Below are positions 1 to 32,004 of a stretch of DNA of 32,004 bases, in pieces (position 1 is the stretch's first letter; each line of letters starts with the position of its first letter). The notes under the pieces were generated by a model that had not been told where the DNA came from, did no database searches, and saw only the letters and a program-made list of their open reading frames with translations. This DNA is from Nitrososphaerales archaeon (GTDB lineage Archaea; Thermoproteota; Nitrososphaeria; Nitrososphaerales; Gagatemarchaeaceae), in contig JACWAI010000037.1 in the NCBI GenBank assembly GCA_014874415.1, positions 1 through 32,004 of the forward strand. Direction: 5' to 3'. The position numbers and the translations under genes were made by a program.

Positions 1-400
1 CGGTCCTGCCCCTGAACTCAAAACCAAGTTCCCTGGACACTTTCTGTATCTGCTTGAAGTATTCGACCGCGTATCTGGCCTCGTGGTTTCTGACGTTGCT
101 CACTGACCCAGGCTTGAAAAGATAGGGAATCTTCGGGACATGGATGGGGTAGTTCTTTGTGAGGCTTGAGAGGAACTCCTGCTGCCTCCTCTCCTTGGTC
201 TCAATGATGGTCCTGGCAATCAGGAGGCGCTTCTCTTGGTCGAGATAAGACTGGTACAGGGCTATCTTCAGCTCGTTTGAAATCGGCTCCTCCGGCAGTA
301 TCTGCGCGAGGATATTTCCCCTCCAGTTGAGGAGTGTCACACTGACCCCGTGCAGGACAAGCCAGTTGATGGCCGCGAGACCGGGGACGAACCATTGTGT
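1..400 (-). pseudogene. cas1: Cas1 fragment (CRISPR integrase), 5'-truncated and cut by window edge
   Basis: The minus strand is open from the in-frame TAG at 401-403 to the window edge, about 133 codons. The translation includes AINWLVLHGVSVTLLNWRG, then a helical stretch with EKRLLIARTIIETKERR, then NHEARYAVEYFKQI, ending FRGRT. These match the end of the Cas1 N-terminal beta domain, the linker, the EA..A..YF region holding the catalytic Glu, and the conserved GR just after it. Cas1 integrates new spacers into CRISPR arrays together with Cas2. About 45-50 N-terminal residues expected in Cas1 are missing: no ATG, GTG or TTG precedes the conserved part in this frame, and a stop lies directly upstream. 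A weak Cas1-like string (RELLMIIRGV) appears in another frame near 440-465, which suggests frameshift decay. A casposon-type Cas1 is an alternative. Family assignment is firm; pseudogene status is inferred. Confidence 0.8.
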
Positions 401-496
401 CTATTCTAGTTTTGCCGTTGTCCCTGGATTAATGCGCACACGCCGCGTATTATCATCAGAAGCTCACGGCAATCCTGAACACCGGAAGCCCCGAAG

Positions 497-553
497 TAAG
501 TTTCGAACCCTCGAACTTATCCTGTCAGAAATAAGTTCGGAACCCCGAACTAG
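497..553. repeat. Two palindromic 22-23 bp repeats in the gap between cas1 and abiEii
   Basis: Copy 1 (497-519) reads TAAGTTTCGA, ACC, CTCGAACTTA. Copy 2 (532-553) reads TAAGTTCGG, AAC, CCCGAACTAG. Each is an imperfect inverted repeat and the two share the core AAGTT-CGAACCC-CGAACT, starting 35 bp apart. They lie in the 281 bp gap between the broken cas1 and abiEii, which otherwise holds no recognisable gene. The arrangement looks like a pair of operators for a dimeric regulator. Two copies are too few, and too palindromic, to call a CRISPR array. Confidence 0.45.
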
Positions 554-666
554 TCCGATTCTGTTCTGGTGGGGCGTGATTCGTGCGCCACAGTCAATCA
601 TGGCCATGCTTTCAAGATTAGAACACTAGAGCCGTGCTTGATGTCGTTCGAACTTCGATTATTTCT

Positions 667-698
667 GAAAAATCAGTTCTATTACTGAGAAATAGAAC
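667..698 (-). terminator. Probable terminator hairpin at the end of the AbiE pair
   Basis: GTTCTATT (676-683) pairs with AATAGAAC (691-698) around a 7 nt loop, giving an 8 bp stem. On the minus strand it is followed by GATTTTTC. The abiEii stop codon lies inside the hairpin. Confidence 0.5.
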
Positions 699-1455
699 GA
701 GCGATTCGCTTAGCAGAAGACGTAGAGACGCCTAGGCTTCCCGCAATACTTTTCCATTCTTCTTCTTTGATCTTCTTCACTGCCTGCTCGAACCTCTTTG
801 AGGCATTCTTGGAGAGAACAGGGAGTTTCGTGCCTGAGTATTGAATAAGCCCGCATAGATCCATCAAATCCTTAGTCTTCTTATCATCTTGTGTCCTATC
901 AGGAAACGATTTCACTTTCATCTCAATCAAGAGGCTTGGTGTCGGCATCATGACCTCAACACCAGCCAACCTTGTCTTGACGTAGTCAGTTCCGGCGAAA
1001 ACCCTAGCCAAGAGTGGTTCCTCCAGCACGTTGAATCCCGCAACCTTGAATCTCCCAAGATCGTTTGTATCCACAAGTACGTCAATGTAGAGGTTGAATG
1101 TGTCGTATTGAGGAAGGCTTCGTTCCTCCTCGGCCGTCAGCTCCCTCTCTTCCCAGAGGTGATATCGCTTGACGAATCTGAACGACTCTGATTCGAATCC
1201 CATTGATTCCATCTGTTTGATTGCTTTCCCAAGCGCCGAAACCTTGAACTGACTTGGATTCCATTTGATGTCTAGGTGGAACCCAAGGTCAATGTCTCTC
1301 GACCCAGGATACTCGCTCCCGGTTACCGCTTTGAATTTCTTGTTAAGAGTGTGGCGGACCGCCCAGCCACCGATCAAGCAATATGGCTGTGTGATGACTT
1401 TCACTATTTGATTCAAATAACGCCTGGAGAATCCAGTTTCCTTATCAGAGTACAA
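682..1455 (-). CDS. AbiEii-like nucleotidyltransferase toxin
   Basis: A 257 aa protein of the AbiEii/DUF1814 nucleotidyltransferase-like family. The nucleotidyltransferase signature is present: GGWAVR at residues 29-34 and SRDIDLGF at 52-59, with D54 and D56 as the likely metal ligands. The family's C-terminal basic/acidic signature follows (KSFPDRTQDDKKTKDLMDL), then an alpha-helical tail. AbiEii proteins are toxins of type IV toxin-antitoxin/abortive infection systems; characterised relatives modify tRNA with nucleotides. The start is TTG, with GGAG about 9 nt upstream inside the end of the preceding gene, and only 5 nt separate the two genes. Base composition is clearly more AT-rich than the host genes to the right, consistent with horizontal acquisition. 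Toxic activity is inferred from the family. Confidence 0.8.
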   Translation of the reverse strand: MYSDKETGFSRRYLNQIVKVITQPYCLIGGWAVRHTLNKKFKAVTGSEYPGSRDIDLGFHLDIKWNPSQFKVSALGKAIKQMESMGFESESFRFVKRYHLWEERELTAEEERSLPQYDTFNLYIDVLVDTNDLGRFKVAGFNVLEEPLLARVFAGTDYVKTRLAGVEVMMPTPSLLIEMKVKSFPDRTQDDKKTKDLMDLCGLIQYSGTKLPVLSKNASKRFEQAVKKIKEEEWKSIAGSLGVSTSSAKRIARSISQ

Positions 1456-1460
1456 TTGGA

Positions 1461-2156
1461 TTAACTCCTCATGCTTGCGATGTGAGTTGAATGGTCTAGA
1501 TGTTGTCTGTTGAGCCTCAATAGTTCGTCAAATTTCTTCATCAACAGTTCGGCAGCTTCAGCGGCGGGACCTACTTCTCTCCGTAGGTCGATTATCAACT
1601 GTGGTATTGATACGAATCGATACCCATCAGCTGTGAACGAGTAATAGAGGACCTGGTCGTCGTACCATCTCAATCTTGTGTTACCTCCGCCGACCAACGC
1701 TCCTTCATTCACCAGGAGTGTATGCCAAGCGTCGAAGTCGCTACCACGAATGTAGAACTCGGTCTTGGTTGGGAAGAGGTATCGGTTGATTTTAGATTCC
1801 GCCACGTATGTCGTTAGGCCGTACTCTAGGCGAGTGTTCTTCAACAGCTTCAGAATCTCTGGGAGCATATAGCTTTGTGATTGGTATTTGATGCGTAAAT
1901 GGCCCCATCTCTCAAAGAGCCCCTTGTAATCGGTAACTTTGGTGCCTTGGACTAGTCGAAGCTTTTCCAGGTAACGAATGATTAGGCTCACGTGGATTTC
2001 TTCTGTTTGGGCGAGTTTTGCCACCCTGTACTGCGTGAGGGGTTTTTCGGTATTGCAGAGTAGAATTCTGTAGACTCTGTCTGTCTTGGTACCTCTGATT
2101 AGTCTGTTCTGATCTTCGGCGAATGTGTGCTTGTTGTTTGTTGTGATTCTCAACAT
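1461..2156 (-). CDS. AbiEi-like antitoxin/transcriptional regulator with N-terminal wHTH
   Basis: A 231 aa protein, first gene of a two-gene operon with the AbiEii-like toxin. Residues ~25-80 form a winged helix-turn-helix (RVYRILLCNTEKPLTQYRVA followed by VSLIIRYLEKLRLV). The C-terminal half contains IPQLIIDLRREVGPAAEAAELL, typical of AbiEi-type antitoxin/regulator proteins, where this domain neutralises the toxin and the HTH represses the operon. Leaderless initiation is likely: the TATA box TATTTATAA (2174-2182, plus-strand reading) is centred about 22 nt before the ATG. Immediately upstream are perfect palindromes that could be its operators. The assignment rests on domain order, position and partner; pairwise similarity to bacterial AbiEi is probably low. 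Confidence 0.7.
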   Translation of the reverse strand: MLRITTNNKHTFAEDQNRLIRGTKTDRVYRILLCNTEKPLTQYRVAKLAQTEEIHVSLIIRYLEKLRLVQGTKVTDYKGLFERWGHLRIKYQSQSYMLPEILKLLKNTRLEYGLTTYVAESKINRYLFPTKTEFYIRGSDFDAWHTLLVNEGALVGGGNTRLRWYDDQVLYYSFTADGYRFVSIPQLIIDLRREVGPAAEAAELLMKKFDELLRLNRQHLDHSTHIASMRS

Positions 2157-2173
2157 ACTATTCCAACTTGGTT

Positions 2174-2201
2174 TATTTATAAGTATTATTATAGTATACT
2201 A
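2174..2201 (-). promoter_or_regulatory. TATA box and palindromic operator of the AbiE pair
   Basis: The TATA element at 2174-2182 sits ~22 nt before the antitoxin ATG. The perfect 10 bp palindrome TAGTATACTA (2192-2201) lies just upstream, where a repressor would block TBP/TFB loading. ATTATAGTA is repeated at ~2189 and ~2224. Confidence 0.5.
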
Positions 2202-2277
2202 GAACGTTCACGTTATAAGTCCAATTATAGTACATAGTTGCTTGTACCCGCTTCAAACTACTTTGTCGAAGCGTCTC

Positions 2278-2291
2278 CTTGTTATAACAAG
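2278..2291. promoter_or_regulatory. Perfect 14 bp palindrome CTTGTTATAACAAG
   Basis: A perfect dyad in the 220-bp gap between the AbiE operon and the integrase stump. The rest of the gap shows no gene. It may be an operator, or a site belonging to the mobile element. Confidence 0.35.
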
Positions 2292-2376
2292 AAGACGGTT
2301 ATACTTGGTGCCCAACCTGAATCTGCAAAAATTAGTTTGACGCAACCTGTCTGCCGATTTGGCTGAAGAACAGGAG

Positions 2377-2700
2377 CTAGATAGAAGCAAACTTGGTAAA
2401 CGAACCGGCCCAGTCTAACCCGATCGGGCCCCGGACAACGAATTCGTGGTCGGCCAGCCGGGTGACCAGATCCTCGATGTCCTGGCGCTTCGCCTTGCTG
2501 AAAGGCACGCGGATCAGCTGGGCGCAGCGGTGCAGCAGGTTGACGTACTTCGCCTGGCGCCCGATGGATATTCCCTGGGGCCTGATGCGTTTCATGAAGG
2601 CCTGGATGACCTTCCTGTCCTGAGGCCTTGCCTTCGGGTCTTCCCCGAGCTTCTTCTCAGCGATTCTCAGGTCGTAGTCGTATATCTGGTCCGGGGTCAT
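2377..2700 (-). pseudogene. N-terminal fragment of an archaeal tyrosine recombinase/integrase
   Basis: About 107 aa starting at the ATG at 2700. A box A-like TTAAATG lies ~24 bp upstream, favouring this start over the TTG at 2760. Content matches the SAM-like core-binding domain of archaeal XerC/D-type integrases: IYDYDLRIAEKKLGEDPKA, then KVIQAFMKRIRPQGISIGRQ with AKYVNLLHRC, then KAKRQDIEDLVTRL. The catalytic domain (R...HxxR...Y) is absent: the frame ends shortly after the core-binding domain and low-GC unrelated sequence follows. This is either a decayed integrase or an SSV-type int(N) half left by integration; no tRNA or att repeat was seen beside it. Confidence 0.65.
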
Positions 2701-3015
2701 ACGGTAGGTGGGCGGGGTCGCATTTAACGCGGGGTATCTGAGCAGGCGGGGATTGGCCAATGCGGCCTAAGCGTCCCAGCGACCGCACGCTCCTCATTGC
2801 TCGGGGCCATCCCGCTTGCGGCGTCTTTTCGTTGAAAAGGACGAACAACAGATCAGAGCGCCAATCATCTCCCGTCATCCACACGGCTTGCGGGGGTCCT
2901 CACAGAACGGCGCAGGAGATGTTCCCATGGGGGGCCGACTCGCATAATGGTGGGTGTAGTCGGTGCTCCCTCGGACCTGACCGTCAGATTGGGAATCTTG
3001 GCCGAACTGACCCAA

Positions 3016-3025
3016 CCTGTATAAG
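3016..3025 (+). promoter_or_regulatory. TATA box for the GH15 gene
   Basis: TATAAG (in CTGTATAAGC) about 30 bp before the GTG at 3053 indicates a leaderless transcript. The rest of the gap 2761-3015 shows no gene or RNA that I recognise. Confidence 0.5.
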
Positions 3026-3052
3026 CCGTCGGCCTCCACTAGAACCAAGGCT

Positions 3053-4876
3053 GTGCTTCGAGAGTCTACCGCACCTAAACCAATCAATGAACATGGGGTC
3101 ATCGGGAACACTCGCTCGGCCGCCCTTGTGGACAGCGAGGGTACCATAGACTGGTGCTGTCTGCCCAGGTTCGATTCCCCGTCCGTCTTCGCGGCAATCC
3201 TGGACTACGAAAGAGGAGGGCGGTTCTCGATATGCCCGTCATCGAAGTTCTCTGCGCGCCAGTCATATGTCCTGAACACCAATGTGCTTACCACCAAGTT
3301 CGTGACGAGAGATGGAGCGGCGCTGCTTACGGACTACATGCCCTGCGAAGAGGTAGGCGGCAGACTGCAAATCCGCGACCAAATCCACAGAAGGGTGGAG
3401 TGCACCCAGGGGTCGATCGCGTTCAGGGCGATTTTCCAACCCCGCCCAGGGTACGCCCTGGGAGAGACGCGCCTGACCGTCGTCAAGAATGGGTGCGTAG
3501 CTTCAGACGGCAGAGACAGGCTCTCTCTGTCCGCTGACTTGGGATTCAAGCATGAGGATGGCTCAGCCTTCGCGGAGTTCTCGCTTTCGAGGCGCGAGAG
3601 CGCGTGGCTGATTGTCTCCCATGGCAGGCGGCATCCCCGACCAGTAGGCGATTACGAATGGGACAGGGCTCTGTCTGGCACAGTCCGGTACTGGAGGAGA
3701 TGGGCTCGCCGCATCATCTACAGGGGACCCTGGAAGGACGCCGTCCTTCGTTCGGCGCTGGCGTTGAAGCTCATGCAGTATTCCTCCACGGGCGAGATGG
3801 TCGCCGCTGTCACGGCTTCCCTTCCGGAGCTGAAAGGGGGCGGCAGGAACTGGGACTACAGGTATTCGTGGATCCGGGACACCGCCTACGCCCTGGGAGC
3901 CCTGGTACGCCTCGGCCCCACGGAAGAGGCCCGGAAGTACGTGAGCCGGCTGGTCTCGGCCTACGGCGGACAATTTGCCGGGCTTCCCGTCGTTGTCGGG
4001 GTCGACGACGATTCAGACCTGACCGAAAGGAAACTTGCCCACCTCGAGGGATATGAGCACTCCAGGCCCGTCAGGGTCGGAAACGCCGCCGAGGACCAAT
4101 CTCAGCTCGACGTCTACGGCTTCGCCATGGACTTGGTGTACTCGCTCCGCCAGGCGACCGGGAGGCTCCCGAGGGGAACCTACGAGCTGTTCGCCCGTCC
4201 CCTCGCCGACTACGTCTCGAAAGCGTGGAGGAAGCCGGACCACGGCACCTGGGAGATACGGCAGAAGCAAAGGCACTACGTCACTTCGAAGATGCTCTGC
4301 TATGCAGCCCTGGACAGGGCGTCGCGCCTTGCATCGGGTTCTGGGGACTTCCGAAGCGCGTCGAGGTGGAGACGGGCCATGGGCGCGCTGATGGCCGAGG
4401 TCAAGCGCAGCGGGTGGTCCGGGCCGAAGTCCGCCTTCACCATGTTCTACGGTGCCCGGGCCCTCGACGCGTCGTTCCTGTTGGTGCCCTTCTTCGGCTC
4501 GCTCAAGGCGGCCGACCCGGGAGCCAGGTCGACGATAGATGGGATTACGAAGGATCTGTCCGACGGAGTGCTTGTCCGGCGCTACCGGTTCCGGGACGGC
4601 CTCGCTGGGGACGACAACCCCTTCCTCCCGTGCAGCTTCTGGATGGTGAACTGCCTCGTCGGCCTCGGGAGATCGAGGGAGGCGAAGGCGCTCTTCGAGG
4701 CCCTGGTCTCCAAGTCCAACCACCTCGGCCTCTATTCGGAAGAGCTGGACCCTCGCTCGGGCGAAGCGCTGGGCAACTTCCCTCAGGGCCTCACCCACGC
4801 GGCCCTGATCAACGCCGCCCTGAGCGTCTCTCTCGGAACTGCGAATCCAGCGTCAGGACCCAGGACGAAACGCTGA
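3053..4876 (+). CDS. Glycoside hydrolase family 15 (glucoamylase/trehalase-type)
   Basis: A 607 aa protein that hydrolyses alpha-glucosidic bonds with inversion; within GH15 both glucoamylases and archaeal trehalases occur. The N-terminal beta-sandwich begins with the family signature (HGVIGNTRSAALVDSEGTID, then WCCLPRFDSPSVFA). The (alpha/alpha)6 barrel contains RNWDYRYSWIRD from residue 265, then QSQLDVYG, and the two acidic catalytic regions: GTWEIR, with E401 as general acid, and YSEELDP with E563/E564, followed by GNFPQGLTHAALI. Full length and intact. The GTG start is supported by a TATA box ~30 bp upstream. It stands alone, convergent with the next gene, and no other carbohydrate gene is adjacent. 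Trehalase versus glucoamylase specificity cannot be told here. Confidence 0.88.
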   Translation: MLRESTAPKPINEHGVIGNTRSAALVDSEGTIDWCCLPRFDSPSVFAAILDYERGGRFSICPSSKFSARQSYVLNTNVLTTKFVTRDGAALLTDYMPCEEVGGRLQIRDQIHRRVECTQGSIAFRAIFQPRPGYALGETRLTVVKNGCVASDGRDRLSLSADLGFKHEDGSAFAEFSLSRRESAWLIVSHGRRHPRPVGDYEWDRALSGTVRYWRRWARRIIYRGPWKDAVLRSALALKLMQYSSTGEMVAAVTASLPELKGGGRNWDYRYSWIRDTAYALGALVRLGPTEEARKYVSRLVSAYGGQFAGLPVVVGVDDDSDLTERKLAHLEGYEHSRPVRVGNAAEDQSQLDVYGFAMDLVYSLRQATGRLPRGTYELFARPLADYVSKAWRKPDHGTWEIRQKQRHYVTSKMLCYAALDRASRLASGSGDFRSASRWRRAMGALMAEVKRSGWSGPKSAFTMFYGARALDASFLLVPFFGSLKAADPGARSTIDGITKDLSDGVLVRRYRFRDGLAGDDNPFLPCSFWMVNCLVGLGRSREAKALFEALVSKSNHLGLYSEELDPRSGEALGNFPQGLTHAALINAALSVSLGTANPASGPRTKR

Positions 4877-4883
4877 CTCCCTG

Positions 4884-5414
4884 TCAAGGGCGGTGGGTCC
4901 CGTACGGCAGCCACACACAGACAATCCCCAGGAGGATGCAGGCGAGGGCCACCGTGGAGACGATCACGGCCGAGCTCAGCGTGCCAATGCCAGAGTTCAC
5001 GAAAATGACAAGACTGACCGCCGCCATGGCCGAGTAGATGAGGCTGACAGAAAACGTCTGTCCGTACCAGGCCCAGCGGTTCTTCCTGACAGTATGGAGA
5101 TGTGTCTCCCAGTTCAGGCCGTCGACCTTGGGTTCGATTTCATCTCTGAGGTAGTGCGCCTTCTGATAGATGGCCCTGTCGAGGCTGTCCATGTAGTACC
5201 TGGCGGGCAGAATCACCAGCAGTGGCGTGAGATAGAGGAACGGACTCACCGACCCTGCGTTCACAAGTCCGAGTATCGCGGGGGCAATCGCGATGGAGAA
5301 GGTGAAGACCGTGGTGCTCCGATTCTGATCGACCGTTATCTCGTTCCGAAGAGAGGCGTACTCGGCGAGAAGAGCCTCCTCCAGACCCACGTCGCCGCGC
5401 AGGGGCCGTTTCAT
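4884..5414 (-). CDS. Membrane protein of unknown function, four predicted TM segments
   Basis: A 176 aa protein. A soluble N-terminal helix (LEEALLAEYASLRNEITVDQ) precedes two closely spaced hydrophobic segments (~40-58 and ~62-75). A charged cytosolic helix with paired Lys/Arg and a Trp-rich part follows (~75-118), then two more TM segments (~120-140 and ~145-168). I do not recognise a named family. An ATG at 5414 gives the longest frame, but a TTTTAATG box at 5411-5419 lies ~25 bp before an in-frame GTG at 5390, so the true start may be that GTG. Its stop is 7 bp from the convergent GH15 stop. Confidence 0.65.
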   Translation of the reverse strand: MKRPLRGDVGLEEALLAEYASLRNEITVDQNRSTTVFTFSIAIAPAILGLVNAGSVSPFLYLTPLLVILPARYYMDSLDRAIYQKAHYLRDEIEPKVDGLNWETHLHTVRKNRWAWYGQTFSVSLIYSAMAAVSLVIFVNSGIGTLSSAVIVSTVALACILLGIVCVWLPYGTHRP

Positions 5415-5539
5415 TAAAAGCTTCTGAGGGCGAGGCGCGACCCAGACCTGGTAGAGCTACTTGCGGGGACCAAGCCAACCCAGGGATTCGAGGGGATCTT
5501 CCGGAATTGAACCCTTCCCCCCTCAGAAACAGGGCGTGG

Positions 5540-6595
5540 CTAGACCAACCGGCCTTCCGTGACGACCCTTGAACCATCAATCTTCAGGGTGCCCTTCTTC
5601 ACCAAGCCCCTGAACCCGAACCCTCCAAGATTCAAAGCACCCTGGACGAACCTGTCCTGCCCCAACCCGTATCCCAACTCGGGGTTGAGCCCTAAGATGA
5701 GCGCCCTCAGCCTCCTTTCCTCGGGGGGGACCGAGTCGAAGATCTTGTTCATGGCGGCCTTCGCCGTCGATTCCCAAGACACGACCCTCCCGTCCTTGAA
5801 GTCGAGCCTGGCTCGAGGTATGACGCCGTAGTCGGTGAGGGTGTCCGTCAGGACGATGCTTCCGTTGGCGCTTTCCGGTTCCACGTCCTTGGAAACGAAC
5901 CCAGGCGGCAGGTATGTCATGTTGTTGCCCGTCCGTTTGTCCTCTTCGTCAATCCGCCCGTCCTCGACGCCGAGCTCTCCCTTCAGGGAAAATGTGAGGG
6001 CCGACTTCGCTGTTCGTACTTCAGCCTTGGCCCCGTCCACGAAGCGAGGGACGATCTTGGCCGCGGAGCGGGAGATTTGGCCGAAGTCTACGAGGGCCGC
6101 CTTGAGCTGGGCACGCACAACGTCCTGGACATCCTTCCCCAGGACCTTGGCCAGGTCATTGCCGACATATCCAAAGGAGAGCCTTGCCCCTCTCAGCCCC
6201 GCCTTCTGGGCAGCATCGTACCACGATGAGTTGTATCGCGTCGAGCGGTCCCGTTCGTCCGGCTTCAGGGCCTTGGAGTGGGCACCGAGGGCCGGCCCAG
6301 GTATGAAAATGTAGGCGTCCGTCCCGGAAAGCAGCGCGTATTCGTTCTTCCCCATCACGCCGACGGCATCTTCAGGAGCCCTCCTGACGCCTTCGACGTA
6401 GGCCTTCTCGTCCTCATAGATCATTATGCCCGTGCACCCGATGGCCCTTGCTTCGGCCAGCGCCCGCCTGGCGAAGGGGATTCCGTTGTCCCAGGTTTCG
6501 ACCGTGACCGAGTCCCCCTTCTTGACCTGCAACGTCTCAGTTAGGGCCTTTCTTGCAACTTTCGTGTAGAGCTGATCGAGGCTTGTGCCTGGCAT
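5540..6595 (-). CDS. M29 (AmpS-like) aminopeptidase homologue, divergent
   Basis: A 351 aa protein. The N-terminal half follows the M29 thermophilic aminopeptidase pattern (VARKALTETLQVKKGDSVTV, then an alternating alpha/beta domain). The C-terminal half holds segments aligning with the M29 catalytic region (LPPGFVSKDVEPES; later LNPELGYGLGQDRF and LNLGGFGF). M29 enzymes are two-metal aminopeptidases. Here the usual Glu/His/Asp ligands are only partly apparent: the His-rich C-terminal signature is replaced by glycine-rich sequence, so activity is doubtful. An AAATAG box ~27 bp before the ATG suggests a leaderless transcript. Family confidence is moderate. Confidence 0.6.
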   Translation of the reverse strand: MPGTSLDQLYTKVARKALTETLQVKKGDSVTVETWDNGIPFARRALAEARAIGCTGIMIYEDEKAYVEGVRRAPEDAVGVMGKNEYALLSGTDAYIFIPGPALGAHSKALKPDERDRSTRYNSSWYDAAQKAGLRGARLSFGYVGNDLAKVLGKDVQDVVRAQLKAALVDFGQISRSAAKIVPRFVDGAKAEVRTAKSALTFSLKGELGVEDGRIDEEDKRTGNNMTYLPPGFVSKDVEPESANGSIVLTDTLTDYGVIPRARLDFKDGRVVSWESTAKAAMNKIFDSVPPEERRLRALILGLNPELGYGLGQDRFVQGALNLGGFGFRGLVKKGTLKIDGSRVVTEGRLV

Positions 6596-6616
6596 GGCAG
6601 GACGGTCAGGCGACCG

Positions 6617-6952
6617 CTATTTAGGTGACCTCGCGCCCAGGGATCCGCCGGCCAGGAGGTCCTCGACAGCCCTCCTTGTCAGCTCGACCCCTTTGGGGTC
6701 CCCCGTGAGGACGTGCTCAATCTTTCCCCCGCCATATTCCAGGAATACCTGCGGGATCAGGTAGTCGGGAGACCAGTCTCCGTGGTTTCTTACCAGGTCA
6801 TCGGCAATCTTCACTTTGTCCGTGTCAATGTCGTACAGGAGGCACGGAATGCCAAGCTCCCTCGCCCTCTCCTTCAGGGGCTCGACGGTGACGGGGACGC
6901 AGTGAGGACACCACTCAGCATACACGATGTGAATCGCCTTCGGCTCTTCCAT
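6617..6952 (-). CDS. Thioredoxin-like protein with CPHC active site
   Basis: A 111 aa protein from the ATG at 6952. A TTAATA box (~6977) lies ~26 bp upstream, favouring this start over the longer frame from 7021. The fold starts beta-strand then active site: IHIVYAEWCPHC, with C15 and C18. A predicted alpha/beta continuation follows, with IPQVFLEYGGGKIEHVLTG carrying the cis-proline (IP) position of thioredoxins. It probably catalyses thiol-disulphide exchange in the cytoplasm; there is no signal peptide. The CPHC motif resembles DsbA/glutaredoxin-like variants more than CGPC thioredoxins. It lies 21 bp downstream of the divergently expressed M29 homologue's start and could share regulation with it. 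Confidence 0.75.
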   Translation of the reverse strand: MEEPKAIHIVYAEWCPHCVPVTVEPLKERARELGIPCLLYDIDTDKVKIADDLVRNHGDWSPDYLIPQVFLEYGGGKIEHVLTGDPKGVELTRRAVEDLLAGGSLGARSPK

Positions 6953-7008
6953 GACTAGCCGATACGGCCGCTCCGATATTAATCGCGCCCTTGAAGGCTC
7001 GTCGTCGC

Positions 7009-7314
7009 TCAGTAGACCCAAGCCTGCAGCCGGCCCCGGACGAGCTTCTTCAGCGCCTCCTCCACCGCACCAGGGCTTCCGAATTCGAAGGTCCTGAGCC
7101 TCTCCTGCGGCGCCCCTCCCGTTCCCATGGCATAGGTCATCATGGTGTATTTGCGACCGAACCTGGTAACAAACACGAAGAACCTGTCCTTGCCGGACCC
7201 TCCGGTCAGCCTTACCCCTGCGTCCTGGTCAAGGGAGCGCAGCCGCTTCGCCAGGTCCCGGAACGATGTCACCTTGTCTTCGTAGAACAACCTTGGGGAG
7301 TCGTCCTTCGCCAT
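7009..7314 (-). CDS. Small conserved-looking hypothetical protein
   Basis: A 101 aa protein from the ATG at 7314; a TTG two codons upstream is an alternative. Composition is alpha/beta with charged helices (DKVTSFRDLAKRLRSLDQD), a central beta-rich patch (DRFFVFVTRFGRKYTMMTYA) and a C-terminal helix (PGAVEEALKKLVRGRLQ). No transmembrane segment or Cys motif. I do not recognise the family. It is divergent from cysS, with ~45 bp between the starts, and on the same strand as the thioredoxin-like gene. Confidence 0.6.
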   Translation of the reverse strand: MAKDDSPRLFYEDKVTSFRDLAKRLRSLDQDAGVRLTGGSGKDRFFVFVTRFGRKYTMMTYAMGTGGAPQERLRTFEFGSPGAVEEALKKLVRGRLQAWVY

Positions 7315-7359
7315 GCTCAAAAACTAATACCCAGCCTCCCGTGGTGGGCGACTCGTGCC

Positions 7360-8544
7360 TTGAAAAACGAGCTGACCCTGTTCGACACGATGAGCGGTAG
7401 GAGGGAACCATTCCGTCCCCGCCACCCGCCCCGTGTTTCTATGTTCGTATGCGGACCTACGGTCCAGTCTGAGATTCATGTGGGAAACGCCAGGACCTAC
7501 GTCTTCTTCGATGCCCTGGCGAGATATCTCAGGCATCTGGGTTTCGACATCTTCTACCTGATGAACATAACTGATGTTGACGAGCAAGTCACCCAGGCCG
7601 CAGCCAGGGCCGGGGAAGACCCGTTGGAGTATTCGAAGCGGGTCATCTCTTCGTTGATTCGCGACTTCGAGGCGCTGAAGATCGCAGTCTCCCGCTTCGA
7701 GCCTGTCTCTCACCATGTCGAGGAGGCGATACGGCAGGTGGGGTCACTCATCGACAAGGGCTACGCCTACGAGGCCGACGGTTGGGTCTACTTTGACACT
7801 GCGAAGTTCAGCCGTTGGGGACGCCTCTCCCACCAGTCGAAGAGGGACCTGTCTCTGAGGCCGCTCGAGCTCTCCCAGAGCAAAAGGAGCCTCAATGATT
7901 TCGCGCTCTGGCGCCCAGAGGTCCTCATCGACGGCCGCTGGAAGAGCCCCTGGGGGCTCGGTTCCCCAGGCTGGCACATCCAGGACACGGCGGTCACCAT
8001 CCCCATCCTCGGCACTCAATACGACATCCATGGAGGCGCCTACGAGCTGGTGTACCCTCACCACGAGGCCGAGATAGCCCAGGCGGAATCCCTCACCGGG
8101 AAGAGACCCTTCGTCAGGCACTGGGTGCATACGAACCTGCTCAAAACGAAGGGGCAGAAGATGTCGAAGTCCCTTGGGAACGTCCTCACAGTAAAGGATG
8201 CCCTCAGGACCTGTACGGCCAACGAGCTCAGGTTCACCCTCCTCTCCACCCATTACAGGAGGGAGGCGGACCTGGCCGGACTCGGCTCGGCGAAGCGAAG
8301 GCTGGAACAGATGCGCAGGACCGCCGTGGAGTTGGGTGGGAAGGAAGACGGGGACGGAGGCTCTCTGGCTCAGTTTGAGCGCGCCCTGAACGACGACTTC
8401 GACAGCCCGAGGGCGCTTGAGTGGGCGGAGCGCAGTCTCAGGGCCGCGTCCCGGGAGGTCTCCCGGGAAAAGGCGTCGGCTCTCGCAGCTTCTGCAATCA
8501 GGGGGATGAGGATTCTGGGGGTGGACCTGCTCGAAGGCCCCTGA
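7360..8544 (+). CDS. cysS: Cysteinyl-tRNA synthetase
   Basis: A 394 aa class Ia synthetase that charges tRNA-Cys. The start is set at TTG 7360, placing the family N-terminus (LTLFDTMSGRREPF) correctly; the frame stays open upstream but lacks family sequence. Motifs: MFVCGPTV with zinc ligand C31; HVGN (residues 40-43) as the HIGH motif; LMNITDVDEQV; GWHIQDTAV; YPHHEAEIAQAE with zinc ligands His/Glu; and KMSKS near residue 267. The cysteine found in bacterial GWHIECSA is Asp here, as in several archaeal enzymes. The C-terminal region after KMSKS is short, so the enzyme is ~60 residues smaller than bacterial CysRS. The downstream GNAT reading frame overlaps or abuts its end. Confidence 0.93.
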   Translation: MKNELTLFDTMSGRREPFRPRHPPRVSMFVCGPTVQSEIHVGNARTYVFFDALARYLRHLGFDIFYLMNITDVDEQVTQAAARAGEDPLEYSKRVISSLIRDFEALKIAVSRFEPVSHHVEEAIRQVGSLIDKGYAYEADGWVYFDTAKFSRWGRLSHQSKRDLSLRPLELSQSKRSLNDFALWRPEVLIDGRWKSPWGLGSPGWHIQDTAVTIPILGTQYDIHGGAYELVYPHHEAEIAQAESLTGKRPFVRHWVHTNLLKTKGQKMSKSLGNVLTVKDALRTCTANELRFTLLSTHYRREADLAGLGSAKRRLEQMRRTAVELGGKEDGDGGSLAQFERALNDDFDSPRALEWAERSLRAASREVSREKASALAASAIRGMRILGVDLLEGP

Positions 8545-8569
8545 CAGACTCCGCGTCGAGCTTAACGAG

Positions 8570-9268
8570 CTGAGGTGGTGGTCCAACTGGGCGTCGCTCA
8601 GATGGCACGGCGACGGCTACCTTCTGACTTCCGACGATTTCAGGGAGAGCTTCTTCAATCGGGCAGGATCCTTCACCTGTCGAGGACTTGCGAAGACGAC
8701 GGCCTGGGCCGAGGACCACTTCTCCCGCCGCGGGATGAACACCACGTGCCTGACTTTCGAGTCGTGCAGGAGGCTTGGCTCGTTGCTCGCCGCCGGCTAC
8801 AGGCAGGTAGACAGCATGACCGTGCTCCTGTCGAGGGGTCGGACAGGCGATGACGGTTCGCAGAAGGTGACCGCGTCCACGGAGGCGCGAGCCTGGACCA
8901 CGGCCTATCTCCGCTCCTTCTACGGGAGTGAGGAGCTTGCCGGTGTCGTCGCCCCAATAGCGTCCTCCCTTCTGCGATCCAGGGATGCCACGCTGTTGGA
9001 AGCCAGGGTCAGAGGAGACACCGCGGGGGTTTTGGCCCTTTTCAGGACCCCGGGAGTCGCGGGCGCCTTTTGCGTGGGCACGGTACCCGAGCACAGGAGG
9101 CACGGAATCGCGACAGCTCTGCTCGCGAAGGGCAGGCAGATCGCGGATTCGGAAGGCAGGTCTCTCGTCCTCCAGACCCTGGAGTCAGACGGGGCGCTCA
9201 GGTTCTACCTAGGCAATGGGTTCGAGAAGATGTACGCCAAGCGCGTCCTAGAAAGAAAGCTCAAATGA
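8570..9268 (+). CDS. GNAT-family N-acetyltransferase with N-terminal extension
   Basis: The C-terminal GNAT domain is clear: GAFCVGTVPEHRRHGIATAL supplies the acetyl-CoA pyrophosphate-binding R/Q-x-x-G-x-G/A loop, followed by LQTLESDGALRFYLGNGFEK. The first ATG is 8735, but protein-like sequence in the same frame extends back to the end of cysS (LRWWSNWASLRWHGDGYL, then FRESFFNRAGSFTC), matching N-terminal domains of other archaeal GNAT proteins. No ATG, GTG or TTG occurs in that stretch; CTG at 8570 is the only start-like codon, so the start given is tentative. The stop overlaps the next gene's start by an ATGA junction, so the two are translationally coupled. Substrate unknown. Confidence 0.75.
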   Translation: MRWWSNWASLRWHGDGYLLTSDDFRESFFNRAGSFTCRGLAKTTAWAEDHFSRRGMNTTCLTFESCRRLGSLLAAGYRQVDSMTVLLSRGRTGDDGSQKVTASTEARAWTTAYLRSFYGSEELAGVVAPIASSLLRSRDATLLEARVRGDTAGVLALFRTPGVAGAFCVGTVPEHRRHGIATALLAKGRQIADSEGRSLVLQTLESDGALRFYLGNGFEKMYAKRVLERKLK

Positions 9269-9783
9269 CGATTGAAGAGCCGCTTCCCAAAACGTTGGAC
9301 TTGGTAGTCAGCATAGACAGGAAGACAAAGCTCGGTCTGCACCCCTTCACGAGCGTCTTCGGCGGGTTCGAACGCGTGCGGGCGGTCAGGACGATTTTCG
9401 GGAAGAAGACAGGTGAGGTCCTGGACAACCTCTCGGTTGAGATATCGAGGCGCCGGGGCTACATGAAGATAGACGACCGCAGGGGGTCCATCGTAGTGTG
9501 CTCGAAGTACCTGAAGGAAGGCAGGGAAGTCGACATCTACCTCGACGTCATTCACGAGCTTGTGCACATACGCCAGCACAGGGAAGGGAAGGAGCTGTGG
9601 GACAGGAGGTACGAGTACGTCGAGAGGCCAACCGAAGTCGAGGCATACAAGGCCGCGGTAAAGGAAGCTCGGAGGCTCGGCATGGACGAGGGGCAGGTCG
9701 CCCAATACCTGAAGGTGGAATGGATCTCAGACAAAGCCTTCGAACGGTTCCTCAAGAACGTCGGCGTGAAGACGAAGGTCTAG
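9265..9783 (+). CDS. Putative zinc metallopeptidase-like protein (HELVH motif)
   Basis: A 172 aa protein. The start ATG at 9265 overlaps the GNAT stop (ATGA), giving coupled translation. It contains IHELVHIRQH, an HExxH zinc motif, followed ~20 residues later by RPTEVEAYKAAV, where a Glu could be the third ligand as in gluzincins. Upstream there is a beta-rich domain (GYMKIDDRRGSIVVCSKY) and downstream a helical tail. No signal peptide or TM segment, so a cytoplasmic protein. I do not recognise a named family; a minimal-gluzincin-like fold is an inference from the motif. Its TAG overlaps the opposite gene's stop in a shared CTAG. Confidence 0.7.
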   Translation: MTIEEPLPKTLDLVVSIDRKTKLGLHPFTSVFGGFERVRAVRTIFGKKTGEVLDNLSVEISRRRGYMKIDDRRGSIVVCSKYLKEGREVDIYLDVIHELVHIRQHREGKELWDRRYEYVERPTEVEAYKAAVKEARRLGMDEGQVAQYLKVEWISDKAFERFLKNVGVKTKV

Positions 9784-10160
9784 GGCCCGAGCAGCTCTAT
9801 CCAGATTCCGTCCGGATCCTTGACGTACACCTCGGTTCCCTTCGATTCCTTTGGGGAGACCGCGGGCACAGCGCCGCTGCTGACGAGCTGTTTGAACGCC
9901 TTCTCGACGTCCTTCACCTTGAACGCAAGGTGGTCGAGTTCCTCGCCTGTGGTGTATTCGGTATAGAATCTCGAGCCCTTCGGGTACCAGTTCAGTTCGA
10001 GCGTCTGCTCCGATCCTTTGCCTCGCAGGTGGACCCACTTTCCACCGTGCGACATCGTCCCCTTGCTGACTACGTTCATCCCCACCGCCTTTGTATAGAA
10101 TTCGAGAGACTTCTTGAGGTCCCTCACCCTTATCCCACTATAGTAGAATCGGAACTTCAC
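9780..10160 (-). CDS. VOC superfamily protein (glyoxalase/dioxygenase fold)
   Basis: A 126 aa protein with two beta-alpha-beta-beta-beta modules: FYYSGIRVRDLKKSLEFYTK and LDHLAFKVKDVEKAFKQLVS. Metal-ligand positions are Glu in TLELNWYP, His in ELDHLAFKV and Glu in WIELLGP; the usual first His is Tyr or Ser. The length fits glyoxalase I-like proteins, but the missing His and the absence of neighbours from a pathway leave the substrate open. It is convergent with the zincin gene, sharing overlapping stop codons. Confidence 0.8.
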   Translation of the reverse strand: MKFRFYYSGIRVRDLKKSLEFYTKAVGMNVVSKGTMSHGGKWVHLRGKGSEQTLELNWYPKGSRFYTEYTTGEELDHLAFKVKDVEKAFKQLVSSGAVPAVSPKESKGTEVYVKDPDGIWIELLGP

Positions 10161-10276
10161 GCCGACGAACAGGCATCTGCCGGTATTAAGCTCGATTGTT
10201 CTGAAATGGCGCCGTCAGAGAGCTTGACGGCGACGATCGAGTTATAGCCGCCCCTCGGTCGGCGCTCTGCGCCTTC

Positions 10277-11224
10277 TTGAACTCCAGAGCAGTCGCGTGG
10301 CTCCTCGAGGAAAGTCAGCCCGTCGTCCGCTACCTCACCCTGACAGAACTCCTGGACCGTAAGCCTGGCGACCCCGACGTGAGGGAAGCCTATGACGACA
10401 TTGCGGGAAAGGGGTGGGCTTCGGACATCCTCAAGCTACAGAACCCCGACGGCCGTTGGGAGTCACGCCCCGAAGGGTCTCTGTACGGCCCCAAGTATAC
10501 GGCTACCAACTGGATGGCGTTGATTCTCTCAGATTTTGGGTTGACCAAGACGAACTCTCAGATCAGGAAGGTCGCGCGTCTATACTTCAAAGAGTGGATG
10601 CCCCCGCCGCCCAAAGACAACATCTTCAAAGACGAAGTGTGCATCGTTGGAAACACCGCCCGGATGCTCACCCGTTTTGGCTACGCCAGAGATCGGAGGG
10701 TGAAGAAGCTCTTTGACAGACTGGTAGAAGACCAGAAGGAGGACGGCGGGTGGCACTGTTTCAAGAGCGACACGGGGACCCTCGACGGCTGGGAGGGGAT
10801 GGCTGCCTACGCGGCTCTTCCCAGGCAGTTGAGGACCAGAAGCATCAATCGCTCCATCGAGAGGGGAACGGAGTTCTATCTGGAGACGCGGCTCTTTGAC
10901 GACGGCGAACCGAGGTATGCGCCCTGGCTCAGGCTCCACTATCCCAACCACTACTACTATGACATCCTGGTCGGGATGGACTTCCTTACCAGGCTCGGCT
11001 ATGGAGGGGACCGGCGGATGAAGCCGGCCCTAAGGATGCTGGACGAGAGGATGCTGCCCCGTGGAGTATGGGCGCTCGACCGCGTTCATCCAGACCTGGC
11101 TCCTGGCGCGAAATACAGTCTGCGAAGGAAGCCGAAGCCATTCGCTCTGGAGAGGGAAGGAAGACCTAGCAAATGGATAACCCTGAAGGCCCTCCTCGTC
11201 AAGAAGCGGGTCCGAGAAACCTGA
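10277..11224 (+). CDS. Prenyltransferase/squalene-oxidase-repeat (alpha/alpha-toroid) protein
   Basis: A 315 aa protein. Repeated helical units with QW-like motifs are visible: LQNPDGRWE with TNWMALILSDFGL, then DQKEDGGWHCF, and LHYPNHYYYDILVGMDFL with LGYGGD. This is the alpha/alpha-toroid of the squalene cyclase/prenyltransferase superfamily. It is about half the length of a true squalene-hopene cyclase and no DxDD catalytic motif is seen, so it is probably not a triterpene cyclase. Such stand-alone proteins are common in archaea and bacteria with unknown function. The start is TTG, with a TTATAG box ~30 bp upstream. Confidence 0.7.
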   Translation: MNSRAVAWLLEESQPVVRYLTLTELLDRKPGDPDVREAYDDIAGKGWASDILKLQNPDGRWESRPEGSLYGPKYTATNWMALILSDFGLTKTNSQIRKVARLYFKEWMPPPPKDNIFKDEVCIVGNTARMLTRFGYARDRRVKKLFDRLVEDQKEDGGWHCFKSDTGTLDGWEGMAAYAALPRQLRTRSINRSIERGTEFYLETRLFDDGEPRYAPWLRLHYPNHYYYDILVGMDFLTRLGYGGDRRMKPALRMLDERMLPRGVWALDRVHPDLAPGAKYSLRRKPKPFALEREGRPSKWITLKALLVKKRVRET

Positions 11225-11556
11225 ATTTGATGAGGTGGTCATCCAACCGCGCGGCTCACTTGGCGGAACTACCATGACGATTGAGATTTCGCCTTCGTCG
11301 CAGATTTGAACCAGGGACTTGCCAGCGACCGCACATTACTCACTCTCTCGTAGGCGGGGAGGTTAACTGCTGCAAAAAAATTCAGAAAAAAATACAGGCA
11401 GTTAGCGGAGCAAGACAGGAAGTCTTGGCCTACGAGAGGATGTGCCTGTGTGGAGGGGACTGCGGCATTAGGCCACCTTCGAATTCAGCAGAAACATGAA
11501 GTACTGTTTGTATTGAAACGTTGTTTATATCAGGGCAGGGTCTGGCCACTCTGACC
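11225..11556. other. Intergenic region with direct repeat and promoter
   Basis: This 332 bp gap holds direct-repeat copy A (11343-11394) and, at its right end, a TTTATATC box (11523-11530) ~28 bp before the ATG of the secreted-protein gene. A short ATG frame at 11275 ends after 11 codons. No tRNA or other RNA family was recognised. Confidence 0.4.
11343..11394. repeat. Direct repeat copy A flanking the secreted-protein gene
   Basis: This ~51 bp sequence is closely matched at 12273-12322, with the shared core GAGGTTAACTGCTGCAA followed by AAATTCAGA. The copies are in the same orientation, ~930 bp apart, one on each side of a single gene. Copy A lacks the closing stem that copy B can form. Confidence 0.6.
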
Positions 11557-12156
11557 ATGAAGACGCTTCTAGGCGTAACAGCAGCACTCTTTCTAGTCCT
11601 GCTGACAGCCACACCACTGGTCGCACGGGCACAATCGCCAACGCTTGTCGTCAATGTGACTGCAAAAGTCACTGGTGACGCTGACAGTGGTTACTGCGGC
11701 TACTGGGCAGTGGACAGTTACAAGAAGCACATCCAGATATGGGCGCTTCCAAATGGAGACTATCAGGTCAGTGAATCGTTCGTCGGCACCTCTACAACTA
11801 CAGCCGGAGTGCCAAGTCCTGATGTCTGCACTGTCTTAGAATCAACAACCGCGACAGCCTCACTCCAGGGAACAGAATCATTCGTGATTTCAGGGACTTT
11901 CGCACCTTCGGCTACTAGCACGCATGGGTTCATTGGTTCATTCGACTACGGAACAGTCCCAGGTGATCTGGGTCCATACGGCTCCCATTCAGTAAATCCA
12001 ACCTACGTAGACATGTTGACGTTCTACTTCCCATCTGGATTCTCATATCCAGCTGGTTATCCCTCGCCGTTCAGCTTCGTCTATCACTACCAGAGCCAAA
12101 CCTGGACAGATGGATCCAACGTACCTCAGGCAATGGCTGGCAACATAGTCGTCTAG
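11557..12156 (+). CDS. Secreted protein of unknown function with signal peptide
   Basis: A 199 aa protein from the ATG at 11557; the frame extends upstream but the TATA box at 11523-11530 sets this start. A Sec-type signal peptide is evident: a Lys near the N-terminus, the hydrophobic core LLGVTAALFLVLLTATPLV, and a likely signal-peptidase site after ARA. The mature part is Ser/Thr/Gly/Tyr-rich and beta-like, with two Cys residues (SGYCGYW and PDVCTVL) that could form a disulphide. No domain recognised. Codon usage is less GC-biased than neighbours and the gene sits between two direct repeats, hinting at a mobile or duplicated cassette. Confidence 0.65.
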   Translation: MKTLLGVTAALFLVLLTATPLVARAQSPTLVVNVTAKVTGDADSGYCGYWAVDSYKKHIQIWALPNGDYQVSESFVGTSTTTAGVPSPDVCTVLESTTATASLQGTESFVISGTFAPSATSTHGFIGSFDYGTVPGDLGPYGSHSVNPTYVDMLTFYFPSGFSYPAGYPSPFSFVYHYQSQTWTDGSNVPQAMAGNIVV

Positions 12157-12272
12157 CCAGTCATTCCCTTCCTTTTTTCCAGTAAAGGAAACCTGCAAGA
12201 ACCTTGGCAGATACTGATATACCGCTGACAGAGACTGTTTTTCCCACTTCAGAATGAAGTGAAGAGCGTGCG

Positions 12273-12322
12273 CTCTCTCTGTAGGCTGAGAGGTTAACTG
12301 CTGCAAGAAATTCAGAGAGAAT
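12273..12322. repeat. Direct repeat copy B
   Basis: Second copy of the repeat at 11343-11394. In this copy CTCTCTG and CAGAGAG can pair as a 7 bp closing stem around the conserved core. Just upstream lie ACTTCA-GAA-TGAAGT (12246-12260) and AGAGCG-TG-CGCTCT inverted repeats. A structured RNA or terminator cluster is possible. Confidence 0.55.
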
Positions 12323-12346
12323 GATAACAATCAGTGCTCTAGCAAC

Positions 12347-12700
12347 CTAGTGCCTGGCATTCCGAGGCACGTCTCTCCTGACAAGGATATCTTTCCCTCT
12401 TTGTATCCAAACCAGTCTTTCCTCTATGTGGGGCCTTGGATTCAGCTTCAACGCTTCACATATGTGCTTCGGGACGGCGGTCGTATCGCCTCGACTCAGC
12501 ATCGTCTTTCTGAAATCCGACTGCGGAGTCCCTTTCGTGACAACGGCTTGTTCACCTTCTTGTATCCAGAGTAGCTTCTCCCTCTTCTGAACCAAATAAC
12601 GCAGTTTGAGCGCCTCCATCACCTGTTTCGGAATGGTCGTCCTTCCACCATGCCCTTTCACCGCCACTAGAACAGTTACTCCGAGAATTTCCTCGGCCAA
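12347..12700 (-). CDS. Protein with two tandem AbrB/SpoVT-like domains
   Basis: A 117 aa protein. Two homologous ~45-residue units are visible: VKGHGGRTTIPKQVMEALKL with EKLLWIQEGEQAVV, and MLSRGDTTAVPKHICEALKL with ERLVWIQRGKDILV. Each matches the swapped-hairpin AbrB DNA-binding fold (R-x-T-I-P-K followed by a helix), which normally forms by dimerisation of single-domain subunits. Here two half-sites are fused, so one chain could make the fold. The start is TTG, with a GATTAAGT box ~28 bp upstream suggesting a leaderless transcript. No adjacent toxin is seen, so a transcription factor is more likely than an antitoxin. Confidence 0.7.
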   Translation of the reverse strand: MAEEILGVTVLVAVKGHGGRTTIPKQVMEALKLRYLVQKREKLLWIQEGEQAVVTKGTPQSDFRKTMLSRGDTTAVPKHICEALKLNPRPHIEERLVWIQRGKDILVRRDVPRNARH

Positions 12701-12741
12701 GCCGTTGCGAATGGTATCCGCGTGTACTTAATCCAGCCGGA

Positions 12742-13236
12742 CTATTGGTGCATGCCGTCGTGGAACCACTTCACGAGGGAGACCTCGTTGGTGTTCCCCC
12801 GTTTCTCCGCAAGCACGATGCCTCTTTCGGACAGCGAGGCGGCGACCCTGTGCGTCTTGAGCCTCGACAGGCCAGCCTCTTTGGTGATGTACTTCTGAAG
12901 GTAGGTCCCACCATGGGCGTCGAGCACCCCGACCACCTTTCTCTCCTCCGGCTTCAGGGTCCTCAGAACTGCGGAGGCAGCGTCCTTTCCGCTCCCTGTC
13001 TCCGACACGTAATTCTTCATCTCTGGAAGGACGAGAAAATAGATGATCCCCACCACGCTGGCTAGCAGGGTAAACAGAAAGAGCAGGGTGGAGAGAGGAA
13101 TCAGGATCGCCAGGTTCGCCGAAAAGCCGCCCGTGAGCAGCTGGGCCAGCACGGTGAGCGGAGACTCGTTCGGGGACACGCTCAGGGCGAGGATGTACAT
13201 GGAGACCGCAAGGCCGACCGCCGCGGTCAGGAGCAT
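12742..13236 (-). CDS. Membrane-anchored winged-helix protein
   Basis: A 164 aa protein. Two N-terminal TM segments (residues ~3-22 and ~42-68) are followed by a cytoplasmic winged helix-turn-helix: LKPEERKVVGVLDAHGGTYL, KYITKEAGLSRLKTHRVAA, then SLSERGIVLAEKRGNTNEV as the wing. This TM-wHTH arrangement is common in archaeal membrane-bound regulators of unknown signal. The ATG at 13236 is the first start after an in-frame stop. Located next to a group of small membrane-protein genes on the same strand, which it might regulate. Confidence 0.7.
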   Translation of the reverse strand: MLLTAAVGLAVSMYILALSVSPNESPLTVLAQLLTGGFSANLAILIPLSTLLFLFTLLASVVGIIYFLVLPEMKNYVSETGSGKDAASAVLRTLKPEERKVVGVLDAHGGTYLQKYITKEAGLSRLKTHRVAASLSERGIVLAEKRGNTNEVSLVKWFHDGMHQ

Positions 13237-13320
13237 GATCGGTAGGACCTTGAATTTCTCCGTGTCTTCTCCTCTCTCCTACCCCTGCTGCCAACTCCCA
13301 TGCTTTACCCGCATCGGCCC

Positions 13321-13746
13321 CTAGAACGCGGGCGGCTTCCACCTGAGGGTGAGTATTCCTCCTACGATGCCGAGGATGGCCCCCAGGATGAAACCTCCGA
13401 GTCCGATGAAGTTCAGCACGGAGAAGATCAGTATGAGTATTCCCCAGGTCCTCCGCTGCCCCACCCTGGCCAGGAGCATGGTTGCGGACACTAGGACGAC
13501 GGCCCCGCACACGAGCCCGAACGCTCCCATCACCCCGACGATGCCAGAAATGAGACCAGGCAGGCTGGCCCTGTCCATTCCCTGGGGCAAAGTCATGTTG
13601 CTGTAGTTCAGGTGAGGGAGGATGTAGACCGCGGCCCCGATGAAGATCACCCCGCCCAGTATGATGATCATTCCGCCCACCAGGGCAAGGATGGAAGCAG
13701 TCTTGGGGTACGCTGACGGTGTTTCCTGTGCGGGATTCCTCTCCAT
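13321..13746 (-). CDS. Small four-TM membrane protein, paralogue A
   Basis: A 141 aa protein from the ATG at 13746 (MERNPAQ). A box A-like GATTTACC ~27 bp upstream supports this start over the longer frame from 13803. Four TM segments are predicted. It is clearly paralogous to the gene at 13888-14301: both share YP(K/R)TASILAL near the start, a central MGAFGLV motif, GQRRTW before TM4, and a C-terminal LxWxP end. Function unknown. It may act as a multimeric membrane protein with its paralogue. Confidence 0.72.
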   Translation of the reverse strand: MERNPAQETPSAYPKTASILALVGGMIIILGGVIFIGAAVYILPHLNYSNMTLPQGMDRASLPGLISGIVGVMGAFGLVCGAVVLVSATMLLARVGQRRTWGILILIFSVLNFIGLGGFILGAILGIVGGILTLRWKPPAF

Positions 13747-13777
13747 GGGCAGAGTATAGGTCAGATAGGGGTAAATC

Positions 13778-13800
13778 GGTTCGCTGAAACGAAAACGATA
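13778..13800 (-). promoter_or_regulatory. Upstream motif shared by the two paralogous membrane genes (copy 1)
   Basis: GGTTC, two bases, TGAAACGAA, three bases, GAT (plus-strand reading). It sits directly upstream of the likely TATA element of paralogue A, at the position of an activator site or extended BRE. A near-identical copy precedes paralogue B. Confidence 0.5.
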
Positions 13801-13887
13801 CAATTTTTCGCTACTTGAAACCGTGGGAAGGCCCCGATGGCGGTCTTGGTCAGGCCGCTACCAGGGCCATTTTTCTTGCCTCTTCTC

Positions 13888-14301
13888 TTACTGGGTCGAG
13901 GGTCTCCACTTTAGGACCAGTGCGCCACCGACTACGCCCAGAACTGCCCCTACGATGAATCCTCCCATGCCGACGAAACTCAGCCCGGAGAAGACAAGGA
14001 TCAGTACGCTCCAAGTCCTGCGCTGACCTGTGTTCGTCAGGATCATCACTGATGATATCAGGACTATCGCGCCCGTTACGAGCCCGAAGGCCCCCATCAG
14101 TCCGACAAAGCCGGAGACGATGCCGGGGATGCTGGAAGCCGGGAGGGCCGGAGGGGTGTTGATGTTGCCGTAGTTGATGTTGGGGAGGACGAAAGCCGAG
14201 ACGGCCACGAACAGCAGGCCGCTCAGCGTTATGATGATCCCGCCTGCGAGTGCGAGGATGGATGCGGTCCTTGGGTATTCGGATGTCGCGTTTTGTGTCA
14301 T
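13888..14301 (-). CDS. Small four-TM membrane protein, paralogue B
   Basis: A 137 aa paralogue of the gene at 13321-13746 with the same layout: YPRTASILAL at the N-terminus, four hydrophobic segments, LMGAFGLV in the middle, TGQRRTW before the last TM, and a Lys-Trp-Arg-Pro C-terminal end. The extracellular loop after TM1 differs most (LPNINYGNINTPPALPASS). ATG start; TCTAATCC ~30 bp upstream could be the TATA box. The two genes probably arose by local tandem duplication, and both carry the TGAAACGAA upstream motif, so they are likely co-regulated. Function unknown. Confidence 0.72.
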   Translation of the reverse strand: MTQNATSEYPRTASILALAGGIIITLSGLLFVAVSAFVLPNINYGNINTPPALPASSIPGIVSGFVGLMGAFGLVTGAIVLISSVMILTNTGQRRTWSVLILVFSGLSFVGMGGFIVGAVLGVVGGALVLKWRPSTQ

Positions 14302-14345
14302 TTTCTTCTTACCTCGGGGGAGCCATGGATTAGACGGGAGAAGTA

Positions 14346-14369
14346 GGTTCTGTGAAACGAAGATGATCC
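14346..14369 (-). promoter_or_regulatory. Upstream motif shared by the two paralogous membrane genes (copy 2)
   Basis: GGTTC, two bases, TGAAACGAA, then GATGAT, in the same orientation relative to the gene as copy 1 and ~45 bp before the ATG. A weaker third copy, GTGAAACGATTCTGAT, lies at about 14396-14411. Confidence 0.5.
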
Positions 14370-14427
14370 GTATTCGCGCCCGCGTTCTTAGTTAGGTGAA
14401 ACGATTCTGATACAGAACCAGGCTTGG

Positions 14428-14865
14428 CTAGGATCGCACGCCGGCGGAAATCGGCTTAAGATGCGGGTGCAGTCTAACGCTGTACGTTCCAGTAGATAAC
14501 GTTGACAGGAAGATCAAAGCGAATGGGAGCCAAGTCCCCAGGACGCTTGCGAACATCTGGAGGCTTCCCTGGATAGCGAGGGCGACGACAAAAAGGTCCA
14601 TCGCCATTACAAACCCCGTGAAAGCCAAGGCCGTGGTCGTCGGCGTGGTGTAACCGAACTTTCGGAAGTAGAATGACGAAAGGGCAGCGAATACGAGGGG
14701 TGCGCCCACGGCATGGACGACGAGTGCTGTCTCAAGGGAAGTAACGCTCATGCCGATCCCAATTATCGCGGCGCAGATGGCCCAACCTACGAAGGCGAAA
14801 CCGAAGAAGACAACGGCCCTTCGATACCCGCTCATTTCCAGCCTTTCAGGTGCGTCCATTTGCAT
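14428..14865 (-). CDS. Four-TM membrane protein of unknown function
   Basis: A 145 aa protein with a short charged N-terminus (MQMDAPERLEMSGYRRA) and four predicted TM segments at ~15-38, ~45-65, ~75-97 and ~105-125. An SSFYFRKFGYTTPTTT loop separates TM2 and TM3. The C-terminal tail is basic. No family recognised. It is the distal gene on the minus strand in a run of small membrane proteins. ATG 14865 and ATG 14859 are both possible starts. Confidence 0.6.
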   Translation of the reverse strand: MQMDAPERLEMSGYRRAVVFFGFAFVGWAICAAIIGIGMSVTSLETALVVHAVGAPLVFAALSSFYFRKFGYTTPTTTALAFTGFVMAMDLFVVALAIQGSLQMFASVLGTWLPFALIFLSTLSTGTYSVRLHPHLKPISAGVRS

Positions 14866-14914
14866 GATTTACGGCGCTTCCCTAAGATACCTCGCTAACC
14901 CGTTAGGGAGACCT

Positions 14915-14950
14915 GCACAATCCGAGCCTAAATTGCGCGCCGAATTGTGC
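14915..14950. promoter_or_regulatory. Inverted repeat in divergent promoter region
   Basis: GCACAAT (14915-14921) and ATTGTGC (14944-14950) form a 7 bp dyad between the divergent membrane-protein genes starting at 14865 and 15018. A CTAAC/GTTAG dyad lies beside it at ~14895. Possible operator; low support. Confidence 0.3.
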
Positions 14951-15017
14951 CGTCGCACCAGCTGTTTCAATATCGTATCGGCGAACCGATTTGACCCCTC
15001 CTTACCATACCCTCTCT

Positions 15018-15710
15018 ATGATTCCGAAAGAAGTGACTTCGGACCGAAAGACGGCGAGGATCGCAGGGGTCTTGTTCATAGTCGCGACTGCCGCAAGTCT
15101 GGTGAGCGTGCCGTTCTTGGCATCGATGAATGCCCCGGACTACCTGACCAGTGTCTCGGCGAATGGGAGCCAGGTGGAAATCGGCGCGCTACTCTCGTTC
15201 ATCGCTGCCGTCGCGTCAGCGAGCATCGCAATCGCGCTGTACCCGGTGCTGAAGAGATACCGGGAGGGCCTCGCTCTGGGGGCCGTCGGTTTCAGGCTTA
15301 TCGAAGGGGCGTTCTATATTGTCGGGATAGTCTTCCTGCTGTCGCTGTTGACGTTGAGCCAGGAATTCGTAAAGCCCGGAGCTCCTGATGTATCGTATTT
15401 CCAGACCCTGGGCGCGGTGATGCTGGCAGGGTATCACGTCGCGGGGAATGCGGCCTCCGTGACGGCCTTCTCTATAGGAGCTCTGCTGTATTATTACATA
15501 TTCTATCAGACAGGGCTAATCCCCCGATGGCTGTCTGGGTGGGGCCTCGTTGCGGCCGTGCTGTGCATGATTGCAGGCGCATTGGTCCTGCTCGGTCTCG
15601 TCGGTCCACTGTCGGCGTCTCAGGCAGTTCTGGCCCTCCCGATAGGGGTCCAGGAGATGGTCCTTGCGGTCTGGCTGATAGTCAAGGGGTTCAGCCAGCC
15701 TCGAGTCTAA
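15018..15710 (+). CDS. DUF4386-family membrane protein
   Basis: A 230 aa protein from the ATG at 15018. Six predicted TM segments in DUF4386 style: TARIAGVLFIVATAASLVSV begins TM1; a soluble loop and a second TM lead into YPVLKRYREGLALGAVGFRL (the conserved basic loop of the family); and the C-terminal GLIPRWLSGWGLVAAVLCMI is the most recognisable family signature. Function is unknown for the family. The C-terminus is short and cytoplasmic. It is transcribed divergently from 14428-14865. Confidence 0.8.
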   Translation: MIPKEVTSDRKTARIAGVLFIVATAASLVSVPFLASMNAPDYLTSVSANGSQVEIGALLSFIAAVASASIAIALYPVLKRYREGLALGAVGFRLIEGAFYIVGIVFLLSLLTLSQEFVKPGAPDVSYFQTLGAVMLAGYHVAGNAASVTAFSIGALLYYYIFYQTGLIPRWLSGWGLVAAVLCMIAGALVLLGLVGPLSASQAVLALPIGVQEMVLAVWLIVKGFSQPRV

Positions 15711-15739
15711 TCCGCCATGGTCGACTCTGAGATTGGAAG

Positions 15740-16288
15740 CTAGGCCTTCCGCATTTCGTGCCTTATCCACCAGGTCACCCCGATGGCGATGGGGATCCCG
15801 AAGATGACTAGGACCCACACCAGGATGGTGACCATGGAGTTGACGATATAATCCAGGGTGAAGGCTGAAATGGGGACGTTCCACTTTCCGTCCAAGTAGA
15901 CTTTGAGGCAGAACGCGAGGAAGAATAGAAACGACACCCCGCCGCTCCCTCCAGTCGAGCGCCCACGTCGAAGGTGGCACGCTCTTCGTTCGTCTTCTGG
16001 GAGCCTTTTCCACCACCACCGCCAGACGACAACAGCGGCCACGATTATCGGGACTCCGATCAGCAGGACCTCCCAGAAGATCGAATAGAGGATGAAGTTC
16101 GCGAGGTTCCCAATGGTCCAGAAGCCGAGGGCCGACGGCACCAGGCCAGACGACTGGGCGCTGCTTACGAACCACAAGAATACGTAGACTGCGCCAGCGA
16201 AGGTCAGGGCGCCTGCAAGCACGAGCATGGCGACAGCGCCCCAGTGCCTCATCATGAAGCCCCTCCAAGCGGAGCCGCCAGTACTCAT
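15740..16288 (-). CDS. Multi-TM membrane protein of unknown function
   Basis: A 182 aa protein from the ATG at 16288. A GATTAGAT box ~27 bp upstream favours this over the TTG at 16297. Four TM segments (~15-40, ~60-85, ~118-132, ~145-170) are interrupted by a basic Arg-rich cytosolic loop (RRACHLRRGRSTGGSGG). The pattern WRWWWKRLPEDE after TM2 is characteristic but I do not know a named family. The gene is convergent with DUF4386, with ~30 bp between stops. Confidence 0.6.
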   Translation of the reverse strand: MSTGGSAWRGFMMRHWGAVAMLVLAGALTFAGAVYVFLWFVSSAQSSGLVPSALGFWTIGNLANFILYSIFWEVLLIGVPIIVAAVVVWRWWWKRLPEDERRACHLRRGRSTGGSGGVSFLFFLAFCLKVYLDGKWNVPISAFTLDYIVNSMVTILVWVLVIFGIPIAIGVTWWIRHEMRKA

Positions 16289-16422
16289 ACCCTTCAAGAC
16301 CCCGTGGCGTTATCTAATCGTTTACCCTAAACGAATGTTGCCCTCGGCGCAAGGGTCGCATGTCCCGACAAAAGGGAACTGTTAATTCCGTGGGCATGCT
16401 TACGCAGATGCGATAGTCTGCA

Positions 16423-16800
16423 TTGCGCGGCTCGAAGACCGACCTGCCAAAGACAGTCGACGTAGAAGAGCTTACGATATGGGAGACCGACTGGGGAGAG
16501 ATGCATGTGAACATCACCGTGTGCCACAGGAGGCTGGACATCACGCCTCTGCTCAAAGGGCTCCCTGACAACAAGTGTCAGTGCCCGCACTGGGGTATGA
16601 TCCTGAAAGGGAGGAAGGTCGTGAGATACGGGGACCACGAAGAGGTGCTCAACGGAGGGGACGCTTACTACATGACCCCTGGGCACACGACGGTTACCGA
16701 CGCAGGGACGGAGTGGGTCGAAATCAGCCCCAGGGACAAGCTCAAGGCCACTAACGAAGCCGTGGCGCGGAATCTGGCCGCCATCGACATGGGGCACTAG
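16423..16800 (+). CDS. Cupin-fold protein
   Basis: A 125 aa protein with one conserved beta-barrel domain: CQCPHWGMILKGRKVVRYGD corresponds to cupin motif 1, and GGDAYYMTPGHTTV to motif 2, including the P-G-H ending. His and Glu residues in these motifs could bind a metal, but the first motif has a single His rather than HxH. The start is TTG at 16423; GTTAATTCC ~40 bp upstream is a possible box A. Substrate unknown; stand-alone gene. Confidence 0.7.
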   Translation: MRGSKTDLPKTVDVEELTIWETDWGEMHVNITVCHRRLDITPLLKGLPDNKCQCPHWGMILKGRKVVRYGDHEEVLNGGDAYYMTPGHTTVTDAGTEWVEISPRDKLKATNEAVARNLAAIDMGH

Positions 16801-16870
16801 CCCTGTTGCTTGTCTTACTGTTGAGAATCGTGTCCCGACCTTAAGAAGCGCCGGGAGGGTTCGCTTCTCG

Positions 16871-17422
16871 ATGAAAGCGCTCGTCGCCTACGCCAGCAAG
16901 TACGGCTCCACCAAGGGGATTGCCGAGTTCATAGGGGAGACGCTCAGGCAGCGGGGGGTCGACGCCGATGTCAAGGACGTCGATGACGTCAAGGACTTTG
17001 GTCCCTACGGCGCGTTCGTCATCGGAAGCGCCCTCTACATGTTCCACTGGATGAAGGAGGCGAAGCAGTTCGTCTCGCGCAACCGGAAGACGCTCGTCAC
17101 CCACCCAGTGTGGCTGTTCAGCAGCGGACCTCTGGGCAAGGAGCCGAAGGATTCCAAGGGCAGGGACTACAAGGAGGTGTCTGGGCCCAAGGAACTCGAA
17201 GAGCTGCGGAGCTCGGTCAACGCCCTGGACCATCACGTCTTCTTCGGCGCCCTGGACGGGTCGAAGCTCACCGGGATGATTGGTTTAGGCTACAAGATGG
17301 CCATGAGGAGCAAGGAAGCCCGCGAGATGATGCCAGACGGGGACTTCCGGGACTGGAAGGAAATCGAGGCGTGGACGGGCAGCATAGTCGACGCTCTAGT
17401 TCCACAACGGATCTTCCAGTAG
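16871..17422 (+). CDS. Flavodoxin-domain protein (protoporphyrinogen-oxidase HemG-like)
   Basis: A 183 aa protein. The FMN phosphate-binding loop is YASKYGSTKGIAEFI at residues 7-21, followed by GAFVIGSALYMFHWMKEA and VWLFSSGPLG, as in flavodoxin_5/HemG-type proteins. These carry FMN and do electron transfer; HemG oxidises protoporphyrinogen IX in bacteria, but many archaeal homologues lie outside heme operons and their role is unknown. No heme gene is present in this window. A CTTAAG box ~30 bp before the ATG suggests a leaderless transcript. Confidence 0.8.
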   Translation: MKALVAYASKYGSTKGIAEFIGETLRQRGVDADVKDVDDVKDFGPYGAFVIGSALYMFHWMKEAKQFVSRNRKTLVTHPVWLFSSGPLGKEPKDSKGRDYKEVSGPKELEELRSSVNALDHHVFFGALDGSKLTGMIGLGYKMAMRSKEAREMMPDGDFRDWKEIEAWTGSIVDALVPQRIFQ

Positions 17423-17458
17423 GCATCGCATCTACGATAGGGAAAGGGAATGGATTGT

Positions 17459-17496
17459 CTGGGCGACCTTCGTAAACGAGAAGCTGAGCCGCCCAG
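17459..17496. terminator. Possible bidirectional terminator hairpin
   Basis: CTGGGCG (17459-17465) and CGCCCAG (17490-17496) form a 7 bp GC-rich stem between the convergent flavodoxin and beta-lactamase-like genes. A T-rich stretch (TCTAGATTGTC) follows on the plus strand. Confidence 0.4.
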
Positions 17497-17497
17497 T

Positions 17498-18877
17498 CTA
17501 GATTGTCATCTCTTGCTGCGGGGGACCAGTCCTGCGGTACCGGTACCTTTCGTAGAGCAGCTCCACGCCGTGCTGGTTGAACCTGAAGGTCACGTCCATC
17601 CTCGCCCCTCCGCTCAGGGTGTAGAAGTGCGCCAGCCCCTTCTCCTCCCCATCCGGGATGAGGACGATGTCCTTGCCGATGTCCTCGCCTGAGAGCATCA
17701 GGAAGCTGCCGTTGATTTTCACTTCTGCAAAGATCGTTTCCCTGTAGGCCCTGTACTCCCCTTCGAGCTTCTTCAACAGGTTGTCTAGTCTCACTCCTCT
17801 AATCTCTTCGGGGTCTCTCCCTGCGAGCATCGCCATCGCGCTCATGGCGAGCCTCCCCATCCTGTAGCCAGTGCCGTTGGAGAGCAGGATGACCCCCGCT
17901 TTCATGTCCCTGGCGTATTTCATCTCCGCGGTGTAGACTTCGACCGACCCCCCGTGCCCGATGATTTTGTGGCCAAAGAAATCAGGGATTACCTGTAGGC
18001 CGTACCCATACGAGTCTCCACCATAGTTCTCTATCGGCCACTTGCCGTAGGGCTGCTCCATCTTGGCCAGCGTCTCCTTCCCGACTACCCTCTTTCCCTC
18101 GAACTCGCCTCCGTTGATGAACATCGTGACGTAGTTCGAGAGGTCCGAGGCGTTGCTTACTATCCCGCCTGCGGCCCCGTTACCGTAGGGGACGGAGATG
18201 GGGGTGACCTTTGTGCCCCTGATGAGATACGGGATGGCGACGTCGCTGTCGGAGCCGATCTCTGCCTTCTCGAGGAACGTCCTCTTCATCTTGAGTGGGA
18301 CGAGTATCTCGTCAGTCACATACTTCATCCAGTGTCTTCCGCTCACCTTGGTTATTATTTCGCCGAGGAGGACGTAGCCTTCGTTGAGGTAGAAGAGCTT
18401 CTCTCCCGGTTTTGCCTCAACCCAGTCGTCAACGTCGTTCACGAACGACTCCATATCCCCCAGACTCGAAATCGGGAGCCAGTGGTGGTACTCCCCGAAG
18501 GCGGCGAAGAGGAGGACCTCGAGCGAACCCAGGCCAGGGATCCCGCTGGTGTGGCTCAGCAGGTGGTGCACCTCCACGTCCTTGAACGCCTTCGGCCTCA
18601 AGGGGAGGAACTTCGTCACGGGGTCGTGGAAATCCATCTTGCCTGTCTCGACCAGCTTCGCAATGGAGAGCGCGACGAATGTCTTCGTTATGGAACCGAC
18701 ACCGTAGAGCGTATGCTCTGTGGCGGGCAGGGCCGCGGAGATGTCCTTGTACCCGAACCCCCTGGAATGGACCACCTTCCCGTCTTCGATGATGGAGCAG
18801 GCGACGCTGGGGAGCTTGGTCTCGCTCAGCTTGCTGAAGACGAGGTCGTCGAACTTCTGAGGGTCGAACCCAGCCAT
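17498..18877 (-). CDS. Serine beta-lactamase/penicillin-binding-protein-like hydrolase (class C/S12 fold)
   Basis: A 459 aa protein from the ATG at 18877; CTTTTAACG ~27 bp upstream supports it over the GTG at 18883. The active-site Ser-x-x-Lys is in YGVGSITKTFVALSIA (S62, K65), the Tyr-x-Asn motif is YLNEGYVLLGE near residue 160, and HGGSVEV near the C-terminal side of the catalytic domain occupies the KTG/HxG position. A ~100-residue C-terminal beta-domain follows (KINGSFLMLSGEDIGKD). Such archaeal S12 proteins are usually esterases or peptidases rather than true beta-lactamases. No signal peptide, so probably cytoplasmic. Confidence 0.85.
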   Translation of the reverse strand: MAGFDPQKFDDLVFSKLSETKLPSVACSIIEDGKVVHSRGFGYKDISAALPATEHTLYGVGSITKTFVALSIAKLVETGKMDFHDPVTKFLPLRPKAFKDVEVHHLLSHTSGIPGLGSLEVLLFAAFGEYHHWLPISSLGDMESFVNDVDDWVEAKPGEKLFYLNEGYVLLGEIITKVSGRHWMKYVTDEILVPLKMKRTFLEKAEIGSDSDVAIPYLIRGTKVTPISVPYGNGAAGGIVSNASDLSNYVTMFINGGEFEGKRVVGKETLAKMEQPYGKWPIENYGGDSYGYGLQVIPDFFGHKIIGHGGSVEVYTAEMKYARDMKAGVILLSNGTGYRMGRLAMSAMAMLAGRDPEEIRGVRLDNLLKKLEGEYRAYRETIFAEVKINGSFLMLSGEDIGKDIVLIPDGEEKGLAHFYTLSGGARMDVTFRFNQHGVELLYERYRYRRTGPPQQEMTI

Positions 18878-18959
18878 GGACACGTTGTCCTGGGCGACTC
18901 GTTAAAAGCGCTCTCGCCAGGTATTATCACTGCGAACACACATATCTGCTCAAGGCAGC

Positions 18960-19406
18960 ATGTCGTCGTCCGTGAGCCAAGACCGGGTGTCCGCTTTCGA
19001 CTACAGGAGGTGGGGGCCAGGGGTCATACTGATGCTGGGAGCTCTCCTGGCCATCGGGGCTGTTTTGTTCGTCGAAGGTTACATCGTACAGTCGGCAGGC
19101 CGTCTTGTCATCGGCGCCCTGCTTCTGGGCGGGGCCGTCCTGGTCTTCTTCGTAAAGGTCGGGGAAGAGATCCAGCCGGTCACGGCGAAGTGGGAAATAA
19201 CTGGGGAAATCGGGGAGGTGGTCAGGGAAGTGGGAAACAGGTCGAAGGGCATAGTGAGGGTCCGTTCCGAGCTCTGGTCAGCCCTGAGCGAGACGCCCCT
19301 CCCCCCTGGAACGAAGGTGCGGGTCACAAGAACGGACGGCCTCCTTGCGTGGGTGGAGAAGGCCGAGGGCGCGGACACTACCACCGTTCGGAGCACTTCA
19401 GGATGA
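18960..19406 (+). CDS. NfeD-like membrane protein with C-terminal OB-fold
   Basis: A 148 aa protein with two TM segments (~20-40 and ~48-66), then an OB-fold domain typical of short NfeD proteins: ITGEIGEVVREVGNRSKGIV, RVRSELWSALSE, and PLPPGTKVRVTRTDGLLAWVE. NfeD partners stomatin-like proteins at membranes; no stomatin gene is adjacent here. It is divergent from the beta-lactamase-like gene. The 3' end overlaps the opposite M19 coding end by ~29 bp. Confidence 0.75.
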   Translation: MSSSVSQDRVSAFDYRRWGPGVILMLGALLAIGAVLFVEGYIVQSAGRLVIGALLLGGAVLVFFVKVGEEIQPVTAKWEITGEIGEVVREVGNRSKGIVRVRSELWSALSETPLPPGTKVRVTRTDGLLAWVEKAEGADTTTVRSTSG

Positions 19407-20378
19407 ATCTGTAGGCGTTGTCGTTCAGCACTCCCTCCGTCAGTTTGGATGCCAGCCCTGCACCCTTCAGTGCACTTCTGAGACTCCCTAGCTTCGAAAG
19501 GTCTTCGAGCCCCACCGGCGTCAGCCCCATCCCAAGGTAGTCCGTCCCCAGAGCAGGCAATGCTTCCCCCCCGAGCTTGATCATGCGTCTGGCGTGGTCG
19601 GTCAGCCGTTCCGGGGTGTACGGCTCCCCGATGCAGCTCCTGATGAAGGTCAGCCCGACTATCCCGCCACGCCTTCCCGTCTTCTTGATGAGGGCGTCCG
19701 AGATGTTCCTCTTGCTCTCATGCTCGGCCGAGGCGTTGGAGTGGCTGAAGAAAGGGGGGCCTCGGAGAAAGCGAGTGTATCGGACGACGTTCTCGGGGAT
19801 GGATGCGAGAGGTCGACCATCACCCCCAGCTTGTTGGCCGCGGCGACAAGCGCTTCCCCTTCGCCCGTGAGGCCGTAGTCCTTGACTGACAGGCAGGAGG
19901 CAGCGTACTTGTTGTCGTAGTTCCAGGTCAGCCCGACCGACCTTACGCCAAGGTTGAAGAACACCCTGAGGTCCTCGGGCTCCCCCAGAGCCTCGCACCC
20001 TTCGATGTGCATGACGATGCCCGCCCTCTCTCCGAGGGACTCGATGTCTTCCCTGGTCCTTACGATCTTGAGCGCCTTCGGGTGCATCTCCTCAAGGGTA
20101 TAGTAGATCTTGACGAGCTCGATGGCCACGTCCCGGGGGGATACAAGGGCGGAAGACGGAGACCAGCTCCCGTACATCCGCTGCATCGCCTCGATCTTCC
20201 TCCTGTTGAGGCTCCCTAGGAGCGGGAAAATCGAGCCGAGGACGAGCTTCATCCCGACCTTGCGATACTTCGGTATGTCGGCGTGCCTTCCTTTGATGTC
20301 TTCGCCGAAGGGACTGACATCTGCGTTCCCGCTCATCAGATAATAGTACCCGATGTCCTCGTGGAGGTCTACAACCAT
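19378..20378 (-). pseudogene. M19 membrane-dipeptidase-family protein, frameshifted
   Basis: Two adjacent frames together make one M19 dipeptidase of about 333 aa. Frame 1 starts at ATG 20378 (AGTTAAATC box ~26 bp upstream) with VVDLHEDIGYY (HxD zinc ligands H6 and D8), then VMHIEGCEALGE (Glu ligand) and VMVDLSHPS (His ligand). It should continue into the SHSN zinc motif, but frame 1 reads nonsense after SDTLAFSEAP, while the next frame gives PFFSHSNAS, RNISDALIKKTGRRGGIVG and LGTDYLG. The switch lies in a run of six C (minus strand, 19754-19759); one extra C restores the family sequence. This may be a real inactivating frameshift or a sequencing/assembly error. M19 enzymes cleave dipeptides using two zinc ions. 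Confidence 0.8.
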
Positions 20379-20471
20379 GGCGGGAAGGGACGAAGTTCTT
20401 GATTTAACTCTCACCGAGGAGCCACTGGCGACCCCAATGTTTTTGGAGGGATTAGATTCGCCGCGGAGCGA

Positions 20472-20768
20472 ATGGTCTCAACAGTCGAAGTCCTCGGTCT
20501 CACTGCAGGCTTCCTAATCGCAGCCAGCCTCGTCCCGCAGATCCTGCGGGTGTGGAAGCTGAGAGACGCCCAGGATATCAGCCTGACCTTCAACCTGCTC
20601 AACCTCGGCGGGACGGTTCTGTGGCTTTACTACGGAATGCTACAGGGGTTGCTCGCGATCGTGGTATGGAACGGGGTGAACACGGGCCTGATGATGGCGC
20701 TGCTGGGCATGAAGCTCAAGTACGGTATGGGCCGCGGGAGCCCCGTCGTGCTTCGGCCTCCTTCGTGA
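20472..20768 (+). CDS. SemiSWEET/PQ-loop family transporter
   Basis: A 98 aa protein with three TM segments. The family signature is LGLTAGFLIAASLVPQILRV (TM1 with the PQ loop), followed by WKLRDAQDISLTFNLLNLGG, then TVLWLYYGMLQGLLAIVVWN with the conserved Trp and the functionally important Asn in TM3. SemiSWEETs dimerise to transport sugars in bacteria; archaeal specificity is unknown. The 3' end overlaps the convergent hflX 3' end by ~53 bp. Confidence 0.88.
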   Translation: MVSTVEVLGLTAGFLIAASLVPQILRVWKLRDAQDISLTFNLLNLGGTVLWLYYGMLQGLLAIVVWNGVNTGLMMALLGMKLKYGMGRGSPVVLRPPS

Positions 20769-21834
20769 CAGTCAGCTCGAGGATGCGGGTCCTGAGCTGA
20801 TGTAGCCCGTCCCCACGGACGGACGAGACCTTTACAGAGTTGTATCCCTTGAACATCGGGTCTGTTTCTATCTTCGATCGCACCCTGGACTCGAGGAGGT
20901 CTACCTTGTTCAGGACTAGCAGTATCCTCCCCGGGTCCACTTCCAGCTCGCTGAGCGTCTCCCTGCAGCTGGAGAGTTTGATTTCTATGCTCTCGGCGCT
21001 CTCGCTGGCGTCGAGCATGAGTAGGACGAGGTCGGCGTAGCGCAGCTCGTCAAGGGTGGACTTGAACGACTCGACGAGGTAAGTGGGGAGCCGGGAGATG
21101 AATCCCACAGTGTCTGACAGGAGGATCTTCCATTTCGAGTTCGAGAGGGCGACCATCCTTGTGGTCGTCGACAGGGTCGTGAATAGGTTCGGTGACATCT
21201 CCTTTGACTCGGCCGACAGCCTGTTGAAGAGAGTCGTCTTCCCGCTGCTGGTGTAGCCTGCGAGAGACACGAATGGGACCCCCAGCTTTTTCCTCTCCGC
21301 GGTGTGGAGGTCTCTGGCAGACCTGCTCTTCTCCAGCTTCTCTTTGACGAACGACATCTGACGTTTCAGCGCCCTGAACTTCACGTCGACGGCGGTCTCC
21401 CCCATGCCCATGAATCCGGCCTGCTCCCCTCTCACGGACAGGCGGACCGCATCCCTCGCCCTTGGGAGGGCATACCGGAGCTCCGCGAGTTGGACCTGGA
21501 GCTTCGCCTCGGCTGTCGTCGCTCTCTTGGCGAATATGTTGAGGATGAGCCGCTCTCTGTCGATCACCTCGGCGTGGGTCTTGCTCGAGAGCTTGTTCGA
21601 CTGGGCGGACGTGACGCTCTCGTCTATGATGATGGTGTCCGAGTGGGTGTCCTCCACAATCGTCTCGAGCTCCTGTGCCTTCCCCACTCCGACCCCGTAC
21701 TCCGACTTTATGATGTCCCTTTGAGTGATGACCTGCGAAACCACGTAGCCCGCAGCCTTCACGAGATTGATGATCTCGCTCTTGGAGAATTCGTCAGGAT
21801 AGGTGACGACGATAGCCTTGTTGCTGTTCGCCAT
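20716..21834 (-). CDS. hflX: GTPase HflX
   Basis: A 372 aa ribosome-associated GTPase. The N-terminal HflX domain includes YGVGVGKAQELE and TIIIDESVTSAQSNKL, then DRERLILNIFAKRATTAEAK, followed by a helical linker (QLAELRYALPRARDAVRLSV). The G domain has G1 GYTSSGKTTLFN near residue 200, G3 DTVGFISRLP and G4 NKVD. HflX rescues or splits ribosomes under stress in bacteria and binds the large subunit in archaea. The C-terminus ends in a basic tail. Likely transcribed alone; a TTTTACG box lies ~40 bp before the ATG. Confidence 0.93.
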   Translation of the reverse strand: MANSNKAIVVTYPDEFSKSEIINLVKAAGYVVSQVITQRDIIKSEYGVGVGKAQELETIVEDTHSDTIIIDESVTSAQSNKLSSKTHAEVIDRERLILNIFAKRATTAEAKLQVQLAELRYALPRARDAVRLSVRGEQAGFMGMGETAVDVKFRALKRQMSFVKEKLEKSRSARDLHTAERKKLGVPFVSLAGYTSSGKTTLFNRLSAESKEMSPNLFTTLSTTTRMVALSNSKWKILLSDTVGFISRLPTYLVESFKSTLDELRYADLVLLMLDASESAESIEIKLSSCRETLSELEVDPGRILLVLNKVDLLESRVRSKIETDPMFKGYNSVKVSSVRGDGLHQLRTRILELTVTKEAEARRGSRGPYRT

Positions 21835-21882
21835 GTCTGGGAGACCTGCTCAGGCACGCGCAAATGGGCGCACGTAAAACGG

Positions 21883-21898
21883 TTGTCCCCGGGAACAA
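21883..21898. promoter_or_regulatory. Near-perfect palindrome TTGTCCCCGGGAACAA
   Basis: A 16 bp dyad (14 of 16 positions symmetric) immediately upstream of the hflX promoter and downstream of the RDD gene stop. It may be an operator for hflX or a terminator. Confidence 0.35.
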
Positions 21899-21925
21899 GG
21901 CAGGGCGGCGTGATGGCTCTGGGCG

Positions 21926-22489
21926 CTAGACGTGGACGACGGAGGTGCCCATCAGGTGATCGCTGTACTTCTCCTGGTAGCCTTTCGAGGTTGCCAATCC
22001 CAGGATGACGTCAAGCAGCAGCAAGAGCCAGTAGATCTTGCTCAGGTTGCGGATGAAGGACTCCCCCATCGTTGGATGAGATCCTGATTTCGCCATCACC
22101 TTGAGCTGGAAGAAGCGCTTGCCGAAGCTCGCACCCCACATCGACTCGGTCACCATGTTGTACAGAATGAAGACGAGGAACCAGAGGATTGAAACGACTC
22201 CTCCGAAGAGGAGCCCGAACGGCGAAAAGCCGCCGACCGCTATGAACAGCGCGGCGATGAAAGTGAGGATAGCCAGCGGGATGAAGACGATCAGCGCGTC
22301 CACAATGAGGGCGACAAACCTGTACGCCCAGTAGCTCTGGGCCTTCGAATCCTTGGTGAGGGCGTCGAACCCGCTAACTGGAGCCGAAGCCGTCGCGGCA
22401 GCCGCAGTGGCTTGGGCTGGAGCGCCGCAGCTCGGGCAGAACGCAGCCCCTTCTGGAATCTCCTTGCCGCACTTCGCGCAGAACGCCAA
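21926..22489 (-). CDS. RDD-family membrane protein with N-terminal zinc ribbon
   Basis: A 187 aa protein. N-terminal zinc ribbon: MAFCAKCGKEIPEGAAFCPS followed by CGAPAQ, with CxxC...CxxC at C4, C7, C18 and C21. An Ala-rich linker leads to an RDD domain: YWAYRFVALIVDALIVFIPL contains the R..D signature, then three further TM segments and WGASFGKRFFQLKVMAKSG. RDD proteins are small integral membrane proteins of unclear role, sometimes linked to ion transport. TAAATA ~40 bp upstream is the likely TATA box. Confidence 0.85.
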   Translation of the reverse strand: MAFCAKCGKEIPEGAAFCPSCGAPAQATAAAATASAPVSGFDALTKDSKAQSYWAYRFVALIVDALIVFIPLAILTFIAALFIAVGGFSPFGLLFGGVVSILWFLVFILYNMVTESMWGASFGKRFFQLKVMAKSGSHPTMGESFIRNLSKIYWLLLLLDVILGLATSKGYQEKYSDHLMGTSVVHV

Positions 22490-22590
22490 TCTCCCTGCTC
22501 CTCTGCAAGCATGTTCGGGGCGTCTATTTATTGCCTATTACCAGAATCTACTATAGAAGAGTCTACACAAACCCTACCAGAACAAATCAG

Positions 22591-23490
22591 CTACAGCAGT
22601 CCGATGAGGACCCCTGCCGCTATGCCCGCCGCGGGAAAGACGATCCAGCTCAGCGCCACCAGGAAGAACGGCTTCGCCGAGAAGAACTTGGTCTTGTAGG
22701 ATACGCCCGCGCCAAACACAGCCGTGTTCTGGACCGTCGTGTTGGCCATGGGAATTCCGACCAAAGTGGATGCCTCGACGAGCACCGCCGATGTCAGCAT
22801 CGACGACATGGCGTTCGAGTACCCCAGATCGAACATATCTGACGTCACCCTCCTGATCTCCCCGGCGCTCAGGAAGAAGGTGCCGACGACGACGCCGGCG
22901 ATGGCGAGCGGGACTGACAACCCTCCGAAGCCCTCCACGGCGACCACGAGCCCTATCGTGTTCGCGCCCAGGGTGAAGGCGAACATGAAAGACACCAGGA
23001 TCAGGAGCGCCTTGTACACTTCTATCTTGGCCCAGAAGTCGTTCGTCCCCACCCTGGCTGTGAGCCTGGCGATCAGGGGGGTGGCGACCAGCGCGGCGGC
23101 CGGTGCGGCCATCCACGCCAATATCATGAAGAAGAAATAGGAATTGAAAGCCAGAGCGACGCCTGCGAACAGCGCCGGTAGGGTGTACGTCAGAGAGAGG
23201 GGCAGCCTTGCGAAGTGCGCTACTGTAAAGAGCGCCAGCGTTATAGTAAGCACGATGAGAACCGTCTCCGAAGACAGCCCCTTGGCGAGGTGCGTGGCCG
23301 CCGTCGCCATGCTTGTCCCCTGGAAGAGCAAACCCAATGAAACGCCCACTACTTCTATCAGCAGGGCGCTCCTCGTCTTGAGGACCTTGGCGCCGATCAG
23401 GTTTCCTATGCTCGCCTGCGCGTTGTTCCCCGAAACCAGGAGTATCAGGAGGGTCGCAACCGCCAGCAGGAGCGGTCCTATGACGTCCAC
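22591..23490 (-). CDS. PiT-family inorganic phosphate transporter
   Basis: A 299 aa protein with about eight to nine TM segments. The two inverted PiT signatures are recognisable: LLVSGNNAQASIGNLIGAKV in the first half and FTLGANTIGLVVAVEGFGG in the second, matching the GANDxANx pattern. PiT permeases import metal-phosphate with H+ or Na+. It is shorter than the usual 330-500 residues because the central loop is minimal. It starts at GTG 23490, 4 bp after the DUF47 gene, with AGGTGAT of that gene's end serving as ribosome-binding site, so the two are co-translated. Second gene of the DUF47-pit operon. Confidence 0.85.
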   Translation of the reverse strand: MDVIGPLLLAVATLLILLVSGNNAQASIGNLIGAKVLKTRSALLIEVVGVSLGLLFQGTSMATAATHLAKGLSSETVLIVLTITLALFTVAHFARLPLSLTYTLPALFAGVALAFNSYFFFMILAWMAAPAAALVATPLIARLTARVGTNDFWAKIEVYKALLILVSFMFAFTLGANTIGLVVAVEGFGGLSVPLAIAGVVVGTFFLSAGEIRRVTSDMFDLGYSNAMSSMLTSAVLVEASTLVGIPMANTTVQNTAVFGAGVSYKTKFFSAKPFFLVALSWIVFPAAGIAAGVLIGLL

Positions 23491-23494
23491 ACCA

Positions 23495-24145
23495 TCACCT
23501 TGAAATCGTGTTAGCGATCGCCAGGATCAGGTCTGAAATGTCTTCCACGCCGTCCTCGATGTCGTCCAACTTCCTCAGCACCTCGGTGTAGTGCTGGAAC
23601 GGGAAGTAGTCGAAGAGCTTGCGGTTCTCATACATGTCGTCGAAGCCGGAGTCCTTGAGCTCGTCGCCTTCTTCCTCGAGCTTCTCGATCTCCTTCCTGT
23701 AGGACTTCACCTCGTCCATGCTGTCCGCCTCCAGGAGCCTTCCGAGCGCCTCCAGCTGTTTGTCCGCCAGGTTGACCATCCCGACGAATGTCTTGGTCAT
23801 CTTGTCAATCATGGGGAGCTCAATCCCGCTGGTGACCGAGCGATTCACCTCGCGGGCGATGAAGTAATAGTCGTCGAAGATACTGTCAGTCAGGTCAACG
23901 ACGTGGAGGAGGTCTCTGAGAACGGCCGGGTTGATGGCGCCGTTCATGATGTCCTCGCTGAGCTTGAAGGTGAGAACGTCACTCTCCTTCTCGAGCGCCC
24001 TCATGCGCTCCACCACGCCGGCGTCGGACCGGCGCTCCTGGAACAGCTTGGTTGCAAGCTGCGTCTCTTCGCGCGCCTTGTCCGCCAGGGCCTTCAGCCG
24101 CTCGAAGATGCCTTTCTCTCCTGCCACGAGAAACCTGATCTTCAT
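23495..24145 (-). CDS. DUF47/PhoU-like PiT accessory protein
   Basis: A 216 aa all-helical protein of the DUF47 family. It has the PhoU-like E/D-rich helices: FERLKALADKAREETQLATK, MRALEKESDVLTFKLSEDI, LHVVDLTDSIFDDYYFIAR, then MYENRKLFDYFPFQHYTEVL and RKLDDIEDGVEDISDLILAI. DUF47 proteins are the usual partner of PiT transporters in bacteria and archaea and probably regulate transport. It is directly followed by pit (4 bp gap). A CGTTTAAGG box at ~24236 is the likely promoter, with a ~65 nt leader, longer than most genes here. Confidence 0.9.
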   Translation of the reverse strand: MKIRFLVAGEKGIFERLKALADKAREETQLATKLFQERRSDAGVVERMRALEKESDVLTFKLSEDIMNGAINPAVLRDLLHVVDLTDSIFDDYYFIAREVNRSVTSGIELPMIDKMTKTFVGMVNLADKQLEALGRLLEADSMDEVKSYRKEIEKLEEEGDELKDSGFDDMYENRKLFDYFPFQHYTEVLRKLDDIEDGVEDISDLILAIANTISR

Positions 24146-24351
24146 CTTCTCTCACTCCGGAGACGGCTCTCCGAAGGGCGGAAACCGATTAGCTGGAGGC
24201 CTGCCAATACCTCCCTGAGGGTTTGCGCATCGTCCCTTAAACGTCGCCATGGGGCTCATCGTGCCCCCTCAAGAGGGCGGTCTACCTATCCTGCTCTGTG
24301 GTCAAGGGGACGAGCGAAGTTAAAGGGGCATCCCCATGCCTAGCACTCTCC

Positions 24352-24753
24352 TTGACGAAGAATGACCAGGCGCGTGACATCGTCACGACGATGCTGACTG
24401 TGGGCGGAATAGTCGGGGGTCTCACGGGGAGCATCAGGGCGTCGTCGGCGATACTGGTGACCCTGGTCGTCTTTGTCTTCATATCCATGATATTCTACGC
24501 GGTGCTGACGGTCGAGGAGTTGCAGCCGGGACCGTTGCCGCCCAGCGCCTATGTCCCGTTCACCGCCATCGTCGCTCTTTTTTTCTCGGCCTTGCTGGGC
24601 GAGGTACTCTTTGACATTACGGGCATCGCCTGGCAAGGGTTCCTAATCGTGGGGGTCGGAACGGTGGTGCTGACCTGGGCACTCTTGTTCCAGTATTACT
24701 ACGAGAAGTTCATGCGACGATTCCGAAGGTCTCCCAGGGCACCTATTTCTTGA
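24352..24753 (+). CDS. Four-TM membrane protein of unknown function
   Basis: A 133 aa protein from TTG 24352. A GTTAAAGG box at ~24320 sits ~28 bp upstream, whereas the longer frame from 24298 has no promoter support. N-terminal Lys/Asp-rich helix (TKNDQARDIVTTM), then four TM segments (~12-22, ~28-50, ~70-92, ~98-120), ending in a basic tail (KFMRRFRRSPRAP). No family recognised. Divergent from the DUF47-pit operon. Confidence 0.55.
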   Translation: MTKNDQARDIVTTMLTVGGIVGGLTGSIRASSAILVTLVVFVFISMIFYAVLTVEELQPGPLPPSAYVPFTAIVALFFSALLGEVLFDITGIAWQGFLIVGVGTVVLTWALLFQYYYEKFMRRFRRSPRAPIS

Positions 24754-24875
24754 CGGGAGAGGACGACTCCTCCATGCGGAGGGTTCATTGTGCCTCCGCC
24801 GCGAAACTGGGCCTGCTCCATCGGGGTTCCCGACCCTCAGCCGCTCCCTCCGGCGTTCCGTGATTTCGCCGGCGC

Positions 24876-25064
24876 TCAGAACCAGCCTTTCTTGTCCTTG
24901 ATGGCGGCTGTGACCTTCTGAAGCGTCTCAGGAGGGATCGGGTCCAGCCTGTGCGCCTCCTTCGCGTGTTGTGCGATTTTCGGCATCAGCCCCTCCTGGG
25001 TCTTTGCACTTGCTTTGAAGTTGCAATCCAGACCGATGTCCCTGCATGCGAATTCCTTGGTCAT
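24876..25064 (-). CDS. DUF1059-family small protein
   Basis: A 62 aa protein matching the DUF1059 pattern: FACRDIGLDCNFKASAKTQE near the N-terminus (CRDxGxDC) and AQHAKEAHRLDPIPPE in the middle. Members are predicted small metal-binding proteins; biochemical role unknown. A TAAATAAT box lies ~28 bp before the ATG, so the transcript is leaderless. The 122 bp gap to its right-hand convergent neighbour ending at 24753 shows no gene. Confidence 0.85.
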   Translation of the reverse strand: MTKEFACRDIGLDCNFKASAKTQEGLMPKIAQHAKEAHRLDPIPPETLQKVTAAIKDKKGWF

Positions 25065-25223
25065 GATGTTCAGGTGTTACAACAGTAGACGATTATTTAC
25101 GTGTGTGGGAGCCGTGTTCCGAGTCCCGTGATGGGGCTTGTTGCGCCTCCGTCGGGATCAGCCCGTAGAACCTTCGTTCCGAGTTCAAATAGGCAGGCGT
25201 ATCCTGCATGCCAAGGTATCGTA

Positions 25224-26252
25224 GTGGAAGCCGAACGAGAGTTTGTCGACAACATCACGAGATTGGACTGGTCGACGTTCAGCCTTCCCACCGGCATAAG
25301 AGCTGGAGCGTTCGTCGTTCTCCCTTTCCTACTTGAACCCCTGATTGGGTACGTCAGTGCGGCATTCGCAGCTCTCGCAGGGATGTGGCTGACCAACACC
25401 GATGGGCCGAAGTCACGGATTCCCATCTGGGTGCTTCTGGTCGCCTGCTTTACGGAGTCTGCGGCCGTGGGGCTTGGAACGCTCTCTGGTACCACCGGGG
25501 CGATCGCTCCTTTGCTCGTCGGCGTCGGGGTGTTTCTTCCGATGCTGGTCCACGGGAACCCAACCTGGACGAGGGTTGGAACCTTCACGGCAATCACCTT
25601 CGCCGTCGGAGTCGGCCTCCCCGGGGGGTCCGACGCGGCGATGCAAAGGACGCTCTTCTCCCTCCTGGGCACTCTGTTGGTCCTGATGGGAATCGAGATG
25701 CAGCGCCACTTCGGCAATAGGGTTGGGGCAGCTCGCGGCATCGGAGCGCTGCCGGTTCCGGGTGACGCAAGGTTGCACCCTGACGCCCTGCGAAACGCCG
25801 TGACAGTCGGGACCGCCTCTGCGGTGGGGTTCTCCATCGGGATGGCTCTTGGCCTCCCCAGAGACTTCTGGGTAGTCATCACGATAATCCTGACCGTGCA
25901 ACCAAGCTTCAACGCTACGCTCACATTCACTTCGGGCATGCTGCTTGGCACGATCATAGGCGCGATCCTGGGAGCCGCGGTCGTCATAGGAACGAAGGAT
26001 GTGTTCGTTCAGCTGCTCTTCCTTTCGGCGTTCGCGGTCTTGATGTTCGCGACGAGGGGCGTGAACCTAGCCCTGGTGCAGGTATTCCTCGCCCCTTTCA
26101 TAATCGTGCTGTTGTATGTGATCTATCAGGGGCAGGCTAACTTCGCCGAGGCGAGAGTCGAGGACGTGCTGGTTGGAGGCTTGATTTCAATCGTAACAGT
26201 ATCCGTGTTGGGGCTGGACGCGGTCAAGAGGTACTGGAAGAAACCCGCGTGA
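25224..26252 (+). CDS. FUSC/aromatic-acid-exporter-like membrane protein
   Basis: A 342 aa protein from GTG 25224; CAAATAGG ~33 bp upstream supports this start, and the longer frame has no family sequence before it. Two FUSC-like bundles: IRAGAFVVLPFLLEPLIGYV, AALAGMWLTNTDGP; and a second block LRNAVTVGTASAVGFSIGMA, FWVVITIILTVQPSFNATL, GTIIGAILGAAVVIG. The WVxxTxxxVxQP-type motif is diagnostic for the family, which exports aromatic acids in bacteria. There is no HlyD partner here, so substrate and mechanism are uncertain. Confidence 0.8.
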   Translation: MEAEREFVDNITRLDWSTFSLPTGIRAGAFVVLPFLLEPLIGYVSAAFAALAGMWLTNTDGPKSRIPIWVLLVACFTESAAVGLGTLSGTTGAIAPLLVGVGVFLPMLVHGNPTWTRVGTFTAITFAVGVGLPGGSDAAMQRTLFSLLGTLLVLMGIEMQRHFGNRVGAARGIGALPVPGDARLHPDALRNAVTVGTASAVGFSIGMALGLPRDFWVVITIILTVQPSFNATLTFTSGMLLGTIIGAILGAAVVIGTKDVFVQLLFLSAFAVLMFATRGVNLALVQVFLAPFIIVLLYVIYQGQANFAEARVEDVLVGGLISIVTVSVLGLDAVKRYWKKPA

Positions 26253-26262
26253 AACGCCTGTT

Positions 26263-27057
26263 TCAGAGCTTCCGCTTCGGTTCGTAGACGACCAGTTCGT
26301 TCCCTGACCGCTTGAATTTCATCTGCTTTGTAGCTGCAAGCAGGGCAGGCTCGCTGAAGGCGTTCAGAATCTTCCTCTTAGACCTGAGAACTGCAAAGAC
26401 GAGACCTTTGTCTACAAAGACCCGGCCTCGTGAGAAAGGCTTCGCTGGAATAGGGCGATCTACGACGCCGTCCCCTTGCTTGTACGGATTCAGAGTCGTC
26501 CAAATCTCAATAGTATCGAGATTCTCTCCGAGGGCAGGATAGAACGGCCTCCTATCGACCTCCTCCCCTTCGCCATCCCTCGATCGCGTATACAGACAGA
26601 AAGGGTCGGAGAGAACCATCCCGTACGCCCACAGCTGGACGAAATAGGATCCCTTTAGGAAGACCTTGTCGTCTATTATCAGGAAGCGTACCGTGTCGCC
26701 CTGCCAATCCGTGAGCACGGCATCAGGAGTCCCCCTCAGGCCATAGCGGACCGAGCACATCGTCATGGACCAATAGAAGGTATCTTTGTTCCGGATGCGC
26801 TTGATTATAGAATCTGGGTCTGTGTCGACGCTTCTCATACGCTCAAGCGTCTTGTGGTCCTCGGTTCCCCTAAGCATCGCCTCCGTCGGCTCCGTGTTCC
26901 TGTAGATTTCTCTGACGACCAGGTCCCTAAGCTTCTCAGGGTGTCTGCGGTCGTTCTGGGCGAGCGCCGAGCAGCGTATGCACTCTGGCCTCATGACGCA
27001 TGTCAGACAGTTAGACATCGACGGCGGCAGCCTCTTCCTGCTCTGATACATCGGCAC
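26263..27057 (-). CDS. Cas4/RecB-like PD-(D/E)XK nuclease with N-terminal Cys4 cluster
   Basis: A 264 aa protein. The four nuclease motifs are in order: H68 (GTEDHKTLE), D112 in GLRGTPDAVL, the D-x-K triad D129-D130-K131 in FLIIDDKVFLKG, and Q141-x3-Y145 in QLWAYGMVL. This is the RecB/Cas4-type PD-(D/E)XK order, with QxxxY. The N-terminus carries NCLTCVMRPECIRC, i.e. C17-x2-C20-x5-C26-x2-C29, which could hold an Fe-S cluster or zinc. Cas4 instead uses one N-terminal and three C-terminal cysteines, so this is a distinct arrangement. It is the last gene of a three-gene operon, with 3 nt between stop and start. No CRISPR array or other cas gene adjoins it. A DNA-processing or defence role is an inference. 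Confidence 0.7.
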   Translation of the reverse strand: MPMYQSRKRLPPSMSNCLTCVMRPECIRCSALAQNDRRHPEKLRDLVVREIYRNTEPTEAMLRGTEDHKTLERMRSVDTDPDSIIKRIRNKDTFYWSMTMCSVRYGLRGTPDAVLTDWQGDTVRFLIIDDKVFLKGSYFVQLWAYGMVLSDPFCLYTRSRDGEGEEVDRRPFYPALGENLDTIEIWTTLNPYKQGDGVVDRPIPAKPFSRGRVFVDKGLVFAVLRSKRKILNAFSEPALLAATKQMKFKRSGNELVVYEPKRKL

Positions 27058-27060
27058 CAG

Positions 27061-27384
27061 CTATCTCACCTCTATCCTCCCGGGCAGCGCGTTCAGTGGG
27101 TCGGCGTACTTCTCGATGAGCTCATGCATGACCGACTCCCTCTGGAGCGTCTGGATGTACGAGTGGGGCCACTTGTACTCGAAGATTATCAGCCTCCCCC
27201 GACGGTCGAGGGCGAATATGCGGAACGTCAGCACCCACTGGGTCCCCTGGGAGTCGGCCCTCCTGACGTCCATGTCGTAGTGCACCGGAGAGTTGTCGTC
27301 GACCCTGACCCGGAAGTCCGGGTATAGGAGGAAGACCCTGACCACTCTGCTCTGCCGAGGCTGGAGCTCGCTAGCGGTGATCAC
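27061..27384 (-). CDS. Small protein of unknown function in the nuclease operon
   Basis: A 107 aa protein from GTG 27384; a longer frame starts at 27426. Either start overlaps the end of the upstream membrane-protein gene (14 nt for GTG). Mostly beta-strand: SRVVRVFLLYPDFRVRV, HYDMDVRRADSQGTQWVL, TFRIFALDRRGRLIIFEYKW, then a helix (LQRESVMHELIEKYADPL). The EYKWPH segment resembles motif III (ExK) of PD-(D/E)XK folds, so a second, minimal restriction-endonuclease-like domain is possible, but motif II is not clear. The following nuclease gene starts 3 nt after its stop, implying coupled translation and joint function. Confidence 0.55.
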   Translation of the reverse strand: MITASELQPRQSRVVRVFLLYPDFRVRVDDNSPVHYDMDVRRADSQGTQWVLTFRIFALDRRGRLIIFEYKWPHSYIQTLQRESVMHELIEKYADPLNALPGRIEVR

Positions 27385-27970
27385 TTGGCTGACCTCCCAC
27401 GTTCGAGACGGTCGGCTGTACGGCATTCTTTCGGCCCAGGCTCTCTTGGACCCATAGCCCTGCCACGGCGGCTGCGCCGGCGAGGACGATCGATAGGGTC
27501 GGGTCCATCCCGTATGCCGTGAGCACGTCGAAGAGGAGCAACCCTCCCGCGAGCGCCGTGACCAGGCCCAGTATCTTGTTGTAGAGCGCTATCCCCACAA
27601 GGAAAAAGACGAAGCCCGCCGCAAGCGGAATGAGGTCCCCGGTGACGAACTCCTGTGTCAGCACGTAAGCTCCGTACCCGATGACTAGGCCAATCCCTAG
27701 CATCACCAGGACGACACCAAACAGGCCACCCATTACGAAGCCAAGGATGACCCCAAGCAGGACCCCCAAGCTGCCGGAGCCCGCTAGGTACTGGGTCGCG
27801 AGGGAACCGCCGATGCTGGCGCCGACCAGCCCGACCGCGAAGAAGGCGACGACCTTGACGACTGTCCTCCCAGCGAAGATCAGGACAAGCGACACGACGA
27901 GCATGGAGAGCAGCAGGGCCCACGCTGGGACGGCGTTCGCTGCCGGCGCCAACTGGTTTGGTATTGACAA
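27371..27970 (-). CDS. Multi-TM membrane protein, first gene of nuclease operon
   Basis: A 199 aa, glycine-rich, very hydrophobic protein with about six to seven TM segments: LLSMLVVSLVLIFAGRTVV, GVLLGVILGFVMGGLFGVVL, LIPLAAGFVFFLVGIALYNK, SIVLAGAAAVAGLWV. The general layout resembles small-conductance membrane proteins of archaea (TMEM198-like), but no catalytic motif is visible. The start is TTG 27970, with GAGGCG ~10 nt upstream. Its stop overlaps the next gene start by 14 nt. Whether the membrane protein functionally belongs with the nuclease or is only transcriptionally linked is unknown. Confidence 0.65.
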   Translation of the reverse strand: MSIPNQLAPAANAVPAWALLLSMLVVSLVLIFAGRTVVKVVAFFAVGLVGASIGGSLATQYLAGSGSLGVLLGVILGFVMGGLFGVVLVMLGIGLVIGYGAYVLTQEFVTGDLIPLAAGFVFFLVGIALYNKILGLVTALAGGLLLFDVLTAYGMDPTLSIVLAGAAAVAGLWVQESLGRKNAVQPTVSNVGGQPSDHR

Positions 27971-28058
27971 CGTGATTTTTCGCCTCGCTTGAGCCCAAGC
28001 GGGCGACCTCAGAAATGGTCACCTAGCAACTTAATCGAACATATTTGAACAAGGAAAT

Positions 28059-28071
28059 GGGTGATTCACCC
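28059..28071. promoter_or_regulatory. Perfect 13 bp palindrome GGGTGATTCACCC
   Basis: It lies between the nitrilase stop and the promoter region of the membrane-protein/nuclease operon, ~90 bp before the TTG at 27970. Candidate operator of that operon; AT-rich sequence with possible TATA elements (CTTAATC, CATATTT) lies between it and the gene. Confidence 0.4.
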
Positions 28072-28167
28072 GTCAATCATGTAATTATTGGCCAAAGAAC
28101 CCAAAAAGTTCTCGGTAAGAGTGTGCCATCGTCTCCTTGTGAAAAGAGAGGGAATCGATCCTGAGCA

Positions 28168-28959
28168 TTAGGGCCCTGGGGAAGGGAAGGAGGTGCGCAG
28201 CTCTCGGAGCCTCTCTTCCCGGAGGGGTCTCTTTGAACGGAGGTCAAGGTCGACGACGATGGAGTTCTTCCCCTTCGGAGCACTGTGCTCGACGAGCTCC
28301 ATCACGTGCTGTCTCCTGTCGTAGTTCAGGTCGATGATGCTGCTCTGCCCCGGGAGTTTCGGAGGCGCGTAGAGGTTCGGAGCGACCACGGGTGTCCGGT
28401 TCTCAAGCGCTCTTGCTCTGAGATAGACCAGCCAGGGTTCGATCCCCTTCGTAGTGATGAGGGAAGGGACCAGCAACAGCTCGGCTCCTTTGAACGTCGC
28501 TTCTCTCGCTGCCTCAGGGAAGACCACGTCGTGGCAGACAAGGACGGCGACCTTGAAGCCGTCCATGGTCATCGGGTCGAATTTCGAGCCTGGAATCGCT
28601 CTGCGCTTCTCCCGACGGTAGAGATGGACCTTGTCTTGCCTGGAGAGGACTTCGCCGTCCGGCGACAAGGTGGCGCTTGTCATGTAGGTGTGCGCGCCTC
28701 TGACCTCGAAATTGGCGCCCATGTTGATGTAAGCGTCGAGCTCTTTGGCGAGCCCGGAGAATCGTCTGATTATCACGTCGTCTTCGATGAGGACTCTCGA
28801 AAGAAGCCAGTGTTCGGGAAGGCAGATGAGCCTGGCGCCTTTTGCCGAGGCCTGCCTGACTTGACGCTCTGCCTCTGCTGCCGCCTTGTCTGGTCTGTCC
28901 CCGTACAGACCGAGTTGGACTGCAGCGACCCTGAGCCCTCGCAAACCTACCTGCGGCAC
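28168..28959 (-). CDS. Carbon-nitrogen hydrolase (nitrilase superfamily)
   Basis: About 263 aa with the full Glu-Lys-Cys catalytic triad: Glu in ICLPEHWLLS, Lys in QDKVHLYRREK, Cys in VLVCHDVVFPEAAREA. This identifies an amidase/nitrilase-family enzyme that hydrolyses a C-N bond; the exact branch is not clear. Translation probably starts at GTG 28959 or TTG 28944; the frame stays open to 29304, but that part is non-homologous and overlaps the divergent coaBC start. Soluble, cytoplasmic. It is divergent from coaBC, with only ~65 bp between them. Confidence 0.85.
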   Translation of the reverse strand: MPQVGLRGLRVAAVQLGLYGDRPDKAAAEAERQVRQASAKGARLICLPEHWLLSRVLIEDDVIIRRFSGLAKELDAYINMGANFEVRGAHTYMTSATLSPDGEVLSRQDKVHLYRREKRRAIPGSKFDPMTMDGFKVAVLVCHDVVFPEAAREATFKGAELLLVPSLITTKGIEPWLVYLRARALENRTPVVAPNLYAPPKLPGQSSIIDLNYDRRQHVMELVEHSAPKGKNSIVVDLDLRSKRPLREERLRELRTSFPSPGP

Positions 28960-29022
28960 GTTTTGGACTGATTTCTGCGTTTTCTCCAGGCAAGACCTCA
29001 GCAAGGATATTACGCCGAGGGT

Positions 29023-30306
29023 TTGACGAACAGGTCGTTGGGAAGCCAGGGGAGGGGTGGAGACCCCCTCAAGGACATCAGGTCTACGCGCGGCAAGGAG
29101 CTCGAAGGAAAGAGGGTGGTCCTGTGCGTGACGGGGAGCGTCGCATCCATCGAAATCCCCTCGCTGGCCAGAGAGCTGATGCGCCACGGCGCGGAGGTCA
29201 ATGTGGCGATGTCCGACTCTGCCGAGAAGCTCGTGAGGCCGGAGGCGCTTGAATGGGCGACTGGGAACCCGGTCGTGAGGAAGCTGACTGGAAAGACGGA
29301 GCACGTCAGGCTGGCGGGGAATTGGAATGGCAAGGCGGATCTGGTCCTAGTGGCGCCGTGCACTGCGAACACGATCTCGAAGATGTCCCTGGGCATCGAC
29401 GACACCCCCGTGACCACCCTCGCCTCCATGGCGCTCGGAGGAGGCATACCCCTCCTTGTCTGTCCCGCTGCGCATGAGCCGATGTACAGGAACCCGGCAG
29501 TATTGGCGAATATTCAGCGCCTGAACGAAAGGGGGGTCGAGTTCGTTGGGCCCAGGTTCGAAGAAGGAAAGGCGAAGATGGCGACGGTGGGAGAAATCGT
29601 GGAAGCGTCGATAAGGCGGCTCGCCAAGAAGGATCTCGAGGGTAGGAGGATAATCATCACGGGAGGCCCCACGGCGGAGTTCATCGACCCCGTGAGGGTG
29701 ATCACGAACTTCAGCTCGGGGAAGATGGGGGTCGCCCTGGCGAAGGAGGCGTGGGTCAGGGGGGCAGAAGTGTCCTACATCTTCGGCGGGAAGCTGGCTC
29801 CCCCCGAATACATCAGGTCGAGGGTTGTGGTCACGACAGAAGAAATGAGAGATGCCGTCCTGGACGAGCTTGGGAAGGGAAAGTGCGACGCCTTCATCAT
29901 GGCGGCTGCACCCGCGGATTTCGCCCCCGAAGCTCGGGCGAAGGCGAAGATACGGACCAGGGATGGGGCTCTTTCGTTGAAGCTGAAGCCAAGCCCGAAG
30001 ATAATCGATGAGGTCAGGAAGGATTGGCCCGAGGTCTACCTGGTAGCATTCAAGGCCGAGACAGCGCCGACCAGAGACGAGCTGACCAGGGCTGCGAAGA
30101 ACTTCAGGAAAGAATCGGGGGCAGACATGGTCGTGGCCAACGATGTGAGCGGTGGGAAGGCCTTTGGAGCGGATACCAACAGTGTGTTGGTCGTCCACGA
30201 TGGCGGGTCGAAGAGCACGGGCGAGCTCTCCAAGAGGGAAATTGCAAGTGTCGTCCTGGATGAAGTCAGCAAGTCGTTGAGACGGCCGACTCCTCGAAAG
30301 GCTTAA
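29023..30306 (+). CDS. coaBC: Bifunctional phosphopantothenoylcysteine decarboxylase/phosphopantothenate-cysteine ligase
   Basis: A 427 aa CoaBC. The N-terminal flavoprotein half (CoaC) has VVLCVTGSVASIEIPSLARE, VLVAPCTANTISKM and PLLVCPAAHEPMYRNPAV with the catalytic His. The C-terminal half (CoaB) has RIIITGGPTAEFIDPVRVIT then NFSSGKMG, AAAPADF, KLKPSPKI and VVANDVSGGKAFGAD. Together they turn 4'-phosphopantothenate and Cys into 4'-phosphopantetheine in CoA synthesis. The TTG start is at 29023. The stop (30304-30306) overlaps the TTAAG box of the tRNA-Phe 5'-end copy that follows. Confidence 0.93.
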   Translation: MTNRSLGSQGRGGDPLKDIRSTRGKELEGKRVVLCVTGSVASIEIPSLARELMRHGAEVNVAMSDSAEKLVRPEALEWATGNPVVRKLTGKTEHVRLAGNWNGKADLVLVAPCTANTISKMSLGIDDTPVTTLASMALGGGIPLLVCPAAHEPMYRNPAVLANIQRLNERGVEFVGPRFEEGKAKMATVGEIVEASIRRLAKKDLEGRRIIITGGPTAEFIDPVRVITNFSSGKMGVALAKEAWVRGAEVSYIFGGKLAPPEYIRSRVVVTTEEMRDAVLDELGKGKCDAFIMAAAPADFAPEARAKAKIRTRDGALSLKLKPSPKIIDEVRKDWPEVYLVAFKAETAPTRDELTRAAKNFRKESGADMVVANDVSGGKAFGADTNSVLVVHDGGSKSTGELSKREIASVVLDEVSKSLRRPTPRKA

Positions 30307-30307
30307 G
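30303..30307 (+). promoter_or_regulatory. Box A (TTAAG) of the displaced tRNA-Phe 5' end
   Basis: TTAAG starts exactly 32 bp before the GCCGCGG at 30335, the same spacing as the box in front of the intact tRNA copy. It overlaps the coaBC stop codon. It presumably drove the tRNA before the insertion. Confidence 0.5.
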
Positions 30308-30332
30308 CACGAACCGTTGTTCGCTGGTCACC

Positions 30333-30349
30333 GTGCCGCGGTAGCTCAG
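30333..30349 (+). repeat. Displaced tRNA-Phe 5' end, direct repeat copy 1
   Basis: GTGCCGCGGTAGCTCAG is identical to 31169-31185 and matches the first ~15 nt of the tRNA-Phe gene (acceptor strand, TA, start of D-stem). The following sequence (TTTCTTGGC ... GCCAACTAAG, to ~30391) can fold as a TTGGC/GCCAA hairpin resembling the D-arm insertion of the downstream tRNA, but no complete tRNA follows. Confidence 0.75.
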
Positions 30350-30397
30350 TTTCTTGGCGAACTTGGGGCTTAAAAGGTCCTGCCAACTAAGTCGCTG

Positions 30398-31180
30398 TTG
30401 GTCACCGGAGAGCGAATTCAAGGCGATCCGCCACTTCTCGGCAATAAGAAGCTGGCGTCATATTCTACTGGATTGTTCAACGAAGAGGGATACAGCTACT
30501 GCAAAAGGCGTACCGGGCGTCGTGCTGGCGGACCCTCGCGAACGATAGCAATCACGATGTGCGACAAAGATGCACTTGGACCATTGGCAAAGTGGTGGGG
30601 ACTGCAAGTAAGACCTCGAGGAGGTGTGGCGATCACATGTGTAGACGGTCCTGCCTATCGTATTGAAGCATCTGGGTTCAGAGCCGAGTTGATAATTAAT
30701 GAAATGATGAAGTACGGTCTGAGCAAAGCTAAGGTCAGACAGTGGCGCAAGGTTGTTCGCCATTGCCGGAACAAGAAAAGCTCACGACGCAAACATCCTT
30801 CCCATCGTCGAATGCATTGTCTGCGGTTGCCCTTGGAAGGCGGTATTCTTGCCAGGTACTCGACTGGGTTGTTTAATGGTGGAGGCTGTAGCTACGCTTG
30901 GAAATCTGGGAAGTATTGGTATCCAAGGATTCAGGTAGGAATGTGTGATAAGGACGCTCTGGAACCTGTAGGAAAATGGTGGGCTGCACATGTTAGGTCG
31001 AAAGGAGAGAAGGTGAAAGTATGTGTGGGCGGTCCAGCCTACCAAATTGCGCTTTCAGGCGCCAGGACCTTAAGAGTTGTCGACGAGATGATCAAATACG
31101 GATTGAGCGATAGAAAAATCGAGCAGTGGCGCAAAGTATTAAGTCAGTGCGAAAGGCCCAGCCTGATGGTGCCGCGGTAG
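30398..31180 (+). CDS. Tandem LAGLIDADG-like homing-endonuclease-family protein
   Basis: A 260 aa protein, TTG start. Two homologous ~105-residue units: unit 1 from LASYSTGLFNEEGYSY (residues 19-34) and unit 2 from LARYSTGLFNGGGCSY (151-166). Both continue with MCDKDAL, KWW, GPAY, EM(M/I)KYGLS and QWRKV. This is the two-motif LAGLIDADG layout, where each motif contributes one catalytic acidic residue. In unit 1 the last acidic position is Glu (E30); in unit 2 it is Gly (G162), so cleavage of one strand may be lost (nickase or maturase-like or inactive). The stop codon TAG is inside the tRNA gene (31178-31180), and the unit is bounded by copies of the tRNA 5' end. The likely DNA target is the tRNA-Phe gene; this is inferred. 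Confidence 0.72.
   Translation: MVTGERIQGDPPLLGNKKLASYSTGLFNEEGYSYCKRRTGRRAGGPSRTIAITMCDKDALGPLAKWWGLQVRPRGGVAITCVDGPAYRIEASGFRAELIINEMMKYGLSKAKVRQWRKVVRHCRNKKSSRRKHPSHRRMHCLRLPLEGGILARYSTGLFNGGGCSYAWKSGKYWYPRIQVGMCDKDALEPVGKWWAAHVRSKGEKVKVCVGGPAYQIALSGARTLRVVDEMIKYGLSDRKIEQWRKVLSQCERPSLMVPR
31139..31143 (+). promoter_or_regulatory. Box A (TTAAG) of the intact tRNA-Phe, inside the upstream ORF
   Basis: TTAAG begins exactly 32 bp before the tRNA start at 31171, matching the spacing at the upstream copy. It lies in the coding sequence of the LAGLIDADG-like protein, so the element brings its own tRNA promoter. Confidence 0.5.
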
Positions 31181-31185
31181 CTCAG
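31169..31185 (+). repeat. tRNA-Phe 5' end, direct repeat copy 2
   Basis: Identical 17 bp copy of 30333-30349, offset by 836 bp. It forms the 5' end of the intact tRNA-Phe. Confidence 0.75.
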
Positions 31186-31278
31186 CCTGTTTTGGCTCGA
31201 AGGCTAAGGAGACCTTGTAGGCTCATAAGCACTCGGCTGAAGACCGAGGTGTCGTCGGCTCAAATCCGACCCGCGGCA
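31171..31278 (+). tRNA. tRNA-Phe (GAA) with two short insertions in the D-arm
   Basis: Acceptor stem GCCGCGG/CCGCGGC with discriminator A (31278); TA; D-stem start GCTC; anticodon arm CTCGG-CTGAAGA-CCGAG (31232-31248) with anticodon GAA; variable GTGTC; T-arm GTCGG-CTCAAAT-CCGAC. The D-arm is 34 nt too long. Deleting 31190-31207 and 31213-31228 yields GCTCAGCCTGGGAGAGC, a canonical archaeal tRNA-Phe D-arm, and a 74 nt tRNA. No CCA is encoded. Box A TTAAG lies 32 bp upstream. Identity is certain from the anticodon arm and T-arm. Splicing of the D-arm is inferred. Confidence 0.88.
31190..31228 (+). other. Two putative 18-nt and 16-nt D-loop introns separated by a 5-nt exon
   Basis: Insert 1 (31190-31207) contains TTGGC-TCGAAG-GCTAA, a 5 bp stem with 6-nt loop. 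Insert 2 (31213-31228) contains CTTGT-AGGCTC-ATAAG (the last G exonic), again a 5 bp stem with a 6-nt loop. The exonic GGAGA (31208-31212) between them completes the D-arm. No contiguous single deletion leaves the GAGC strand of the D-stem. A strict bulge-helix-bulge is not obvious, so relaxed splicing motifs would be needed. Confidence 0.55.
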
Positions 31279-31283
31279 CTTTC

Positions 31284-31314
31284 TTTAAATAGGTTTACCG
31301 GTAACCTATATATA
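31284..31314 (+). promoter_or_regulatory. Promoter and candidate operator of the integrative element
   Basis: TTTAAATA (31284-31291) and TATATATA (31307-31314) flank the inverted repeat GGTTTACCGGTAACC (31292-31306). The second box is ~27 bp before the TTG at 31340. The dyad between the boxes is well placed for autorepression by the ribbon-helix-helix protein downstream. Confidence 0.55.
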
Positions 31315-31339
31315 CTCGGCCTCCCTCGGGAAAAGAGCC

Positions 31340-31891
31340 TTGTCAAAGCCACCTCGCGGGAAGACGGAGACAATCAAGCAGCGGGCGCTCTACGTCTACC
31401 TCCCCACGCTGGAGATGGCGGAGGACTGGAAGAGGAGGGCTGAGAAGGAAAGGAAGTCCCTCTCGAACTGGATCATGCTGAGGGTCCTGGACTCCGTCGG
31501 CTTCGAGGAGGGCTCGGCCCAGAGGGAGCAGATGGAGAGGGAGCTGGAGGAGACGAGGAAGCAGAAGGCGGACGCCCTTGAGGAGAACGAGAAGCTCAGG
31601 CAGGAGAACAGGATGCTGAGGATGCTGGGCGACAACCTCGACAAGGAGCTCAAGAGGCTCAGGACGCAGCCGTTCTTGGAGGCCGGGTTCGTCGGTAGGA
31701 GGACGTTCGACAAGGACCTGCTCGCCCTGCTGCGGAAGGGGCATGGGGTGGACAAGGAGATGATTATGCGCAGGCTGCGCATCGAACCCTCGGACGTCGA
31801 GGCGATTGACGGGGTCAGGAAGCAGCTGGAGGCGCTCCAGGCCTACGACCTGGTGGAGTACGACGGGAGGTGGTGGAGATGGAAAGCGTAG
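31340..31891 (+). CDS. Ribbon-helix-helix/coiled-coil/winged-helix protein of an integrative element
   Basis: A 183 aa protein from TTG 31340. Residues ~14-52 form an RHH DNA-binding unit (RALYVYLPTLEMAEDWKRRA, then KSLSNWIMLRVLDSVG). Residues ~58-112 are a long coiled coil (REQMERELEETRKQKADALE, ENEKLRQENRMLRMLGDNLD). Residues ~122-183 look like a winged helix (DKDLLALLRKGHGVDKEMIM, LRIEPSDVEAIDG, LVEYDGRWWRWK). Such multi-DNA-binding proteins occur beside integrases of archaeal integrative elements, where they may act as accessory or partition factors. The next gene starts 13 nt before its stop, so translation is coupled to the integrase. Confidence 0.7.
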   Translation: MSKPPRGKTETIKQRALYVYLPTLEMAEDWKRRAEKERKSLSNWIMLRVLDSVGFEEGSAQREQMERELEETRKQKADALEENEKLRQENRMLRMLGDNLDKELKRLRTQPFLEAGFVGRRTFDKDLLALLRKGHGVDKEMIMRRLRIEPSDVEAIDGVRKQLEALQAYDLVEYDGRWWRWKA

Positions 31892-32004
31892 AGACGATTA
31901 AGAGCGTCCCGTCAGGCATGCTGGAAGGGTTCAGGCACGACTGCGAGCTCAGGGGCCGGAGCCGGGAGACGGTCAACCATTACGTATGGTGCATGGGCCA
32001 TTTC
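31879..32004 (+). CDS. Tyrosine recombinase/integrase, N-terminal part (runs off window)
   Basis: Starts ATG 31879, overlapping the preceding gene by 13 nt. The 42 visible residues contain MLEGFRHDCELRGRSRETV followed by NHYVWCMGHF, matching the first helices of the SAM-like core-binding domain of archaeal tyrosine integrases. The catalytic domain lies beyond 32004. Together with the adjacent tRNA-Phe 3' end, ~600 bp upstream, it suggests an integrative element inserted at that tRNA. Confidence 0.7.
   Translation, partial: MESVETIKSVPSGMLEGFRHDCELRGRSRETVNHYVWCMGHF

Follow-up and report, generated by a model that had tools for sequence, protein, structure and literature searches.

A probable solo, mobile-element-type Cas4/RecB-like nuclease with an N-terminal cysteine triad in Thaumarchaeota

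The window analyzed in this work, a stretch of 32,004 nt from the genome of a Nitrososphaerales archaeon (G000), carries on its minus strand a gene for a protein of the Cas4/RecB-like PD-(D/E)XK nuclease family, located downstream of genes for a small protein and a multi-pass membrane protein (TM; Table 1). The explanation that we consider probable is that this protein is a solo, mobile-element-type DNA nuclease standing in an incidental operon. Most likely it would trim DNA ends or single strands at a metal-dependent site composed of H68, D112, D129, and K131. According to this explanation, the nuclease gene would lie downstream of the TM and small-protein genes at one ancestral locus of the genus and would be missing from most members; the TM neighbor may be an ordinary membrane protein, and the small-protein gene would stand in its own right, a homologue of it being located on a mobile-like element.

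Table 1. Coordinates of the features of the locus in the window
Feature	Position	Strand	Description and basis
Cas4/RecB-like PD-(D/E)XK nuclease	26263..27057	-	264 aa, GTG start; alignment of 6, hhalign, AF2, PDB comparison
Small protein	27061..27384	-	107 aa; longer ORF to 27426; alignment of 5
Multi-pass membrane protein (TM)	27371..27970	-	199 aa; membrane nature read from the sequence; homologues in 19/121 relatives
CxxCx5CxxC segment C17-C29, nuclease	26971..27009	-	cysteine survey of 6 members
C101 codon, nuclease	26755..26757	-	conserved in 6/6, immediately before GLRGTPD
Active-site stretch D112 to K131, nuclease	26665..26724	-	alignment and hhalign

The three genes and the conserved residues of their products

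Homologues of the TM, small-protein, and nuclease genes were collinear in two further genomes, G024 (locus L034) and G017 (locus L035), and the three are therefore regarded as genes and not as chance ORFs. For none of the three products did a Pfam or NCBIfam model score above its cut-off. Translation of the small protein probably begins from the GTG at position 27384, since the resulting 14-nt overlap with the TM gene is identical in all three genomes. The alternative is a 121-aa ORF, with which the placement given in an earlier sequence-only reading of this DNA is also compatible. That reading had proposed an operon. The three-gene run is real and retains its order in the two other genomes, but tight coupling is not universal, as the gap between the small-protein and nuclease genes, 3 nt in the window and 1 nt in G017, reaches 223 nt in G024.

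The nuclease alignment comprised six members, namely the close group of G000, G024, and G017 (about 70% identity) and the more divergent G112, G016, and G061 (25–33%). Positions G64, H68, D112, D130, K131, and Q141 were conserved in all six, as was the acidic character of position 129 (D or E), while Y145 was found in three, the others having E, E, and M. Of the Cas4/RecB motifs previously described as complete, H68, D112, D129-x-K131, and Q141 were thus confirmed across the family, and Y145 was not.

The cysteines C17, C20, C26, and C101 were likewise retained in all six members, and C29 only in the three close ones. Spacing of the N-terminal triad was CxxCx5C in four members, CxxCx7C in G061, and CxxCx9C in G016; no cysteine occurred beyond position 158 in any of the six. 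The view that the protein has four N-terminal cysteines, unlike Cas4, must accordingly be adjusted: all four are present and the layout is not that of Cas4, but C29 is confined to half of the members and the fourth invariant cysteine is C101 in the core. From these patterns, the protein is predicted to bind a structural metal (Fe-S or Zn) through C17, C20, C26, and probably C101.

In the AF2 model, built with five sequences, residues 61–210 were mostly modeled at pLDDT 57–92, with a dip to 48 at residues 161–170. The mean pLDDT was 57, and residues 1–57 and 211–264, including three of the cysteines, were unmodeled. With its intact core fold and catalytic residues, the protein belongs to the PD-(D/E)XK superfamily.

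Strong purifying selection on the nuclease was observed in the one pair with unsaturated dS, G024–G017 (dN/dS 0.047); dS was saturated in the other two of the three pairs. The corresponding values were 0.18–0.54 for the small protein and 0.22–0.36 for TM. Identity between G024 and G017 was 82% for the nuclease and 54% for TM, which indicates that these genes evolve at an unequal pace. GC3 of the nuclease gene was the lowest of the seven genes compared in the window (0.694) and the lowest of five in G017 (0.631), and in G024 it was level with that of TM (0.725 and 0.721, respectively).

For the small protein, five sequences were aligned. The ExK-like segment noticed earlier is genuine, the FExK motif (F68-E69-x-K71) being invariant in all five; the invariant positions include D29, H35, D44, R55, E69, K71, E88, and R103. 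The predicted structure contains five strands and one helix (pLDDT 56), with FExK on a predicted strand. With regard to a possible PD-(D/E)XK core, in which a D would precede ExK, every row of the PDB fold comparison stayed below Z 5, and no Foldseek match in BFVD reached E 0.001. The fifth member, on contig C3 of G019, shows 27% identity and has no detectable ATG, GTG, or TTG start. It adjoins a D5/DUF5906 helicase and a ParE-like toxin on what appears to be a mobile-like element; tyrosine-recombinase-like and RHH-like ORFs were also recognized by eye on this contig, with no Pfam match.

Relationship to Cas4 and other PD-(D/E)XK nucleases

The nuclease profile was compared with a reference profile of eight Cas4 proteins from archaeal relatives (eight of nine ORFs). 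With hhalign, residues 54–187 were aligned at E 6.4e-5 and a probability of 64%, and H68, GLRGTPD, DDK, and Q141 of the nuclease were placed on the Cas4 motifs. The best family model was that of Cas4 itself (TIGR00372, NCBIfam; residues 53–151), at 14.1 bits against a cut-off of 65 (E 0.03), and the PADLOC Cas4 model matched the same residues at E 0.008. Pfam gave no match for the window protein, and among the six members only DUF4438 in one of them, at E 0.2.

In the VIA-align comparison of the nuclease model with the PDB, Cas4 ranked on top (7mi5_A; Z 8.6, rmsd 3.7, 134 aligned residues), followed by 7mi4_A (8.0), 8d3l_J (7.9), 9kqh_A, titled DinG (7.8), and 4ic1_G (7.1). Lower rows contained MGME1, AdnAB, EXO5, lambda exonuclease, Dna2, and RecB. 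Foldseek searches of PDB and BFVD with the same model produced no match as good as E 0.001, and the PDB sequence search returned no significant match, only rows at E 0.68 and 1.1. The absence of a family model over its cut-off and of a Foldseek match at that threshold, together with the modest hhalign probability and mean pLDDT, weighs against the preferred explanation.

Cas4 (DUF83, PF01930; TIGR00372) and the window nuclease have in common the RecB-like PD-(D/E)XK core with the Gx3H, GxxD-like, (D/E)xK, and Q motifs. The eight aligned archaeal Cas4 proteins all carry one N-terminal cysteine and a C-terminal CxxCx5C, whereas in the window nuclease the triad is N-terminal, the C-terminal CxxCx5C is absent, and the fourth invariant cysteine lies inside the core. 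The claim of a Cas4/RecB-type nuclease that differs from Cas4 is therefore upheld by the hhalign alignment, the rank of Cas4 in the PDB comparison, and the cysteine layout; the evidence supports a protein of Cas4/RecB type that is not a canonical Cas4.

A PD-(D/E)XK core and four cysteines with a CxxCx5C triad are also characteristic of the ‘iron staple’ nucleases AddB, Dna2/Bad, and EXO5. Their triad is C-terminal and that of the window nuclease N-terminal, and the latter has no helicase domain. It is conceivable, and we propose it tentatively, that the nuclease represents an iron-staple clade of inverted topology, in which the CxxCx5C triad precedes the core and is closed by the core cysteine C101. 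If so, the metal site would lock the N-terminus, and not the C-terminus, onto the nuclease core. For MGME1 (Z 6.5–7.0) and lambda exonuclease (5.3–5.7) the likeness seen in the PDB comparison is at the level of the fold, as it is for RecE and for viral PD-(D/E)XK exonucleases (BFVD rows, none at E 0.001); we know of no cysteine site described for any of these. The term ‘iron staple’ and the Cas4 cysteine layout are taken from PMC4176176, where Pcal_0546 and SSO0001, both Cas4, are presented with one N-terminal cysteine and a C-terminal CxxCx5C.

Cas4 derivatives with rearranged cysteine parts have a precedent in archaeal viruses, TP1/gp7 of TTV1, described in PMC4625639 as a split Cas4-derived nucleocapsid protein. 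As presented in that source, its active-site residues are partly lost and its cysteines are distributed over two genes, whereas the window nuclease has an intact site in one chain. Solo and mobile-element forms of Cas4 are reported for archaea in PMC5704561, and PMC6563490 mentions Cas4 homologues carried by a thaumarchaeal casposon. Judged by these accounts, the nuclease can be assigned to a known kind, its cysteine arrangement being the new element. No report of a PD-(D/E)XK nuclease with an N-terminal cysteine triad was found in the literature searched, and its novelty is regarded as provisional.

Distribution and genomic context

Carriers of the nuclease are soil and groundwater archaea. 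It was detected in 6 of 121 relatives, in 6 of 400 genomes of the order, in 6 of 370 of the class (one judged spurious, and G112 not among the matches), and, among 398 genomes drawn across the phylum, in its own genome only; these samples overlap. The spurious class match, in G744 (E 2.3e-4), was dropped because the ORFs there resemble other proteins by eye. A search of genome contigs with the single protein as query gave no match. Within the genus (G000 plus 30), 4 of 31 genomes carry the nuclease, and it was not found in 27, some of them near-complete.

The small protein was present in 5 of 121 relatives. Its profile search of the order gave matches in 7 of 400 genomes, two of which were weak and not accepted: the match in G040 contains in-frame stops, and that in G090 covers 41 positions at E 0.0014. 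The TM homologues occur mostly without the small protein or the nuclease, the small protein being absent from 15 of the 19 genomes.

All three genes together were found in three of the six nuclease carriers, G000, G024, and G017, which belong to one genus and share one syntenic locus. In G024 the gene order is that of the window (CoaBC, nitrilase-like, TM, small protein, nuclease, PhoU-like, phosphate transporter, RDD, HflX), and relative to it the window has extra ORFs between the nuclease and PhoU-like genes at 24298–24753, 24876–25064, and 25101–26252. In G017 the shared part runs from TM, small protein, and nuclease through HflX, with divergent PhoU and transporter genes. The nuclease gene of G017 is immediately followed by an intein-like ORF (L035:7911-9161, minus strand; PF14890 at E 1.2e-4, below the cut-off).

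The complete genome G005 keeps TM, small protein, RDD, and HflX and lacks the nuclease, and in G010 (locus L051), where CoaBC, nitrilase-like, RDD, and HflX remain, TM is reduced to its last 67 codons. This remnant, at L051:9248-9448 (minus strand) between the nitrilase-like and RDD genes, was noted as a decayed copy of the locus. The trio thus looks like a single ancestral locus on the chromosome, belonging to one thaumarchaeal genus, that has undergone losses. Elsewhere in the window, an ORF at 30398–31180 (plus strand) encodes a protein with two similar halves, each of which matches a separate ORF in G010; no family model exceeded its cut-off.

The divergent nucleases of G112, G061, and G016 have neither the TM nor the small-protein partner. 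That of G112 is surrounded by ABC transporters, a prenyl synthase, and an eIF2B-like gene, and that of G061 by thiolase, PAP2, and ATPase genes; both thus stand amid housekeeping genes with no evident mobile element. The G016 copy is located among predominantly same-strand genes on a 154-kb contig (G016:C2) with a GC content of 0.50–0.53, compared to 0.63 in a 20-kb chromosomal sample.

Of the 73 ORFs of 150 aa or longer in five stretches of this contig (within 16001–115000), 65 lie on one strand, while the remainder of the contig has genes in both orientations (plus strand, 20 of 38). Its genes include topoisomerase IA, RNA ligase, CCA-adding-like, DnaQ-like exonuclease, and AAA genes, and a glmS-like gene was recognized by eye in the first stretch; no terminal overlap was found. 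The contig (L037, L069-L071, L094-L097) was recorded as a candidate large virus-like or plasmid-like element.

Competing explanations and significance

The mobile-element character of the nuclease is suggested by its patchy distribution, the G016 copy on a low-GC contig, and the small-protein homologue beside a D5-type helicase. Against it stand the housekeeping surroundings of two of the three divergent homologues and the lack of nuclease relatives in IMG/VR, phage, and plasmid scans, where a Synechococcus phage S-H9-1 match (E 0.2) was dropped. As these scans used short peptide patterns or limited collections, absence from viruses, phages, and plasmids is weak evidence.

The same surroundings in G112 and G061, the vertical synteny within the genus, and the strong purifying selection in the G024–G017 pair would also suit a DNA-repair exonuclease that these lineages have retained and that has no connection to mobile elements. 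We consider this unlikely, given a nuclease that most genus members, including near-complete genomes, do not show, and a copy on a low-GC element.

Somewhat more doubtful is that the three genes form a single defence or DNA-processing module, with TM as membrane anchor, the small protein as adaptor, and the nuclease as effector. The equal gene order in G000, G024, and G017, the 14-nt overlap in all three, the short gaps in two of them, the patchy presence of the nuclease, and the decayed locus in G010 are in line with such a module. However, all three trios share a syntenic locus within a single genus, and ancestry may account for their linkage; TM and the small protein persist without the nuclease in G005, the nuclease occurs without partners in three genomes, TM mostly lacks the small protein, and PADLOC defence models gave no match for the small or TM protein. 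A conserved three-gene defence module was thus rejected as a general statement, the partners being absent from half of the carriers and the nuclease from a complete genome. The undescribed module suggested by the sequence-only reading was not borne out, and outside the genus the gene neighborhoods show nuclease homologues scattered without conserved partners, the very pattern that it had named as contrary to its proposal.

Cas1 searches bear on a further role. A Cas1 fragment (PF01867, E 8.7e-16), the sole Cas1 match found in G000, lies at window positions 2–376 (minus strand), where it is cut by the contig end about 26 kb from the nuclease; it was correctly stated before that no CRISPR genes adjoin the locus, although this fragment is on the same contig. 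Among the five other nuclease carriers, a Cas1 match was obtained in G016 alone and none in G024, G017, G061, or G112 (67% complete); G005, which is not a nuclease carrier, also gave none. Use of the nuclease as a stand-in Cas4 in CRISPR adaptation or in a casposon, for which the Cas1 fragment in a genome where no PF01930 Cas4 was found could speak, is very improbable in view of the mostly ordinary genes between fragment and nuclease, the scarcity of Cas1 among the other carriers, and the canonical Cas4 that G061 possesses besides the nuclease. Two adjacent ORFs at 682–2156 (minus strand) adjoin the Cas1 fragment and had no Pfam or NCBIfam match; judged by eye, they resemble an AbiEi/AbiEii (nucleotidyltransferase) pair.

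The solo, mobile-element-type nuclease thus remains the explanation that we prefer. The cysteine layout of Cas4 is shared by AddB and Dna2 and is used as a signature. A related nuclease with its triad at the other end of the chain would demonstrate that such a metal site is open to rebuilding, and it would escape current Cas4 models. The finding adds a nuclease that may be linked to mobile elements to what is known of the poorly studied non-model Thaumarchaeota.
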